Below, one piece after another: positions 1 to 64,000 of a stretch of 64,000 bases of DNA. The position numbers and the translations under genes are program-made. The DNA lies in the NCBI GenBank assembly GCA_913041125.1, contig CAJWHM010000002.1:1-64000 (forward strand), read 5' to 3'. The notes under the pieces were generated by a model. It was not told the DNA's origin. It searched no databases and was given only the letters and a program-made list of their open reading frames with translations. The DNA is from an uncultured Bacteroidota bacterium. GTDB taxonomy: Bacteria; Bacteroidota; Bacteroidia; Flavobacteriales; Flavobacteriaceae. Every line of letters starts with the position of its first letter. The stretch's first letter is position 1.

Positions 1-46
1 CCATTCTCTATATTTTAGTAACATTATTAATCATAAATCAATCAAA
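1..46 (+). promoter_or_regulatory. Array leader copy 1 (cut by window edge)
   Basis: First of six copies of a leader found before the genes of the 1-5.3 kb array. It holds a -7-like box TATTTTAG (11-18) and the shared 3' part TTAATCATAAATCAATCAAA running into the ATG at 47. The palindrome around the -7 box seen in other copies is degraded here (CTCTA left arm, TAGTA right). The -33 region lies outside the window. Confidence 0.6.
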
Positions 47-571
47 ATGAAAAAATTAATATTGATGTTACTTGTGTTTGCATCTTGTAGTCAAAAGCAT
101 GCTATTAGCAACCCTGCAAATGGATTTATTTCAGGGACCAAATCAAAAGTTACTATAGGATCCCAAGATGCGGTAGAGATTTTCAAAAAATTAGACAATG
201 CATGGGCTAAACTTGATTACGAATTAATTAAGACTTTTATTGCTGATGAAGCAACACTAAGTTTTCATGACGGATACGTAGCAAGAACACCTCAAGAATT
301 TGTAGATAAAATCAAATCAGAAGTTAAAAGAGTTGAATCAGAGGGAAATTCATATGAATGGACCACTGACTATGCTTTTGCACTATCAGCAACAGATGAT
401 GGGTCTCCTGATAACGATTTAGATAAAGGCGATTGGGTGAATGCTCAATTCACATCAAAAAGCACAAATCCAGATTCAAAAATTGATTCTGAAATTTTTT
501 ACGAATATTACCATATTGTTGATGGTAAAGTAGTTTCATGGAATTCATTCAGAAAGATTATTAATAAATGA
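47..571 (+). CDS. NTF2/SnoaL-like lipoprotein, array unit 1
   Basis: Predicted exported lipoprotein of 174 residues. The N-terminus is a short lipoprotein signal with lipobox VFASC (Cys14), so the mature protein should be membrane-anchored. The rest has the size and pattern of an NTF2-like (SnoaL/DUF4440) alpha+beta cone: an N-terminal helix (VEIFKKLDNAWAKLDYELIK) followed by a strand-rich half ending YYHIVDGKVVSWNSFRKI. Such folds bind small hydrophobic ligands or act as cyclases or isomerases, but no catalytic residues can be assigned. It is monocistronic: its own leader lies before it and a hairpin terminator follows at 594-619. Units at 3075 and 3830 are of the same general type but very divergent in sequence. 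Substrate and role unknown. Confidence 0.75.
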   Translation: MKKLILMLLVFASCSQKHAISNPANGFISGTKSKVTIGSQDAVEIFKKLDNAWAKLDYELIKTFIADEATLSFHDGYVARTPQEFVDKIKSEVKRVESEGNSYEWTTDYAFALSATDDGSPDNDLDKGDWVNAQFTSKSTNPDSKIDSEIFYEYYHIVDGKVVSWNSFRKIINK

Positions 572-593
572 CATCTAAGCATTATGTAAGTAT

Positions 594-619
594 AACCCTC
601 CCTAGTTGGAGGGTTTTTT
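594..619 (+). terminator. Array terminator 1
   Basis: Stem AACCCTCC/GGAGGGTT with a 6-nt loop followed by six T. It is the first of five near-identical terminators in the array and lies 23 bases after the stop of the gene ending at 571. Confidence 0.9.
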
Positions 620-719
620 CTTTTACACTAATGGACATAATCAAAATCCCCCTTGCATCCTATGTAAACCAGCTCTTTACTGAAGATTTCCTAACCCTAT
701 TTTAGGGGGTGTTTGTTTG
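620..719 (+). repeat. Post-terminator spacer repeat, copy A
   Basis: This spacer resembles 5191-5289. Both begin CTTTTACACYAATGGAYATA, share TGTAAA and GATTTC words at matching distances, and end with an identical 20-mer, TTTTAGGGGGTGTTTGTTTG. No ORF or RNA fold is obvious. The rest of the gene-free stretch 572-891 holds terminator 1 and the next leader. Confidence 0.7.
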
Positions 720-832
720 GGGTTTGTGTGGATACGTGTTGAAAAAATCTAAAACTTCTCAGGCATCTTTATCCCAAACACAGGGGCATGGGTTTTAGTA
801 AACAGTTTTTCTATTGTAACAGAGGTTTGCGA

Positions 833-891
833 TTTGATATGTAACCCTTTCTCTATATCTTAGAGGTATTATTAATCATAAATCAATTAAA
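833..891 (+). promoter_or_regulatory. Array leader copy 2 with complete promoter
   Basis: TTTG (833-836), a 19-bp spacer and TATCTTAG (856-863) fit the Bacteroidota -33/-7 pattern with one mismatch in the -7 box. The -7 box sits in an inverted repeat CTCTA-TATCT-TAGAG (851-865), which looks like an operator. The conserved stretch continues to the ATG at 892 and has no Shine-Dalgarno sequence. Confidence 0.75.
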
Positions 892-1623
892 ATGAAAAAT
901 TTATTAATAGCGATAGCTCTTTTGCTTTCAGTTTCTTTGACTGCTCAGGTGGCAGTATTTCATCCAGTTAAAATTCCCCAAAACCAAATAGAAAAATTTT
1001 TGGAAGTTGAAACTAATTATAGTCAGAAAGTCGCACAAGATGCAGTAAATAAAGGAAATTTAGTCTGGTGGGCATTAATGAAATCATTCAATACTACAGC
1101 TGATGATTACAATTTTATGTGGGTTAATGTTTATAAAGACATAGATGCAACAGTTGCTCCTTCATCAAACTGGTGGACAAATTCTGAAGATGTTGTAGGC
1201 GTAAAACCACAACTACTATATGATGGATGGAGTGGAGGCAAAGCTGACAGGAGATATTTTTATCAAATTAAACAACAAATTGACTCAGGTGAAGAAGGAA
1301 AGTTTGTGATTTTTAATTTTGCTTCACCAAAAAATATTGACAAAGTAATATCTGATAGCAAAAATTATGTTGCTCCTAGATTTAAAAAGGTTATGAAGTC
1401 AGCTGGAATGACCGGCTGGGGTTATGCTACAAAGATTACTCCTCAGGGTGAAAATTATGCTTCCTTTATGACTTACGATGCCTTTGATTCTATGACAAAT
1501 TTAATGAAACATTTATCTGGAGAGGGTGCAGCGATGAAATCACTAGATTTAGATAAACTTGAAAGAATTGATTGGGAGTCACGCTATGTTCTTGAAATTG
1601 TTTCTTCTACATCTTCAAACTAA
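892..1623 (+). CDS. Exported protein, putative duplicated alpha-beta barrel, array unit 2
   Basis: A 243-residue protein with a clear Sec signal peptide (LLIAIALLLSVSLTAQ, cleavage after about residue 19). The mature part looks like two tandem ferredoxin-like halves: VAVFHPVKIPQNQIEKFLEV opens the first and KFVIFNFASPKNIDKVISD the second. This is the pattern of dimeric alpha-beta barrel (ABM/NIPSNAP-like) proteins, a fold guess made from sequence pattern only. Many aromatic residues (NWWTN, LVWWALMKSF) could line a ligand pocket. Units at 2262 and 4463 have similar length, signal peptide and layout. Monocistronic, with its own leader and terminator. No enzymatic motif recognised. Confidence 0.7.
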   Translation: MKNLLIAIALLLSVSLTAQVAVFHPVKIPQNQIEKFLEVETNYSQKVAQDAVNKGNLVWWALMKSFNTTADDYNFMWVNVYKDIDATVAPSSNWWTNSEDVVGVKPQLLYDGWSGGKADRRYFYQIKQQIDSGEEGKFVIFNFASPKNIDKVISDSKNYVAPRFKKVMKSAGMTGWGYATKITPQGENYASFMTYDAFDSMTNLMKHLSGEGAAMKSLDLDKLERIDWESRYVLEIVSSTSSN

Positions 1624-1662
1624 TCAGAAATTATTAAAGATTTTGGATAAATATCCAAATGA

Positions 1663-1688
1663 AAACCCTCCCAAGTGGAGGGTTTTTT
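1663..1688 (+). terminator. Array terminator 2
   Basis: CCCTCC (1666-1671), loop CAAGT, GGAGGG (1677-1682), then six T. It follows the gene ending at 1623. Confidence 0.9.
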
Positions 1689-1693
1689 ATATA

Positions 1694-1734
1694 ATCGGCA
1701 TATCCACTTCATTAAGTAAAGTTGTTATTTGTAT
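1694..1734 (+). repeat. Direct repeat flanking the Cys-rich insert, left copy
   Basis: Starts ATCGGCATATCC and ends ATTTGTAT. The right copy is at 2189-2230 with the same 12-mer start and the same end. The two copies bracket the minus-strand cysteine-rich gene pair. Confidence 0.65.
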
Positions 1735-1745
1735 GCTGAAAGTAG

Positions 1746-2009
1746 TTAACAGCAACCACAGCTTTTTTGTGCAACATAGTCTTTAGCCTTTTTAATTTTG
1801 CAAGAATACATTGGGTATTTAGAAAGAAAGATTTCTCCTAACATAAGATTTGAAATATTATTATCAGCACCGAATTTGTTTCTTATGGTTGCTCCAAATT
1901 CTTCAACACTGTATATCTTATTTTTTAATCCCAATGGATTTTCTCTGCTTTCTTTCATAAAAAGATTTTTGTACAAAATATAAATACTAAAAATAACAAA
2001 TATTAACAA
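1746..2009 (-). CDS. Small membrane-anchored protein with C-terminal SCGCC
   Basis: 87 residues from a TTG start at 2009, or 70 residues from an ATG at 1958 (residue 18). I prefer the TTG start because it adds a hydrophobic N-terminal segment (LIFVIFSIYILY) that would be a membrane anchor, and because it overlaps the end of the cysteine-rich ORF at 2003-2092 by 7 bases, which suggests translational coupling. The C-terminus ends KSCGCC, with one further Cys in YSCKIKK, so metal or thiol chemistry is possible. No known domain recognised. It is antisense to the surrounding array genes and ends inside the spacer after terminator 2. Confidence 0.5.
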   Translation of the reverse strand: MLIFVIFSIYILYKNLFMKESRENPLGLKNKIYSVEEFGATIRNKFGADNNISNLMLGEIFLSKYPMYSCKIKKAKDYVAQKSCGCC

Positions 2010-2092
2010 TCACAAGGAGAACAAGAGCAAGGATCACAAATGCATGCCGAGCAATCTAATTCTTTACAAGGGGAACAGTCACAGTTACACAT
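2003..2092 (-). CDS. Cysteine-rich 29-residue peptide (metallothionein-like)
   Basis: An ATG at 2092 opens a 29-codon frame ending TAA at 2003-2005. Eleven of 29 residues are Cys (2, 4, 6, 9, 14, 17, 19, 22, 24, 27, 29), arranged as CxC, CxxC and CSPC/CDPC motifs with four Asp. That density is very unlikely in random AT-rich DNA. It resembles small metallothionein-type metal chelators in composition, but I cannot assign it to a known family. The stop overlaps the TTG start of the SCGCC membrane protein. The two genes are flanked by ~41-bp direct repeats, so they look like a module inserted into the array. Confidence 0.6.
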   Translation of the reverse strand: MCNCDCSPCKELDCSACICDPCSCSPCDC

Positions 2093-2188
2093 AATCGATT
2101 TTTATTAAAGTTACAAAAAAAACCCTTTAATAGTGGGTAAAAATATAAATCTAATGTGGTTTAAGTTTTTTTATTAGCCGATTATATC

Positions 2189-2230
2189 ATCGGCATATCC
2201 TTTTCAATAAGTTCAGAGTGTAATTTGTAT
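2189..2230 (+). repeat. Direct repeat flanking the Cys-rich insert, right copy
   Basis: Partner of 1694-1734. It lies directly before the shortened leader of the gene starting at 2262. Confidence 0.65.
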
Positions 2231-2235
2231 ATTGT

Positions 2236-2261
2236 TGAATATTAATCATAAATCAATTAAA
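2236..2261 (+). promoter_or_regulatory. Array leader copy 3 (3' half only)
   Basis: Only the start-proximal part of the leader (ATTAATCATAAATCAATTAA) is kept. The TATCTTAG box and its palindrome are missing and are replaced by the end of the 2189-2230 repeat. This unit may therefore use a different promoter from the other five. Confidence 0.55.
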
Positions 2262-2990
2262 ATGAAAAAAATATTTGCTTTCGTATTAACCTTATTTTTT
2301 GTTAGTTTTTCCTTTGGGCAAGATGCTAAAAAGAATGTCTATGAAGTAAGCTATTTGAAAGTTAAAACAGGATTTGATAAAGAATTTGAGTCTGCTGTCA
2401 GAAACCATATAAAATCATTCTACAAAGATGAAAATAAAGCATATTTAAGAAAAGTAACTCAAGGACATAGATCAGGGGAATACTTATGGATCAGTGGTCC
2501 TATGAAAATGAGCTTTATGGATCAAAAAAATAAAAAACGTGCAGATGACTGGGATAAGAATATCTTATCTAAAGCAGAATTAAAGGAGTCTAATCTCTAC
2601 AGGAACCATCCAGATTATAGTTCAATGTCAAAAAGTGAATCTGGTTCTGGGAAAGTTGTATTTGTAAGAGGATTTAAACAACAAAACTGGAAGACTACAT
2701 TTCATCTATTAAAAAGATTAAAAGATGTTTCTGATATGTCAGAAGGATGTAATCCATATAATGTAGTTACTCCAATAGCAAAATCTGAAGGTGAACCTGA
2801 TTTTTATATTGTAAGACATCTTTCTTCAATGGGAGAATTTGATGAAGATGATTTATTTGACAATAAGAATTGTAATGTTGGACAGATATTTCAAAACGAG
2901 ATGAGTAAAGAGGAACGAGAAGGTCTATTTCAAATGTGGGGTGACAACTTTGAAGTCATTTACAGTCAATTTAGAACTTTGGTAGAATAA
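2262..2990 (+). CDS. Exported protein, putative duplicated alpha-beta barrel, array unit 3
   Basis: 242 residues from the ATG at 2262. An in-frame TTG at 2232 would only translate the conserved leader, so it is not used. The Sec signal is KIFAFVLTLFFVSFSFGQ. The mature part again looks like two repeats, opening YEVSYLKVKTGFDKEFESAV and VVFVRGFKQQNWKTTFHLL. Two Cys (EGCNPY, NKNCNVG) lie in the second half and could pair in the periplasm. General layout matches the units at 892 and 4463; sequence identity looks low. Function unknown. Confidence 0.7.
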   Translation: MKKIFAFVLTLFFVSFSFGQDAKKNVYEVSYLKVKTGFDKEFESAVRNHIKSFYKDENKAYLRKVTQGHRSGEYLWISGPMKMSFMDQKNKKRADDWDKNILSKAELKESNLYRNHPDYSSMSKSESGSGKVVFVRGFKQQNWKTTFHLLKRLKDVSDMSEGCNPYNVVTPIAKSEGEPDFYIVRHLSSMGEFDEDDLFDNKNCNVGQIFQNEMSKEEREGLFQMWGDNFEVIYSQFRTLVE

Positions 2991-2995
2991 TATAA

Positions 2996-3019
2996 AACCC
3001 TCCCAAGTGGTTGGTTTTT
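2996..3019 (+). terminator. Array terminator 3, degenerate
   Basis: Same CCCTCC left arm and CAAGT loop as its siblings, but the right arm reads GGTTGG instead of GGAGGG, so two central pairs are lost. A five-T run follows. It may allow read-through into the gene at 3075. Confidence 0.6.
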
Positions 3020-3024
3020 CTTTT

Positions 3025-3074
3025 CAACCCATTCTCTATATCTTAGAGGTATTATTAATCATAAATCAATCAAA
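3025..3074 (+). promoter_or_regulatory. Array leader copy 4
   Basis: Full leader with CTCTA-TATCT-TAGAG (3034-3048), -7 box TATCTTAG (3039-3046) and the conserved start-proximal part. It begins right after the T-run of terminator 3, so the -33 position is T-rich and lacks TTTG. Confidence 0.65.
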
Positions 3075-3563
3075 ATGAAAAAAATATTATTTCTATTAAC
3101 AATCTCAATATTTTATGCGTGCAATGATTCAGTTATAATTGATCCAGCTGATATGTCAGGTACTATTTCCGCCTCTGATCAAAGAAATGCAATACAAAAC
3201 TCTTTTGTTGATGCGTACGAAAATAAAGATATAGAAGCAGCACTTTCAATATTTGCAGAGAATGCAGTATTTCACGTGAATGATGCTAAATTAACACCTG
3301 AAGAGGTAGTAGAAGCGTTTATGACAGGACATGAATATTTTGATGATATAAAAAATATTAATAGGAATACAACAACGATGTTTTACAACAACGGTGATAT
3401 TTACACTAACTATTGGTATACATGGAATGGTACTAACAAGAGAACTGGAGAACTATTGGCTTTAAGAGGTTACGCTTGGTTTAAATGGGATGGATTAAAG
3501 GTAATCGAAGCATACAACGCTTTTGATCCAACTGAATATAACAAAGCATTTGAACAACAATAA
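3075..3563 (+). CDS. NTF2/SnoaL-like lipoprotein, array unit 4
   Basis: 162 residues. Lipoprotein signal KKILFLLTISIFYAC with Cys16. The helix-rich start (IQNSFVDAYENKDIEAALSI) followed by FAENAVFHVND, YTNYWYTWNG and ALRGYAWFKWDGLKVIEAYN is the classic order of an NTF2-like (SnoaL) domain. The aromatic strand residues would form the pocket. It is the clearest NTF2-like member of the array. No array-type terminator follows: 3564-3770 has no clear hairpin. Ligand or reaction unknown. Confidence 0.75.
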   Translation: MKKILFLLTISIFYACNDSVIIDPADMSGTISASDQRNAIQNSFVDAYENKDIEAALSIFAENAVFHVNDAKLTPEEVVEAFMTGHEYFDDIKNINRNTTTMFYNNGDIYTNYWYTWNGTNKRTGELLALRGYAWFKWDGLKVIEAYNAFDPTEYNKAFEQQ

Positions 3564-3770
3564 TTATATAGTTAGAAATTACAAGAAAGTCATTTTTTTA
3601 ATAATGTTCGCTTAAGCTCGAAATGGTATTAAATTAAATGGGAATTTTTATTGAAATGGCTCAATAAAATTGGCTATAAAATCAAAACAGAATAGGGTTA
3701 ATATAATGATGTATTACCCTTTGCATTAGGTTTAGAAAGAGCTTTTTTATTGGAACTGGAGGTTGTGAGA

Positions 3771-3829
3771 TTTGATATGTAACCCATTCTCTATATCTTA
3801 GAGATATTATTAATCATAAATCAATTAAA
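3771..3829 (+). promoter_or_regulatory. Array leader copy 5 with complete promoter
   Basis: TTTG (3771-3774), 19-bp spacer, TATCTTAG (3794-3801) and the palindrome CTCTA-TATCT-TAGAG (3789-3803). Similarity to copy 2 extends ~60 bp further upstream (GCATTAGG/GCATGGG onward), so a longer unit was duplicated. Confidence 0.75.
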
Positions 3830-4363
3830 ATGAAAAAAATATTATTAGTATTAGTTTCCTCCTTTTTTCTTGGGTGTACTAGCACTACTGGGGTACAACT
3901 TAGTTTTGAAGATGATAAATCAAATGCCATTAGAGCACATTATCAAAACTATTTAAACAATGACATGGATGGACTTAAGTCTCTTTGGTCTCCAGATTTA
4001 AAGGTATATCTAAATAGTACTGAATCAATTTCACTTGAAGAGTTAGAAGTTTTATTACAGGCTCAACATGCCACATTCTCTCCTATCAAAATGTCTTGGG
4101 GATCAGAAGGGAAAACAGACGTAGGTCAATGGGTAGAAACAGCAAGTTATCCACCTGGTCCATCTAATGAAGCCCTTACTGTAACTCAAACTTGGTTTAA
4201 TTGGATAGCAACAAGCAAATTGACTGGAGAAACGATTAAAATGCCAGCGCATATAAGCTTTGTTTGGGGGGCTGATGGAAAAATTAGTGAAGAGTATCAT
4301 ATGTATGATACCAAAGAAATGATTGCAGCCATAGAGGCATCAGAAAAAGCTCGAAAAGAATAA
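3830..4363 (+). CDS. NTF2/SnoaL-like lipoprotein, array unit 5
   Basis: 177 residues. Lipobox FFLGC (Cys16). The mature part has the NTF2-like plan: AIRAHYQNYLNNDMDGLKSL helix, WSPDLKVYLNS strand, then TVTQTWFNWIAT and AHISFVWGADGKISEEYHMY. The carboxy end is charged (KEMIAAIEASEKARKE). Own leader and terminator, so it is a separate transcription unit. Function unknown; distant relative of the units at 47 and 3075. Confidence 0.75.
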   Translation: MKKILLVLVSSFFLGCTSTTGVQLSFEDDKSNAIRAHYQNYLNNDMDGLKSLWSPDLKVYLNSTESISLEELEVLLQAQHATFSPIKMSWGSEGKTDVGQWVETASYPPGPSNEALTVTQTWFNWIATSKLTGETIKMPAHISFVWGADGKISEEYHMYDTKEMIAAIEASEKARKE

Positions 4364-4383
4364 AATCTAAAATGTTACTTGAT

Positions 4384-4407
4384 TGCCCTCCCAAGCGGAG
4401 GGTTTTT
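4384..4407 (+). terminator. Array terminator 4
   Basis: CCCTCC (4386-4391), loop CAAGC, GGAGGG (4397-4402), then five T. It is followed at once by leader copy 6. Confidence 0.88.
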
Positions 4408-4412
4408 CTTTT

Positions 4413-4462
4413 CAACCCATTCTCTATATCTTAGAGGTATTATTAATCATAAATCAATTAAA
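4413..4462 (+). promoter_or_regulatory. Array leader copy 6
   Basis: Palindrome CTCTA-TATCT-TAGAG (4422-4436) with -7 box TATCTTAG (4427-4434). Apart from one base it is the same as copy 4 and, like it, abuts a terminator T-run and so lacks a TTTG at -33. Confidence 0.65.
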
Positions 4463-5146
4463 ATGAAAAAAATTATTTTATTATCGCTTCTTGTATCATT
4501 TATTTCTTTTGGGCAAACAAGATATTGGACATCATATAATTTTACTGTGGAACCACAAAATGAGGCAGCAGTCTATAAGCTTGTCGATGATTACTTTAAA
4601 TCAAATCCTACATCTGAAAATGTGAATGCATACTTGTATGAAAATCATTTTAAAGACAGTGGGAATAATTACAGTCATTCATTTATTTGGGCTGGAACTC
4701 TTGATGGTATGGGGAGTCAGTATGCTCCAAGACAAGATAAAGATTGGGAACTACTTTTAACAAAATTAACTCAACATATAGACGAATTTCACAGTGCAAC
4801 TATGGGAAACACAGTTGTTTACCAAGGGGATAACAAACCAATTCAAAGATATTTTTATTTAGATGTTGAAGATCAAACAAAATATTTGATGGCTTTTAAA
4901 AAATACTTAAAATTTCGACCTAAAGATCGCCAAGTATTACTTGGAGGTTTTTCTGCAGGTAGATCTCCAGATGGGGAAAGTCATTGGATAATTGTAGGGT
5001 TTGATGATATGAAATCTGCAATGGATCCTGGAGCTTACAGAAGAACAAATGCTCAAGCTCAAAAAGCCTGGGATGAATACAGAAAAAATAGAGGTGAAAC
5101 TCGTTTAGTAAGATCTGGCTTAAGAATTATGCTAGGAAGTTGGTAG
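4463..5146 (+). CDS. Exported protein, putative duplicated alpha-beta barrel, array unit 6
   Basis: 227 residues from the ATG at 4463. A longer in-frame opening from 4379 would read through terminator 4 and the leader, so it is rejected. Sec signal KKIILLSLLVSFISFGQ. The mature part shows two similar halves, TRYWTSYNFTVEPQNEAAVY and PIQRYFYLDVEDQTKYLMAF, the pattern seen at 892 and 2262. No Cys in the mature part and no catalytic motif recognised. Followed by terminator 5. Confidence 0.7.
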   Translation: MKKIILLSLLVSFISFGQTRYWTSYNFTVEPQNEAAVYKLVDDYFKSNPTSENVNAYLYENHFKDSGNNYSHSFIWAGTLDGMGSQYAPRQDKDWELLLTKLTQHIDEFHSATMGNTVVYQGDNKPIQRYFYLDVEDQTKYLMAFKKYLKFRPKDRQVLLGGFSAGRSPDGESHWIIVGFDDMKSAMDPGAYRRTNAQAQKAWDEYRKNRGETRLVRSGLRIMLGSW

Positions 5147-5165
5147 AAAATTAAGCTTATTGATG

Positions 5166-5190
5166 TACCCTCCCAAGTGGAGGGTTTTTT
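5166..5190 (+). terminator. Array terminator 5
   Basis: CCCTCC (5168-5173), loop CAAGT, GGAGGG (5179-5184), then six T. Confidence 0.9.
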
Positions 5191-5289
5191 CTTTTACACC
5201 AATGGATATAATCCAAAATCAATCTTTCTGTCTGTAAATGAGGTACTTGCTAGAGATTTCTTGATGCTGTTTTAGGGGGTGTTTGTTTG
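5191..5289 (+). repeat. Post-terminator spacer repeat, copy B
   Basis: Partner of 620-719. It ends with the same 20-mer TTTTAGGGGGTGTTTGTTTG and marks the right end of the array. Confidence 0.7.
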
Positions 5290-5341
5290 TCTTCTTTTGA
5301 TTTTATCCTGTATGAAAATGAAGGCATATGTAAATATATTT

Positions 5342-5601
5342 TTGGCAACATATTGGCAACAAATTGTACAATTTTATGCCATTTTATGAAATAAATTACA
5401 ATAATAGAATCATCTTAAATTGCCTTTAAAGTATTGTAAATAGTGAGTTTTATAATTAAATGCGGTAAGTTCGATAAAATATCTGTTTGCATAGGATTTA
5501 CTTCCGCTCCGAGTACTCAGAGAATCTGTAACTAATTGTTTTACATAAAGTTGCGGATTTTTTTTGGTTGACAAAATATCTTTCTTTAAAAGAATTACAA
5601 A
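5342..5601. other. Gene-free stretch with TTGGCAACA direct repeats and a 63-codon open frame
   Basis: TTGGCAACA occurs twice, at 5342-5350 and 5353-5361 (11-bp period). On the minus strand the frame directly after the stop of the SIS gene (5602-5604) stays open for 63 codons to a TGA at 5410-5412, without an ATG. Its reading (for example DSLSTRSGSKSYANRY) looks like protein but I recognise no family. It may be the remnant of a gene or of an integrated element. Confidence 0.35.
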
Positions 5602-6318
5602 TTAAAGATGTTTTATCCTTTTTTCATATTTTTTGTATAAGCTTTCGTTATCAAAACCATCAATATTCTGACTGAAATATATTGGCAATTTTATACCTTG
5701 ATTGTATGCTTTTTTAATTGATTCAGAAGCAATTAAATTTACAATAAAGCAACCCCCAATTGTTGAAGCAGCGCCAGTTAAATCATTACCTATATTTAAT
5801 AATCCGTCACCTGGTGGTACACAATTATCAATTACAAGATCTGCTATTTCATAAAGTTTTTTTTGTCCTTCAATTCGAGTTGGATATTTCTTTGATTGTT
5901 CTATTGAAGTTATAGCAATCACTTTATTTCCATTTTTCTTTGCAAGCTGAGCCATTTCAATTGGAAGAGCATTACGTCCTGAATTTGATATTACTATAAA
6001 CATATCTTTTTTTGAAATTTTGTGTTGATCCCAAATTATTTCTGCTAGTCCACTTACCCTTTCTATACTACCACTTCTTCTGGCACCCTCAGAAGTCATT
6101 ACAATTGAATCTAACATAGCATTAATATTTCCAAGCCCTCCAGCTCTAACAAATAGTTCAAGTCCTATCATATGAGAGTGACCGGTTCCGAATGTGTGGA
6201 TTAGGTTATCATTAATAATAGCATCAGTAAAACATTTGATTACTTTTGGAAGAATATTGTTATTTGTTCTAATTATTTTATCAAAGAGTTCTTTTGATGC
6301 TATATGATAATCGTACAT
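5602..6318 (-). CDS. SIS-domain phosphosugar-binding protein (UPF0309-like)
   Basis: 238 residues, cytoplasmic. A sugar isomerase (SIS) domain covers nearly the whole protein. Signatures are the first nucleotide-fold strand with HTFGTGHSHMIGLELFVRAG, the phosphosugar-binding loop VISNSGRNALPIEMA, and KVIAITS. Length and motifs fit the UPF0309/YckB-like single-SIS family, which binds phosphorylated amino sugars; a defined reaction is not known for that family. It ends with a TAA immediately followed by an open but start-less frame. It is divergent to the DUF1080 lipoprotein at 6427 with ~108 bp between. Likely part of local sugar metabolism. Confidence 0.85.
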   Translation of the reverse strand: MYDYHIASKELFDKIIRTNNNILPKVIKCFTDAIINDNLIHTFGTGHSHMIGLELFVRAGGLGNINAMLDSIVMTSEGARRSGSIERVSGLAEIIWDQHKISKKDMFIVISNSGRNALPIEMAQLAKKNGNKVIAITSIEQSKKYPTRIEGQKKLYEIADLVIDNCVPPGDGLLNIGNDLTGAASTIGGCFIVNLIASESIKKAYNQGIKLPIYFSQNIDGFDNESLYKKYEKRIKHL

Positions 6319-6426
6319 ATTAAAATTTTAGATAAATTTAAAAAAGCTTTTAATTGTAAAAAGAAAAAATTTTTATCTCTTTCAATAAAATGATATGGTT
6401 GATTTAAATAAAATTTAATTAAGAAA

Positions 6427-7194
6427 ATGCGAAAATTAATTGTCTTTTTTTTACTAGTCTCATGTAAAACACCAGAAAAGGAATGGGTATCATTAATAAA
6501 AAATAATTCTCTTGATGGCTGGCACATTTTCCAAGACAATGGGCAAAAAAGTGGATGGCGAGTTGAAAACGATATATTGATTTTTGATAAAATTTCTGGC
6601 TTAGAGTCAGGGGAAGATGACTCAAGTTTATTATCTGACAAGTCTTATAGCAGTTTTGAAATCTCTTTTGAGTGGAAAATTGAAGAAGGAGGTAATAGTG
6701 GATTTATGTGGAATGTATCAGAAGATTCAATTTATAAATATCCATATCAAACTGGACCAGAAATTCAAATTATTGATCCATCGGTATATTCTCAGCCAGA
6801 GGACGTATTAGGAGGTTCTATCGAGCTAAATAATGTTTTGGTAGATTTAGAAGAAAAAAAACATTACCTAGGAGCTGTTTATGATCTATTTTCACCCAAA
6901 GATAAATTTGAATTTAATCCAGTTGGAGAATGGAATCACTATGAAATTAAAATTGATCAAAAAAACAATCAGGGATTGTTAAAATTAAATGGAATTAAGA
7001 TAAATGAATTTCCATTGCGAGGACCAAAATGGGATGCTTCACTTGCTAAAAGTAAATTTAATTATTCGGATGAATATCCTTATTTAGGAGAGAGAAGATG
7101 GCATGATTTTGCAAAATTTTCAAGTGGTTCTATTTGTCTCCAGGATCATCCTGGAAAAGCATACTTTAGAAAAATTTTCATAAGAGAGCTTTAA
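6427..7194 (+). CDS. DUF1080 (3-keto-disaccharide hydrolase-like) lipoprotein
   Basis: 255 residues. Lipobox LLVSC (Cys13). The mature protein is one DUF1080 / 3-keto-glycoside hydrolase domain with a concanavalin-like jelly-roll fold. Typical features are SLDGWHIFQDNG, WRVENDILIF, ISFEWKIEEGGNSGFMWNV, GPEIQIID and the C-terminal GSICLQDHPGKAYFRKIFIREL. Members hydrolyse 3-keto-glycosides or bind glycans. The surface lipoprotein form fits polysaccharide breakdown and agrees with neighbouring sugar genes. Substrate unknown. Confidence 0.85.
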   Translation: MRKLIVFFLLVSCKTPEKEWVSLIKNNSLDGWHIFQDNGQKSGWRVENDILIFDKISGLESGEDDSSLLSDKSYSSFEISFEWKIEEGGNSGFMWNVSEDSIYKYPYQTGPEIQIIDPSVYSQPEDVLGGSIELNNVLVDLEEKKHYLGAVYDLFSPKDKFEFNPVGEWNHYEIKIDQKNNQGLLKLNGIKINEFPLRGPKWDASLAKSKFNYSDEYPYLGERRWHDFAKFSSGSICLQDHPGKAYFRKIFIREL

Positions 7195-7355
7195 TAAATT
7201 ATATGGATCATTGTCAGCTACTTTAGTGACCACAGGAGAATCGAATCCATTATAAATCCCTATTAATGGTTCCATTTAAATTTTTTTCTTTGAATTTTTT
7301 GTCAGATTTGGATTGTATAAAATAAAAACACTTAAGAAAGAATTAGTTTACAGAT

Positions 7356-7766
7356 TTAAAAATCACATTTTGGTATTTTAGAGCCGTGAGGATCAATTCT
7401 AATATCTCCTAAAATTTCTTGCATTCTATAAAAAAATTTTGTGTTTTTTATATGTTCAATTTCTTCAGCAATCTCATGTACTTCATCTTCATTAAAATTC
7501 ATTTTTTTAACTAAATAAAGCTCTATTAATCTATGCTTTGAAATAATTTGTGTTCCTGTTTTTCTTCCAAATTTTGTTAAAACTATTGGTTTATATGGTT
7601 TGCTATTTACAAGATTCATTGCAATTAATTTTTTAATCATGTTAGATACGGTTGACTTACTTACATTAAAATGTTGGGCTAAAGATGTAACTGTAATTTT
7701 TTGATTTTTTTCATCCATTTTACAGATTGCCTTCAAATAGTTTTCTTTTTCTATTGTCTTTTGCAT
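7356..7766 (-). CDS. DtxR/MntR-family metal-dependent regulator
   Basis: 136 residues. The winged helix-turn-helix lies at about 28-55 (VTSLAQHFNVSKSTVSNMIK). The dimerisation and metal-binding domain shows HRLIELYLVKKMNF, EVHEIAEEIEHI and DPHGSKIP, which are DtxR-family hallmarks. There is no C-terminal SH3-like domain, so it is MntR-sized. It is divergent from a TonB receptor gene, and the 56 bp between hold one palindrome and a -7 box for each gene. It probably represses the receptor (and itself) when Mn or Fe is sufficient; which metal is not visible. Confidence 0.9.
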   Translation of the reverse strand: MQKTIEKENYLKAICKMDEKNQKITVTSLAQHFNVSKSTVSNMIKKLIAMNLVNSKPYKPIVLTKFGRKTGTQIISKHRLIELYLVKKMNFNEDEVHEIAEEIEHIKNTKFFYRMQEILGDIRIDPHGSKIPKCDF

Positions 7767-7776
7767 AAAAATATGT

Positions 7777-7810
7777 TTTGTAGTGCAAAACTATTAATTA
7801 TTTTTGCACT
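7777..7810. promoter_or_regulatory. Divergent promoter with palindromic DtxR-type operator
   Basis: Perfect 9-bp inverted repeat AGTGCAAAA (7782-7790) / TTTTGCACT (7802-7810) with an 11-bp centre. A perfect plus-strand -7 box TATTTTTG is at 7799-7806 with TTTG at 7777-7780 (18-bp spacer). A perfect minus-strand -7 box TAGTTTTG reads from 7793 to 7786. Both boxes lie inside the palindrome, so one bound regulator could shut both promoters. Confidence 0.8.
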
Positions 7811-7822
7811 TTAATTAATATA

Positions 7823-10066
7823 ATGTTTTTTAAGTATTTATTTTTCTTTTTTCTGTTTCACGTTGCATTAGCACAAGAGTCTATTTATTATGGAAAAGTA
7901 TTATTTGATAAACAACCTTTAGAAGGAGTATCTGTTTTATTAAAAGGTACAAGCAAAGGAACAATTACAAATAAAGAAGGAATATTTAAAATAAATATTG
8001 GAAAATTAGAAAATCAGAAATTAGTATTCTCATTTGTAGGCTATGAACCAATATTAATAAATCTTAATAATCAAGATTATAATATTGGAATTGTAGAATT
8101 AATACCAGATAAATCGTTAGAGGAAGTTGTAATTTCTGGCTCCTTAAAACCAATTTCAAAATTAGATAGTCCAACACCTGTAGAGGTCTACAGTAAAACA
8201 TTTTTTAATGCAAATCCAACATCAACAGTATTTGAAGCTTTAGAGAATATTAATGGAATACGTCCTCAACTAAACTGTAATATTTGTAATACAGGTGATA
8301 TTCATATTAATGGACAAGAGGGTAGTTATACTATGGTACTTATAGATGGTCTTCCCATTGTGAGTGGATTGTCAACTGTTTATGGTTTTTCAGGGATTCC
8401 TCAATTTCTTATAGAACGAGTTGAAATTGTAAAAGGTCCAGTATCGAATTTATATGGCTCTGAGGCAATCGGCGGGGTAATTAATTTGATTACCAAATTA
8501 CCCGAAAATACCTCAACCCTTAATGTCGAATCCTTTGTTTCAGGATGGGGAGAAGTTAACACTGATATTGGAATTAAGTACAGACTTTCAAATAACAGCT
8601 CGGGACTTCTTGGTATTAATTATTTTAATTATTCCAACCCTATAGATAAAAATCAAGACGGTTTTACAGATTTGACTCTTCAGGACCGTATATCAATTTT
8701 TAATAAAATTAAAATTGGCAACAAATTTAATATTGTTGGAAGATATTTATACGAAGACCGTTGGGGTGGTCAAATGAATTGGTCGAGGGAAAAAAGAGGG
8801 AGTGGTCTAATATACGGAGAAAGCATTTACACATCAAGATTTGAGTTGTTTGGTGATTATAGATTTAATCAAAATTTTTCTTTTCAATTTAGTTATAATG
8901 ATCATTCTCAAAATTCATTTTATGGACTATTACCATTTAATGCAAATCAAACAGTTGGTTTTTCACAATTTCTTTGGTCAAGAAATATTAAGTATCATAA
9001 GATTTTAATTGGCACTTCTTATAGATACACTTTATATGATGATAGTACAGTAGCAACATTTGATGAGAAACTATCATTTAATAAAGTTTCTAGAACACAC
9101 CTACCAGGAATTTTTTTTCAAGACGAGATAGAGTTAAATACTAATAATATCTTTTTAATGGGTTTGCGATATGATTACAATTCATTACACGGAAATATAA
9201 TTACTCCTAGATTAAATTATAAACTTAGCAGTAATGATAAAAGTACATCTTTAAGACTTAGTTTTGGTTCTGGATACAGAGTAGTTCAAGTGTTCACAGA
9301 GGATCATGCTGCTTTAACAGGAGCCAGAGATGTTATTTTTCTTGAAGATCTAAATCCTGAACGTTCATGGAATTTCAATATTAACTTTTTTAAAAAATTT
9401 TATTTGAAACAAGGGGTTTTATTAGATCTTGATTTTAGTCTATTTAATACACAATTTTCAAATAAAATAATTCCTGATTATGATACAGATCCAAACAAAA
9501 TTATATACAACAATTTAAATGGTAGTTCGACAAATCAAGGAGCATCCATAAATTTAAATATTTTGATTCAAAATGGAATACGTCTTAATTTGGGCACAAC
9601 TTTTATTGATTCATATATTTTAGAAAATAACATAAAAACTATTCCATATCTGACAGAGAGAATTAGAGGAGTGTGGAGAATTGAAAAAAATTGGATTTCT
9701 TCTAATTTTAAGTTAGATATCTCCGGAAATTCAACAGGCCCTCTAAGACTACCTAAACTTGGACCATTAGACCCCAGGCCAACTTTTTCAAAAACCTTTC
9801 ATGTATTAAATTTTCAACTCACAAAATCATGGAATAATAATTTTGAATCATTTGGGGGTGTTAAAAATCTTTTCAATTTTACTCCTCCTCCGAATAGCAT
9901 AGCACGGCCTTTTGATCCGTTTGATAATCAAGTAACTTTTGATTCTCAAGGGAATGCAATTTCAACATCTAATAATCCTTATGCTTTAACATTTGATTCT
10001 TCCTATGTTTTTGCTTCAAATCAGGGAATTAGATTATTTTTCGGTTTACGTTTTAAATATGATTAA
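7823..10066 (+). CDS. TonB-dependent outer-membrane receptor, probably for metal uptake
   Basis: 747 residues. Signal peptide FKYLFFFFLFHVALAQ. Residues ~20-95 form a CarboxypepD_reg-like domain (GKVLFDKQPLEGVSVLLKGT). The plug domain follows at ~105-225 with VLIDGLPIVSGLS, RVEIVKGPVSNLYGSEAIGG and VINLIT. The rest is a 22-strand barrel ending FFGLRFKYD. A CNICNTGD motif in the plug is typical of a receptor subgroup in Bacteroidota. Full length. The divergent DtxR-type regulator and shared operator point to iron or manganese as cargo; the ligand form is unknown. Confidence 0.9.
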   Translation: MFFKYLFFFFLFHVALAQESIYYGKVLFDKQPLEGVSVLLKGTSKGTITNKEGIFKINIGKLENQKLVFSFVGYEPILINLNNQDYNIGIVELIPDKSLEEVVISGSLKPISKLDSPTPVEVYSKTFFNANPTSTVFEALENINGIRPQLNCNICNTGDIHINGQEGSYTMVLIDGLPIVSGLSTVYGFSGIPQFLIERVEIVKGPVSNLYGSEAIGGVINLITKLPENTSTLNVESFVSGWGEVNTDIGIKYRLSNNSSGLLGINYFNYSNPIDKNQDGFTDLTLQDRISIFNKIKIGNKFNIVGRYLYEDRWGGQMNWSREKRGSGLIYGESIYTSRFELFGDYRFNQNFSFQFSYNDHSQNSFYGLLPFNANQTVGFSQFLWSRNIKYHKILIGTSYRYTLYDDSTVATFDEKLSFNKVSRTHLPGIFFQDEIELNTNNIFLMGLRYDYNSLHGNIITPRLNYKLSSNDKSTSLRLSFGSGYRVVQVFTEDHAALTGARDVIFLEDLNPERSWNFNINFFKKFYLKQGVLLDLDFSLFNTQFSNKIIPDYDTDPNKIIYNNLNGSSTNQGASINLNILIQNGIRLNLGTTFIDSYILENNIKTIPYLTERIRGVWRIEKNWISSNFKLDISGNSTGPLRLPKLGPLDPRPTFSKTFHVLNFQLTKSWNNNFESFGGVKNLFNFTPPPNSIARPFDPFDNQVTFDSQGNAISTSNNPYALTFDSSYVFASNQGIRLFFGLRFKYD

Positions 10067-10079
10067 AAAAATAAAAGCT

Positions 10080-10724
10080 TTAAAGTTTGTCAATATAAAT
10101 TTCTTTAAAATCTGTTACTACTTTATCTGATTGACTATAATCCTGGTTTTTTGAGTCGATCCCTTTAAAAGCAACACAATAAAGTCCTGCTTTTTTGGCT
10201 GCAATAATACCATTTGTAGCATCTTCAATTACAAAACATTCTTCTTTTGAAAAGCCAGTCAATTTAGTTGCTTTTTCAAATATTTCAGGATGTGGTTTTG
10301 AAGCCTTCAAATCAGCACCACTTATTTTTGATTTAAAATATTTATTTAAATCAAATTTTTTGAAAATCATATTAATATTATTCATGGATGCTGAAGAAGC
10401 TAAAATTAGCGTAAGGCCATTTTGATGGTAATGCTGAATCAATTCTAAAACACCATCAATTAATTTGAATTTTAACCCATTTTCGAATAAACTTTTAAAA
10501 TGTTTCCTTTTATTTTTAACAAGTTTATCAGCACTTAATTTTAAAGAAAAAATATCACATAATTTTTCACAAATAGGAAGAGTTGCCATACCTGTGAATG
10601 TTGAATAAAGGGTGTCTGAAACTTCAAGATTAAATTCATCAAACATTAATTGATACGCTTTTTTATGCAATGGCTCACTATTAATAATAACACCATCCAT
10701 ATCAAAAATAGCAGCTCTAAACAT
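10080..10724 (-). CDS. HAD-superfamily phosphatase / beta-phosphoglucomutase-like
   Basis: 214 residues from the ATG at 10724; a TTG one codon upstream is less likely. HAD motif I is FDMDGVIINSE, with the nucleophile Asp and the +2 Asp acid/base. Motif II is LILASSAS, motif III includes KPHPEIFEKA, and motif IV is CFVIEDATNGIIAAKKAG. The helical cap between motifs I and II places it in HAD subfamily IA with beta-phosphoglucomutase-like enzymes and sugar-phosphate phosphatases. Cytoplasmic. It is convergent with the TonB receptor. Exact substrate cannot be read from the sequence. Confidence 0.88.
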   Translation of the reverse strand: MFRAAIFDMDGVIINSEPLHKKAYQLMFDEFNLEVSDTLYSTFTGMATLPICEKLCDIFSLKLSADKLVKNKRKHFKSLFENGLKFKLIDGVLELIQHYHQNGLTLILASSASMNNINMIFKKFDLNKYFKSKISGADLKASKPHPEIFEKATKLTGFSKEECFVIEDATNGIIAAKKAGLYCVAFKGIDSKNQDYSQSDKVVTDFKEIYIDKL

Positions 10725-10779
10725 CAATAAGTTAGTATATCAATTTTAATTTTTAAATTTATGGATATAGTTTTAATGT

Positions 10780-11160
10780 ATGTATTTTTCTCTTTTATTT
10801 TTATTAACCAGTTTTTTTCAACAAGACGACTGGGTTCTTTATCATCAAGATAAAAAAGTAGAAATTTTTTTTAAATCACACCTTTGTGATGATAAGAAAA
10901 ATGGATTTTCATTTGAATATTATTTGATTAAAGTTCGAAATAGAACAAATGAAACACTTGTGCTAAACTTTTTTAAAGGGAATGATGATAATGATGAGCA
11001 GAAAATTGCTTTTGTTTTAAATCCCAATGAGGTAAGAGAAGGAAGTTGTGAGTATGATCCAGTTAAACTTAGATTATTTAAAAGCGAAAATTCACAAAAA
11101 AACAATAATCATGTTTATGAATTTAATCTATCTAAAATAAATGTAATTGAGGTTAATTAA
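10780..11160 (+). CDS. Small secreted protein of unknown function
   Basis: 126 residues with a short N-terminal hydrophobic segment (YFSLLFLLTSFF) that may be a signal peptide. The rest is beta-rich and charged: VEIFFKSHLC, FEYYLIKVRNRTNETLVLNF, REGSCEYDPVKLRLF. Two Cys could form a disulfide. I recognise no family. Its end overlaps the TTG start of the large surface protein by 14 bases, so the two are probably translated together, and the small protein may assist or modify the large one. Confidence 0.65.
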   Translation: MYFSLLFLLTSFFQQDDWVLYHQDKKVEIFFKSHLCDDKKNGFSFEYYLIKVRNRTNETLVLNFFKGNDDNDEQKIAFVLNPNEVREGSCEYDPVKLRLFKSENSQKNNNHVYEFNLSKINVIEVN

Positions 11161-14100
11161 ATATTTACTTATATTTTCTTCTTTTATTGGTTTATCACAG
11201 GAAGTCCAATTCACAGCAACTATGTCATCTACAACATGCAGTGGAACATTAGTCCAATTTGATGTTTTATATATTCCTAGCGAAACAAGTGTAACTCAGT
11301 TTGATTTTAATGATGGTAACTTACCTGCTGGATGGTCCTCTTCACCGTACAGTGTTGGACAACCTTGTGATCCCGCTAGGGGAAATACACCATCAAATAC
11401 TAACTATTTTTGGGCTACTACTTTACAATCAGGTGGTCCTAATAATGGAAAAAGGTTTGTTCAAACCAATCCTGTTAATGTTTCTCAAGGAGGAAGTTTA
11501 GAATTTTTAATACGTTATGGGGCAGATGATCCCCAACCTGGATGTGAAGATGGCGAAAAAGTAGATGAAGAAGTATACCTGCAATTTTCAATTGATGGTG
11601 GAAACAATTGGGAAGATATTTTTAAGGACTGGAATACAACAAGTAATAAAAGTGCACCATGGTATGATTGGTATAATAACGATATTCAAATTCCAGATGA
11701 CGCAAAAACAGGATCTACGATTTTTAGATGGTATCAACCTGATAATGACGGGGATATTTGGGATAACTGGGGATTAGAAGACGTAATAGTTAACGCAATT
11801 CCTGCACCTGCAAATTCATGGAATTTTGATTTTGGGAATGGAGATTCCGACTCTAGTGCTTCAGCGACATCAACATTATCCTTTACAAAATTATATCCCT
11901 CTTCAAATATTTTAACAAACTATTCAGTAACAATTTCCACAACATTATCAGATGGAAATATCGTAGGCTTAACTCAAAATGTAGCAGTCATACCCAGTGA
12001 TATAATACCTCCAACGGTAATACCACCAGTAAATATTCAAGTTGATAGTGACCCTGGTAGCTGTGATGCAGTTCTCACACCATCAGATGTTGGAACTCCA
12101 ACAACCTCTGACAATTGTAATATCAAGAGTGTTGAGAATGATAATCCTACTTTAACATTTGTTAATGGAAATAATATCTTAACTTGGATCGTAACAGACA
12201 ATGCTAGCAATACTTCAACAGTAACTCAAACGATAACAGTTAACGACAATGAAGATCCAGTTTTAACTATCCCTGCTGATATTATATCCACTAATTGTAA
12301 TGTTAATATAGGAGTTGCGTCTGCTACTGACAATTGTGGAGGATTGATACCAACAAATAATGCGCCGGCAACATTTGGTTTAGGGATTACTCCTGTAATA
12401 TGGACAGTAACAGATGCTGCGGGGAATACTGTTTCCGCGACTCAATTAGTAACAGTTTCAGACACTATAGCACCGCTTAATACTGCACCAGCAGATGTTA
12501 CAGTTAATACAGATTTAAATTTATGTACAGCCTCTGGAGTTGTTCTAGGTGTTCCTTTAACAGGAGATAATTGTACAGTTGCATCAGTTACAAATAATGC
12601 ACCTGTCAATTTTCCAACAGGGACAACAACAGTAACTTGGTCGGTAACTGATTCTGCAAGCAACACAACTCTTTCCTATCAATTAGTTACAGTTAATGAT
12701 AATCAACCACCAAGTATAACACCTCCTCCTGATTTAGTGTCAAATTCATGTACAATAGTATTAGGAAATCCTACAATTACAGATAATTGTTCTTTTACAT
12801 TTTCTAATGATGCTCCTGTCTCTTTCTCTACAGGAACAACTACTGTTACTTGGACAGCAAGCGATACTTTTGGAAACACTGTTACAGCTACTCAACTTGT
12901 AACATTTAATGATACTACTGATCCTACAATAACAATTCAGAATGATGATTTAGTTGTCAATGCTGATATTGGTTCATGTTTTGCATCTGGAGTAAATTTA
13001 GGTAATGTAATTACAAATGATGACTGTGGGATCAACTCTTCAGGTAATAATGCGCCTATTCAATTTCCAATAGGAATAACTATTGTAACCTATACGGTAA
13101 CTGATACTTTTGGAAATTCGGTGTCAAAAACTCAAAGTGTTACTGTGCTTGATATAGAACCTCCAGTAGCTCGGGCTAGAGATATTGTGGTGACACTAGA
13201 CAATGAATCTAATTTAAATATTCCATATAATCTTATTGACAACGGTAGTACAGATAACTGTTCTATTCAGACATTTAATGTTAGGTCAGAAATATCAGGG
13301 AGAGTGATATCACAAGAAAGAGAAATTCCCGTTGAAAGGGATCGAGAAGTTGATATAAGAACTGGAAAGATATTTAGTTCAAAAAATAGTAAAAACTCAA
13401 ATTTGTTAAAGTTAACATGTGATGATCTTGGGGTTCAAGAAATAGTTTTTTCTGTCACGGATACATCAGGAAATACAGCTTCTACGACGGTAAATATTAC
13501 AGTAACTGATGATTTTAATACCTGCGGAGAAATTGATCCTAGCCCTGAACCTGGAGGGGGAGGTAGTTCACCAGACATCGATACTGACGGTGATGGAGTT
13601 GAAGATAGTGAAGACGCTTTTCCTTTGGACCCATCAGAATGGGTAGATACGGATGGAGATGGAATTGGGAATAATTCAGATCCAGATGACGATAATGATG
13701 GCTTTGAAGATAGTATTGAAGTAATAGTTGGGACTGATCCATTAGATGTGCTAAATTTCCCTATAGATACTGACGGCGATGATATAATAGATATTTTGGA
13801 TCCAGATGACGATAATGATGGTTTCACAGACGAATTAGAAGATGAAGTTGGAACTGATAGTTTAGATTCTGATAGTTTCCCTTTAGATACTGATCTTGAT
13901 TTAATTATTGATTATTTTGATGACGATGATGATAATGATAGAATTTCAGATTTGGATGAGATAGAGTGTGGATCCGATCCTTTAGATAAATTAGATGTAG
14001 CATTAGATACAGATTTTGACGGAATTCCAAATTGTATTGATCTAGATGATGATAATGATAGCTATAACGATGATTTAGAAATATTTTACAATACAGATCC

Positions 14101-14770
14101 ATTAAATATAAATGAATATCCTAACCTTGATAGTGATGGAGATGGAGTTCCTTTTTCATTGGGCTTCCCAATTTCATTCAATGATAATTGTCCAGATGTA
14201 GCTAATCCAGACCAATCTGACAAAGATGAAGATGGATTTGGGGATGTTTGTGATAATTGTCCTGAGATTCCAAATAAAGATCAAGAGAATTATGATCAAG
14301 ATGATAAGGGTGATTTATGTGACGAAGATGACGATAATGATGGTCAAAGTGATTTGATAGAATTAGAGTGTGGATCTAATCCAAAGGATGAAAATTCTTT
14401 AAGTCCTGATTTTGACGAAGACGGAATTCCAGATTGTCTAGACTCTGATAGTGATAATGACGAGATACCAGACAATATTGATCCAAACCCTTATGGTTTT
14501 GATCAGCTTCTCATTACAGAGTTTGTTTCTGATAATGGAGATGGTATTAATGATAGTTTTGATATTCTAAAAATTAACTCCTACCCAAATAATTTATTAT
14601 CCATTTATAATCGATCTGGTTCTCTTATATATAGTAAAAGGAATTATCAAAACACATGGCCTTCGGATCAAAACAATCAATCTGTCCCTGAAGGCAGTTA
14701 TTATTTTACTTTGGATCTAGAAAACAATGGTAATATTGACAAGCAGGGATGGATATACTTAACTAGATAA
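11147..14770 (+). CDS. HYR- and TSP3-repeat surface protein with T9SS type B sorting domain
   Basis: 1207 residues from a TTG start inside the previous gene; the start is supported by the signal peptide KYLLIFSSFIGLSQ. Residues ~20-230 form a jelly-roll-like N-domain. About 285-790 hold around six HYR (hyalin) repeats, each ending in a VTWTVTD-like strand. About 810-1115 hold thrombospondin type 3 calcium-binding repeats (DTDGDGVED, DPDDDNDGF). The last ~85 residues are the gliding-motility/CHU_C type B sorting domain (LITEFVSDNGDGINDSF) for type IX secretion. It should be secreted or held on the surface as a Ca-stiffened adhesin. No catalytic domain seen. Confidence 0.9.
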   Translation: MRLIKYLLIFSSFIGLSQEVQFTATMSSTTCSGTLVQFDVLYIPSETSVTQFDFNDGNLPAGWSSSPYSVGQPCDPARGNTPSNTNYFWATTLQSGGPNNGKRFVQTNPVNVSQGGSLEFLIRYGADDPQPGCEDGEKVDEEVYLQFSIDGGNNWEDIFKDWNTTSNKSAPWYDWYNNDIQIPDDAKTGSTIFRWYQPDNDGDIWDNWGLEDVIVNAIPAPANSWNFDFGNGDSDSSASATSTLSFTKLYPSSNILTNYSVTISTTLSDGNIVGLTQNVAVIPSDIIPPTVIPPVNIQVDSDPGSCDAVLTPSDVGTPTTSDNCNIKSVENDNPTLTFVNGNNILTWIVTDNASNTSTVTQTITVNDNEDPVLTIPADIISTNCNVNIGVASATDNCGGLIPTNNAPATFGLGITPVIWTVTDAAGNTVSATQLVTVSDTIAPLNTAPADVTVNTDLNLCTASGVVLGVPLTGDNCTVASVTNNAPVNFPTGTTTVTWSVTDSASNTTLSYQLVTVNDNQPPSITPPPDLVSNSCTIVLGNPTITDNCSFTFSNDAPVSFSTGTTTVTWTASDTFGNTVTATQLVTFNDTTDPTITIQNDDLVVNADIGSCFASGVNLGNVITNDDCGINSSGNNAPIQFPIGITIVTYTVTDTFGNSVSKTQSVTVLDIEPPVARARDIVVTLDNESNLNIPYNLIDNGSTDNCSIQTFNVRSEISGRVISQEREIPVERDREVDIRTGKIFSSKNSKNSNLLKLTCDDLGVQEIVFSVTDTSGNTASTTVNITVTDDFNTCGEIDPSPEPGGGGSSPDIDTDGDGVEDSEDAFPLDPSEWVDTDGDGIGNNSDPDDDNDGFEDSIEVIVGTDPLDVLNFPIDTDGDDIIDILDPDDDNDGFTDELEDEVGTDSLDSDSFPLDTDLDLIIDYFDDDDDNDRISDLDEIECGSDPLDKLDVALDTDFDGIPNCIDLDDDNDSYNDDLEIFYNTDPLNINEYPNLDSDGDGVPFSLGFPISFNDNCPDVANPDQSDKDEDGFGDVCDNCPEIPNKDQENYDQDDKGDLCDEDDDNDGQSDLIELECGSNPKDENSLSPDFDEDGIPDCLDSDSDNDEIPDNIDPNPYGFDQLLITEFVSDNGDGINDSFDILKINSYPNNLLSIYNRSGSLIYSKRNYQNTWPSDQNNQSVPEGSYYFTLDLENNGNIDKQGWIYLTR

Positions 14771-14774
14771 TTTA

Positions 14775-15689
14775 TTATATATATTTTTCTATAAGTTTTC
14801 TAGTTTTTGAAGACCCAACATTTCTAGATATTTCATTTCCAAAAAACTCTACCCCTGCATAAATAAAATTTGGAGCTTTTTCTAAAATTTCAAACATCTT
14901 TTTAAAGTCAATATTGTTTTCTTCACCTGATTTATTAAAGCTTTCTGATTTGGCACTTATTGCTTTTATATAAGGTGCCATTATTTCGAAACCTTTATAA
15001 GGATCAGGGTAAAAAGTATCAGGATTACGTTCTAAAGTCCAATTGGTGAAGTCACCTAGTATACCAATATTTTTTAATTCAACACCTTCCATAAGTTGTA
15101 TCATCCATTCTGGATCTGATGAATAGCCATTATGATTTTCAATAAGCAAGTCAATACCCTTTAATTTTGCATACTCACCAAGTTCTTGTACACCCTCTAC
15201 AGCATACTTTAATTTTTCTTTGTGTGAAATAGTAATAAATTCACCACAAACATTTCTCATGGCTTTACAGTTTAAATCAGATGCAATATCAATCCAATAT
15301 TTGTAGATCGAAATAGCTTTTTTTCTTTTTGATTTATCTTTATTACCAATATCACCTCTTCCGCCTGTTAACATTACAGCACTCTGTACATTCTCTTTTT
15401 TCATGACAGTATTCATCTTCCAAATATATTTTGGTTTAAGATTTGGAGGATAATGGAACATTTCATGATCAATAAAATTAAATCCTAAAGATTTTGCAAC
15501 TTTTGGAAATTCAAGAAGATCAATATTCAAGGGATCATTTCCTCCATACCCTGAACGAATTAAAGACCAAGGAGTAAGAGTAATTTTAATTTTTTTATTA
15601 AAATTTTTAAAAGGAAGTTTAATTGCTGCATAATTACTTAAGCCAATCATACTTAGAGCAAAAGAGTTTAAAAAATTTCTTCTTTTCAT
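14775..15689 (-). CDS. Sugar phosphate isomerase/epimerase-like TIM-barrel protein, exported
   Basis: 304 residues. The N-terminus MKRRNFLNSFALSMIGLSN looks like a Tat-type or Tat-like export signal. The rest is a xylose isomerase-like TIM barrel (AP endonuclease 2 family): FNFIDHEMFHYPP, SAVMLTGGRGDIGN, GIDLLIENHNGYSS, GILGDFTNW and FIYAGVEFFGNE give the metal-ligand Glu/Asp/His/Glu pattern. Exported versions are common in polysaccharide-degrading Bacteroidota, often beside DUF1080 proteins such as the one at 6427. It probably heads nothing; it lies after the CotH-like gene with a 9-bp gap, so the two are co-transcribed. Confidence 0.8.
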   Translation of the reverse strand: MKRRNFLNSFALSMIGLSNYAAIKLPFKNFNKKIKITLTPWSLIRSGYGGNDPLNIDLLEFPKVAKSLGFNFIDHEMFHYPPNLKPKYIWKMNTVMKKENVQSAVMLTGGRGDIGNKDKSKRKKAISIYKYWIDIASDLNCKAMRNVCGEFITISHKEKLKYAVEGVQELGEYAKLKGIDLLIENHNGYSSDPEWMIQLMEGVELKNIGILGDFTNWTLERNPDTFYPDPYKGFEIMAPYIKAISAKSESFNKSGEENNIDFKKMFEILEKAPNFIYAGVEFFGNEISRNVGSSKTRKLIEKYI

Positions 15690-15698
15690 ATTTTAAAT

Positions 15699-17063
15699 TT
15701 AGTTTGTAATAATTTGTTGATCTATCCAAGAGAGCCTTTCAATGAGCCATTGTTTTAAATAATCAATTTCTTCTGAGTGTCTATTTCCAATAAAATTATT
15801 TGGCCAAATATATTTTCCTAAAACTAACCATTTTCCAAAATTTTGATCAACAGCACCACTATCTGTAATTTCGAGACTTAGCTCATCAATCAAACCTAAA
15901 ATATTTTCATTTGACAATATATTAGATCGTAAGAAAGTCCAACGTTCTTCAAGGGCACTTAAATAATTTGTATCCTGCATTAATCTGTCCCACCAAAATG
16001 GGACTTGCATACCGTCTAGTGGGCATAAATCTCCAAACTGATATGCCCAACCAGAAGTTAAATCTCCACCACAATAATCAGCATTCCCAAAAGCAATATT
16101 AAAATCCCATATGGGTCCCATATTGAGTTTTCCCCCTTTGTCTTTATGCATAAACGTGCTTATTCGATAAGCATCTACATTTTTTGAAATTTCATTTAAA
16201 ATAAAAAAATCAATGAAGCTATCGACATTAATAAACTGTCTGTAACCATCAACTTCATTATTAAAGTTTTCTGATGCTAATGAATTTTCAAAACGCCTGA
16301 AGTAATCCTGGATATATTCTTTTTGTTCATCTGATATATCATCATTTTTTGGATATTCATAGAGAAAATGAACATTTTTATTTAGTCCTTTTGTCCCAGC
16401 TGGAGTATATTCTGACATAAAAGCAATATCAGAATTTAATGAATCTCCGTCTCCTGTAATCTTATCTATCTTAATTATATATCCACCACTTATATCCTCT
16501 GCTTTATTTTTACTTATATCGACTCTATTTTTGTCTCTTTTTATTTTCTCCATTAGTACATATACGCCTAGAAATTCGTCATTTATTTCAAGATTATAAA
16601 ACTTAGTTTTAGTAGCATATCGATTCATTAGGTTTGAAAGTTTATAAATCAATACGTTTCTTACAAGTGATTTATCACTATAGGGTCCATATAAAATCCA
16701 ATCTTCTTCTTTAGGGAATCCAGCCAATGGGACATTTATGTCTTCATTATTTTCGTCCCAGGTTTCAAAACCGTATGATTTTTTGTCAAAAAATTGAGAA
16801 GACGATCCCCTGATTTCAATTCCAATATTGTGTTCCTCTAAAATGATATTTTCTTGAAATATTTGAAATTCAGCAGGAATTTTAGGTTCATCAACGATCT
16901 CTTTACTATATGAGTTAATTTTAATAAGAGGAAGGGGAACTACATTTTTTGAATTTTCTTCAATTATTAGTTCATTAAGAAATTGGGTCTCTTCATTATC
17001 CTTATTCCATGTGCTACATCCAATAAAAAAGCCAAAAAAAATTAGATATATAACATTTTTCAT
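15699..17063 (-). CDS. CotH-kinase-family lipoprotein
   Basis: 454 residues. Lipobox FFIGC (Cys16). The CotH domain covers ~60-400: IEIRGSSSQFFDKKSYGFE, EEDWILYGPYSDKSLVRN, LGVYVLMEKIKRDKNRVDIS, GGYIIKIDK and GPIWDFNIAFGNADYCGG are typical family blocks. CotH proteins are atypical kinases in spore-formers. In Bacteroidota they are surface lipoproteins whose substrate is not established. The C-terminal region (ERWTFLRSNILSNENILGLI) is helical as usual. Full length. It lies 9 bp before the TIM-barrel gene and 64 bp after the esterase gene, all on the minus strand. Confidence 0.88.
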   Translation of the reverse strand: MKNVIYLIFFGFFIGCSTWNKDNEETQFLNELIIEENSKNVVPLPLIKINSYSKEIVDEPKIPAEFQIFQENIILEEHNIGIEIRGSSSQFFDKKSYGFETWDENNEDINVPLAGFPKEEDWILYGPYSDKSLVRNVLIYKLSNLMNRYATKTKFYNLEINDEFLGVYVLMEKIKRDKNRVDISKNKAEDISGGYIIKIDKITGDGDSLNSDIAFMSEYTPAGTKGLNKNVHFLYEYPKNDDISDEQKEYIQDYFRRFENSLASENFNNEVDGYRQFINVDSFIDFFILNEISKNVDAYRISTFMHKDKGGKLNMGPIWDFNIAFGNADYCGGDLTSGWAYQFGDLCPLDGMQVPFWWDRLMQDTNYLSALEERWTFLRSNILSNENILGLIDELSLEITDSGAVDQNFGKWLVLGKYIWPNNFIGNRHSEEIDYLKQWLIERLSWIDQQIITN

Positions 17064-17127
17064 TTGTTTATGGTTAAATTTTGTAAAACAATTTAGTTAT
17101 TTATTTAATATATTTTAATCAAAATGA

Positions 17128-17997
17128 TCAGTGGAATTTCTCTGATATAAATTCTAGAACTGAAGGAAGAGCGGTTCTCCAATAGGTCCAAGAGTGCCCC
17201 CCGTCTCTTGTTCTAAACTCATGATTCACTCCCTTTTCTCTCATTTTTAAATGCATTAGGATATTGTTTTTGTAGAGATAGTCGTCATCTCCACAGTCAA
17301 TATACCATCTTACACTATTGAGAGCTTTTAAGTCTGCTTGATTAACAAGATTAAGTGGATTGTTTAATTTATTGAATCTCTCATAATCTGTTTTATTATA
17401 GTTAGATTCTTTATATCCCCAATAATCAACATAAGAGAAAATTTTCATTTCTTCTTCTGTTTGTGGTCCTATAGAGGCACTTAATGGGGCAGCTGAAGAA
17501 AATAAATCTGGTCGATGAAGTGCATATAAAAAACTTCCTCCACCTCCCATAGAAAGTCCAGAAATAGCTCTAAATCTTTTATTTCTTTTTATTCTAAATC
17601 TTTTCTCAACATGTGGCATTAATTCTTCAAAAAAGAAATCTTCATAATTCCAATTACCCGATAATGCATTTGTGTATCCAGGTTGTCCTGTATTGGCGTC
17701 AGGCATAATAATAATCATTGGTGTCGCTTTTCCATTATTTATTGCTTTATCAGCGATATGATGTACCTCTCCAAATTGAATCCAGCCAGTTTGATCATCT
17801 GTATAACCGTGAAGTAGATATAATACTGGATAACTTCTACTGGAGGTGTCATAATCTGGTGGAAGATATACTGCAAATTTTCGTTCTCCCTTTAATATTT
17901 TACTATCTAAGGTAAGTTGATCCATAACTTTTCCTGATTGGCTTAATCCAGAGAAAAGGAAAAGCAATGCTATAATTAAAAAATATTGGCGTTTCAT
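17128..17997 (-). CDS. Exported esterase of the esterase D / feruloyl esterase type
   Basis: 289 residues. Signal peptide FLIIALLFLFSGLSQ. The alpha/beta hydrolase shows oxyanion region YLLHGYTDDQTGW, nucleophile elbow GLSMGG (Ser149), Asp in WYIDCGDDDY and His268 in DGGHSWTYW. This combination fits the putative esterase (Esterase_phd-like, FrmB-like) family that removes acyl or feruloyl groups from glycans. It would act in the periplasm or at the surface and fits the sugar-related setting. Substrate not determinable. It is divergent to the M20 hydrolase at 18100. Confidence 0.87.
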   Translation of the reverse strand: MKRQYFLIIALLFLFSGLSQSGKVMDQLTLDSKILKGERKFAVYLPPDYDTSSRSYPVLYLLHGYTDDQTGWIQFGEVHHIADKAINNGKATPMIIIMPDANTGQPGYTNALSGNWNYEDFFFEELMPHVEKRFRIKRNKRFRAISGLSMGGGGSFLYALHRPDLFSSAAPLSASIGPQTEEEMKIFSYVDYWGYKESNYNKTDYERFNKLNNPLNLVNQADLKALNSVRWYIDCGDDDYLYKNNILMHLKMREKGVNHEFRTRDGGHSWTYWRTALPSVLEFISEKFH

Positions 17998-18099
17998 TAT
18001 TTTCTATTTGATAAATCAAAGTACAAAAAAAAATAACGAGATATAAAAAGTGCTTTTCATTATGATGGTTTTCACTATATTGGTTTTTTATATTTTAAA

Positions 18100-19413
18100 A
18101 TGAAAATTACCCAGCTAAAGAAAACATTCTACAGATCAATTTTATTTTTTTTAATATTTTTTAATACAGCACACTCACAAAAAAATTTAAGAGTAAACAA
18201 AGTCCGTCTAGACAATAATTTAAAAAAACTCTCAACCTTTGGGATGAATGAAAAAGGTGGAAATGACCGTGTTGCATTTAGTGATTTTGATATACAGGCA
18301 AGAGAATACATAAGCTCATATTTAAATAATTTAGGGGTATCAACATATACTGACGCTGCAGGAAATCTAATAGCTAAAAGAATGGGTAAAAAGAAAAAAG
18401 CAAAGCCCATTGCATTTGGATCTCATATAGATGCAGTTCCAAATGGGGGTCATTATGACGGTGATGTTGGAGTTATCGGCGGGATTGAAGTTTTAGAAAC
18501 CTTAGTAGAAAATAATATAATTACAAATCATCCTTTAGAATTGATCATTTTTTCTAATGAAGAAGGAGCAATTTTTGGTTCTCGTGCTATAGCAGGTAAG
18601 ATAGACCAAGCAACATTAGATGTTAAAACTGCATCTGGATATACCAATGGAGAGGGAGTAAGAAGAATAGGTGGGGACCCTGATAAAATATTGCAAGTAA
18701 AAAGAACCTCAGATGACTTACATGCTTTTTTAGAATTACACATCGAGCAGGGTAATATTCTAAATAAAAAAGGTCTTGATATTGGAATAGTAGAAGGTAT
18801 AGTAGGTCTTAAATGGTGGGATGTTGAAATAACAGGATTTACAAATCACGCAGGAACAACCCCAATGAATGATAGAAAGGATGCTATGATAGCTGCGTCT
18901 AAATTTGTTTTGGCAGTCAATGAGATTGTCACTTCAATTGAAGGAGCTCAAGTAGGGACAGTAGGACGTATAAAAGCATTTCCAGGAGCCCCTAATGTTA
19001 TTCCTGGAAAAGTAATTACTAGTTTAGAATTGAGGGATTTAGATGGAGGTAAAATAAAAAGAATTTTTGAGCAAATTGAAGAAAGGGCACATCAAATAGG
19101 AGTGGACACTAAAACAAAATTTAATTTTACACCTATTGATGCAACAGCTGAGCCAGCATTAACTGATATTCGAATACAAAAATTAATTGAAGAGAATGCT
19201 AAGAAACTTGGATATTCTTTTATGACTATGCCAAGTGGTGCTGGTCATGATGCTCAAGACATGGCAGTTATAACCCCTACAGGGATGATATTTATTCCAA
19301 GTATTGATGGTATAAGTCATTCACCTGAAGAATTTTCTTCTCCAGAGGCAATTGAAAAAGGAGTTAATATTTTACTTCATAGCATATTAGGTTTGGATAG
19401 AACAAAATTTTAG
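18100..19413 (+). CDS. Exported M20-family amidohydrolase (N-carbamoyl-amino-acid hydrolase / allantoate type)
   Basis: 437 residues. Signal peptide with hydrophobic core SILFFLIFFNTAHS. The zinc ligands and catalytic residues of the hydantoinase/carbamoylase M20 branch are visible: GSHIDAVPNGGHYDGDVGV (His109, Asp120), SNEEGAIFGSRA (Glu154/155), LELHIEQG and the C-terminal GAGHDAQDMA. The dimerisation domain lies in between with GFTNHAGTTPM. Members split N-carbamoyl amino acids, allantoate or ureidoglycolate. Which of these is used cannot be told; periplasmic location is unusual for a pure ureide catabolic enzyme. The EEP gene follows after 9 bp. Confidence 0.85.
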   Translation: MKITQLKKTFYRSILFFLIFFNTAHSQKNLRVNKVRLDNNLKKLSTFGMNEKGGNDRVAFSDFDIQAREYISSYLNNLGVSTYTDAAGNLIAKRMGKKKKAKPIAFGSHIDAVPNGGHYDGDVGVIGGIEVLETLVENNIITNHPLELIIFSNEEGAIFGSRAIAGKIDQATLDVKTASGYTNGEGVRRIGGDPDKILQVKRTSDDLHAFLELHIEQGNILNKKGLDIGIVEGIVGLKWWDVEITGFTNHAGTTPMNDRKDAMIAASKFVLAVNEIVTSIEGAQVGTVGRIKAFPGAPNVIPGKVITSLELRDLDGGKIKRIFEQIEERAHQIGVDTKTKFNFTPIDATAEPALTDIRIQKLIEENAKKLGYSFMTMPSGAGHDAQDMAVITPTGMIFIPSIDGISHSPEEFSSPEAIEKGVNILLHSILGLDRTKF

Positions 19414-19422
19414 TATAATTAA

Positions 19423-20253
19423 GTGAGATACATACTTTTAACTTTTCTTCTTTTATCTACAAGTAGTTTTTTAAAAAAAAATAATGACTTAAAAATTTTA
19501 TCTTATAACATAAGATATGATAATCCTGACGATGGAATTAATAAATGGGAGAAAAGAAAGGGAACTATAATAAACTACATCAAGACCAATACCCCTGAGA
19601 TAATTGGTATGCAGGAAGTTTTAAATAATCAATTGATTGATTTACAAAGCTATCTAAATGAATACAAAACTGTTGGAGTTGGTCGAGAGGATGGAAAAAC
19701 AAAGGGAGAATATAGTCCTATCTTATTTAAGACTTCAAAATTAAAATTAATCAAATTCGATACCTTTTGGTTATCAGAAACACCAGAAAAAGTATCTAAA
19801 GGATGGGATGCTGCACTCGAAAGAATATGCACCTATGCACTATTTGAACAAATTAACACAAAAAAACAATTTCTGGTTTTTAATACACACTTTGACCACA
19901 TTGGGGTAAATGCCAGAATAGAATCAGTGAAATTAATTTTGAAAATGATCAAAAAAATCAATAAAAAAAACATTCCTGTTTTATTGATGGGGGATTTTAA
20001 TTTAACACCTGAAACAAAACCTATCAAAATTTTGAAGAGTAGATTCTACGATGTTATGGGACCAACAGATTTTAATGAAAGCTTTAATGGAACATTTACG
20101 GGTTTTAATATTCATGAAAACGCAACAAGAAGGATTGATTATATTTTTGAGAAAGATTTCAAAGTTTTTGACGCAAAACATCTTTTAATTAAAACACCTA
20201 ATGGTTTGTGGGCTTCTGATCACCATCCTGTATTTTTACATTGTTCCTTGTGA
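19423..20253 (+). CDS. Endonuclease/exonuclease/phosphatase-family hydrolase, exported
   Basis: 276 residues from a GTG start. A hydrophobic N-terminus (YILLTFLLLSTSSFL) suggests export. The EEP fold is complete: ILSYNIRYDNPDDGIN, IGMQEVL (metal Glu), NTHFDHIG (catalytic His), LLMGDFNLTPE (Asp/Asn), RIDYIFE and ASDHHPVFL (Asp-His). Closest in look to secreted metal-dependent hydrolases of Bacteroidota that release phosphate from lipids or nucleotides. Co-transcribed with the M20 gene. Substrate unknown. Confidence 0.87.
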   Translation: MRYILLTFLLLSTSSFLKKNNDLKILSYNIRYDNPDDGINKWEKRKGTIINYIKTNTPEIIGMQEVLNNQLIDLQSYLNEYKTVGVGREDGKTKGEYSPILFKTSKLKLIKFDTFWLSETPEKVSKGWDAALERICTYALFEQINTKKQFLVFNTHFDHIGVNARIESVKLILKMIKKINKKNIPVLLMGDFNLTPETKPIKILKSRFYDVMGPTDFNESFNGTFTGFNIHENATRRIDYIFEKDFKVFDAKHLLIKTPNGLWASDHHPVFLHCSL

Positions 20254-20295
20254 TTAGTTATTAGATACAGAATAAGCTGGCATAAATTCTACCAC

Positions 20296-20997
20296 TTATT
20301 TTGTTACTTTTTTTAAAGCATTTTCTAATAAAGGTTCTAAAACTTTGTATCCTTCAAGGGTCAGGTGGACGCCGTCATAGGAAAATTCTTTATCAATTCC
20401 ATTGTTTCCGTTATCTAGGGCTTTGAAATAATCTAAATAATGAACACCTGATTTCTTGGCATATTTCTTGATTTTTGAATTAAGTTTTGGGATTTTAATA
20501 TTTGGATTCTTTTTTGGGCTCCATGGATAATCATAAGCTGGCAAAACAGAACATAATATGACTTTTACATTGTTTGCTAAAGCTATACCTGTCATTGATT
20601 TAAGATTATTTAAAATCATGTCTATTGACATAGGGCCAGTGTTTCCAGCAATATCATTTGTACCTGCTAAAATTACCACAGTAGTTGCTCCAATATCAAT
20701 AACATCAGCATAAAATCGAACTAACATTTGAGGAGTAGTCTGACCGCTTATCCCCCGATTAACATAAATTGTATTTTCAAAAAATTCCGGATGAGTTTCT
20801 TGCCAGCCTATTGTAATTGAGTTGCCTAAAAAAACTATACGTTCCTCACCATTTTTTAGTTGAGACAATTTATCATTAGCACTTTTAAATTGCTCAAAAT
20901 TCGCCCAAGTATTTACGTTTTCATGATTTTGAGCATTTGATGTTTTAATTATTAATGAAAAAATAAGTAGTGAATAAATGATAAGTTTAATTTTCAT
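20296..20997 (-). CDS. SGNH/GDSL-family hydrolase, exported
   Basis: 233 residues from the ATG at 20997; a GTG six codons upstream is less likely. Signal peptide LIIYSLLIFSLIIKTSNAQ. Blocks of an SGNH hydrolase: VFLGNSITIGW (Ser60), GISGQTTP, LAGTNDIAG (Asn114) and the C-terminal YDGVHLTLEGY (Asp-His). Resembles the lysophospholipase L1-like and sugar O-acetyl esterase group found in polysaccharide loci. Its position next to the fucosidase/sulfatase run suggests deacylation of glycans; this is inference. Divergent to the GH29 gene at 21093. Confidence 0.87.
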   Translation of the reverse strand: MKIKLIIYSLLIFSLIIKTSNAQNHENVNTWANFEQFKSANDKLSQLKNGEERIVFLGNSITIGWQETHPEFFENTIYVNRGISGQTTPQMLVRFYADVIDIGATTVVILAGTNDIAGNTGPMSIDMILNNLKSMTGIALANNVKVILCSVLPAYDYPWSPKKNPNIKIPKLNSKIKKYAKKSGVHYLDYFKALDNGNNGIDKEFSYDGVHLTLEGYKVLEPLLENALKKVTK

Positions 20998-21092
20998 TTT
21001 GATTGTTTTAAACACAATTTAGTAATTTTTGCTATCTTAATGATAATATATACCTAGTCAAATAAACAAATAGATTTCTTAAAAAACTTCAT

Positions 21093-22427
21093 ATGTTAAA
21101 GCTAAAAACACACTTACTAATATTAATCATTTTTCTTGTAAATAATTTATATTCTCAAAATTATAAACCAGTTCCAGAAAATATTAAAGCTAGGAATTGG
21201 TTTCAAGATGCTCGATTTGGTCTTTTCGTCCACTGGGGTGTTTATAGCATTTTGGGAGATGGAGAATGGGTGATGAACAATCAAAATATTAGTATTGACG
21301 AATATGAAAAGTTACCCGCTTTTTTCAATCCAATTGATTTTGATCCAAAAGAATGGGTTTCCATGGTAAAACAAGCAGGCATGAAATACATAACTATAAC
21401 AAGTCGTCATCACGATGGTTTCTCAATGTTTGATACTAAAATGAGTGATTATAATATTGTTAAGAGTACCCCATATGGAAAGGATATTATTAAGGCATTA
21501 GCTGATGAATGCCGAAAGGAAGGAATAAAATTATTTTTTTATTATTCACTTTTAGATTGGAATCGTGATGATTATTTTCCTAGAGGAAGAACAGGCAAAG
21601 GAATAAAGGGACGAGGAGAAGGGAAATGGGAAGAATATATTTCGTTTATGAAAGGTCAATTAAAAGAATTACTTACCCAATATGGGGATATCGGAGGTAT
21701 TTGGTTTGATGGACATTGGGATCAAAAAGAATGGGATGGTAAAAAGTTTGGAAAGGTGAAAGTTGATTGGCATTATGATGAGATTTATAAGATGATTCAT
21801 GAAATTCAGCCTCAAGCACTCATAGGAAATAATCATCATATTGGAGTAATAGATGGAGAAGATTTTCAAATGTTTGAAAAAGATTTGCCAGGAAACAATA
21901 CAACTGGATGGGGAACTCCAGCGGATCAGATTGGTTCAGTTCCACTTGAAGTCTGCGAAACTATAAATGGGTCCTGGGGATTTAATTTACAGGATCGAAA
22001 ACATAAATCTGAAAAAGAACTTATTCACTATTTAATTAAGGCTGCAGGCTATGGAAGTAATTTGCTTTTAAATGTAGGTCCTATGCCTAATGGAAAAATT
22101 CAGCCTAAACACAAAACTTCATTAAAAACCATGGGAAATTGGCTCAAGGAAAATGGAGCAACAATTTATGGTACTCGAAAAGGTCCCATTCCTCCTAATG
22201 ATGATTTTGTCTCTACCCAAAAAGGAAAAACAGTTTTTGTACATCTGCTAAATCCAGAAATAGAGGTGATTCACACGGAAGCAGTTCCCGTTAAAATTAA
22301 GGGAATCTATGAGGTGAAAACAAATACAAAACTACCTTTTAGAAATGACAATTTTGGCTTGGCTATAGATGTTTCAGCACTTGCAAAAGATGAAATTGAT
22401 ACCGTCATTAAAATTGAATTAAGATGA
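21093..22427 (+). CDS. GH29 alpha-L-fucosidase, exported
   Basis: 444 residues. Signal peptide LILIIFLVNNLYSQ. The GH29 catalytic barrel starts at ~35 with WFQDARFGLFVHWGVYS, then MKYITITSRHHDGFSMF and GGIWFDGHW, where Asp206 is the expected nucleophile. Ends with a short beta domain. It should release terminal alpha-L-fucose from glycans in the periplasm. First gene of a packed run; its stop overlaps the ATG of the DUF5009 gene (ATGA), so translation is coupled. It is visibly more AT-rich than the genes that follow it. Confidence 0.92.
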   Translation: MLKLKTHLLILIIFLVNNLYSQNYKPVPENIKARNWFQDARFGLFVHWGVYSILGDGEWVMNNQNISIDEYEKLPAFFNPIDFDPKEWVSMVKQAGMKYITITSRHHDGFSMFDTKMSDYNIVKSTPYGKDIIKALADECRKEGIKLFFYYSLLDWNRDDYFPRGRTGKGIKGRGEGKWEEYISFMKGQLKELLTQYGDIGGIWFDGHWDQKEWDGKKFGKVKVDWHYDEIYKMIHEIQPQALIGNNHHIGVIDGEDFQMFEKDLPGNNTTGWGTPADQIGSVPLEVCETINGSWGFNLQDRKHKSEKELIHYLIKAAGYGSNLLLNVGPMPNGKIQPKHKTSLKTMGNWLKENGATIYGTRKGPIPPNDDFVSTQKGKTVFVHLLNPEIEVIHTEAVPVKIKGIYEVKTNTKLPFRNDNFGLAIDVSALAKDEIDTVIKIELR

Positions 22428-23521
22428 ACGAGGTAAATAAATTAAATAATCGTTTAATCTCTTTAGACTTTTTTAGGGGCCTTGTCATGTTTTTACTTAT
22501 CGCAGAGTTTGCTCACCTCTTTGAGGTACTTATGGAATCAGGTAATGAAACGCTCACAACCGTTATGGATTTTATGTTTCATCATGCCAAATGGAAAGGT
22601 CTACACTTCTGGGACTTAGTTCAGCCTTTCTTTATGTTTATCGTAGGGGTGTCTATCCCGTTATCAAACACTAATCGAAAGAAAAAGGGAGATACGGATA
22701 AAGCTATTCGAAATCATGCCTTTAGAAGGGCGTTTTTACTTCTGCTCTTTGGGTGGGGGCTCTACTGTATTGGACCTGAAAAAATTGTATTTCAATTTGA
22801 TAATGTATTGGCTCAATTGTCATTTACCTACTTGATTTCCTTTTTATTATTAAAACAAAGCTCGAGTGTACAAATTGGAATGGGTTTTCTTTGTATACTT
22901 ATTTCTGATTTATTGTATCGCTTTTTCCCAGTGGCTGGTTTTGATCAAGCCTTTGTTGCAGGGGAAAATTTTGGTACTTGGTTTAATATATTTATTTCTG
23001 GATACGAATATGGCGGCCATTGGGCGGCTTTTAACGCACTTCCTACTGCAGCCCATACGCTTTGGGGTGTGGTTGCAGGGAAGTGGCTTATGGAAACTAT
23101 ACCACAGTCAGAAAAATTAAGACGTTTAGTACTTGCTGGAATTGCAGCCTTGGCCCTAGGTTATCTCACTACCTTTTTTACTCCTGTAATCAAACGAATT
23201 TCAACTACTTCCTTTGTAATGCTCTCAGCGGGTTGGACTTTTCTTGCATTATCCTTTTTTTATTGGATTATAGATGTAAAGCAAATCATTAAAAAAACAT
23301 ATGTATTTAGAGTAGTCGGTGTCAATTCGCTCTTTATTTATCTTTTTGCTTCTTTGGGAGGAGGAGGTTTATTTTTAAAAGTAATACGTCCTTTCTCAAA
23401 TTCATTTATTGGCGGATTTTCTTCATGGATGGCGGATTTGTTTTCAGGCCTTGTTGTGCTTTTTGGTTTGTGGTATCTGTGTAATTGGCTATTTAAAAAA
23501 CAAATATTTATAAAAATTTAA
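22424..23521 (+). CDS. DUF5009 / HGSNAT-like membrane acyltransferase
   Basis: 365 residues with about ten hydrophobic segments. Starts with the family signature SLDFFRGLVMFLLIAEFAH, followed by FWDLVQPFFMFIVGVSIPL and HTLWGVVAGKWLM. This is the DUF5009/heparan-alpha-glucosaminide N-acetyltransferase-like family, inner-membrane proteins thought to pass acetyl groups to periplasmic sugars. Coupled to the fucosidase by ATGA and 1 bp before the sulfatase. Its place in a fucosidase/sulfatase run suggests acetylation of a sugar released there or of an envelope glycan. Confidence 0.85.
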   Translation: MNEVNKLNNRLISLDFFRGLVMFLLIAEFAHLFEVLMESGNETLTTVMDFMFHHAKWKGLHFWDLVQPFFMFIVGVSIPLSNTNRKKKGDTDKAIRNHAFRRAFLLLLFGWGLYCIGPEKIVFQFDNVLAQLSFTYLISFLLLKQSSSVQIGMGFLCILISDLLYRFFPVAGFDQAFVAGENFGTWFNIFISGYEYGGHWAAFNALPTAAHTLWGVVAGKWLMETIPQSEKLRRLVLAGIAALALGYLTTFFTPVIKRISTTSFVMLSAGWTFLALSFFYWIIDVKQIIKKTYVFRVVGVNSLFIYLFASLGGGGLFLKVIRPFSNSFIGGFSSWMADLFSGLVVLFGLWYLCNWLFKKQIFIKI

Positions 23522-23522
23522 A

Positions 23523-25007
23523 ATGCGATTTTCTTTATTCATATTAATTATAGGATTACTTTTTTTTGGATGTACTACCCTAGATCAAAACGTCCAACAA
23601 CCACCAAATATCATCTATATCTTGGCAGATGATTTGGGTTATGGAGAGTTGGGTGCTTATGGTCAAGAAAAAATTAAAACCCCTAATTTGGACCTATTGG
23701 CCGCTCAAGGTATGCGTTTTACTCAACACTATACTGGAGCTCCTGTATGCGCACCTTCTCGCTACATGTTTCTTACTGGAACACATGCAGGTCATGCTTA
23801 TATTAGGGGGAATTACGAGCTTGGTCAATTTGAAGATGAAAATGAAGGAGGACAAATGCCAATACCTGAAACAACTCCAACTTTAGCCAAGATGCTCAAA
23901 AATGCAGGCTATCAAACAGCTATGGTAGGGAAATGGGGTTTGGGCATGAACGGGACTACTGGAAGTCCTCTTCTTCAAGGATTTGACTATTATTACGGTT
24001 ATTTAGATCAAAAACAAGCACATAATTATTACCCGACACATCTTTGGGAGAATGATGAGCCTGCCTTATTAAATAATGACTATTTCTTAGTTCACACTCC
24101 TATAGAAAAGGGTAGCGATCAGCAAGCATTTGACCAATTTAAAGGAGTTGATTACTCCCCGGACCGAATGCTGGGTAAGGCGCTTCATTTTTTAGATAGT
24201 ACAAGCTCAAATAAACCATTTTTTCTCTATTATCCCTCTCCTATTCCTCATGTTTCTCTTCAGATTCCTGATTCTTTGCTTAACCAGTATAAAGATCAAT
24301 TTGATGAAAAGGAATACTATGGAACGCAAGGCTATACAGCACATCAAACTCCTAGAGCAGCCTATGCAGCAATGATCACCCATTTGGATTCTGAAGTTGG
24401 AAAAATTTGGGAAGCGGTTAAAGCACGAGGTCAAGAGGATAATACACTCATCCTTTTTTCCAGTGATAATGGACCCACCTTTGCTGGAGGTGTTGATGCA
24501 GAGTATTTCAATAGTGCCGCAGGTTTGAGAGGACTGAAAATGGATGTTTATGAAGGGGGTATTCGTATTCCTTTTATTGCGTATTGGAAAGGTAAAATTC
24601 AGCCGGGTTCGGTTTCCGATCTAGTCTCAGGGCATTGGGATATGTACAATACTTTTGCTGAATTGAGTGGACAAAGTCAAGACTCACCCGATGGTATTTC
24701 TGTTTTACCTGAGTTATTAGGGGAAGAGGGTCAACAGCAACACGAGTATATCTATTTTGAATATCCTGAAAAAAGAGGACAGATAGCCCTTAGAATTGGA
24801 GATTGGAAAGGGGTAAAAGTAGATATGAAAACAAAAAAAGAGGTGCGTTGGGAATTATACAATCTCAAAGAAGACCCTAAGGAGCAAAACAATCTAGCCA
24901 TACATTTTCCAGAAATTATAGAGAAAATAGATTCTTTTCAACAGACAGCTCACCGCCAGGCCCACATTAGAGAATGGGAATTTGTTAATCCAAAATTTAA
25001 AAGATAG
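23523..25007 (+). CDS. S1-family sulfatase (arylsulfatase-like) lipoprotein
   Basis: 494 residues. Lipobox LFFGC (Cys17). The sulfatase fold starts NIIYILADDLGYGELG (metal Asp36/Asp37). The formylglycine site is C76-A-P-S-R80 in GAPVCAPSRYMFLTG, and MVGKWGLG and SSDNGPTFAGG supply further active-site residues. Cys-type site, so it needs maturation by a formylglycine-generating enzyme or anSME, which is not in this window. C-terminal subdomain ends at ELYNLKEDPKEQNNLA. Acts on sulfated glycans, probably with the adjacent GH29 enzymes. Confidence 0.93.
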   Translation: MRFSLFILIIGLLFFGCTTLDQNVQQPPNIIYILADDLGYGELGAYGQEKIKTPNLDLLAAQGMRFTQHYTGAPVCAPSRYMFLTGTHAGHAYIRGNYELGQFEDENEGGQMPIPETTPTLAKMLKNAGYQTAMVGKWGLGMNGTTGSPLLQGFDYYYGYLDQKQAHNYYPTHLWENDEPALLNNDYFLVHTPIEKGSDQQAFDQFKGVDYSPDRMLGKALHFLDSTSSNKPFFLYYPSPIPHVSLQIPDSLLNQYKDQFDEKEYYGTQGYTAHQTPRAAYAAMITHLDSEVGKIWEAVKARGQEDNTLILFSSDNGPTFAGGVDAEYFNSAAGLRGLKMDVYEGGIRIPFIAYWKGKIQPGSVSDLVSGHWDMYNTFAELSGQSQDSPDGISVLPELLGEEGQQQHEYIYFEYPEKRGQIALRIGDWKGVKVDMKTKKEVRWELYNLKEDPKEQNNLAIHFPEIIEKIDSFQQTAHRQAHIREWEFVNPKFKR

Positions 25008-25012
25008 ATTCT

Positions 25013-26482
25013 ATGAAAATAAAATACTTTCTTAAATTTTTTGTGTTGAGCCTATTTACAGGAGCAATACTAAAGTGTACTTCAGTTGAATCCCCGCTAA
25101 AGCCTGTGGGTCCAATTCCCAATACTCATCAATCTGCTTGGCAAGAATTGGAGTATTACGCTTTTATTCATTTTAATATGAATACGTTTACTAATAAAGA
25201 ATGGGGTTATGGAGATGAAAAGCCAAATCAATTCAATCCTACAGCGCTCGATACAAGACAATGGGCAAGAGTAGCTAAAGAGGCCGGAATGAAAGGGATC
25301 ATCATTACTGCAAAACATCATGATGGATTTTGTTTGTGGCCCAGTAAGTATACAGAACATTCAATAAAAAATTCACCCTGGAGAGCAGGTCAAGGAGATT
25401 TGATCCGTGAATTGTCTGATGCTTGTAAAGAATTTGGACTGAAGTTTGGAGTTTACCTCTCCCCTTGGGATCGAAATCATCCTGATTACGGTAAGCCGGA
25501 ATACATTACTTATTTTAGAAATCAACTACGAGAATTATTGACGGACTATGGAGAAGTCTTTGAAGTATGGTTTGACGGAGCTAATGGAGGTGATGGTTAT
25601 TATGGGGGTGCTAATGAGGAGCGTAGAGTTGATAAAAAAACATATTATGATTGGCCCAAGACAATTGAACTTGTGCGAAGTCTGCAGCCGCAAGCCATTA
25701 TTTTTAGTGATGCTGGTCCTGATATCCGTTGGGTAGGTAATGAAAAAGGGTATGCTAATGAGACGACTTGGTCACCGATATATCGAGACAGTGTATATAC
25801 TGGAATGCCTGATTTTCAGCGTTTTGCTGCTGGACAAGAAAACGGAACACATTGGGTGCCCACAGAAACCGATGTTTCTATTCGCCCAGGGTGGTATTAT
25901 CACCCAGAACAGGACGAACAAGTAAAATCGCTTTCAAAACTTGTTGATATTTATTATAATTCTGTAGGACTAAATAGTTCATTATTACTCAATTTACCTG
26001 TAGATACTCGAGGCTTAGTTCATGAAAATGAAGTTGCAAATCTCAACGCTTTGGCTGCCTTTTTAAAAAAGGCTTTCAATGTAAATCTTGCTCAAGGTCA
26101 AAAGTTAAAAACCAGTTCTAAAACAAAAGGCTATCAAGCTGAGTCTTTAATTGATAAAGACCTAAAGAGTTATTGGGTTTCTCAATCAAATGATTTAAAG
26201 CCAACAATTGAACTCTTACTTGAAGCCCCTGTCAAGGCCAATACCTTTATGATTCAAGAATACCTCCCCATGGGGCAGCGGATTAAGTCTTTTACGTTAG
26301 AAATTTTAAGAGAGAGGAGTTGGGTAAAAGTATATGAAGGAACCACCATAGGTAATAAGCGATTAGTGCGTTTTGATACTCAAACTATTAATGGTATTCG
26401 CTTTACAGTAAATGAAACTAAAGCACAAGTTGTTTTGTCAAATTTAGGATTATTTAAAGCCCCTGAATTAAATGAAGAATAG
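25013..26482 (+). CDS. GH29 alpha-L-fucosidase with C-terminal carbohydrate-binding-like domain, lipoprotein
   Basis: 489 residues. A Cys22 lipobox (AILKC) gives a surface or periplasmic anchor. GH29 barrel blocks: AFIHFNMNTFTNKEWGYGDE, IIITAKHHDGFCLWPSKYTE and FEVWFDGANGG with Asp188 as the expected nucleophile. Residues ~370-489 look like an F5/8 type C (discoidin) module (ESLIDKDLKSYWVSQSNDLK), common in GH29 subfamily B enzymes. It differs clearly from the first GH29 protein in sequence, so the pair probably hits two linkages. Its end overlaps the next gene by 11 bases. Confidence 0.92.
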   Translation: MKIKYFLKFFVLSLFTGAILKCTSVESPLKPVGPIPNTHQSAWQELEYYAFIHFNMNTFTNKEWGYGDEKPNQFNPTALDTRQWARVAKEAGMKGIIITAKHHDGFCLWPSKYTEHSIKNSPWRAGQGDLIRELSDACKEFGLKFGVYLSPWDRNHPDYGKPEYITYFRNQLRELLTDYGEVFEVWFDGANGGDGYYGGANEERRVDKKTYYDWPKTIELVRSLQPQAIIFSDAGPDIRWVGNEKGYANETTWSPIYRDSVYTGMPDFQRFAAGQENGTHWVPTETDVSIRPGWYYHPEQDEQVKSLSKLVDIYYNSVGLNSSLLLNLPVDTRGLVHENEVANLNALAAFLKKAFNVNLAQGQKLKTSSKTKGYQAESLIDKDLKSYWVSQSNDLKPTIELLLEAPVKANTFMIQEYLPMGQRIKSFTLEILRERSWVKVYEGTTIGNKRLVRFDTQTINGIRFTVNETKAQVVLSNLGLFKAPELNEE

Positions 26483-28019
26483 TGCTGAATTTTATTTTGG
26501 TTTAGTTCTAATTGTCTTCTTTTTGGGTTGTCAGTCACCAAAAGTAGGGAAACCTCCAAATATTGTTTTATTTGTCGTAGATGATATGGGCTGGCAGGAT
26601 ACTTCAGTTCCTTTTTGGAATCAGCGTACTGCTTTTAATTCAATTTATAAAACACCAAATATGGAACGTTTGGCCATAAAAGGAGTCAAATTTACCAATG
26701 CCTACGCTACACCTGTTTGTTCTCCTACGCGAGTGAGTTTAATGACTGGCATGAATGCAGCCCGTCACCGAGTAACAAATTGGACATTAAGACCAGATCA
26801 GAAGCAACCCATGGAACTCAATCACCCAACTTTAAACTTTCCAGATTGGAATTACAATGGAATTGGACTTGATCCCTCTACGCCCAATACAGCTTACGCC
26901 AGAACCTTAGCACAGCTCTTGTCAAAGGAAGGATATTATACTATACACGCGGGAAAAGCTCATTTTGGGGCAATTGGCTATCCCTCATCTAATCCGTTAA
27001 ATTTAGGATTCACAATAAATATTGCAGGTCATGCTGCCGGTGCTCCTGGGAGTTATTTAGGGAAAGAGAATTATGGAAATGGAAAAAAAGATAGAGAAAT
27101 TTGGGCTGTTCCAGGTCTAGAAAAATATCACGGTAAAGATCTCTTTTTGACAGAAGCCCTTACAAAAGAAGTTATTAATGCTCTTGATACTCCCGTTAAG
27201 ATAAAACAACCGTTTTTTTTATATTTTGCTTTATATGGAATTCATACCCCTTTAATGGCAAATGAAAGGTTTATTAGCCCCTATAGAGAAATGGGTTTAG
27301 AAGAGCCCGAGGCACGTTATGCATCAATGATTGAAAGCATGGATGAAGCTTTAGGCAAGGTGCTTGATTATCTTAAAGCCAATCAACTTGAGGAGGATAC
27401 AGTTGTCTTGTTTATATCCGATAATGGAGGTTTGAGTGCCGTTGCACGGGGGGGTGAAAAACACACCCATAACTACCCTTTAAAGAGTGGTAAAGGATCA
27501 ATTTATGAAGGTGGTATTCGAGTGCCCATGTTGGCATACTGGCCTAACAAAATACTACCAAATTCAGTCAATACTACACCTCTAATTATTGAAGATTTTT
27601 TCCCCTCTTTATTGGAAATGGCACAGATTGAAGAAGCTGAATTTCCACAGATAATAGATGGGGAGAGTTTTGTTCCCTTACTATTAAATGAGGGTCTAGA
27701 AGCAGCTCCTCGACCTTTATTTTGGCACTACCCAAATGAATGGGGACCAGAAGGGCCAGGTATTGGCAGTTATAGCGCAGTTCGTTTGGGAGATTGGAAA
27801 TTAATTTATTTCCATGAGCATTTGAGTTTGGAGCTGTATAATCTAAAAGATGATCTCCAAGAATCGAATAATTTATTGGATTCTAATCGTAAAAAAGCAC
27901 TGGAACTCTCAAAGATTTTAACTATGCATTTACAATCAGTAGAGGCTCAAATGCCAACCGAAAAAATCATGGGAGACGTAGTTCCATGGCCAAATAATCT
28001 ATTAGATAGTAAAGAATGA
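26472..28019 (+). CDS. S1-family sulfatase lipoprotein, second copy
   Basis: 515 residues. Lipobox FFLGC (Cys20). Metal Asp pair in IVLFVVDDMGWQDTSVPF. Formylglycine site C83-S-P-T-R87 in ATPVCSPTRVSLMTGMNAAR. Further blocks HAGKAHFGA, LFISDNGGLSAVARGGEK and GSIYEGGIRVPMLAYWP. It differs from the 23523 sulfatase in its CSPTR core and insertions, so it likely belongs to another S1 subfamily and removes sulfate from a different position. Overlaps the preceding GH29 gene and is coupled (ATGA) to the small membrane protein after it. Confidence 0.93.
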   Translation: MKNSAEFYFGLVLIVFFLGCQSPKVGKPPNIVLFVVDDMGWQDTSVPFWNQRTAFNSIYKTPNMERLAIKGVKFTNAYATPVCSPTRVSLMTGMNAARHRVTNWTLRPDQKQPMELNHPTLNFPDWNYNGIGLDPSTPNTAYARTLAQLLSKEGYYTIHAGKAHFGAIGYPSSNPLNLGFTINIAGHAAGAPGSYLGKENYGNGKKDREIWAVPGLEKYHGKDLFLTEALTKEVINALDTPVKIKQPFFLYFALYGIHTPLMANERFISPYREMGLEEPEARYASMIESMDEALGKVLDYLKANQLEEDTVVLFISDNGGLSAVARGGEKHTHNYPLKSGKGSIYEGGIRVPMLAYWPNKILPNSVNTTPLIIEDFFPSLLEMAQIEEAEFPQIIDGESFVPLLLNEGLEAAPRPLFWHYPNEWGPEGPGIGSYSAVRLGDWKLIYFHEHLSLELYNLKDDLQESNNLLDSNRKKALELSKILTMHLQSVEAQMPTEKIMGDVVPWPNNLLDSKE

Positions 28020-28246
28020 ATTCCTTATTAAAATCAAAATTTGTTACTCCTTTAATATTTGTTTTAATTCTTGGTTTTGCACCTTTTACTCCAGAACCTC
28101 ATTTGTTTGGAAAAATCCGTTGGGTTATAGGAGGAGGTTTAGGTATGGCTGCCTTAGATATTTTTGATCTCGTTCTTCACTCAGCGCCATGGATTTGGCT
28201 GTTCTATACTTTTGCAAATAGCCTTATGGCTTCCAAAAAAAAATAG
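28016..28246 (+). CDS. Small two-helix membrane protein
   Basis: 76 residues with two hydrophobic helices, FVTPLIFVLILGFAPF and WIWLFYTFANSLM. The middle reads PEPHLFGKIRWVIGGGLGM, then DIFDLVLHSAPW. I recall similar 70-80-residue proteins in flavobacteria, sometimes labelled RND transporter without support. Translationally coupled (ATGA) to the sulfatase, so it is the last or second-last gene of the run. Function unknown. Confidence 0.7.
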   Translation: MNSLLKSKFVTPLIFVLILGFAPFTPEPHLFGKIRWVIGGGLGMAALDIFDLVLHSAPWIWLFYTFANSLMASKKK

Positions 28247-28272
28247 TAAATTAGATAATTAAACTAATAATT

Positions 28273-28464
28273 ATGGCTACTTACGAATGTGCAAAATGCG
28301 AAATGGCAGTTAATGCAAGTTGTGCAAAATGTAACCAACCCCTTGAAAACGATCATTTATCCCTAGATGATGGTACTGTGGTTCAAATTTCAATTTGCAG
28401 AAGCTGCGAAGGTAAAATCAAGTCTCCTCAGTGTTGTGGTGCTGACATGAGTTGCACAGTGTAA
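28273..28464 (+). CDS. Small zinc-ribbon-like cysteine protein
   Basis: 63 residues with ten Cys in CxxC pairs: YECAKCEM, ASCAKCNQ, SICRSCEG and PQCCGADMSC. These would hold one or two zinc ions. Cytoplasmic by composition. I recognise it as a kind of short conserved protein in Bacteroidota but know no function. It lies 26 bp after the small membrane protein and is convergent with the SCP2 gene. Its link to the sulfatase run is uncertain. Confidence 0.75.
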   Translation: MATYECAKCEMAVNASCAKCNQPLENDHLSLDDGTVVQISICRSCEGKIKSPQCCGADMSCTV

Positions 28465-28485
28465 AGGTGTTTTTAGAGAAGTTTT

Positions 28486-28782
28486 TTAACCCATTAAGGA
28501 TTGGACTTTCATTGCCAATCCCATATCTCCTTTTATTTTTATTTGACCACCCATAACAGCCATCATTGGATTTATATCACCGTCTCTAAGTTTTTCTAGA
28601 ACTTCAGCTGTCAAACTTATTGTGCAATCTGCTTCTTCATCTGAGGCTTTTACTGTATTATTTTCTGATGTGCCGTCAATGATTATTCCTACTCCATCAA
28701 CTTCAAACTTTAATTTTCCTCCAATTGGCTCTGATGTTGATGCTCTTTTTTCAAATTGAGATATCATATTTTCTAAACTCAT
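28486..28782 (-). CDS. SCP2 sterol-binding-domain protein
   Basis: 98 residues, a stand-alone SCP2 domain: helix MISQFEKRASTS, strand KLKFEVDGVGIIIDG, then ADCTISLTAEVLEKLRDGDINPMMAVMGGQIKIKGDMGLAMKVQSL. SCP2 domains bind fatty acids or acyl-CoA. It is divergent to the fadN-like gene and shares the control region carrying the 12-bp inverted repeat, so it probably belongs to the same fatty-acid regulon. Confidence 0.88.
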   Translation of the reverse strand: MSLENMISQFEKRASTSEPIGGKLKFEVDGVGIIIDGTSENNTVKASDEEADCTISLTAEVLEKLRDGDINPMMAVMGGQIKIKGDMGLAMKVQSLMG

Positions 28783-28809
28783 GATTCTGTTTTATGTAAA
28801 AGTAAAAAT

Positions 28810-28834
28810 AAAAAATGACACAGTGTCATTTTTT
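28810..28834. promoter_or_regulatory. Operator candidate of the beta-oxidation locus
   Basis: Perfect inverted repeat with 12-bp arms around one base: AAAAAATGACAC / GTGTCATTTTTT; core ATGACACAGTGTCAT at 28815-28829. It sits between the divergent SCP2 gene and the fadN-like operon, whose last gene encodes a TetR regulator, so it is the natural binding site for that regulator. It is too close to both starts to be an ordinary terminator of a gene. Confidence 0.75.
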
Positions 28835-28864
28835 TTATTAGATTAGATAAGAAAAATATTTAGC

Positions 28865-31255
28865 ATGAATTATCGTCTAAAAAAAGTAGCAGTCCTTGGT
28901 TCAGGAGTAATGGGCTCTGGTATTGCTTGTCATTTAGCAAATGTCGGAATGGAAGTCCTTATGTTGGATATTGTACCCAAGGACGCAAAAAAAGATAAAA
29001 ATTCTCGTAATTTTTTAGTAAACAATTCATTACAAAACGCTATAAAATCAAAGCCATCTCCATTGTATTCTAAAAGTTTCATGAACAGAATTAAAACAGG
29101 AAACTTTGATGATGATTTTGAAAAGATTAAAGATGCAGACTGGATTATAGAGGTAGTCATAGAAAAACTTGATGTAAAAAGACAAATATTTGAGAAGGTA
29201 GATAAATATAGAAAAGAGGGAAGTTTAATAAGTTCTAATACATCAAGTATCCCAATTAAACTTTTATCTCAAGGACGTTCAGAATTATTCAAATCACATT
29301 TTTGTGGCACCCACTTTTTTAATCCAGCCAGATATTTAAGACTACTAGAAATCATACCAACAGATAAAACTAATCCTGAGGTTACAAATTTTTTTATGGA
29401 ATTTGGTAAAGTAATACTTGGAAAACAAACAGTTTTATGTAAGGATACTCCAGCATTTATAGGCAATCGTATTGGTGTCATGTCAGGGACAGAAATTACC
29501 TTATTAACAGAGAAATATGATTTTAGAATTGAAGAGGTAGATCTTCTCACTGGTTCTCTTATTGGAAGACCTAATACTGCTAGTTTCAGATTACAAGATT
29601 TAGTGGGTCTAGACACTGGAGACAATGTTAGCAGATTTGTAATGGATAATGTAAAAGGTGATGATTATATAGACTCTTTGAAAGAAAAATCTGAACCTAA
29701 ATTCATGCGCTTTTTGCTAAATAATAAGTTTTTAGGTAATAAAACTGGGAAAGGTTTTTACGAAAAAACGAAAGAAAAAGATAAAAATGGAAAGACAATA
29801 ATTAATGCATTGAATTTAAAAACTTTAAAGTATGAACCTGCAATTCGCCCTAAAATAAATTTAGTTAAAATGGCAAAAGGGATGGGATTGATGAAAAAAA
29901 GAATACAATTTTTAGTTGAGGGTGATTCTAAGGAGCACAATTTTTTCAGGGATTATTTTGGAAGTTTATTAAATTATTCTGCCCATAGAGTACCAGAGAT
30001 TACCGATCAATTTTATCCTATAGATGATGCTATGAGAACCGGATATGTTTGGGATTTTGGTCCATTTGAATATTGGGATTTAATAGGTTTTGATAGAGGT
30101 ATAGAACTAATAAAAAATAAAGGTGGAGATGTTCCCGAATGGATTACTGAAATGTCTGCTTTAGGATTTGAGTCATTTTATAAATTCGAAAATGGATCTA
30201 AAAAATATTTTAATATTCAAACAAAAAAATATGAAATTTTACCTGGATCTAAGTCGGTTATTATTTTAGATAGTTATCGTGACCAATCACCAGTTCTAAA
30301 GAATAGTGAGTGTTGTGTTCATGACATTGGGGATGGTGTTCTTTGTTTAGAGTTTACAAGTAAAAGTAATTCAATTGGTGAGGGAATAGGCAAGGGTCTA
30401 AATGAAATCATTCAACTTGCTGAAGATGGAAATTGGAAAGGCTTGGTAATAGGTAATAATGCAAAGCAATTTTCAGTTGGAGCAAATCTCATGAATATTG
30501 GAATGCTTGCAATGCAGAAACAGTTTGACGTTTTAGAGCGCTTTGTAGATGATTTTCAAAGTATAAATATGAGAATCCGAACCTCAAAAATTCCAGTTGT
30601 TGTGGCTACTCAAGGGTATGTTTTTGGTGGAGGATGTGAAATTTCAATGCATTGTGACGCAGGAATTTATGCAGCTGAATCATATATAGGTCTAGTTGAG
30701 GTTGGAGTAGGCTTACTTCCAGGAGGGGGAGGTACAAAAGAATTTGCCTTAAGAGCTTCAGATGACTTTTTTGAAGGTGATGTACAGCATCCAACTTTGA
30801 TAAATTATTTCAAATCAATTGCAACTGCTGCTGTTTCAACCTCAGCTTATGAAGCCTATAATTTAGGTTATTTAAAAAAGGATCGTGATTTTATTTGTGT
30901 CAACACACCCATGAACATAGGTATGGCAAAAGATAAAGTATTGGAATTATCAAAAAATTATATACCTAAATCTTTTAGAAATGATATTCAAGTTTTAGGA
31001 AGGGCAGGTATTAGCGTTTTGTATTCAGCTATAAATGAATTTCGTCTTGGACAGTATATGTCAGATTACGATGTTGAAATTGCAAGAAAAATTGCAAGTG
31101 TGATTTGTGGTGGAGACTTAACCGGATCGCAGAAGGTTAGTGAGAAATACTTACTTGATATTGAAAGAGAGGGTTTCATGAGTCTTCTCGGAAACCAAAA
31201 AACACTTGATAGAATACAATATTTATTGATGAATAATAAACCCTTAAGAAACTAA
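28865..31255 (+). CDS. fadN: 3-hydroxyacyl-CoA dehydrogenase / enoyl-CoA hydratase fusion (FadN-type)
   Basis: 796 residues. N-terminal NAD-binding domain with VLGSGVMGSGIACHLA (10-25), then the 3-hydroxyacyl-CoA dehydrogenase C-domains (FCGTHFFNPARYLRLLEIIP, CKDTPAFIGNRIG). The C-terminal third (~480-720) is an enoyl-CoA hydratase/isomerase domain (KIPVVVATQGYVFGGGCEIS, GLVEVGVGLLPGGGGTKEFA). The dehydrogenase-first order and length match FadN of Bacillus rather than FadB. Catalyses hydration and oxidation in fatty-acid beta-oxidation. Followed after 3 bp by the thiolase; controlled by the inverted repeat upstream. Confidence 0.92.
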   Translation: MNYRLKKVAVLGSGVMGSGIACHLANVGMEVLMLDIVPKDAKKDKNSRNFLVNNSLQNAIKSKPSPLYSKSFMNRIKTGNFDDDFEKIKDADWIIEVVIEKLDVKRQIFEKVDKYRKEGSLISSNTSSIPIKLLSQGRSELFKSHFCGTHFFNPARYLRLLEIIPTDKTNPEVTNFFMEFGKVILGKQTVLCKDTPAFIGNRIGVMSGTEITLLTEKYDFRIEEVDLLTGSLIGRPNTASFRLQDLVGLDTGDNVSRFVMDNVKGDDYIDSLKEKSEPKFMRFLLNNKFLGNKTGKGFYEKTKEKDKNGKTIINALNLKTLKYEPAIRPKINLVKMAKGMGLMKKRIQFLVEGDSKEHNFFRDYFGSLLNYSAHRVPEITDQFYPIDDAMRTGYVWDFGPFEYWDLIGFDRGIELIKNKGGDVPEWITEMSALGFESFYKFENGSKKYFNIQTKKYEILPGSKSVIILDSYRDQSPVLKNSECCVHDIGDGVLCLEFTSKSNSIGEGIGKGLNEIIQLAEDGNWKGLVIGNNAKQFSVGANLMNIGMLAMQKQFDVLERFVDDFQSINMRIRTSKIPVVVATQGYVFGGGCEISMHCDAGIYAAESYIGLVEVGVGLLPGGGGTKEFALRASDDFFEGDVQHPTLINYFKSIATAAVSTSAYEAYNLGYLKKDRDFICVNTPMNIGMAKDKVLELSKNYIPKSFRNDIQVLGRAGISVLYSAINEFRLGQYMSDYDVEIARKIASVICGGDLTGSQKVSEKYLLDIEREGFMSLLGNQKTLDRIQYLLMNNKPLRN

Positions 31256-31258
31256 TTT

Positions 31259-32428
31259 ATGGAGGCATACATAATAAAAGGTTATAGAACAGCAGTTGGT
31301 AAAGCAAAAAAAGGAGGCTTCAGAAATTATCGCTCCGATGATTTAGCAGTCCATGTAATCAAATATTTAATGAAAAATGTTCCTGAGATAAATTCTGATC
31401 AAGTAGATGACGTAATAGTCGGTTGCGCTAATCCTGAGGGAGAACAGGGTCTTCAAATAGGACGTTTAATATCAGCAAGAGCATTAGGAAATCAAGTAGC
31501 TGGTATAACTATTAATAGATATTGCGCCTCTGGATTAGAAGCAATAGCCCAAGCAGTTAGTAAAATTAAGGCTGGCTTTGGAAATATTTATATAGCTGGA
31601 GGAACAGAAAGCATGAGTGCAATACCTATGACAGGATATAAATTAGCACCTAGTTATCAGGCAAATATTGAAAACATAAATTATCATGTAAGCATGGGGC
31701 ATACAGCTGAGGCAGTAGCTAAAAAATTTAATATAAGTAGAGATGCAGCTGATGAATTTTCATTTAATTCTCATCTTAAAGCTTCTTCAGCCATCGATTC
31801 AGGAGCATTTAAAGAACAAATTGTCCCTGTTTCTATTGAAGAAGTATATGTTGAGAATGATAAACGAAAAACAAAAACTCATGTAGTAGATACAGACGAA
31901 GGAGTTCGTCGAGATACCTCAGTAGAAGGATTATCAAAATTAAGAGCTGTTTTTAAAAAAGGAGGTGTTGTAACTGCGGGAAATGCTTCTCAAACCTCTG
32001 ATGGTGCAGCGTTTACATTAATTGTAAGTGAATCTATTGTTAAAGAATTAAAACTTGAGCCCATAGCAAGACTTGTATCTTGTGCTGTTGGTGGTGTTGA
32101 CCCTCTATATATGGGTATTGGACCTTGTGTAGCTATACCAAAAGCTCTAAAACAAGCTGGATTAGATTTATCTGAAATAGAACAAACTGAATTAAATGAA
32201 GCATTTGCAGTGCAAGCTTTAGCTGTTATTCAAGAAGCAAAGCTTGATCCAGAGACTGTTAACATAAATGGCGGAGCTATTGCTTTAGGTCATCCTTTAG
32301 GTTGTACTGGAGCAAAATTGTCAATCCAATTAATTGAGGAGATGAAAAAAAGGAAGCAACGTTATGGAATGGTAACTGCTTGTGTAGGAGGAGGACAAGG
32401 GATTGCAGGAATTTTTGAACGTCTTTAA
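31259..32428 (+). CDS. fadA: Acetyl-CoA C-acyltransferase (3-ketoacyl-CoA thiolase)
   Basis: 389 residues, full length for a thiolase. Nucleophile Cys89 in INRYCASGLEAIAQAV, His in INGGAIALGHPLGCTGAK and second Cys in MVTACVGGGQGIAG. Ends beta-oxidation by thiolytic release of acetyl-CoA. It starts 3 bp after fadN and is followed after 1 bp by the TetR gene, so the three are one operon. No acyl-CoA dehydrogenase gene lies next to them in the window. Confidence 0.93.
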   Translation: MEAYIIKGYRTAVGKAKKGGFRNYRSDDLAVHVIKYLMKNVPEINSDQVDDVIVGCANPEGEQGLQIGRLISARALGNQVAGITINRYCASGLEAIAQAVSKIKAGFGNIYIAGGTESMSAIPMTGYKLAPSYQANIENINYHVSMGHTAEAVAKKFNISRDAADEFSFNSHLKASSAIDSGAFKEQIVPVSIEEVYVENDKRKTKTHVVDTDEGVRRDTSVEGLSKLRAVFKKGGVVTAGNASQTSDGAAFTLIVSESIVKELKLEPIARLVSCAVGGVDPLYMGIGPCVAIPKALKQAGLDLSEIEQTELNEAFAVQALAVIQEAKLDPETVNINGGAIALGHPLGCTGAKLSIQLIEEMKKRKQRYGMVTACVGGGQGIAGIFERL

Positions 32429-32429
32429 A

Positions 32430-33035
32430 ATGAGTGGTATAGCACCAATTTTAGGTAAACGTGCTTCACAAAAAAAAGAAGTAAGAAAAAGACTAATGAA
32501 TGAAGGTTTAGCTTTGTTTTCTTCTCATGGGCTTGAAAAAACTACTGTAGCAGATATCGTTGAAAATACTAAAATCGCGAGAGGTACTTTTTATAATTAT
32601 TTTGCAGACACACAAACCTTGTTTGATGCTTTAATTGATGAACTTAATCAAAGTGTGAAGACTGTTATCCAGAAAAATAGAAGAGAGAGCAAAAATATTT
32701 ATGATTATTTGTATGGAGCTTTTAAAAGCTATTTTGACTTAATTGGAACCTCTGAAATGATTCAATTTCATATATTAAACCAAGCACAAATACGTCAAAG
32801 TTCATATCAAAGTGATATTATTAAAACAATTGTAAAAAATTTGAATCGTGATCTAAAATCTGATTTTAAGATTAAGGCTTTTAGTGAGAAATATGAATTT
32901 TTACTTTTAAGTTTTATGTTAGTTGGCACACCTCCTGAATTATTTTTAGCAACTCATACTTCTGATATTAATTTGTCGAGTGATCAGCTCGCTACTTTTT
33001 TAGCGAAGCTTTTTCATAAAGTTTTAATGGAGTAA
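32430..33035 (+). CDS. TetR/AcrR-family regulator of the fad operon
   Basis: 201 residues from the ATG at 32430; a TTG at 32403 inside the thiolase gene is in frame but unlikely. N-terminal HTH: GLEKTTVADIVENT then KIARGTFYNYFAD, the TetR signature. The C-terminal ligand domain is helical. Last gene of the fadN-fadA operon, so it is probably autoregulated; acyl-CoA is the expected ligand by analogy with other TetR-type fatty-acid regulators. Likely target: the inverted repeat at 28810-28834. Confidence 0.9.
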   Translation: MSGIAPILGKRASQKKEVRKRLMNEGLALFSSHGLEKTTVADIVENTKIARGTFYNYFADTQTLFDALIDELNQSVKTVIQKNRRESKNIYDYLYGAFKSYFDLIGTSEMIQFHILNQAQIRQSSYQSDIIKTIVKNLNRDLKSDFKIKAFSEKYEFLLLSFMLVGTPPELFLATHTSDINLSSDQLATFLAKLFHKVLME

Positions 33036-33040
33036 ACTAA

Positions 33041-33472
33041 TTAAACTTTTTTTACTACATAGGTTACTATACCCCAGATAATAAGTTCGTTTTCCTCCGT
33101 TACTTTTATTGACTGATATTTTGGATTTTCGGGAATTAAAAAGACACCATCTTCAACCACTTTTAATCGCTTTACCGTAAATTCTCCATCTATACAACAG
33201 ACAGCAATTTTACCATTCTTAGGTTCCATGCTCCGATCAATAACCAATAGGTCACCGTCATCCAGTCCTGCTCCCTGCATAGACTCACCTGAGACTCGTG
33301 CATAAAATGTAGCTTCCTCATTACGTACAACTTCTTGATCGATACTTATTCGAAGTTCTTTAAAATCATCAGCTGGAGAAGGAAAGCCTGCAGAGATTTT
33401 TTCTTGAGCCAAATACAATGATTTTTGTTGGTTCTGGTCAGGATGAAAAAAAGTTAGCTTTTGTGTCTCCAT
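33041..33472 (-). CDS. umuD: UmuD-like S24 peptidase
   Basis: 143 residues. Self-cleavage site A28-G29 in KISAGFPSPADDF; catalytic Ser64 in VSGESMQGAGLDDGD and Lys101 in GEFTVKRLK. Full length. After RecA-stimulated cleavage UmuD' binds UmuC to form DNA polymerase V. It lies 2 bp after umuC in transcription order (umuC first), the reverse of the E. coli umuDC order. Confidence 0.93.
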   Translation of the reverse strand: METQKLTFFHPDQNQQKSLYLAQEKISAGFPSPADDFKELRISIDQEVVRNEEATFYARVSGESMQGAGLDDGDLLVIDRSMEPKNGKIAVCCIDGEFTVKRLKVVEDGVFLIPENPKYQSIKVTEENELIIWGIVTYVVKKV

Positions 33473-33474
33473 AT

Positions 33475-34734
33475 TTACTTTACTTCAATAATCTCACTAA
33501 TTTCAGTAGTGTAGCGTTGCGATAGATGTTCTTGTTTCATTTTCCAGGTATATTGTAAATCTTGATTGGCAAGTTTCATTTGGTGCGGTCCAAAGCGTTT
33601 GTTAATATGATCTAAAGCTTTCATTATTAATAAATGTTTCGACTCTTCCCCACCAAATAAAGGAAGTTGGCGGCTAGCAGTAGGGACTAGGCCCATTGTC
33701 ATCACTCCTGCTTTTTTATAAAGAATTCCCTTTTTAAAAATTTTATGCAATCCCAGTACCGCATATTTACTTAATGTAATACTTGAATTGGTGGCATAGG
33801 GTAGTGTTACTACACAGCCATTTCGATAGGGAATCACCCCTTTTTTGTGGGGGTCGCTACGCAAAAAAATAATCAATGCAGTACAACTACTTTTTTGTTT
33901 TCTCATTTTTTCTGCACAGCTGCTAGCAAAGGTAGAAATTCGTTCTTCTAGATCCTTAAATTCAGCTAGGGTCCCTTCAAAGCTTCTGGTAGTTGCAATT
34001 CCCTTTTTGGAAGGCTGTATTTCTTCTAATTGTATATGGGGTAATCCTTGTAGGTCTTTTTTAAGGCGAAGCCCTAATATACTCATCTGTTTGCGAATCC
34101 AATCGTTTGGTAGCATTGTAAACTGCCATGCGTTTCTAACCCCTATAGACTCAAGACGTTTGCAATGTTGCCTGCCTATACCCCATACATCACCAATAGC
34201 AGTCCATTTTAGCGCTTTAACTCTTTTATCTTCGTTATTAATACAGTAAATACCTCCTGTTTTTGAATCGTATTTTTTGGCAATTTTATTAGCAATTTTT
34301 GCTAAGGATTTACTCGGTCCCATACCTATAGAAACAGGAATGCCTGTCCAACGACGTATTTGCTTTTGGATGCGGTGCCCTTCTGCTTCAAGATTGAATA
34401 AATCAAAACCCTTGAATTGTAAAAAAGCTTCGTCTATACTATAAATTTCAAGATTGGGAGTATACTGTTCTAAGATGGACATTATCCGACTGCTCATATC
34501 ACCATAGAGGGGGTAGTTGGAGGAAAAAACTTTTACTCCTTTTTGTTTAAAAAAAGAGTAGTATTGAAATGCTGGTGCTCCCATGGGGATACCTAAAGCT
34601 TTAGCTTCGTTGCTTCGCGCAATGACACAACCGTCATTATTCGAAAGAATAACTATAGCTTTACTTTCCCATTGGGGCTGGAAAACCCGTTCACAAGAAG
34701 CATAAAAATTGTTACAGTCAACTAACGCAAACAT
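33475..34734 (-). CDS. umuC: Y-family translesion DNA polymerase, UmuC
   Basis: 419 residues from the ATG at 34734; the TTG two codons upstream is not needed. Catalytic metal ligands Asp6 (FALVDCNNFYASCE) and Asp101/Glu102 (YSIDEAFLQF). Thumb and little-finger regions follow (VWGIGRQHCKRLESIGV, GVMTMGLVPTASRQLPLFGG). The last ~50 residues match the UmuC C-terminal tail. With UmuD' it copies damaged DNA. SOS-type control is expected, but I found no convincing LexA box upstream. Confidence 0.94.
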   Translation of the reverse strand: MFALVDCNNFYASCERVFQPQWESKAIVILSNNDGCVIARSNEAKALGIPMGAPAFQYYSFFKQKGVKVFSSNYPLYGDMSSRIMSILEQYTPNLEIYSIDEAFLQFKGFDLFNLEAEGHRIQKQIRRWTGIPVSIGMGPSKSLAKIANKIAKKYDSKTGGIYCINNEDKRVKALKWTAIGDVWGIGRQHCKRLESIGVRNAWQFTMLPNDWIRKQMSILGLRLKKDLQGLPHIQLEEIQPSKKGIATTRSFEGTLAEFKDLEERISTFASSCAEKMRKQKSSCTALIIFLRSDPHKKGVIPYRNGCVVTLPYATNSSITLSKYAVLGLHKIFKKGILYKKAGVMTMGLVPTASRQLPLFGGEESKHLLIMKALDHINKRFGPHQMKLANQDLQYTWKMKQEHLSQRYTTEISEIIEVK

Positions 34735-34792
34735 ATGCAAAAGATATTAAAATGTTCCTTAAGTTTAAATAGGAGTTTACTTTTTTTCTCCG

Positions 34793-34810
34793 ATTTATTT
34801 TTAAATAAAT
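34793..34810. promoter_or_regulatory. AT-rich palindrome between umuC and sucA
   Basis: ATTTATTT-TT-AAATAAAT. It may be a regulator site for the umuCD transcript or chance in AT-rich DNA. Confidence 0.3.
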
Positions 34811-34870
34811 ACAGAAGCACTTCAATCAAAAATTGTAATTTTGTTATTGGACTTTAGAAGCACTTACTGC

Positions 34871-37636
34871 ATGGATAATTATTCGTTTTTAAACGCTGCC
34901 CATACAGCTCATTTTGCATCACTGTATGACCAGTATTTACAACAACCCGATAGTGTAGAGCCCAGTTGGAGAGCTTTTTTTCAAGGCTTTGACTTTGGGA
35001 TCGAAAGTAACAGTTCTACATCGATCGATACTGTCGAGGTGCCAGAGCATTTGCAAAAAGAGTTCAGAGTGGTAAAATTGATTGATGGATATAGAAGCCG
35101 AGGACATTTATTCACGAAAACAAATCCTGTTAGAGATCGAAGAAAATATAGTCCAACCCTAGATATCGAAAACTTTGGACTTTCAGAGTCTGATCTTCAA
35201 ATCGTTTTTAACGCGGGGGATATTATGGGTATAGGTCCTAGCAGTTTAGAAACAATCATTCATCATTTAAAGCGTATTTATTGTGATTCTATTGGAATTG
35301 AATATATGTATATTCGAAATCCAGAAAAAGTCAACTGGATTCAAAGTCGGTTGAATGTGAATGACAATCATCCTGATTTTTCTGACAAACAGAAAAAAAA
35401 TATTTTAAAAAAATTAAATGAAGCTGTAAGTTTCGAAAACTTTTTACACACCAAATATGTAGGGCAAAAACGTTTTTCTTTGGAAGGTGGGGAATCTCTA
35501 ATTCCTGCTTTAGATGCAGTAGTTGAAGCTGCTGCAAATCAAGGAGTTGAAGAATTTATTATGGGAATGGCTCACCGAGGACGATTAAATACTTTAACTA
35601 ATATTTTTGGAAAATCGACAAAAGATGTTTTCAGTGAATTTGATGGTAAAGATTACAAAGAGGTTATTTTTGATGGAGATGTTAAATATCATCTAGGCTG
35701 GAGTTCTCAAAGAATAACGGATAATGGTAAAAAAATTAACATGAATATCGCTCCTAATCCATCTCATTTAGAGACTGTAGGCGCAGTAGTAGAGGGGATT
35801 ACAAGAGCTAAACTAGAGAATAAATTTGAAGGTGATACTAATAAGGTTTTACCTATCATTGTGCATGGAGATGCAGCTATCGCTGGACAGGGATTACCAT
35901 ACGAGATTGTTCAAATGGCAAAACTTAAGGGTTATGGCACAGGAGGAACAGTACATATTGTTGTTAACAATCAAATTGGATTTACAACCAACTACTTAGA
36001 TGCTCGATCGAGTACATATTGTACAGATGTTGCTAAGGTTACGCTTTCACCTGTTTTACACGTTAATTCAGATGATGTAGAAGCTGTTGTCCATGCTACG
36101 CTCTTCGCGCTTGACTATAGAATGCGTTTTGGACAAGACGTATTTATCGATTTGTTGGGATATAGAAAATATGGTCATAATGAAGGAGACGAACCTAGAT
36201 TTACGCAACCAGAACTTTATAAAGCTATCTCCAAACATCCAAATCCTAGAGATATTTATGCAGCAACGTTAATTCAAAATGGTTTTATAGAAAAAGGATA
36301 TGTTGAAGAGTTAGAAAGACAGTATAAAAGTATTTTGGAAGACGATCTTGAAGATTCAAGAAAAGTAAAAACTACAATAATTACTCCCTTTATGGAAGAC
36401 GAGTGGAAAGCTTTCAACAGGGTTGAAGAGGCTGAAATGATGAAGCCTGTTTCAACAGCTGTCGCTAAAAAAGATCTTGATCAGGTTGCAGAAGCTATAT
36501 GCAAACTGCCTGGAGATCAAAAGTTTCTTCGAAAAATTGAGCGTCTAGTTGCTGATCGCAAAGCCATGTATTTTGAAAAGGACAACCTCGATTGGGCAAT
36601 GGGTGAGCTATTAGCTTACGGGACTTTACTCCAAGAGGGCTTTAATGTGCGCATGTCTGGGCAAGATGTTGAGCGGGGAACTTTTTCACATCGTCATGCT
36701 GTTATCAAAACAGAGAGTGCAGAGGAAGAAGTAATCTTACTCAATCAGATTGATCCAAAAAAGCAGGGTCGTTTTCGTATTTACAATTCATTATTATCCG
36801 AATATGGAGTTTTGGGATTTGATTACGGTTATGCAATGGCAAGTCCTAATACACTAACATTATGGGAAGCTCAGTTCGGTGATTTTTCTAATGGAGCACA
36901 AATAATGTTGGATCAATATATATCATCAGCTGAGGACAAATGGAAATTGCAAAATGGAATTGTTTTGTTGCTCCCCCACGGTTATGAAGGCCAGGGAGCT
37001 GAGCATTCTTCAGCACGAATTGAGCGCTACCTACAATTGTGTGCAAAAGACAATATGTTTGTCGCCAATTGTACGACACCAGCCAATATGTTTCATTTGC
37101 TGAGACGTCAAATGAAAACTAAATTTAGAAAACCGTTAGTGGTCTTTACTCCAAAAAGTTTGTTGCGACATCCTAAAGCGGTTTCTGCTAAAAGAGATTT
37201 GATACACGGAAGTTTTCAAGCAGTAATAGGTGATCCTGATATCAGCCCTAAGGAAGTAAAAACGGTAGTACTTTGCTCAGGTAAATTTTATTACGACTTG
37301 GAGCAGGAACGAGAAAAAAGGGAACGTATGGATGTTGCCCTAATTCGTATCGAACAATTATTCCCTTTACCAATTAAAGAAATAGAACAATATATGGCTC
37401 AGTTTCCCAATACAACAGATTGGGTTTGGGCGCAAGAGGAACCACGCAATATGGGAGCTTGGAGTTATCTGTTATTGCAATGGGAAGCAGCCACAAAATT
37501 TAGACCTGCAAGTAGAAGGTATTACGGTGCTCCAGCAGCAGGTAGTGCGATGCGTTTTCAAAGAAGACATCAACAGGTGATCGATTATGTTTTTGATCCC
37601 TCACAAGATAATTTTATTAGAAAAGTAAAGAAGTAA
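34871..37636 (+). CDS. sucA: 2-oxoglutarate dehydrogenase E1 component
   Basis: 921 residues from the ATG at 34871; an in-frame TTG at 34841 would add ten residues without family support, since the E1 N-terminus typically begins near DNYSFLNAAHTAHFASLYDQ. Thiamine diphosphate site blocks EFIMGMAHRGRLN and VHGDAAIAGQG; C-terminal transketolase domain with LLPHGYEGQGAEHSSARIER. Catalyses decarboxylation of 2-oxoglutarate in the TCA cycle. Forms an operon with sucB 3 bp downstream. Confidence 0.96.
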   Translation: MDNYSFLNAAHTAHFASLYDQYLQQPDSVEPSWRAFFQGFDFGIESNSSTSIDTVEVPEHLQKEFRVVKLIDGYRSRGHLFTKTNPVRDRRKYSPTLDIENFGLSESDLQIVFNAGDIMGIGPSSLETIIHHLKRIYCDSIGIEYMYIRNPEKVNWIQSRLNVNDNHPDFSDKQKKNILKKLNEAVSFENFLHTKYVGQKRFSLEGGESLIPALDAVVEAAANQGVEEFIMGMAHRGRLNTLTNIFGKSTKDVFSEFDGKDYKEVIFDGDVKYHLGWSSQRITDNGKKINMNIAPNPSHLETVGAVVEGITRAKLENKFEGDTNKVLPIIVHGDAAIAGQGLPYEIVQMAKLKGYGTGGTVHIVVNNQIGFTTNYLDARSSTYCTDVAKVTLSPVLHVNSDDVEAVVHATLFALDYRMRFGQDVFIDLLGYRKYGHNEGDEPRFTQPELYKAISKHPNPRDIYAATLIQNGFIEKGYVEELERQYKSILEDDLEDSRKVKTTIITPFMEDEWKAFNRVEEAEMMKPVSTAVAKKDLDQVAEAICKLPGDQKFLRKIERLVADRKAMYFEKDNLDWAMGELLAYGTLLQEGFNVRMSGQDVERGTFSHRHAVIKTESAEEEVILLNQIDPKKQGRFRIYNSLLSEYGVLGFDYGYAMASPNTLTLWEAQFGDFSNGAQIMLDQYISSAEDKWKLQNGIVLLLPHGYEGQGAEHSSARIERYLQLCAKDNMFVANCTTPANMFHLLRRQMKTKFRKPLVVFTPKSLLRHPKAVSAKRDLIHGSFQAVIGDPDISPKEVKTVVLCSGKFYYDLEQEREKRERMDVALIRIEQLFPLPIKEIEQYMAQFPNTTDWVWAQEEPRNMGAWSYLLLQWEAATKFRPASRRYYGAPAAGSAMRFQRRHQQVIDYVFDPSQDNFIRKVKK

Positions 37637-37639
37637 ATC

Positions 37640-38854
37640 ATGATTTTAGAAATGAAAGTCCCCTCTCCGGGCGAATCTATTACAGAAGTTGAAATTGCCC
37701 AATGGTTGGTAGTGGACGGAGATTATGTCGAAAAAGATCAAGCGATAGCAGAAGTGGATTCTGATAAAGCTACTTTAGAGCTTCCAGCAGAGGTTAGTGG
37801 AACGATAACGCTTAAAGCAGAAGAAGGTGATGCAGTTGAAGTAGGTGCTGTAGTATGTTTAATCGATACGGAAGGTGAAGCCAAAGCTGGAGCTACAACA
37901 ACAGCTAGCTCAGCAGCAACAGAGGCTGTAGAGTCAGCCCCAAAAAATCCAGCACCTGAACAAACCAGTATTTATGCCTCACAAACACCTTCCCCAGCAG
38001 CTCGTAAAATCATTGCAGAGAAAGGAGTGGATGCTGCTTCAATTCAAGGAACGGGAAGGGGTGGAAGAATAACTAAAGAAGATGCCGTTAAGGCAGTTCC
38101 TTCAATGGGAACGCAACCCGATTGGGGTGATCGCGGTCAAGACCGATCTAAACTTTCAATGCTCAGAAGAAAAGTTGCCGAACGACTTGTTGCTGCTAAG
38201 AACGAAACCGCCATGCTGACCACTTTTAACGAAGCAGACATGGCCCCAATATTTGATTTGCGTATAAAATATAAAGACAACTTCTTGGAAAAGCATGGAG
38301 TAAAGCTTGGTTTTATGAGCTTTTTCACAAAAGCAGTTGTGCGTGCTCTTGAACTTTATCCCGATGTAAACTCCATGATGGATGGAGACTATAAAATTAG
38401 CTACGAATATTGCGATATTAGTGTTGCAGTTTCTGGTCCTAAAGGTTTGATGGTTCCCGTAGTTCGAAATGCAGAAACTTTGAGTTTTGCAGGTATTGAA
38501 CAAGAAATTGGTCGTTTGGCAGTAAAAGCTCGAGATGGAAAAATCACAGTAGACGACATGACTGGAGGAACTTTCACCATTTCAAATGGTGGTGTTTTTG
38601 GTTCCATGCTTTCAACCCCGATAATCAATCCACCACAGTCAGGTATTTTAGGGATGCACAACATAATCGAACGACCAGTCGCTGTCGATGGTAAAGTTGT
38701 TATCCGGCCGATGATGTATCTCGCCCTCTCTTACGATCACCGTATTATTGATGGAAGAGAGTCGGTAGGGTTTTTGGTAGCTGTAAAAGAAGCACTTGAA
38801 GATCCATTAAATATACTGATGGATGGAGATGCCAAAAAGGCCTTAGAGCTATAG
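37640..38854 (+). CDS. sucB: 2-oxoglutarate dehydrogenase E2 (dihydrolipoyl succinyltransferase)
   Basis: 404 residues. Lipoyl domain 1-78 with Lys43 in [11 protein letters not shown]. Ala/Thr/Pro linker, then peripheral subunit-binding domain ([20 protein letters not shown]) and catalytic domain with C-terminal [15 protein letters not shown]. Transfers succinyl to CoA. It is convergent with, and overlaps by 6 bases, the retropepsin-like gene on the minus strand. Confidence 0.96.
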
Positions 38855-39301
38855 GATTAACTTCCTCTTTCCATAGTCGATTACGATTTTCTTCTTCATT
38901 AAAAAATCTGCGCCTAGTATACCATCTATTGGCTTTGCCCCTTGGGTGCGTAGTGTTTGGTTGACATGATTTAGATCCAAGAGCACAAATGCGTGTTTGC
39001 CTAGCTTGTGTCGCCCCAGATGAAGCTCACACTTTTGAGTCATAGTAGCAGTCATTTTACCCTCGCTGGCTCCTGCAGCATCAAACGAATCTCCTTTGGG
39101 TGTGAGTTGAAATAACTTTTGTAAGTCACTGTGAATACAGCTGTTTGATGCTCCCGTGTCGACCAGTAAGCTGGCATTGAATCCATTGATTCGAGCTCGG
39201 CAGACAAGGTGCTTGGTTTTAGTGAATTTTAAAGAAACAAAAGAAGCTGAATTCATTTTTACCAAAAATACACTATCCATTTCAAATAGGGATACTCTCA
39301 T
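38849..39301 (-). CDS. Retropepsin-like aspartic protease family protein
   Basis: 150 residues, no signal peptide. Active-site motif D48-T-G-A-S in [20 protein letters not shown] and hydrophobic-hydrophobic-Gly motif DGILGADFL near residue 128. This is the clan AA single-domain aspartyl protease type, active as a dimer. Cytoplasmic; substrate unknown. Convergent with sucB, divergent from the TatD gene. Confidence 0.85.
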
Positions 39302-39336
39302 TTAGTTTACTATTTTTACACCCTAAATAAATTCAA

Positions 39337-40104
39337 TTGATAGACACTCATACTCACTTATACGTAGAGGCTTTTGACGAAGATCGGGAGGAAGCAATCC
39401 AGAATGCAATTTCGGAAGGGGTTACTGATTTTTATATTCCTGCAATTGATAGTGACTATCACCAGCGAATGTTTGATTTGGAAAAAGCCTATCCTGAGCG
39501 AGTTCATTTAATGATGGGTCTACACCCCACACACGTCAAAGAAAATTTTAAGGAAGAACTCGATTTGGTAAAATATCACTTAGACGCGAGAAACTTTGCT
39601 GCCGTTGGAGAAATTGGAATTGATTTGTATTGGGATAAAAGTTTTCAGGTACAGCAGCAGAACGCATTTGATCAGCAAATACGTTGGGCAAAATCTAAAC
39701 AGCTTCCAATAGTGATTCACTGTCGGGATGCCTTTGACGAGGTCTTTGAAGTATTGGAAGGTCTGCAAGACGAGAATCTTTTTGGAATTTTTCATTGCTT
39801 TACTGGGACTATGGAGTATGCAAAGCGTGCTATTGATCTCAATTTAAAATTGGGTATAGGCGGGGTAGTAACCTTTAAAAACGGTAAAATTGATCAGTTT
39901 TTAAATAAAATCCCCTTGGAATCCATCGTAATGGAAACCGATGCACCTTATTTAGCTCCTTCACCTTACAGAGGGAAGCGAAATCAAAGCGCCTATTTGT
40001 ACTTAGTACGAAATAAAATAGCCGAATGTTATAATGTATCAGCTGCTGAAATTAGTAGAATTACAACTCAAAATGCAAAGGCTGTTTTTAATAATCATGA
40101 ATAG
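39337..40104 (+). CDS. TatD-family metal-dependent hydrolase (DNase-like)
   Basis: 255 residues from a TTG start chosen because it gives the exact family N-terminus IDTHTHLY. Metal ligands: DTHTH, VGEIGIDLYWD, IVIHCRDAFDE, FHCFTGTMEYA and METDAPYLAPSPYRGKRN. TIM-barrel nuclease of the TatD/YcfH/YjjV group, acting on DNA ends or removing modified residues. Upstream of tRNA-Ser. Confidence 0.92.
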   Translation: MIDTHTHLYVEAFDEDREEAIQNAISEGVTDFYIPAIDSDYHQRMFDLEKAYPERVHLMMGLHPTHVKENFKEELDLVKYHLDARNFAAVGEIGIDLYWDKSFQVQQQNAFDQQIRWAKSKQLPIVIHCRDAFDEVFEVLEGLQDENLFGIFHCFTGTMEYAKRAIDLNLKLGIGGVVTFKNGKIDQFLNKIPLESIVMETDAPYLAPSPYRGKRNQSAYLYLVRNKIAECYNVSAAEISRITTQNAKAVFNNHE

Positions 40105-40167
40105 AATAGTAAAAGCAAAATATTTTTTTTAAAAGATTTTTTTTCCCTTTATTTGACACAAAGATCT

Positions 40168-40257
40168 AGAGAGGTGGCCGAGTGGTTGAAGGCGCACGCC
40201 TGGAAAGTGTGTATTCCAATTGCATTGGAATCGAGGGTTCGAATCCCTTCCTCTCTG
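40168..40257 (+). tRNA. tRNA-Ser (anticodon GGA)
   Basis: 90 nt. Acceptor arms AGAGAGG / CCTCTCT with discriminator G; D-arm begins TGGCCGAGTGGTTGAAGG; anticodon GGA at 40202-40204 between stem arms CACGC and GTGTG; long variable arm typical of class II tRNAs; T-arm GGGTTCGAATCCC. CCA is not encoded. Reads UCU/UCC. Confidence 0.95.
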
Positions 40258-40359
40258 CTAATATCTTTTAAAAGCCATGATTTTATCACATGTATGTTTT
40301 TGGTGCATGAATTTAAGTTGTGAAAAAAACTTATATTAATAAACTTAAAGATACCATTA

Positions 40360-41568
40360 ATGAAATATAAATTATTTCTCTTTAGCTTTATAATCTTTTC
40401 ATGTGGAGTAGACGATAGTGAAGATAATTTAGTCAATAATGATCAAGTTTCGGTGACTAAGGACTCATCAACAGAAAATTCAACAACTAATGATACTTCA
40501 ACAAATAATTCACAATCATCAGTGATTTCAACTTATTTAGGTACAAACTGTAAAGAAGTTTCTTACTCAAGTAAGCCTGATGCAGATTATGTAGATGGTA
40601 ATTATTCTTATTATACATATGGATGGCAATCGGATGGGACAGATCAAAATTCCTGCGTAAATGCATATAATGGGGTTACTACTTTTGGAGTAGATTTGGT
40701 TAATGCTGTTTTGTCTGATGCGAAAGAAAAACTGGGTCAAATTGTCCCAGTAAATGCTTGGATATTCCATACTCAAGAATCAGATATAGAAACTATTTGC
40801 ACAGACTATTCCCCCTTTACAGACGATTCAAGCTGTTTTGATCTTCAACAAATGGCTGCTGCAACAGTTACACAATATGTATTACATAATGGTGGAGAAT
40901 TTAAACTTTCTGAAATATTCTGGAGTGATGAAGATCAAAATGGTTCAGGTTATAAGGTTGCTTACCATGAATTTTTTCACGTCCACCAAAATTCTCATAA
41001 GTTTTATTTCGAAGAAACTGAGAATTTCGGTATCAATATGACACAATTTAGAAATGTTGATGACAACGAGGGAGTAAATTTAGTTGGACCCGTGTGGCTT
41101 GAAGAAGGGGGGGCAGAGTTTGCAGGCGTTTGGTACTCATCTTTAAAGGGATGGGTAAACTATAATGAATATTGGATAAATTATTTGGATGAAGCCAGAA
41201 GTGTAATTTCTGACGCTGCATCGAGAGGGGATACAGTTTCTTTAAGGGATTATGAGACAAGATATTCGATTCAGAGAGTAGAATCTTCTGAAAATCCAAC
41301 GGGCACATCAAGAGAATTTGCATATGCATATTCAGGAGGTGGACTAGCACATATATACTTAATTAGCAAGGGCTTTACTGATTTAAATAACTCAATGATT
41401 GAGTATTACAGGAATATTGCAGAATTAGAAAGGGAACATATTGGAGAGGGATATATTTACGCATTTGAGGAATATTTTGGAATGCCTTTAGATAGTTTTT
41501 ATTCTGAATTTGACGATTTTATGTTAAAAACTAGAGAAGAACAATTATCTATCCTAGGATTAGAATAA
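40360..41568 (+). CDS. Lipoprotein with HExxH motif, putative zinc metallopeptidase
   Basis: 402 residues. Lipobox IIFSC (Cys15), then an Asn/Ser/Thr-rich linker (~17-50) typical of surface lipoproteins. A zinc-site motif HEFFH lies in YKVAYHEFFHVHQNSH, and ~40 residues later GPVWLEEGGAEFAGVW offers the third ligand Glu. This order (HExxH ... WLxEGxAE) fits gluzincin (MA clan) peptidases. Six Cys outside the motif may pair. I know no named family with this exact sequence. Monocistronic, downstream of tRNA-Ser. Confidence 0.75.
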   Translation: MKYKLFLFSFIIFSCGVDDSEDNLVNNDQVSVTKDSSTENSTTNDTSTNNSQSSVISTYLGTNCKEVSYSSKPDADYVDGNYSYYTYGWQSDGTDQNSCVNAYNGVTTFGVDLVNAVLSDAKEKLGQIVPVNAWIFHTQESDIETICTDYSPFTDDSSCFDLQQMAAATVTQYVLHNGGEFKLSEIFWSDEDQNGSGYKVAYHEFFHVHQNSHKFYFEETENFGINMTQFRNVDDNEGVNLVGPVWLEEGGAEFAGVWYSSLKGWVNYNEYWINYLDEARSVISDAASRGDTVSLRDYETRYSIQRVESSENPTGTSREFAYAYSGGGLAHIYLISKGFTDLNNSMIEYYRNIAELEREHIGEGYIYAFEEYFGMPLDSFYSEFDDFMLKTREEQLSILGLE

Positions 41569-41579
41569 AGTACACTTTA

Positions 41580-41964
41580 TAAGATTCAAATGAATCTTAC
41601 ATTAAACTAAGGGTTAATTATCTTTTAGCAATCTAAGAATTACAGATGTAAATTATAATTATTAATTTACAATAGAAATATTAGGTAACCAAAGAAGATA
41701 AGTGACTTTTTACAATATTTAATTTCCTAAAATAAATAGGTTGGAATATCAACTCGATTGATTTTTCTTTTATTTCTGTTAGTTCTACTTGAAGTAAAAG
41801 TTTTATTATTGTATTTAAGTCAATGAGGGATTTATAATCTAAAAATTCAACTTTATGCGAAACAATAATTTACTTTATGTAATGAGTTTATACAAAAATT
41901 AATATCATGTATATTTTTTTTTATCTTTAACGGCATTTAATTAAAAGAACTAACAATAATAAAA
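41580..41964. other. Gene-free stretch with two hairpins before the exbB operon
   Basis: A hairpin TAAGATTC-AAAT-GAATCTTA (41580-41599) just after the metallopeptidase gene could end transcription, though no T-run follows. A second inverted repeat has 9-bp arms TGTAAATTA (41647-41655) and TAATTTACA (41663-41671). A TATCTTTA box before the exbB start may be its -7 element. Nothing else is recognised. Confidence 0.45.
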
Positions 41965-42726
41965 ATGAGAAAACTATTTATTGCCATAACCTTATTAGGT
42001 TTCATAGCAACTGCTAAGGCAAATATTATTACCACTAATACAGCAAATACTACAGCGAATTCCATCATCCAAGATGAAGAAGCTCCGGCTGAGTCTGCAT
42101 CTTTTACACAAGAGTTAAAAAAACGATTTATTGAAGGTGGTCCAGGCTTTATGGGTATTGTTTTGATATGTTTAATTTTAGGACTTGCAATTGCAATTGA
42201 ACGGATCTTATTTTTGAACTTAGCTACAACAAACACAAAAAAATTAACAGATGGGGTAGAAGAAGCACTTTCTTCGGGAGGAGTTGAAGCTGCCAAAGAA
42301 TTCTGTAGGAACACTAAAGGCCCAGTTGCTTCAATTTTTTACCAAGGACTCGATAGAATGGACGAGGGGGTTGAAAGTGCAGAAAAAGCTGTTGTTGCTT
42401 ACGGTGGAGTTCAAATGGGACAATTAGAAAAAAATGTTTCATGGATTTCTTTATTTATTGCACTTGCACCTATGTTAGGTTTCATGGGAACAGTAATTGG
42501 TATGATTCAAGCTTTTGATAAAATAGAAGCCGCAGGTGATATGCAACCATCACTCGTTGCAGGTGGAATTAAAGTTGCACTTTTAACAACTGTTTTTGGT
42601 CTTATAGTAGCAATTATCTTACAAGTTTTCTATAACTATATTGTAGCTAAAATTGACAGTATTGTTAATGATATGGAAGACGCATCGATTACATTAATTG
42701 ATATTTTGGTTGCACAAAAAAAATAA
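41965..42726 (+). CDS. exbB: MotA/TolQ/ExbB proton-channel protein
   Basis: 253 residues. Extra N-terminal hydrophobic segment (LFIAITLLGFIATAKA), then three TM helices: GIVLICLILGLAIAIERI, WISLFIALAPMLGFMGTVIG and LLTTVFGLIVAIILQVFYN. The MotA_ExbB domain covers ~95-240. With two ExbD proteins downstream it forms the proton-driven motor for TonB-type receptors or a Tol-like or gliding-related function. First gene of a five-gene operon. Confidence 0.93.
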   Translation: MRKLFIAITLLGFIATAKANIITTNTANTTANSIIQDEEAPAESASFTQELKKRFIEGGPGFMGIVLICLILGLAIAIERILFLNLATTNTKKLTDGVEEALSSGGVEAAKEFCRNTKGPVASIFYQGLDRMDEGVESAEKAVVAYGGVQMGQLEKNVSWISLFIALAPMLGFMGTVIGMIQAFDKIEAAGDMQPSLVAGGIKVALLTTVFGLIVAIILQVFYNYIVAKIDSIVNDMEDASITLIDILVAQKK

Positions 42727-42749
42727 TTAATATCCTAACTATAATTAAC

Positions 42750-43199
42750 ATGAATATTCAAACAATTGTTAAAATAATTAGTGCTGTATTTGGTCTACTA
42801 GGTGCAATATTTTTATTTAGAATTATCGGTATTGGAGATGAAGAAATTAAAATGGCAGCCAGTGGTGGCGATTTTGGATCAGTCTCCCCACTTGTTTCTC
42901 TCGCAATAGCTATCCTTTTTATAACGGTAGGAGTAACTGTAATATTTTCTTTATTAAACTTAGCATCAAGTTCTGAAAAACTTAAGAAATCATTAATTTT
43001 TATTGGATGTTTTCTTGCTATAATGGGTATTTCTTTTGCTTTATCCAATGGAGTAGAAACACCTATGAAAGATGGAGAGGTTTTATCTGCGTCTGGTTCT
43101 AGGTGGGTTGGAGCTGGCTTACGAATGTTTTATATTCTTGCGGCCTTAGCTGTTCTATCGATGATTTTCTCAGGAGCAAGAAAAATTTTAAATAAATAA
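42750..43199 (+). CDS. Small membrane protein between ExbB and ExbD
   Basis: 149 residues with four hydrophobic helices: IVKIISAVFGLLGAIFLF, LVSLAIAILFITVGVTVIF, LIFIGCFLAIMGISFAL and MFYILAALAVLSMIFSG. No catalytic motif. I recall such a gene being conserved between exbB and exbD in flavobacteria, so it may be an accessory of this motor. Function unknown. Confidence 0.75.
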   Translation: MNIQTIVKIISAVFGLLGAIFLFRIIGIGDEEIKMAASGGDFGSVSPLVSLAIAILFITVGVTVIFSLLNLASSSEKLKKSLIFIGCFLAIMGISFALSNGVETPMKDGEVLSASGSRWVGAGLRMFYILAALAVLSMIFSGARKILNK

Positions 43200-43205
43200 C
43201 TAATT

Positions 43206-43829
43206 ATGGCAAAAAGAGCAGCTCCTGAAGTAAATGCTGGTTCAATGGCTGACATAGCATTTTTACTACTTATTTTCTTTTTGGTTACAACAACCATTGA
43301 AACTGACAGTGGTTTAAATAGAAAGCTACCACCTATGGAAGATCAAGTTGATCCTCCTATTATCAGAGAAAAAAATATATTTACAGTATTAGTAAGTAAG
43401 AATGATCAGCTCTTAGTTGAAGAAGAATTAGTAGATATAGCTGATCTTAGATCTCTTGCTATTTCGTTTCTTGATAATGGTGGAGGTGTTGGTGATGAAG
43501 CTTGCGACTATTGCCAAGGTGAACGTGACGAAACATCATCTGATAATCCTGACAAAGCAATTATTTCCCTAAAAAATGACAGAGAAACGTCTTATAAGGT
43601 ATATATTGCGGTTCAAAATGAACTTGTAGCAGCTTACAATGACTTAAGAAACAGAGAGTTTGAAAGACTTTATCCAAATCTTGGAATTAATTTTGTAGAA
43701 GCACAAAAACAATACGATGACCCAAGAACAAGTGCAGATACTGCAGAGGATTTAAAGCCAAAATTAGATCAAGTAAAGTCGATGTATCCTCAGAAATTAT
43801 CTGAAGCAGAATCAAATAAATTAAATTAA
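43206..43829 (+). CDS. exbD: ExbD/TolR-family protein, first copy
   Basis: 207 residues. Cytoplasmic N-terminus, one TM helix (AFLLLIFFLVTTTIE) with the preceding conserved Asp in SMADIA, then a periplasmic ExbD domain. A loop of ~25 residues with a Cys pair (ACDYCQGERDETSSD) is inserted, and the C-terminal part after ~150 is longer than in E. coli ExbD (141 residues). Partner of ExbB. Confidence 0.92.
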   Translation: MAKRAAPEVNAGSMADIAFLLLIFFLVTTTIETDSGLNRKLPPMEDQVDPPIIREKNIFTVLVSKNDQLLVEEELVDIADLRSLAISFLDNGGGVGDEACDYCQGERDETSSDNPDKAIISLKNDRETSYKVYIAVQNELVAAYNDLRNREFERLYPNLGINFVEAQKQYDDPRTSADTAEDLKPKLDQVKSMYPQKLSEAESNKLN

Positions 43830-43840
43830 TTTCATCTATT

Positions 43841-44323
43841 ATGTCAAAATTTAAAAAGAAAAAGGGGGGGGATTTACCAGCGATTTCTACAGCTTCTCTT
43901 CCAGATATTGTTTTTATGTTGTTGTTTTTCTTCATGGTTGCGACAGTTATGAGAGATAGTACACTTATGGTTGTTAATAAACTCCCAGCCGCAGATCAAA
44001 TTCAAAAGCTAGATAAAAAAGACAGAGTTATGTATATCTACGCTGGAAAACCATCATCTAGATATCAAGATAAATATGGTACTAGTGCTAGAATACAATT
44101 AAATGATAAGTTTGCATCTGTTGATGAAGTTGGAGCTTTCATTTTAGCTGAAAGAGCCTCGAAAAGACAAGAACTTCAAAACGTATTAACTACAGCACTT
44201 AAAGTTGATAGTGAAACAAAAATGGGTTTAATTCAAGATATAAAACAAGAATTGAGAAAAGTTCAAGCTTTAAAAATAAATTATACAACCAGAGTTGGTG
44301 ACTATACACAAAATTTAAATTAA
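43841..44323 (+). CDS. exbD: ExbD/TolR-family protein, second copy
   Basis: 160 residues. Basic N-terminus (SKFKKKKGGD), TM helix DIVFMLLFFFMVATVMR with the channel Asp in SLPDIV, periplasmic ExbD domain with YIYAGKP. It differs from the first copy, so the motor may be a heteromer. Followed by a strong terminator at 44342. Confidence 0.92.
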   Translation: MSKFKKKKGGDLPAISTASLPDIVFMLLFFFMVATVMRDSTLMVVNKLPAADQIQKLDKKDRVMYIYAGKPSSRYQDKYGTSARIQLNDKFASVDEVGAFILAERASKRQELQNVLTTALKVDSETKMGLIQDIKQELRKVQALKINYTTRVGDYTQNLN

Positions 44324-44341
44324 ATATTATTGATATCTAAC

Positions 44342-44372
44342 AAAAAGTGTCTTATTTAGACACTTTTTTTTT
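44342..44372 (+). terminator. Rho-independent terminator after the second exbD
   Basis: 10-bp stem AAAAAGTGTC / GACACTTTTT (44342-44351, 44359-44368) with a 7-nt loop and a T-run. A GTG inside the stem opens the frame of the next gene but is not its real start. Confidence 0.9.
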
Positions 44373-44382
44373 ACCTTCAAAT

Positions 44383-45090
44383 GTGTTGATTAATAAATTT
44401 AAATATTCTTTTAAATCTATTTTAGGCCATTATTTACTATTGATAATATTTTTATATTCAAAACTCTTTGGACAGGATTTAGAATCCAATAAAAATTCAA
44501 ATTTTTTCCGAGAAGACCAAATTTATCTGGGTATATCACTGGCTTCTTTAACTAGTAATGCAAAAGATTTTAAACCAAATGCATTATCAAGACATTTTCA
44601 ATGGGGTATTATAAGAGACATTCCACTGGTCTCTTCTAGTAAATTTTCAACAGGTTTAGGACTAGGTATGAGTTTTGAAAGATATAATACTAATCTATCA
44701 TATTCAGAGGAGATAGGATATACTTTTTCTCTGACTGATTTAGATTTTGAAAGACCACTTTATTTTTCAATTCAATCTTTTGAGATTCCTATTACACTTC
44801 GTTGGAGAAATGCAACTTTTAATGATTTTGCTTTTTGGAGAATTTATGGAGGTGTTTCTTTAAACTGGAATTTTAAAAATAAAGCAAAACAAAATTCAAA
44901 TATAATTTTATTCTCAGATGAATTTAAAAAGTGGGGGGCAACAGCTCATTTAAGTTTTGGTTATAATACTTGGAATTTTTATTTCGCTTATAGACTCAAT
45001 CCAATTTTCAGTTCTATACCCAGAAATAATGGTGATTTTTCAATTCAATTAAAACCAATTAAATTTGGACTTATTTTTTATATTTTATAA
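44383..45090 (+). CDS. Outer-membrane beta-barrel protein, PorT-like
   Basis: 235 residues from the GTG at 44383. The frame is open from 44347, but that earlier GTG lies inside the terminator stem. The chosen start gives a signal peptide, KYSFKSILGHYLLLIIFLYSKLFGQ. The rest alternates as an eight-strand barrel (IYLGISLASL, TGLGLGMSFERY, AFWRIYGGVSLNWNF, IKFGLIFYIL) and fits the PorT / outer-membrane barrel family. PorT proper belongs to the T9SS; whether this is PorT cannot be settled here. Convergent with rpoN (6-bp overlap). Confidence 0.75.
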   Translation: MLINKFKYSFKSILGHYLLLIIFLYSKLFGQDLESNKNSNFFREDQIYLGISLASLTSNAKDFKPNALSRHFQWGIIRDIPLVSSSKFSTGLGLGMSFERYNTNLSYSEEIGYTFSLTDLDFERPLYFSIQSFEIPITLRWRNATFNDFAFWRIYGGVSLNWNFKNKAKQNSNIILFSDEFKKWGATAHLSFGYNTWNFYFAYRLNPIFSSIPRNNGDFSIQLKPIKFGLIFYIL

Positions 45091-46524
45091 TTCTTTTCGA
45101 AGTCTTGCTACTGGTATTTCGAGTTGTTCTCTATATTTTGCGACTGTCCTTCTTGCTACTATATAACCTTTTTCTTTCATTTTTTTAGATAATATGTTAT
45201 CAGTCAAAGGCTTTTTTTTATTTTCTTCAGAAATTAGTTGTTCTAAAATATTTTTAATTTCAATTGATGAAACATCTTCTCCGTCTTCTTTTTTTAAACC
45301 TTCTGAAAAAAAAGTTTTGAGCAATTTAGTACCATAAGGGGTTTCAATATATTTGCTATTTGCAACCCTTGAAATGGTAGAAATATCCATATTTATTTTG
45401 TCTGCTATGTCTTTTAAGATCATAGGTCTTAGTTTTTTTTCGTCCCCTGTAATAAAATATTCCTTTTGAATTTCAATAATAGCATTTATTGTTAGTGATA
45501 AAGTTTGGTGACGTTGCTTGATAGCGTCAATAAACCACTGAGCTGAATCCAATTTTTGTTTAATAAATTGGATAGCTTCTTCTTCCGAATTTAATTTAGA
45601 ATTAGATTTTGAATACCCTAAAAGCATCTCTTTATACTCATTAGAAACTCTTAATTCCGGTGCATTTCTTTGATTCAAACTTACATTTAGTTCGCCTTCA
45701 TCGACTGTTAAAATAAAATCTGGAACTATTTGGGTATTTTGATTTATTGAAGCAAGGGCCCCCCCAGGTTTTGGATTAAGTTTACTAATAATATCTAAAG
45801 CTTTTTTAAGATGTTCTTTATTGATACTTAATTTCTCTTGTAATTTTTTGTAGTGTTTGAGACTAAAAAGATCAAAATATACTTTTATAATTTCTATTGC
45901 AGTTTCTAGTTCAGGACGATCTTTTTTCTTTTTCAAAAGTTGCAGCAGAAGACATTCTCTCAACGATCGTGCACCTACACCAGTTGGTTCAAGAGATTGT
46001 ACTGATATCACAATTTTTTCAATTAATTTATTATCCGCAATGATATTTTGAGTAAATGCTAAATCATCAATTAATTCCTCATTACTTCTTCTTAAATAAC
46101 CACTATCATCAATGCTACCAATTATAAACTCTGCAATTTGAATTTCTTCTTCAGGTAGAATTAGATTTCCAATTTGTTGAGATAAAAACTGATGGAAACT
46201 TATTCCACCTGAAAAAGGGATTGTATTATCTTCTCTTTTATTACCATAATTATTTGTGTAAAGTTTATAGGATGGGGTTTCAGCATCACTAACATATTGA
46301 TCTATATCAATTTCACTTGTTTCTGAGCTTTGATTCCTATTGTCTAATTCTGCTAAGTCTTTTGATAATTCTTGTTTTCCAGTTTCAAGAGCAGGATTTT
46401 CACCAATTTCAGCTTCAATTTTTTGCTCTAATTCCAATGTTGAAAGCTGAATCATCTTCATCAGTTGAATTTGCTGAGGAGATAATTTTTGTGAAAGCTT
46501 AATTTGTAATTGTTGCTTTAACAT
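45085..46524 (-). CDS. rpoN: RNA polymerase sigma-54 factor
   Basis: 479 residues. Region I is Gln/Leu-rich (QQIQLMKMIQLSTLELEQKI), the core-binding domain is in the middle, then an HTH (DISTISRVANSKYIETPYGT) and the RpoN box VARRTVAKYREQL near the end. Directs transcription from -24/-12 promoters with enhancer-binding ATPases. Follows asnS by 43 bp on the same strand. Confidence 0.95.
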   Translation of the reverse strand: MLKQQLQIKLSQKLSPQQIQLMKMIQLSTLELEQKIEAEIGENPALETGKQELSKDLAELDNRNQSSETSEIDIDQYVSDAETPSYKLYTNNYGNKREDNTIPFSGGISFHQFLSQQIGNLILPEEEIQIAEFIIGSIDDSGYLRRSNEELIDDLAFTQNIIADNKLIEKIVISVQSLEPTGVGARSLRECLLLQLLKKKKDRPELETAIEIIKVYFDLFSLKHYKKLQEKLSINKEHLKKALDIISKLNPKPGGALASINQNTQIVPDFILTVDEGELNVSLNQRNAPELRVSNEYKEMLLGYSKSNSKLNSEEEAIQFIKQKLDSAQWFIDAIKQRHQTLSLTINAIIEIQKEYFITGDEKKLRPMILKDIADKINMDISTISRVANSKYIETPYGTKLLKTFFSEGLKKEDGEDVSSIEIKNILEQLISEENKKKPLTDNILSKKMKEKGYIVARRTVAKYREQLEIPVARLRKEL

Positions 46525-46567
46525 AAAATTAAAGTGTTTATTATAAAGATATGTATTTTGATTTCAA

Positions 46568-48001
46568 TTAGAAACTTGCATTTAATGGAGTTCTTGGGAA
46601 AGGTATCACATCTCGAATATTACTCATTCCAGTAGTAAATTGAACTAATCTTTCAAAACCCAATCCAAATCCACTATGAGGAACTGTTCCAAACCTTCTT
46701 AAGTCTAAATACCACCATAATTCTTTCTTATCAATATTCATTTCCTCTATCCTTTTTTCTAAAACCTCAAGTCTCTCTTCTCTTTGTGAACCACCGACAA
46801 TTTCACCAATACCAGGGAATAAAATATCCATTGCTCTAACAGTTTTATTATCTTCATTTCTTCTCATATAAAATGCTTTTATATTTGCTGGATAATCATA
46901 AAGAATTACTGGACAATTAAAATGACTTTCAACCAAATAACGTTCGTGTTCACTTTGAAGATCTACTCCCCACTGGATTACAGGAAATTTAAATTTCTTT
47001 TTCTTATTCTGTTTTGAATTCCTAAGAATTTCAAAAGCCTCAGTATAGCTAACACGTTTAAAATCATTGTTTATTACAAATTTGATCTTTTCTCTAAGTC
47101 CCATTGGACTTCTTTCGGCTTGAGGCTTACTTTGATCTTCTTTGACAAGGCGATCGTCTAAAAATTCTAAATCTTCAAAACAATTATCTAGTATTTCTTT
47201 TAAAACACTTCTAATAAATTTTTCAGCTAAATCCATATTATCTGTTAAATCATAGAATGCCATTTCAGGTTCTATCATCCAGAATTCTGCGAGATGCCTT
47301 GTGGTGTTAGAGTTTTCAGCTCTAAATGTTGGACCAAATGTATATACTTCACCGAGGCCTAGTGCATAGGTTTCAGCTTCTAACTGTCCAGACACCGTTA
47401 GATTAGTTTCTTTACCAAAAAAGTCTTGTTTATAGTCAGGATTACCCACCTCATTTAATGGTGGATTTTTAGCATCTAAGGTGCTTACACGAAACATCTC
47501 TCCTGCACCTTCTGCATCACTGCCTGTTATAATGGGTGTGTTAACGTAATAGAAACCTTGCTCTTGAAAAAAGTTATGAACAGCAAAAGATAACTTTGAA
47601 CGGATTCTCATTACGGCAGCAAAAGTGGTTGTACGAACTCTCAAATGAGCTTTTTCTCTTAAAAATTCTAAACTGTGTTTTTTGGGTTGAATTGGATATT
47701 TTTCAGGATCTGAATCTCCTAAGACTTCGAGTTTTTCTACAAGTAATTCTACTTTTTGACCTTCACCCTGACTTTCAACTAATTTACCCTCTAGGTGAAG
47801 AGCAGCTCCAGTAGTAATTCTTTTGAGTAGAGACTCTTCCAAATTTTCAAAGTCAACAATACATTGCAGGTTTTTTAAAGAAGAACCATCATTAAGTGCA
47901 ATAAACCGTTTTGCTCGAAAGGTTTTTACCCATCCTTGTACGACAAAACTTTTCTTAATTTCTGAGCTTTTTAAGAGGGTTTTTATTTTCGTTGCTTTCA
48001 T
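46568..48001 (-). CDS. asnS: Asparaginyl-tRNA synthetase
   Basis: 477 residues. N-terminal OB-fold anticodon domain ([20 protein letters not shown]), class II motif 1 region, motif 2 ([22 protein letters not shown] within ~236-257) and motif 3 ([20 protein letters not shown]). The catalytic domain carries [11 protein letters not shown], typical of AsnRS. Charges tRNA-Asn. A perfect -7 box TATCTTTG reads from 48088 to 48081 on the minus strand. Confidence 0.96.
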
Positions 48002-48080
48002 TTAATTGAATGTTTTTTTACCTACATTTTGTGCGCTAATTATCACGTTTTTTCTGGGATTTTTTTGATTTTAGGCCTTA

Positions 48081-48088
48081 CAAAGATA
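48081..48088 (-). promoter_or_regulatory. Promoter -7 box before asnS
   Basis: TATCTTTG on the minus strand, a perfect match to TAnnTTTG. A -33 box is not clear. The start codon lies 80 bp downstream. Confidence 0.5.
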
Positions 48089-48130
48089 AGTTTATTTCAG
48101 AAAGTTTTTTGTAATCCTTGATTTGAAATT

Positions 48131-50500
48131 TTAGTCTAATATCTCTAGTTTTGGTTCTTTCAAGACCTTGTCATTGCTGATAGAATCTTCAAGGGAAATA
48201 AGTAGTGATGGGAGTAAGACTAAATTGGCAAGCATTGCCATCATTAAGGTTACTGCTACAAGTCCACCAAGAGCCTGTGTTCCACCAAAGTTGGAAGAGA
48301 TGAACACGGAAAAACCAAAAAAGAGAACGATTGATGTATAAAACATGCTAATTCCAGTTTCTCGAAGAGCCGCAAATACTGCTTTATTAATTTTCCACCC
48401 GTTGGAGATAAGTTCTTGTCTATATTTTGCTAAAAAGTGAATGGTGTCATCAACTGAAATTCCAAATGCAATACTAAATACGAGTATTGTTGATGGTTTT
48501 AGGGGGATGCCTGTAAAGCCCATTACACCTGCAGTTATAATCAAAGGTAATAAGTTTGGTATTAAAGAGATGATGATCATCTTAAAAGACCGAAAAAGAA
48601 ATGCCATAAAAATGGCAATTAATAGGATGGCTAAACTTAACGAGAGAATTAAATTTTTTATAAGGTATTTTGTTCCTTTTAAAAACAATAAAGATTTTCC
48701 TGTAATTTTTACTCCATATCGTTCTTCAGGAAAAATTTTATTAATAGATTCAATTAAGTCTTCTTCGATTTTTTCCATACGTTCGGTTTTAATATCCTTC
48801 ATGTAAGTTGTAATTCGACCAAATTGTCCAGTACTGTCAACATACCCACTGAGTAGCTGACTGTTGTTGTTGGATTTGCTTAAATATGGATAAATAAAAC
48901 TGTTCTCTTGAGAAGTTGGGAGAGAGTAGTAGTTAGGATTTCCGTTGTAATATGCTTGTTTTGCATATTTTATAGCATTCACTACAGAAAGTGGAGAGGC
49001 TAATTCAGGAATTTCTTCAATTGTTTTATGTAGTCGATTAATTCTGTTTAAGGTTGCAGGTTTGACAATACCTTTTTCACGTTTGCTATCCACCCAAATT
49101 TCTAAGGGAACAATTCCATTAAAGCTGTCATCAAAAAAAAGAATATCTTTGAAGAAATCCGCGCTCTTAGGCATATCCTCAATGATACTTCCAGATATTT
49201 TTATCTGATAAATTCCTGTAATACCTATTATCAATCCAAATAAAGAAACTAAATAAACATTAATTCTTTTTTTACGGACTTTATGCTCCATCCAAGAAAC
49301 AAAAAAATCTACGGCTTTGTTCTTTAAATGTTTTAAGTGCTTTTTGTTTGGGCGTTCCATAAAGCTATAGACAATAGGGATAATAAGTAGGGATAAAAGA
49401 AAAATTGAAATAATATTAATGGAAGCAACAATACCAAATTCTTTTAAAATTTTACTATTGGTTAAAATGAAAGTCGCAAAACCTGAGGCGGTTGTCAGGT
49501 TAGTCATCAACGTGGCATTACCTATTTTCGAGATCACACGTTGTAATGATTTAGCTTGATTTTTGTGTTTTGCAAATTCTTGTTGATATTTATTAATTAG
49601 GAAAATACAATTAGGAACTCCAATTACAATAATCAGAGGAGGAATTAAAGCTGTAAGAACTGTGATTTCATACCGAAGCCAGCCTAGGATTCCAAAAGCC
49701 CACATAACCCCAATAGCAACTACAGCTAGAGAAATAAAAGTAGCACGGAAAGAACGAAAAAATAGGAAGAAAATAAGCGACGTTATTAAGGTTGCTCCTA
49801 TAACAAATAGACCGATTTCGTCTACAATATTTTGAGCGTTTAACGTGCGAATGTATGGCATTCCTGAAACTCGAACATCGGTTTTTGAGTCTTCTTCAAA
49901 GTCCTTGATTAGCGGGATGAAAATATTGAAAATAAAGTTTTTACGTTGCGCTGTATTCACTACATCAGGATCCATGTAAATTATGGAGCGAATTGTATTC
50001 GTATTTTTGTCATAAAGTAAGTTATCGTAAAATGGAAGCTCAAGGAATAATTTTTCTTTAAACTTTTCTGCTAATTTAATCTCAGGAGGGTGTGTTTCTG
50101 ATACTGACTTTATTGTAAAACGTTGGTTTTTTTTGTCCTTTACTAATTCTTGAATATTTTCTGTTGAAAGAACAAGGTTAATTTCATCAAATCCTTGAAT
50201 TTTTTCATTCAAATTCTTCCAAACTTCCCGTTTGTCTTTTTTAAAGAAGGTACTATCTTGAAGAGCTATGACAATAATATTTCCTTCTTCTCCAAAGGTT
50301 TTAGTAAAGGACTGGTATAAAACGTTTTCAGGATGATTATCTGGAAGTAAGTTGGCTTCTGTATAGGTGAATTGCATGTATTTCCACTGTGTTGACCAAA
50401 AAATAGTAAGAAGTAAAATACATGACAAAATTAGAGCCCTACTTCTTAGTATGATTCTTGCCACCAGGTCCCAAATATTTGGTTTTTTATTTTTTCTCAT
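48131..50500 (-). CDS. RND-superfamily exporter (MMPL/HpnN-like)
   Basis: 789 residues with about 12 TM helices in two similar halves, each starting with one TM helix and a large periplasmic loop followed by five TM helices. TM4-type segments ALIPPLIIVIGVPNCIFLIN and TILVFSIAFGISVDDTIHFLAKYRQE carry the usual Asp/Asn. The MMPL-type fold exports lipids or hydrophobic molecules. In Bacteroidota this gene often sits near asnS; cargo unknown. It lies 27 bp downstream of frr on the same strand. Confidence 0.9.
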   Translation of the reverse strand: MRKNKKPNIWDLVARIILRSRALILSCILLLTIFWSTQWKYMQFTYTEANLLPDNHPENVLYQSFTKTFGEEGNIIVIALQDSTFFKKDKREVWKNLNEKIQGFDEINLVLSTENIQELVKDKKNQRFTIKSVSETHPPEIKLAEKFKEKLFLELPFYDNLLYDKNTNTIRSIIYMDPDVVNTAQRKNFIFNIFIPLIKDFEEDSKTDVRVSGMPYIRTLNAQNIVDEIGLFVIGATLITSLIFFLFFRSFRATFISLAVVAIGVMWAFGILGWLRYEITVLTALIPPLIIVIGVPNCIFLINKYQQEFAKHKNQAKSLQRVISKIGNATLMTNLTTASGFATFILTNSKILKEFGIVASINIISIFLLSLLIIPIVYSFMERPNKKHLKHLKNKAVDFFVSWMEHKVRKKRINVYLVSLFGLIIGITGIYQIKISGSIIEDMPKSADFFKDILFFDDSFNGIVPLEIWVDSKREKGIVKPATLNRINRLHKTIEEIPELASPLSVVNAIKYAKQAYYNGNPNYYSLPTSQENSFIYPYLSKSNNNSQLLSGYVDSTGQFGRITTYMKDIKTERMEKIEEDLIESINKIFPEERYGVKITGKSLLFLKGTKYLIKNLILSLSLAILLIAIFMAFLFRSFKMIIISLIPNLLPLIITAGVMGFTGIPLKPSTILVFSIAFGISVDDTIHFLAKYRQELISNGWKINKAVFAALRETGISMFYTSIVLFFGFSVFISSNFGGTQALGGLVAVTLMMAMLANLVLLPSLLISLEDSISNDKVLKEPKLEILD

Positions 50501-50527
50501 GTGAGCCTGCTTATCAGTAAAAGAATT

Positions 50528-51082
50528 TTAAACTGTCAGGATTTCTTTTTCCTTTATTCTGAATATTTCATCAGCTTTTTTGATGTATTGATCGGTAAGA
50601 TTTTGAATATCTATTTCATGATTTTTTTGAATATCTTCAGAAGCATCAGATTTTTTAATTTCAGTATTAGCGTCTTTTCTTGCTGTGCGAATAGAAATCT
50701 TAGCATTTTCTACTTCAGCTTTGGCGAGTTTTGCCAATTCTTTACGACGCTCTTCGGTAAGTGTTGGAATATTAATAATAATTGATTCACCATTATTCAT
50801 TGGGTTAAATCCTAAGTTGGCTATTAAAATAGCTTTTTCAATTTCTGCTAACATTGACTTTTCCCAAGGTTGAACTGTTAGTGTTCTCCCATCAGGAGAA
50901 TTTATGTTTGCAACTTGAGAAAGTGGAGTAGGGGTTCCATAATAATCAACTTTAACACCTGAGAGCATAATGGGATTTGCTTTTCCTGCACGTATGTTAA
51001 GCATCTCTTTTTCGAGGTGATTGAGTGCTAACTGCATACTTTCTTTAGCATTATCTACTATAAATTGCATTTCTTCTTCCAT
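50528..51082 (-). CDS. frr: Ribosome recycling factor
   Basis: 184 residues, exact family length. Conserved IRAGKANPIMLSGVKVDYYG, SPDGRTLTVQPWEKSML and PTLTEERRKELAKLAK. Splits post-termination ribosomes with EF-G. Follows pyrH by 10 bp as in most bacteria. Confidence 0.97.
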   Translation of the reverse strand: MEEEMQFIVDNAKESMQLALNHLEKEMLNIRAGKANPIMLSGVKVDYYGTPTPLSQVANINSPDGRTLTVQPWEKSMLAEIEKAILIANLGFNPMNNGESIIINIPTLTEERRKELAKLAKAEVENAKISIRTARKDANTEIKKSDASEDIQKNHEIDIQNLTDQYIKKADEIFRIKEKEILTV

Positions 51083-51092
51083 TTCTAATTGC

Positions 51093-51800
51093 TTATAAAT
51101 CTACTCTAGTTCCAATTTTTTTTCCTTTGACAACATTGTATAAGTTATCTGGAGTATTCATATCAAAAACAATTATTGGTAAATTATTTTCTTGACTTAG
51201 GGTGAAGGCTGTTGTGTCCATCACTTTAATTCCTCTTTTAAGAACTTCTTCAAAGGACAGGTTGTCAAATTTTGTAGCTGTAATATTTTTTTCTGGATCT
51301 TCGGTGTAGATACCGTCAACACGAGTTCCTTTTAAAATTACATCAGCATTAATTTCAATCGCTCTAAGCACAGCTGCTGAGTCTGTTGTAAAATATGGAT
51401 TTCCAGTTCCTGAGCCAAAGATAACTACCCTTCCTTTTTCTAGATGCCTTGTTGCTTTTCTTTTTATAAATGGTTCCGCGATGGCTTCTATTTTAATTGC
51501 AGTTTGTAATCGTGTAGGGACATCGTTATTTTCCAATGCACTTTGCAATGCAAGTCCGTTAATTACTGTGGCTAGCATTCCCATATAATCTGCTTGCACT
51601 CGATCCATTCCTTTGCTAGCGCCAGAGACTCCTCTGAATATGTTTCCTCCACCAATGACAATCGCAATTTCTATGTTTTGATGAAAAACCTTTTTAATTT
51701 CTTTGGCATAGCTATCAATAAGCTCTGGATCAATTCCATGTGTTTGATTCCCCATAAGAGCCTCGCCACTGAGTTTTAAAAGAATTCTTTGGTACTTCAT
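51093..51800 (-). CDS. pyrH: UMP kinase
   Basis: 235 residues from the ATG at 51800, which gives the family start [16 protein letters not shown]; an upstream TTG at 51818 is rejected. Conserved [11 protein letters not shown] and [16 protein letters not shown]. Makes UDP from UMP. In an operon with frr. Confidence 0.96.
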
Positions 51801-51904
51801 TTGGAAATATGATAACAAATATAAAAATTAAAGCAGAATTTGTCTGGCTTGAAGATGACATTCTTTGCATTTCAGGCTTTTGTCAATTTCACCTTGGTTT
51901 TTAT

Positions 51905-52768
51905 CTACAATGCTTTAAGACTTAAATCTATAATTTTTGCACCATAAGTTAAGGCACCCATTGAAATAAAATCAACTCCTGTTTCAGCATATTCAACAAG
52001 ATTTTTTTTTGAAATTGAACCAGAAGCCTCAGCAGGTTTTCTTTGATCTATGATTGCAATTGCTTCTGCTAATTCTTGTGGCTGATAATTATCTAATAAA
52101 ATTCTACTCACTTTTGAAAATGAAAGCGCTATTTCTATTTCTTTTTTATTTCTACATTCTACAATAATTTGTGTTGGCTTTTCAAGACGATTGGCATATG
52201 ACATTGTTTTTTCTAGAGCTTTTGACATCCCACCACAAAAATCTACATGATTATCTTTAATCATGATAGCATCAAAAAGTCCCATTCGATGATTAATCCC
52301 ACCTCCAATTAACACTGCCCATTTTTCGGCATATCTAAAATTTGGTGTAGTTTTTCTGGTGTCTAATAGCTTAGAAGAGGTGTGCTTTATCATCTGGCTC
52401 AATTCATAAGTCAAACTAGCAATTCCGCTCATGCGTTGTAGTGTGTTTAATACTAATCTTTCTGTTGCTAAGATAGCTAGGGTAGGACCTTGAACTGTAA
52501 ATACGATATCTCCTTTTTTGATTACGCTTCCTTCTTCTATATAAGAGGTAATTTTAAGTTTTGAGTTATATCGTTTAAATATATGTTTTGCAAGTGTGAC
52601 ACCCGCTATTCTACCCGCTTGTTTGACCAACAGCTGTGCTTGACTATGATCTGTAGCATCAATACAGGAGAGGCTGCTGTGGTCACCTAATCCGAGATCT
52701 TCTATAAGTGCCTGGTCAATAAAGGTTTCAATTGGCTTTTTATATTGATTAAAAAAATTATCTGGCAT
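51905..52768 (-). CDS. nadC: Nicotinate-nucleotide pyrophosphorylase (quinolinate phosphoribosyltransferase)
   Basis: 287 residues. Conserved ERLVLNTLQRMSGIASLT, LLDTRKTTPNFRYAEKWAV and GGGINHRMGLFDAIMIKDNH, with PRPP/quinolinate-binding Arg and Lys. Third step of NAD synthesis from aspartate. Overlaps the end of nadB by 11 bases, so it is coupled to it. Confidence 0.96.
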   Translation of the reverse strand: MPDNFFNQYKKPIETFIDQALIEDLGLGDHSSLSCIDATDHSQAQLLVKQAGRIAGVTLAKHIFKRYNSKLKITSYIEEGSVIKKGDIVFTVQGPTLAILATERLVLNTLQRMSGIASLTYELSQMIKHTSSKLLDTRKTTPNFRYAEKWAVLIGGGINHRMGLFDAIMIKDNHVDFCGGMSKALEKTMSYANRLEKPTQIIVECRNKKEIEIALSFSKVSRILLDNYQPQELAEAIAIIDQRKPAEASGSISKKNLVEYAETGVDFISMGALTYGAKIIDLSLKAL

Positions 52769-54314
52769 GATTATGATTGTAAAATACTCCTCTGTTTTCT
52801 TTAATTTCTTGGGCTTGTTTTGTGAGCAGGTATGCTATGCTAACCATATTTCTCAACTCACACAAGCTATTGGTTAGTTTATTTTGGTTATACAACTTTT
52901 GAACTTTTATGTAGATGTTATTGATTTTTTCTTGCGCTTGTTTGAGCCCTTTATTTGTTTTAAAAATTCCAACGTTGGTTGTCATTATTTCTTGTAATTC
53001 TTTGCGTAAACGCTGTACATTTTTAATGGTATCGTTTTTAGAATAGCCATCTCCATTCCATTCCGGTAAAGTCTTGTAAAAAGCTTCACTGGGCATGGGT
53101 TTTCCTAGAAATTCAATACAATTAATTGCTGCACGGTGTGCAAAAACCAATGCTTCTAATAGAGAGTTTGAAGCAAGGCGGTTAGCACCATGTAGTCCTG
53201 TTGCACTACATTCTCCTATTGCGTAAAGCCCTTTTAGCTCCGATTCACTGTGCTTATTTACCTTTATTCCACCACAAAAATAATGAGCTGCAGGAACGAC
53301 GGGGATAGGATCTTTTGGTAAGTTTATACCTAAACTTTTACAGGTATTGTAAATAGTTGGAAAACGAGACTTCCACTCCATCTTGGGGATTTCTGATCCA
53401 TCTAACCAAACAGAATCAGCATCTTGTTCTTGAATTTGTTTTTGAATTTCACGCGCTACAATATCACGTGGGGCAAGATCTGCTCTTGGATCTGCCTTAA
53501 GCATGAATCGGTCTTGGGCACTATTACATAATTTTCCTCCAGCACCGCGTACGGCTTCAGTAATTAAGAATACTTTCCCATCAATTTTATATTTAAGTGC
53601 TGTGGGGTGAAATTGGACATAAGGTAAATGGTTCATCAGCACTTTAGCACGATAGGCAGCTCCTAAACCATCACCAGTGGCTACACTAGGGTTTGTGGTG
53701 TGTGCATAAAGACTTCCTGCGCCACCAGTAGAAAGGACAGTGATTTTTGCTGTGATTTTGATAATTTCTTCACGTTCTTGAGAAATTACATAAGCTCCAT
53801 AGCAACGATTTTTTTTAATTGTTGAATGATGGTCTGTGATTAAATCGACTAATGTATGGTTTTCTAAGATTGTAATGTTTGAAAAACTTTTGACTTTAGT
53901 GATAAGAACCTCTTGAATTTGTTTTCCAGTTTGATCTTTATAGTGTACGATTCTACTTTCTGAATGTCCACCCTCTTTTCCTAAATCAAGTTTTTTTTCT
54001 TTTTTATCAAATGATGTTCCCCATTTGATAAGTTCGTCTAAACGTTGGTTTGCCTCTTCTACGACAAACTTGACAACTTTTGGGTCACAATAACCATCTC
54101 CAGCAACTAAGGTGTCTTGAAAGTGTTTTTCAGTTGAATCTTTTTTTAGATTTCGAACAACTGCTATTCCTCCTTGAGCGTATCTCGTATTTCCTTCTTT
54201 AATATCACTTTTAGAAATTAGAGTGAGTGAAGTTTTAGGGTTTTCCTCTGCAACCTTTATAGCAAAAGTTAAACCTGAAATTCCTGTACCTATAACAAGA
54301 ATATCTTTAGTCAT
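52758..54314 (-). CDS. nadB: L-aspartate oxidase
   Basis: 518 residues. FAD-binding ILVIGTGISGLTFAIKVAE, then NTRYAQGGIAVV, HFHPT-type block in YVQFHPTALK, RGAGGKLCN and GLYAIGECSATGLHGANRLA. Oxidises aspartate to iminoaspartate for NadA. Middle gene of nadA-nadB-nadC; starts 3 bp after nadA. Confidence 0.96.
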   Translation of the reverse strand: MTKDILVIGTGISGLTFAIKVAEENPKTSLTLISKSDIKEGNTRYAQGGIAVVRNLKKDSTEKHFQDTLVAGDGYCDPKVVKFVVEEANQRLDELIKWGTSFDKKEKKLDLGKEGGHSESRIVHYKDQTGKQIQEVLITKVKSFSNITILENHTLVDLITDHHSTIKKNRCYGAYVISQEREEIIKITAKITVLSTGGAGSLYAHTTNPSVATGDGLGAAYRAKVLMNHLPYVQFHPTALKYKIDGKVFLITEAVRGAGGKLCNSAQDRFMLKADPRADLAPRDIVAREIQKQIQEQDADSVWLDGSEIPKMEWKSRFPTIYNTCKSLGINLPKDPIPVVPAAHYFCGGIKVNKHSESELKGLYAIGECSATGLHGANRLASNSLLEALVFAHRAAINCIEFLGKPMPSEAFYKTLPEWNGDGYSKNDTIKNVQRLRKELQEIMTTNVGIFKTNKGLKQAQEKINNIYIKVQKLYNQNKLTNSLCELRNMVSIAYLLTKQAQEIKENRGVFYNHNHAR

Positions 54315-54317
54315 AAG

Positions 54318-55283
54318 CTAACTTAATTCAAGCATTCTATTAATGGGGACTCTAGCTGCATCCATTAGGTTTGAATCCAATTGAATTTCTGGTGTTTCTT
54401 CATTTAAACAATTATACAATTTTTCAAGTGTATTAAGTTTCATAAAGGCACATTCGCTACAGGCACAGGTATCGTCCTCTACAGGAGCAGGAATAAATGT
54501 TTTTTTTGGACAACTTTTTTGCATTTCGAAAAGAATGCCTACTTCTGTAGCTACAATGAATTCATTAGCGTCATTCTTTTGAACAAAATTTAATAGCTCT
54601 GAGGTGCTGCCAATAAAATGCGCTATGTCTAAAATTGGGGATTCGCTTTCAGGGTGAGCAATAAATTTAGCCTTTGGATAATTTTTTACAAGAGATAATA
54701 TTTTTTCAAAGGAGAAAGCTTCGTGGACTATACAAGAACCATCCCATAGAATCATATTTCTTCTTGTTTCTTTGTTCAGATAAGCACCTAAATTTTTATC
54801 AGGAGCAAAAATTATTTTTTGTGTTTTAGGAATACTTTCAATGATTTTTTTGGCATTACTTGAAGTGCAGACGAGATCACTTAGGGTTTTGATCTTTGCT
54901 GAACAATTTATGTAGGAGACCACTATAGCATCAGAATGTTTTGCCTTAAATTTAGCAAAGTCTTCTGGAGGGCAAGAATCTGCAAGGGAGCAACCTGCTT
55001 TCAAGTCAGGCAATAAAACTTTTTTTGTAGGGTTGATTATTTTCGCAGTTTCTGCCATAAAATGAACGCCTGCAAAAACTATTATATCATTGTCAACCTT
55101 AGCTGCTTGTTGAGCTAAATAAAGGCTATCACCCAAATAATCAGCAACTTCCTGAATGGCTTCTTCTTGATAATAATGGGCAAGGATTACAGCATCTTTT
55201 TCTTGCTTTAGTTTTATAATTTTTTTAGATAGTGCTATAGTTTTGCTATTTCTTGCACTTTTAGTAAAAGCTTGAACCTTCAT
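54318..55283 (-). CDS. nadA: Quinolinate synthase
   Basis: 321 residues. Three Cys ligands for the 4Fe-4S cluster are visible: C98 in [15 protein letters not shown], a Cys in [12 protein letters not shown], and the CACSEC cluster near residues 276-281. Also [19 protein letters not shown]. Condenses iminoaspartate and dihydroxyacetone phosphate. First gene of the nad operon. Confidence 0.96.
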
Positions 55284-55302
55284 AAGATAAAATTAAAGAG
55301 TT

Positions 55303-56043
55303 TTATTTTATTGATTTTACACTTTTTATATTTTTTTTATTGTTTTCATGCACAACACTTTCCATTGTGTAGGCATCAACTAGGGAAAAGTTTCCATTTT
55401 TGATTCGCTTTAGTGAAGTAAGATGAGCACCTGATTTTAATTTTTTCCCAAAGTCATTTGCAAGACTGCGAATGTATGTACCTTTGCTGCATTCTACTAA
55501 AAAACTAACTTCTGGAAGTTTAATGTCAGTAATGTCAAATCTGGAAACTCTTACCGTTCTTTTTTCAAGAGTTGTTTTTTCACCAGCACGAGCATATTCA
55601 TAAAGGCGTTTACCTTCTTTTTTTAAAGCGGAAAATAAAGGGGGATATTGTTGAATTTCTCCAGTAAAACTTTTTGCTGTTTTGTGAAGTAAATCATCGG
55701 AAAGATGTTGAATTGGAAATTTAGCGTCAATTTTTGTCTCTAAATCAAAAGAAGGGGTGGTTGCACCAAGGAAGATAGTGCCCGTATAGGTCTTCTTTTT
55801 TTGTTGAAGTTCATGAATGGTTTTTGTTTTTTTACCAGTACAGATTAATAACAATCCTGAGGCCAGCGGGTCTAAGGTGCCAGCGTGGCCAACTTTTAGT
55901 TTTTTTAAACCAGTTTGATTTTTTAAATGCCAACGTATTTTATTAACGGCCTGAAAAGAGGTCCATCCCAGTGGTTTGTCAATTAGAAAAAGCATGCCTT
56001 CCTGTAAGACTTCTGATTGAAATTTTTGTTCAAAAAAGTCCAT
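55303..56043 (-). CDS. truB: tRNA pseudouridine-55 synthase
   Basis: 246 residues. Motif II KVGHAGTLDPLASGLLLIC has the catalytic Asp. Also KPLGWTSFQAVNKI at the start, PPLFSALKKEGKRLYEYAR and CSKGTYIRSLANDFG. Modifies U55 in the T-loop of tRNAs. Overlaps uppP by 14 bases. Confidence 0.96.
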   Translation of the reverse strand: MDFFEQKFQSEVLQEGMLFLIDKPLGWTSFQAVNKIRWHLKNQTGLKKLKVGHAGTLDPLASGLLLICTGKKTKTIHELQQKKKTYTGTIFLGATTPSFDLETKIDAKFPIQHLSDDLLHKTAKSFTGEIQQYPPLFSALKKEGKRLYEYARAGEKTTLEKRTVRVSRFDITDIKLPEVSFLVECSKGTYIRSLANDFGKKLKSGAHLTSLKRIKNGNFSLVDAYTMESVVHENNKKNIKSVKSIK

Positions 56044-56821
56044 AAAAGATCGTTAATCCACCTATGATAACACAGTAAAAACCAAAATATTTTAGTTGAC
56101 TTTTCTTGACCATCGAAATCATCCAATTACAAGCAAGAATTCCACTGATAAATGCGAAAATAAAACCTAGTAGTAGTGATGACTGGTTTATATTCTCTGG
56201 AATGGTTTTGAGGTCTAAAGCTGTTTTAGTCATACTCCCAAAAATTAGAGGTAGAACCATCAAAAACGAAAAACGTGCTGCTTTTTCACGATCAATTCCT
56301 AAAAGAATTGCACTGGAAATGGTGGAGCCACTTCTTGAAATCCCAGGTAAAATTGCTATAGCTTGAATTATGCCAACTAAAAATGCGTTTAAGAAAGAAA
56401 CTGCTTTTTTGGTGTTTTTAACAAGATCAGCTAAAAAAAGAAATGCAGCTGTGACGAGTAACATAATACCAACCAGAATTAAGTTTTGTGAGAACAACAT
56501 TTCAATTTGTGCTTGAAAGAAAAGTCCTACAAACGCTGAAGGAACCATAGAAATGATAATTTTGAAAGCCAATTCTCTTTTTTCGTTATGTTTGAAAGAG
56601 AAAACTCCAAGAAGAATTTCTTTAATTTCTTTTCTAAAGACAACCATTGTACTTAATGCAGTACCGAAGTGAAGAACGAGGGTCAGAAATAAGCTTTCTT
56701 TACCTACCGATTCGTTTCCGAAGAGCGCTTTAACAATTTCTAAATGTCCACTTGAAGAAATTGGTAAAAACTCTGTAAGTCCTTGGATTATTCCTAAAAT
56801 AATAGCTTCTAATTTATTCAT
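56030..56821 (-). CDS. uppP: Undecaprenyl-diphosphatase (BacA type)
   Basis: 263 residues, about eight TM helices. Signature LGIIQGLTEFLPISSSGHLEI and second block LPGISRSGSTISSAILLG. Recycles undecaprenyl-PP for cell-wall synthesis and gives bacitracin resistance. Coupled to the DUF3098 gene (ATGA overlap) and to truB. Confidence 0.96.
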   Translation of the reverse strand: MNKLEAIILGIIQGLTEFLPISSSGHLEIVKALFGNESVGKESLFLTLVLHFGTALSTMVVFRKEIKEILLGVFSFKHNEKRELAFKIIISMVPSAFVGLFFQAQIEMLFSQNLILVGIMLLVTAAFLFLADLVKNTKKAVSFLNAFLVGIIQAIAILPGISRSGSTISSAILLGIDREKAARFSFLMVLPLIFGSMTKTALDLKTIPENINQSSLLLGFIFAFISGILACNWMISMVKKSQLKYFGFYCVIIGGLTIFYGLF

Positions 56822-57063
56822 TTTTTGGATAGTGGATTCGTATAAATAGAATATATGGCAATTCCAAAACCAATAATTACTAAAGTTGGAGCAAGTCTAA
56901 TTCTTCTAAAGTTAAATATTTCATTATTGAATACATTAGGATCCTGACTACCTCCACCACTCATTAAAAAAAAGCCTAAAGAAATAAATGTTATGGCTAT
57001 TAACAATACTTTATAATTTTTACTTCCGAATAAGATTTTTTTTGAATCTGGTTTTTTTTTCAT
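56818..57063 (-). CDS. DUF3098 membrane protein
   Basis: 81 residues with two TM helices, VLLIAITFISLGFFLMSGG and LAPTLVIIGFGIAIYSIY, typical of DUF3098. Its place between ftsX and uppP is usual in Bacteroidota. Function unknown, perhaps envelope growth. Confidence 0.9.
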   Translation of the reverse strand: MKKKPDSKKILFGSKNYKVLLIAITFISLGFFLMSGGGSQDPNVFNNEIFNFRRIRLAPTLVIIGFGIAIYSIYTNPLSKK

Positions 57064-57072
57064 TTAGATTTA

Positions 57073-57951
57073 TCAATAAAAGGAGTTTGATTTCAAGTTT
57101 AAATATTTTTGGGTTGCAAAAAAAGTACTTAAAGCTGTAATTCCAATGCCTAAACTAATTATGCCTATAAATAAAAAAATTAATTCATTAGCTTCTTGAA
57201 AAATTTTTAATTCAGGAAGATAATTATCCAACTGAACAATTATTATACTTAAAGCTATTAACGACACTATTGAACTGATAATACCTAATCGCACATGATT
57301 CCAAATGAATGGCTTTCTGACAAAAGACTTTGTTGCACCAACTAATTGCATTGTTTTAATTAAAAATCTTTTAGAATAGATTGACAGACGTATTGAACTA
57401 TTAATTAGTATAACTGCAATTAAAACAAAAATTGAAGTAATAAATAATAAAATAAGTGTTATTTTTTTTATGTTTTCATCAAGTAATTTTACTAATGGGT
57501 TATCGTAAACAACTTCGTCAACAAAATCTATTGACTCTATTTCTTTTTTTCTTTTTTCAAGGTTTATTGTATTAACATAGTTTGAATTAAAATTAATATC
57601 AATTGAGTTGAGTAGGGGATTATAGCCTAAGAATTCTAAAAAATCTTCTCCAATATCTCTTATGTATTTTTCTGCAGCTTCTTCCTTTGTTATAAAATTT
57701 ATCGATTTAGTTGCGGAGTCAAGTTGAATTTTTTTTTGTAATTGAGTTATTTCAATGTCCTTGGCATTATCTTTTAGATATATTGACATTGCTATTTGTT
57801 CTTTAAAATGGGAAGCAATTTTTTTACCATTAATTAGAAAAAGTCCTAGAACTCCTAAAAAAAATAAAACAAACGATATACTTAAAACGACAGAGAAGTA
57901 GGAATTTAATAATTTTCTTCTTTGATAATGTTCAATATTTTTTTTCTTCAC
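57073..57951 (-). CDS. ftsX: Cell-division protein FtsX
   Basis: 292 residues from a GTG start. One N-terminal TM helix, a periplasmic domain (~40-170), then three TM helices (LILLFITSIFVLIAVILI, LGIISSIVSLIALSIIIVQL, LIFLFIGIISLGIGITALS). With FtsE it couples cell-wall hydrolysis to division; ftsE is not in this window. First gene of the ftsX-DUF3098-uppP-truB-nadA run; leuS is divergent. Confidence 0.93.
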   Translation of the reverse strand: MKKKNIEHYQRRKLLNSYFSVVLSISFVLFFLGVLGLFLINGKKIASHFKEQIAMSIYLKDNAKDIEITQLQKKIQLDSATKSINFITKEEAAEKYIRDIGEDFLEFLGYNPLLNSIDINFNSNYVNTINLEKRKKEIESIDFVDEVVYDNPLVKLLDENIKKITLILLFITSIFVLIAVILINSSIRLSIYSKRFLIKTMQLVGATKSFVRKPFIWNHVRLGIISSIVSLIALSIIIVQLDNYLPELKIFQEANELIFLFIGIISLGIGITALSTFFATQKYLNLKSNSFY

Positions 57952-58020
57952 AATTAATATTTATGTAAAATTAAAAAGATTAAGTAAGAATCGACAAGTG
58001 ATAAAATATTCTTTTAGCTA

Positions 58021-58050
58021 TTTAACATTCAATCAATAAGCGTATTTTTG
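58021..58050 (+). promoter_or_regulatory. leuS promoter
   Basis: TTTA (58021-58024) and a perfect -7 box TATTTTTG (58043-58050) with an 18-bp spacer; 27 bp before the GTG start. Confidence 0.6.
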
Positions 58051-58077
58051 TGACTTTCTTAAAAATCATTTTATAAA

Positions 58078-60897
58078 GTGGTATACGACTTTCGTAATAT
58101 TGAAAAAAAATGGAGGACATATTGGTCAAAAAACCAAACATTTAAAGCTGATGACAGTAATTCATCTAAGCCAAAGTACTATATTTTGGATATGTTTCCT
58201 TATCCGTCAGGATCTGGACTTCATGTTGGTCATCCTTTAGGATATATAGCTAGTGATATATTTGCACGTTATAAAAGACATAAGGGGTATAATGTGTTAC
58301 ATCCTCAAGGATACGACTCATTTGGGCTTCCCGCAGAACAATATGCAATTCAAACTGGTCAACACCCTGCTAAAACAACCGAGGAAAATATTAATCGTTA
58401 TAGAGATCAGTTAGATAGAATGGGTTTTTCTTTCGATTGGAGTCGAGAAGTAAGAACTTCAAGTCCAGATTTTTACAAGTGGACACAATGGATTTTTCTT
58501 TTACTTTTTGATCACTATTACTGTAGAGACGCAGATAAAGCGATCCATATTACAAAACTTGTTTTACTTTTCGAAAAGTATGGAAATAAAAATATTAATG
58601 CTGTTTGTAGTAAGGGTATTAAAACTTTCACCGCATCTGAATGGAACTCATACAATCAGCATAAAAAAAATAAAATTCTTTTAGGTTATCGTTTGACTTA
58701 TCTTTCAGAAACCGAAGTAAATTGGTGTTCTCAATTGGGTACTGTTTTGGCTAATGATGAAATAATAAATGGAGTTTCTGAAAGAGGAGGATATGCTATA
58801 ACAAAAAAGAAAATGACGCAATGGAGCATGAGAATAGGTGCTTATGCTGAACGATTGCTAAATGATTTAGAATTAATCGATTGGCCCGAGTCTCTAAAAG
58901 AGATGCAACGTAATTGGATTGGAAAATCTATTGGAGCCAAAGTTTTTTTCCAGATTCAAGACTACGAGGAGACAATAGAAGTTTTCACCACTAGGCCTGA
59001 TACTTTGTTCGGTGTAACTTTCATGACTTTAGCACCTGAGCTGGATTTAGTCAAAAAAATAACAAAATCAAACTACAAAAAAAATGTAGAAGCTTATATA
59101 CAAGAAACTAAAAAGAGGTCACAAAGAGAACGTATTTCTGAAACAAAAAATATAACTGGTGTATTTACTGGAAGCTATGCCTTACATCCTTTTACAGGTG
59201 AGCGCATACCTATTTGGATTGGAGACTATGTTCTAGCAGACTACGGTACTGGAGCTGTAATGGCAGTACCATGTGGTGATCAGAGAGATTATGATTTTGC
59301 AAAGCATTTTAAACTTCCAATAAAAAATATTTTTAAGGACGTTTCAATAGATAAAAAAGCATATACAGAAAAAAATGATACTATAATTGATGACTCCGAT
59401 TTTTTAACAAACTTATCTTACAAAGATGCTATGAAAAAAGTTATTAAAGTTCTTGAAGAAAAGGGTTATGGTAAGGGAACAATAAATTACCGTTTGAGAG
59501 ATGCCATTTTTAGTAGACAAAGATATTGGGGAGAACCTATTCCAATTTATTATAAAGATAATATACCTCACCCACTAACATTAAATGATTTACCCTTAAT
59601 GCTTCCCAAAGTAGAAAAATATTTACCTACACCTGATGGAGCTCCGCCTCTAGGGAATGCAAGTAGATGGGCATGGGATACAATAAAAAAAGAGGTTGTT
59701 GAAAATGGAAAAATTAATCATAAAACAGTATTCCCTTTAGAGCTTAATACAATGCCTGGTTGGGCTGGTAGCTCATGGTATTTTTATCGCTATATGGATT
59801 CTAAAAATTCTAAATATTTTGTTGGAGATAAAGCTAAAAATTATTGGCGTGATGTCGATTTATATTTGGGAGGTAGTGAACACGCAACCGGTCATTTATT
59901 ATATTCTCGATTTTGGCAAAAATTTCTTTTTGATTTAGAGCTCTTGCCTGTTAATGAGTATGCAAAAAAGCTAATTAATCAAGGCATGATTTTAGGAAAT
60001 TCAGCCTTTATTTACCGAAGACCAGGAACACAAATATATGTATCTAAAGATTTATTAAAAAATTATGATAGTCTTGAAGCCATTCGAGTTGATGTTAGCT
60101 TAGTAAATGCTTATGATGAACTAAATATCGAAGGGCTAAAAGATTGGCAAGAACAGTTTAAAGAAGCTGATTTTGAAATGAAAGATGAAAAGTTTAAAGT
60201 AGTGAGAGAAGTTGAAAAAATGTCAAAATCTAAATTTAATGTTATAAATCCTGACGAAATATGTGATAAATATGGAGCAGACACTCTTAGAATGTATGAA
60301 ATGTTTTTAGGTCCGATTGAGCAATCAAAACCCTGGAATACTTCAGGAATATCTGGAGTTAATAATTTTTTAAACAAATATTGGCGTTTGTTTTATAAAG
60401 AGAATAATTGGGTAGTTACAGAGAAAAAAGCAAATAATAATGAACTAAAGATACTTCACGAAACCATAAAAAAAATCACTAGTGATATTGAAAATTTTTC
60501 ATTTAATACATGTGTAAGTTCTTTTATGATTTGTGTTAATGAATTATCTCGTTTAGATTGTCGAAGTAGTGAAATTTTACGTCCTTTAACAATCTTGTTA
60601 TCTCCTTTTGCTCCGCATTTAGCTGAAGAGATTTGGGAACGCTTTGGTAATAAAAAATCAATTGTGAATGAGCCTTTCCCAATATCGAATCCATCCTATT
60701 TAGTTGAGGATGCCAAAAATTATCCTGTTTCATTTAATGGGAAAATGCGTTTTACAATTCTTTTATCGTTAACTCTCAAAAATGATGAAATAAAGCATGC
60801 TGTTATGGAAGACAAAAGAACCTCAGAGTATCTTCATGGCCATGAACCAAAAAAGTGGATAATTATTCCAAATAAAATCATAAATATTGTTTTTTAA
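58078..60897 (+). CDS. leuS: Leucyl-tRNA synthetase
   Basis: 939 residues from a GTG start. Class I HIGH motif as HVGH (49-52) and KMSKS at 714-718. CP1 editing domain in between with TRPDTLFGVTFMTLAP. A Bacteroidota-type insertion of ~60 residues lies before NWCSQLGTVLANDE (residues ~155-215). C-terminal anticodon domain ends at GHEPKKWIIIPNKIINIVF. Charges tRNA-Leu. Confidence 0.96.
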   Translation: MVYDFRNIEKKWRTYWSKNQTFKADDSNSSKPKYYILDMFPYPSGSGLHVGHPLGYIASDIFARYKRHKGYNVLHPQGYDSFGLPAEQYAIQTGQHPAKTTEENINRYRDQLDRMGFSFDWSREVRTSSPDFYKWTQWIFLLLFDHYYCRDADKAIHITKLVLLFEKYGNKNINAVCSKGIKTFTASEWNSYNQHKKNKILLGYRLTYLSETEVNWCSQLGTVLANDEIINGVSERGGYAITKKKMTQWSMRIGAYAERLLNDLELIDWPESLKEMQRNWIGKSIGAKVFFQIQDYEETIEVFTTRPDTLFGVTFMTLAPELDLVKKITKSNYKKNVEAYIQETKKRSQRERISETKNITGVFTGSYALHPFTGERIPIWIGDYVLADYGTGAVMAVPCGDQRDYDFAKHFKLPIKNIFKDVSIDKKAYTEKNDTIIDDSDFLTNLSYKDAMKKVIKVLEEKGYGKGTINYRLRDAIFSRQRYWGEPIPIYYKDNIPHPLTLNDLPLMLPKVEKYLPTPDGAPPLGNASRWAWDTIKKEVVENGKINHKTVFPLELNTMPGWAGSSWYFYRYMDSKNSKYFVGDKAKNYWRDVDLYLGGSEHATGHLLYSRFWQKFLFDLELLPVNEYAKKLINQGMILGNSAFIYRRPGTQIYVSKDLLKNYDSLEAIRVDVSLVNAYDELNIEGLKDWQEQFKEADFEMKDEKFKVVREVEKMSKSKFNVINPDEICDKYGADTLRMYEMFLGPIEQSKPWNTSGISGVNNFLNKYWRLFYKENNWVVTEKKANNNELKILHETIKKITSDIENFSFNTCVSSFMICVNELSRLDCRSSEILRPLTILLSPFAPHLAEEIWERFGNKKSIVNEPFPISNPSYLVEDAKNYPVSFNGKMRFTILLSLTLKNDEIKHAVMEDKRTSEYLHGHEPKKWIIIPNKIINIVF

Positions 60898-60962
60898 CTC
60901 GAAAAAATAAATTCAATAAAATGTTTACTTAATTTAAATTTTTAGCTGTGGAACAAGTTTAG

Positions 60963-61433
60963 CTAAAATACTATTTGACGATTTATTTGTTCTTGTAACG
61001 AAATAAAGGTTTCTGTTCTCGAAACACCATCCACAGGCTGAATTTTTTTATTAAGTAACTCCATTAGGTGTTCATTGTCACGACAAATTAGTTTAGCAAA
61101 AATACTCCAATTACCTGTCGTGTAATGGCATTCGATAACTTCAGGAATCCCTCTTAATTTTCTTACTGCATCTGGATTTCTAATTGCTTTGTCTAAGTAA
61201 ATACCTATAAATGCAACTGTTTTATAACCCAATATTTTTGGATTTAAAATAACTTGAGAACCTTTGATAACTTGTGCATTTTCCAATTTTTTTAATCGTT
61301 GGTGAACTGCAGCTCCCGATATTCCTGACGTATTTGCTAGTATTTGAATAGGCGTACGTGCATCTTCTAGAAGATGTTTAATTATAATTTTATCGATACC
61401 ATCTATTGAGATAGTCTGTTGTGTAATTTTCAT
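60963..61433 (-). CDS. Lrp/AsnC-family regulator
   Basis: 156 residues. N-terminal HTH (QILANTSGISGAAVHQRLKK) and C-terminal RAM/AsnC domain (VAFIGIYLDKAI, VIECHYTTGNWSIFAKLICR, VSRTETFISLQ). Senses amino acids and controls amino-acid or nitrogen genes. Targets not visible here. Confidence 0.92.
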   Translation of the reverse strand: MKITQQTISIDGIDKIIIKHLLEDARTPIQILANTSGISGAAVHQRLKKLENAQVIKGSQVILNPKILGYKTVAFIGIYLDKAIRNPDAVRKLRGIPEVIECHYTTGNWSIFAKLICRDNEHLMELLNKKIQPVDGVSRTETFISLQEQINRQIVF

Positions 61434-61528
61434 CTAATACTTTTCATTATGTTTTAATCTAATTTAAAATTTTAAAATAGATTATTAATTATGAATAATG
61501 TAGATAAAAATCAAAAAATTAAAAAAAG

Positions 61529-62275
61529 CTAATTAACTTTTTCAACATATCTTTCGATAGCCATTGTCATTGATGGGGATTGGTCAGAAGGCGCTTTGAC
61601 TTGTACTTTAAGCCCATGATTTTCGGCTGCTTTTATAGTAGTTTTTCCATATGCAGCAATACGTGTTTTATTTTGCTTAAAATCGGGAAAGTTTTTAAAT
61701 AAAGATTCAATTCCTGAGGGACTAAAGAAAACTAAAATGTCATAATAAACATCTCTTAAATCAGATAGATCACTTACAACAGTTTTATATAAAATTGCAC
61801 GTTGCCAGCTTAATTTTAGTGAATTGAGAAAATCCGGGACTTCACTTTTCAGAAGGTCAGAGGTAGGAAATAAATAATTTTCATTCTCAAATTTTTTGAA
61901 AACATTTTTCAGATCAAAAATTTTACCTTCACCAACATAAATTTTCCTTTTACGATATACTACATATTTTTGTAGATAGTAGGCCACAGCCTCTGATAAG
62001 CAAAAATATTTTGTAGTAGTCTTAATTGTAAATCTCATTTCTTTGCATAATCGAAAATAGTTATCGACGGCGTTTCTACTGGTAAGAATAACATTATCGA
62101 ATTTATTAAAATCAATTTTTTGTCTTCTAACTTCTTTTGCAATCACACCTTCAACATGAATGAATGGTCTAAAATCAACAACTAAATTTAGTTTTTCTTT
62201 TAGTCTATTGTAAGGAGATTTTTCGGAAGATGGCTCAGGTTGGGATACCAATATTCTTTTCACTTTCATATTCAT
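61529..62275 (-). CDS. hemD: Uroporphyrinogen-III synthase family protein
   Basis: 248 residues. Two-domain HemD fold: ILVSQPEPSSEKSPY, NVILTSRNAVDNYF, YLFPTSDLL, ILVFFSPSGIESLF and RIAAYGKTTIKAAENHG. HemD is weakly conserved in sequence, but the SPSGI and GKTT blocks support it. Cyclises hydroxymethylbilane for haem and sirohaem. It follows the DUF4271 gene by 6 bp. Confidence 0.85.
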   Translation of the reverse strand: MNMKVKRILVSQPEPSSEKSPYNRLKEKLNLVVDFRPFIHVEGVIAKEVRRQKIDFNKFDNVILTSRNAVDNYFRLCKEMRFTIKTTTKYFCLSEAVAYYLQKYVVYRKRKIYVGEGKIFDLKNVFKKFENENYLFPTSDLLKSEVPDFLNSLKLSWQRAILYKTVVSDLSDLRDVYYDILVFFSPSGIESLFKNFPDFKQNKTRIAAYGKTTIKAAENHGLKVQVKAPSDQSPSMTMAIERYVEKVN

Positions 62276-62281
62276 TCAATT

Positions 62282-62947
62282 TTACAACCACGGCTCTAAT
62301 ATTAAAATGTAGAACCAATACCAGGGTAATAATCTTAATGTGCAAAGATAAATAATTATATATAGAATTTGTTGTGGGTTAGATTTAAAAAGTAAAATTA
62401 GAATTCTAAACTGGTAAAAAACCCAGATAATTAAATAAAACAATGTAAATAATAAAAACTGTTTGTTTTGGATTTCAACATAATTGACAATTAATAAAAA
62501 AATCAAGTAAAATAATGCAAAACGAAAATTATTTATAAAATTTTTTAAAATACCAATTCTGTAATTATGGTTTATTTTAAGTTGGTTAATTAAAAATTGA
62601 ATAAAAATATACCTAGAAGATAACATAAGTATTAGCGATGAAAACAAGTAATAATATTCAAAGGCAAATAATAAGGTTTTATAATTGTATTCTAATAATA
62701 AAATTAGAAAAAGACATAGGGTACTAACAGTTATTATAAAACAAAGAATATTATATGCTGATATCATATTAAATTTTTTCTCATTTGAAAATCTTTTAAT
62801 ATAGATGTCTGAAGAATAAAAAAGTGTAATACTCTTAAATCTTGGTGGGTTAATTTTAAAAATTACAGTTAGTATAATTAGATTAATAAAAAAAATAAAA
62901 CTAATCCAATCTTGATTTAAATTGTTTTTGTAAATCAATTCTTCCAT
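62282..62947 (-). CDS. DUF4271 membrane protein
   Basis: 221 residues with about seven TM helices (WISFIFFINLIILTVIF, CFIITVSTLCLFLILLLEY, FALFYLIFLLIVNYVE and others). DUF4271 proteins are commonly encoded next to hemD in Bacteroidota. Function unknown. Very AT-rich. Confidence 0.82.
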   Translation of the reverse strand: MEELIYKNNLNQDWISFIFFINLIILTVIFKINPPRFKSITLFYSSDIYIKRFSNEKKFNMISAYNILCFIITVSTLCLFLILLLEYNYKTLLFAFEYYYLFSSLILMLSSRYIFIQFLINQLKINHNYRIGILKNFINNFRFALFYLIFLLIVNYVEIQNKQFLLFTLFYLIIWVFYQFRILILLFKSNPQQILYIIIYLCTLRLLPWYWFYILILEPWL

Positions 62948-63027
62948 AATTCAAATTTAGGAGTTTAAAAAATTATACCCTTATACTGTCTAAGAACTAA
63001 TTTTACATTTACTACATTTATATTTTT

Positions 63028-63756
63028 ATGAAAAAAACTCTTGTAATTATCCCAACATATAATGAAATTGAAAACATCGAATCTCTAATTCATCAAGTTT
63101 TTCAAATAAAAATTGATTTAAATATTTTAGTTGTTGATGACAATTCTCCTGATGGTACAGGAGATAAAGTTCAAAATTTAATAAATAAATATTCTAAAAA
63201 ATTATTTTTATTGAGACGAAAACAAAAAGAAGGACTTGGGGCTGCATATGTTGAGGGTTTTTTGTGGGCAATAAAATGCAATTACGACTTTATTTTTGAA
63301 ATGGATGCAGATTTTTCTCACAACCCTTCTGAATTATTACCCATGTTGGAATTACTAAATTCAAACGTAGATGTCGTTGTTGGATCTCGGTATATAAAAG
63401 GATTTAATGTTGTCAATTGGCCTTTAACTAGAATTATAATTTCTTATTTAGCTTCATTGTATGTAAGATTAATAACTTTGATGCCAGTAAAAGACCCAAC
63501 TGCTGGTTTTGTAGGATATAAAAGGAATGTTTTAATTAGTATAAATTTAGAAAAAATTAAATTTGTTGGATACGCTTTTCAAATTGAAATGAAATATAAG
63601 TCTTGGTTAAATGGATTTACTATTCAAGAATATCCAATAGTTTTTATAAACAGGAAATATGGTAAATCAAAAATGGACAAAAGCATCATTCTGGAAGCAC
63701 TAAGAGGTGTTCTTTATTTGCGTTTAAATAAAAAAATATTTTCAAAGAAAAAATGA
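63028..63756 (+). CDS. Polyprenol-phosphate mannosyl/glycosyltransferase (GT2, DPM1-like)
   Basis: 242 residues. GT2 blocks [41 protein letters not shown] and VGSRYIKG; no C-terminal TM helices, so DPM1-type. Transfers a sugar, usually mannose, from a GDP-sugar to polyprenyl phosphate at the membrane. Stop overlaps the pyrC start (ATGA). Confidence 0.9.
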
Positions 63757-64000
63757 GAATAATTAAAATCATTAATGGTTTATTAGTAAATGAAGGAAAT
63801 ATAACTAAACAGGACATTTTAGTGAAAAATGATCGAATAGTTAAGATAGGGAATTCGATAAAGTTCTCAGGAGAATCTAAAGTAATTGATGCATCTGGAA
63901 AAATAATTTTCCCTGGATTAATTGATGATCAGGTTCATTTTAGAGAGCCAGGTTTAACTAACAAAGCTACTATAAAATCAGAGTCAAAAGCTGCACTTGC
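63753..64000 (+). CDS. pyrC: Dihydroorotase, N-terminal part (runs off the window)
   Basis: The first 82 codons are present. [33 protein letters not shown] (metal-binding HxR block read as QVHFREPG) and [14 protein letters not shown] match type I dihydroorotase of pyrimidine synthesis. The start overlaps the upstream glycosyltransferase stop by 4 bases. Confidence 0.9.

Follow-up and report, generated by a model that had tools for sequence, protein, structure and literature searches.

The first 5,289 nucleotides of the window, by which we mean the whole 64,000-nt stretch of flavobacterial DNA analysed here, are probably (roughly three chances in four) part of an integron-like cassette array that would have been built by a tyrosine recombinase, with another enzyme and another type of site than those of integrons. 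Sites in different genomes share one flank only, whole units end at the sites, and an integrase gene is conserved in its final codons even at silent positions; therefore, an integron-like, integrase-headed array of mostly exported proteins seems the best description. Followed along its gene, a unit opens with a short promoter core, continues with the 25-nt leader and a single gene, whose product is exported in most cases, often includes a terminator and closes with a 29-bp site. The sites, the array layout, the unit boundaries, the occurrence of units in several species and the promoter swaps emerge from the comparison of sequences between genomes.

In the window, six consecutive plus-strand genes are each preceded by a 25-nt leader of one type (TATTAATCATAAATCAATYAAAATG), a 5'UTR element ending at the ATG, at 25..49 (1 mismatch), 870..894 (0 mismatches), 2240..2264, 3053..3077, 3808..3832 and 4441..4465. 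When up to 3 mismatches were allowed, these were the 6 matches in 64 kb, against 0 in 100 shuffles. Terminators follow five of the genes (1, 2, 3, 5 and 6) at 596..613, 1666..1682, 2998..3014, 4386..4402 and 5168..5184, the copy after gene 3 being degenerate (CCCTCC..GGTTGG). This layout had been recognised in a first-pass annotation, together with the view that the control sequences are the best conserved part, which the mean pairwise DNA identities bear out: 0.94 in the leader and 0.68 in the promoter region of genes 2-6, falling from 0.69 over the initial 60 nt of coding sequence to 0.55, equal to background, over the remainder. Its statement that the proteins are unlike each other at first sight holds for 14 of the 15 pairs of mature proteins, which align at about shuffle level (z -1.0 to 1.6), but not for genes 4 and 5, the sole pair related beyond the signal peptide (z 17.6). 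Across the 1.7 Mb of the window's own genome, the leader has 31 matches (up to 3 mismatches; control 4), many of them in clusters; further units do lie beyond the window, and the leader is far from standing before most genes, an ordinary genome-wide promoter being thereby ruled out. The terminator with its T-run has 15 matches at 13 places under the same tolerance (control 0), and promoter A has 12 (control 0), every one immediately upstream of a leader match. No known RNA family was found at gathering score in positions 1-6500.

Gene 1 (47..571) encodes a lipoprotein-like product whose likeness to DUF4440 stays below the cut-off, and a similar gene is present in an AG-325-O11 array (L091_7359). 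It is separated from gene 2 by its terminator, a long type-A spacer (614..845) and a promoter A region (846..869), all on the plus strand; the minus-strand reading of 752-847 ends in KTHAPVFGIKMPEKF and a stop codon, like the end of an integrase frame. Two folds recur in the array. The secreted products of genes 2 (892..1623) and 6 (4463..5146) are predicted to adopt a doubled ferredoxin-like fold (AlphaFold2 pLDDT 89.4 and 83.2, respectively; top PDB match 2pgc in both cases), and gene 4 (3075..3563) encodes a SnoaL-like lipoprotein (Pfam SnoaL_2, 1.2e-6, 29.4 bits, cut-off 27) to which the lipoprotein of gene 5 (3830..4363) is related, its own SnoaL_2 match being below the cut-off. Gene 3 (2262..2990) codes for a secreted protein of 242 aa with no family match over the cut-off. 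Genes 4, 5 and 6 have promoter A on the plus strand at 3029..3052, 3784..3807 and 4417..4440, the first and last of these in short type-A joints, and the right end of the array is half of a long type-A spacer (5185..5289, plus strand; repeat families D12 and D13).

Only two joints in the window are of the 29-bp kind, all others being type A. These two sites, on the minus strand at 1691..1719 and 2186..2214 (2 matches in the window, 0 in 100 shuffles), bound a complete minus-strand unit (1720..2185) between genes 2 and 3, which had been overlooked at first pass together with its flanking sites. The unit is 90.4% identical to one in the single cell AG-892-D16 (L145), a likeness that extends no further than the two sites. 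It holds an ORF at 1746..2009 (87 aa from TTG, 70 aa from ATG; C-terminus KSCGCC) and a second one at 2003..2092 (29 aa with 13 cysteines), both on the minus strand. The interval between the right-hand site and leader 3 (2215..2239, plus strand) contains the core of promoter B (AATTTGTATATTG).

We searched the genomes of the genus. A 26-mer of the site (up to 3 mismatches) is present in 31 of 38 genomes, the control giving 0 in all 38, and the leader was found in 25 of 25 sampled genomes, mostly upstream of genes for exported proteins, so that the contrary outcome named at first pass, its absence beside such genes in relatives, did not arise; one chance leader match inside a YebC-like frame (L019) was excluded. 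A conserved block from about -5 to +32 is shared by 103 array sites and by 6 integrase-linked ones. Units from site to site (n=108) have a median length of 897 bp, and 96 of the 104 units with a frame carry it against the direction of the integrase, the minus-strand unit of the window being among the 8 that do the opposite. Ten units follow one another in the single-cell genome AG-404-F06. For nine whole units, that of the window included, a counterpart was identified in another genome, the match running from site to site, and units of 74-98% DNA identity have different neighbours, and often different promoters, in other species. These results support the idea, already put forward at first pass, of a cassette-type array joined by shared flanks. 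Carriage by phages received no support, exact matching of the 29-mer to viral contigs giving 0 hits.

Site pairs from different genomes were examined for homologous flanks. In a first set, the left flank alone was shared by 36 pairs (6 of these being integrase versus integrase), the right alone by 25 and both by none. With an enlarged set of loci, in which G018 was handled as AG-920-B11, its probable identity, 105 of 106 pairs shared one flank and a single pair both, and counting each site once left 43 of 43 one-sided. At ordinary gene ends (n=549), one flank only was shared in 115 of 151 pairs and both in 36. When flanks were restricted to at least 80% identity, both were shared in 1 of 64 pairs at sites versus 21 of 55 at ordinary gene ends (Fisher 3e-8, although pairs are not independent). 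Some genomes are possibly in the set twice, which could add false two-sided pairs, never false one-sided ones. The same test gave 36 upstream only, 118 downstream only and 1 both for type-A terminators, and 395, 196 and 12, respectively, for leaders, numbers whose interpretation is hampered by the repeat nature of the long spacer.

A tyrosine-recombinase gene has the sequence of the 29-bp site as its 3' end, where it makes up the last codons. Third-base identity among integrase genes is 95% (84/88) in the last 10 codons, compared with 214/325 in codons -60 to -21 and 52% (828/1592) in all but the last 20, and the protein belongs to PF00589 (three copies, E 1e-10 to 7e-13). At the four loci of the genus where sequence continues past this 3' end, one or two convergent genes are followed by another site; the integrase is full-length in L207, L208 (357 aa, positions 11-1081, in AG-901-E05) and L210 and frameshifted in L212. 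A predicted tRNA gene lies close upstream of it in L209, L210 and L211. Full-length copies occur in 5 of 38 genomes (one being the query's own) and any trace in 15. The window's own assembly, 79% complete, contains this integrase as a 33-aa remnant only, along with three recombinases of about 300 aa. The first-pass annotation had noted the absence of a mobile-element gene; no whole one lies in the window, but the array spacers carry copies of the integrase 3' end. The peptide from the type-A spacer resembles an integrase end too and has matches in 26 of the 38 genomes, among which no frame is longer than 134 aa. Type-A joints may be an older or a sister version of the same system. Any of several integrases may be the acting enzyme, since other types also adjoin sites (L222, L138 and L224). 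In G034, a genome of another family, the homologous integrase has no site or leader in the listed 7 kb around it.

Although the joining site with the best support is the 29-bp site upstream of the leader, and not the leader, it is at the leader that promoter swaps between genomes break. This element stays the same behind at least four promoter groups, and near-identical genes of other species have different promoters and different neighbours. A gene 2 homologue of 82% in AAA795-G10 has a different promoter in front. Under strict merged promoter groups, which leave 61 of 214 leader genes unclassed, 19 of 30 gene families contain two or more groups; initial classes, which proved loose on checking, had given 25 of 44. 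As random promoter pairs already reach an identity of 0.58, promoter identity alone is a weak test for swaps. We compared leader genes with ordinary genes, excluding identical proteins of one genome carried under two labels. Gene pairs with promoters at background level were equally frequent when coding sequences were 70-80% identical (22/36 versus 20/32), and made up 18/21 pairs of leader genes versus 6/16 pairs of ordinary genes at 80-88%, 10/18 versus 5/14 at 88-95%, and 6/16 versus 0/8 at 95-100%. Recombination at the 29-bp site does not account for this parting of promoter and gene at the leader.

Breaks at the leader would be expected if homologous recombination alone had shaped the arrays, with terminator, site, promoter and leader acting as repeats for RecA-type exchange, for instance after DNA uptake, and the integrase remnants as passengers. 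We consider this explanation unlikely. It would suit the type-A joints, which have no 29-bp site, and the spread of sites over far more genomes than have a full-length integrase, but it leaves aside that the site coincides with the 3' end of the integrase itself, kept at silent positions, that gene orientation with respect to the site is the same in nearly all units, and that whole units terminate at sites.

The nature of the cargo bears on a second alternative, that of a marine counterpart to the rAID arrays known from gut Bacteroidales, in which the cassettes would be orphan immunity proteins against competitors' toxins. A home-made test for export scored 73 of 101 cassette frames (at least 60 aa) and 26 of 94 control frames (at least 100 aa) as coding for exported proteins, and the plan is the same: as far as the accessible part of PMC12247911 describes them, rAID arrays combine a tyrosine recombinase, a row of short co-oriented genes and a conserved intergenic motif. 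In our arrays, a PF00589 recombinase lies beside the array at the four loci mentioned above, and the co-oriented short genes come with conserved site and leader motifs. However, none of 87 dissimilar cassette proteins matched PADLOC, and no immunity family was among 25 listed of the 34 Pfam families matched; most of the 87 match nothing, which makes this weak counter-evidence. The families found include instead esterases, beta-lactamase-fold proteins and SnoaL, and the cargo as a whole comprises hydrolases, a cupin and membrane proteins. This second alternative is improbable in our judgement. Tandem duplication of a gene family whose control regions are held alike by selection as one regulon, to which the recurring folds, the related genes 4 and 5 and a leader unchanged behind several promoter groups (as a translation or regulon signal would be) lend some colour, is highly improbable given the diverse cargo and the near-identical genes whose promoters and neighbours differ in other species, and as the sole cause it is ruled out by the one-sided flanks, the units ending at sites and the unrelated mature proteins.

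The integron-like reading has to be set beside known systems, of which rAID arrays and dif modules are nearest in plan. Integrons are the best-known bacterial route for collecting genes singly. The present arrays resemble them in having tandem, mostly one-gene cassettes with a recombination site each, beside a tyrosine recombinase with its own site at the head. Unlike in integrons, the site is embedded in the final codons of the integrase, the genes point at the integrase and the units carry promoters. The integrase also differs from that of integrons (TIGR02249, 28.3 bits for L208 and 25.3 for L211 with a cut-off of 265; L167 is not listed), and whereas attC forms a single-strand hairpin, the folding of 5 of 7 site regions does not surpass that of shuffles (z -0.94 to +1.16), the remaining two reaching z of about -3 (-3.09 and -2.96) through local hairpins unlike one another. 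Integrase family and absence of a folded attC rule out an integron proper. Where no integrase lies nearby, the arrays are reminiscent of CALINs, as these are presented in the accessible part of PMC8618304. The rAID arrays share the host phylum; in the portion of PMC12247911 available, their genes are orphan immunity genes downstream of the recombinase and no recombination site is described, while those described here are convergent, exported and enzyme- or binder-like, and their biogenesis is still under active research. Acinetobacter dif (pdif) modules likewise have genes between short recombinase sites and move between replicons, according to the available parts of PMC6449649 and PMC13141974. 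Their movement relies on XerCD of the host and on dif-like sites, mostly those of plasmids, whereas the present arrays have a dedicated integrase. The 29-bp site appears to be unlike dif. Tycheposons, also found in marine and freshwater plankton, have a tyrosine recombinase and a tRNA border as well, but in the accessible part of PMC10872708 they are single cargo elements of 4-200 kb; the present series of short units, each followed by a site, is no single large tRNA-bounded element, which rules them out here. A literature search, with most subscription journals outside its scope, returned no description of such arrays in marine flavobacteria.

In the mechanism we propose, the integrase, which heads such arrays in sister species with the array genes pointing toward it, would most likely recombine the 29-bp sites as double-stranded DNA. 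Cassettes would be inserted behind its own 3' end, and be excised or passed on, presumably through circular intermediates and with a direction of array growth; the integrase frame would stay intact because every cassette brings the identical 29 bp. Promoters are exchanged as well; these swaps break at the leader and most likely reflect homologous recombination or conversion between the pair of conserved blocks bordering every promoter. We tentatively suggest, with a little less than even confidence, that this is a further cassette platform beside integrons and dif modules, with a docking site in the integrase's last codons used as double-stranded DNA, a genus-wide pool of exported one-gene cassettes in uncultured ocean Bacteroidota and separately exchanged promoters; gut rAID arrays may share the mechanism with other cargo.

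Among 15 contig ends examined, eight fall within a leader or a site, and one further end is in a terminator alone; the 15 are no fair sample, because most contigs were chosen through a leader match. Such arrays may be one reason for the fragmented assembly of these genomes. The 29-bp site provides a handle with which cassettes can be found and delimited, predicts the point of insertion and allows ideas on how recombinase-associated arrays arose in Bacteroidota to be tested. An enzyme and a site unlike those of integrons appear to do integron-type gene collecting in marine flavobacteria, with cargo for the cell surface and the outside, and cassette trading would explain the exchange of genes for surface proteins within a group of uncultured ocean bacteria.

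The first-pass annotation had described the six plus-strand genes at 1-5289 as preceded by one shared leader and as better conserved in their control sequences than in their coding parts, and both points hold: the leader, a 25-nt 5'UTR element, matches six times in the window versus 0 in 100 shuffles, and DNA identity averages 0.94 in the leader versus 0.55 in the coding part past the signal peptide. The CCCTCC..GGAGGG terminator was likewise recovered 3' of genes 1, 2, 3 (as a degenerate copy), 5 and 6. That the proteins are unlike each other is true of 14 of the 15 mature-protein pairs, which score about like shuffles, but genes 4 and 5 are related. Past the last terminator, repeated TTGGCAACA words lie at 5330-5560, ahead of the first ordinary gene, and this stretch may be an old edge of the island.

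The spacers carry the end of an integrase gene. When they are read on the other strand, frames ending like PELNEEDMPMI-stop appear (74 matches if as many as 2 changes are allowed, including some duplicates from overlapping loci), and in genome G007 one such frame runs back into the C-terminus of a tyrosine recombinase, ending in FRHSGAIDIFKRTGSITKLQKAMGHSSINVSLTYLRGLEIPELTENDMPVV-stop. This integrase (PF00589) was found in 15 of 38 genus genomes in a search with one full copy and is full-length in 5, including the query's own; the window's own genome, which is 79% complete, has it as a remnant only. An R, R, H, Y pattern, presumably the catalytic residues, is kept across six aligned copies. 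The related genome AG-901-E05 carries an intact 357-aa integrase gene with the 29 bp GAACTTAATGAAGAGGATATGCCGATGAT as its 3' end. Directly adjoining is a convergent gene, after which the 29 bp recurs with two changes, and the pattern continues. Ten consecutive units were seen in the single-cell genome AG-404-F06, 9 of them with a single predicted gene.

Of the 38 genus genomes, 31 have this 29-bp site (none in the control); elsewhere in the family it is present in 4 of 119 genomes from other genera. Its DNA is itself constrained. Five genus integrases were compared, whose amino-acid identity is 0.49 when the last 20 codons are excluded. At identical codons, their third bases agree in 84/88 cases in the last ten codons, compared with 214/325 in codons -60 to -21 and 828/1592 in everything ahead of the last twenty.

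The sites are the junctions between units. Across 103 array sites, conservation spans about -5 to +32. In cross-genome pairs of sites that have a homologous flank in common, the homology was on one side only (61 of 61 pairs, 6 of them integrase versus integrase); in a wider set this was so for 105 of 106 pairs, and for 43 of 43 when each site was used once. At ordinary gene ends of the same loci (n=549), both flanks were common to 36 of 151 pairs (Fisher 3e-8, a guide value since the pairs are not independent). Site-to-site units (n=108) have a median length of 897 bp, and the gene runs opposite to the integrase in 96 of 104 units with a frame of at least 60 aa. Nine units were found entire in another genome, at 74-98% identity and bounded by a site at each end. 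One of them, at 1720-2185 of the window (minus strand), matches a unit of the single-cell genome AG-892-D16 with 90.4% identity over 448 of 458/460 bases, and the likeness is absent beyond both sites. It belongs to the 8 of 104 units with the frame in the other direction and encodes a protein of 70-87 aa whose last residues are CGCC. The same unit holds, at 2003-2092 on the minus strand, a 29-aa peptide, MCNCDCSPCKELDCSACICDPCSCSPCDC, that has 13 cysteines and looks like a metallothionein; its frame is kept in the AG-892-D16 copy.

With up to 2 mismatches, the leader was present in all 25 sampled genus genomes (1 to 27 copies each); the reversed pattern used as control gave 1 match, in 1 genome. 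Outside the genus, 2 of 15 genomes from the order had the leader, one copy each. Scanning the species collection for an exact 28-mer returned 62 stretches, mostly labelled Flavobacteriaceae, Flavobacteria or Bacteroidetes, several with sea-sample names, and among them one Polaribacter and one Saprospiraceae. A hydrophobic start, as in exported or membrane proteins, was found in 107 of 112 leader frames of at least 60 aa from the fetched arrays and in 110 of 121 from the loci of the 28-mer scan, a set overlapping the former. Since it is present behind at least four promoter groups, the leader is a 5'UTR element and not part of one promoter. Contigs C1, C2, C16, C25, C27, C28, C35 and C42 of the window's own genome end within leaders or sites, so draft genomes of this kind probably show fewer arrays than they have.

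Promoters change ahead of conserved genes. Gene 2 has a homolog in the related genome AAA795-G10; the likeness between the two (82%) extends from -23 through the stop codon, and one has promoter A where the other has B. One gene 97-98% identical across AG-404-F06, AG-920-B11 and AAA795-G10 has promoters B, D and A, respectively. At least two promoter groups occur in 19 of 30 gene families classed in at least two genomes. At a CDS identity of at least 80%, the upstream neighbour was retained in 6 of 46 leader-gene pairs versus 7 of 43 for other genes, and the downstream neighbour in 4 of 43 versus 18 of 45, so that leader genes differ from others downstream. Promoter and both neighbours are unchanged in the counter-examples PBHD/CACEKG, CACMHY/CAJWUI and CACMHY/QFDA. 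In one genome, two unlike adjacent genes are preceded by an identical 75-nt upstream sequence (L097:565 and 1193), a sign of recent promoter copying. In 50 units a leader lies close to the site, at a distance of 26-31 nt in 30 of them (29 nt in 19) and of 45-57 nt in the other 20; promoter B thus sits in a nearly fixed gap between the two. Of 48 units, 9 have a stop codon that directly abuts the following site.

Some findings, the integrase remnant of the window's own genome among them, do not agree with the reading of an integrase-headed cassette array. Most joints in the window are of type A. Short ones pass from the terminator directly into promoter A. Long joints hold a block also found just 3' of tmRNA, tRNA-Asp and tRNA-Ser genes: on contig C1 of the window's own genome (L012:3426-4058), the tmRNA gene is followed closely by the start of a type-A array, and the block follows tRNA-Asp (L213) and tRNA-Ser (L214) genes in sister genomes. 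On its other strand it reads FGIKMPEKF-stop, and none of the frames bearing this ending exceeds 134 aa. A second integrase subfamily, ending in LSTENLDEAMLKAFGD-stop, is represented by L222:354-1509 (G007, 372 aa) and an interrupted relative at L138:3856-4723 (G021); both head arrays, with the 29-bp site just beyond their end. In G051 a 402-aa integrase adjoins sites (L224). At L224:1883-6488 and L220:2222-4094, an integrase or remnant adjoins the 3' end of an mnmE-like gene, with sites beside it in L224. A genome from another family of the order (G034) has a homolog of the integrase first described, and neither site nor leader was found in the 7 kb of surrounding sequence that were listed.

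As for cargo, a doubled beta-alpha-beta-beta-alpha fold is seen in the structure models of both gene 2 and gene 6, and the best match of each is 2pgc, a marine-metagenome protein (Foldseek 4.3e-13 and TM 0.77 to target for gene 2; 7.6e-8 and 0.67 for gene 6), followed by barrels of the monooxygenase-like and heme-binding kinds; gene 4 encodes a SnoaL-like protein. In a set of 87 dissimilar cassette proteins, the Pfam families met most often, with 25 of 34 listed, were beta-lactamase fold, esterase and metallo-beta-lactamase (3 each), and a PADLOC search gave no match. The N-terminus is hydrophobic in 73 of 101 cassette frames versus 26 of 94 control frames.

The region is an integron-like, integrase-headed cassette array, which by the features tested is not an integron and is nearest in plan to the rAID arrays of gut Bacteroidales and to dif modules. 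Sequence comparison gives good support for the moving unit and its boundaries, and we infer a role of the integrase enzyme in moving the units. Site and leader, as two conserved blocks around promoter B, may serve for promoter exchange.
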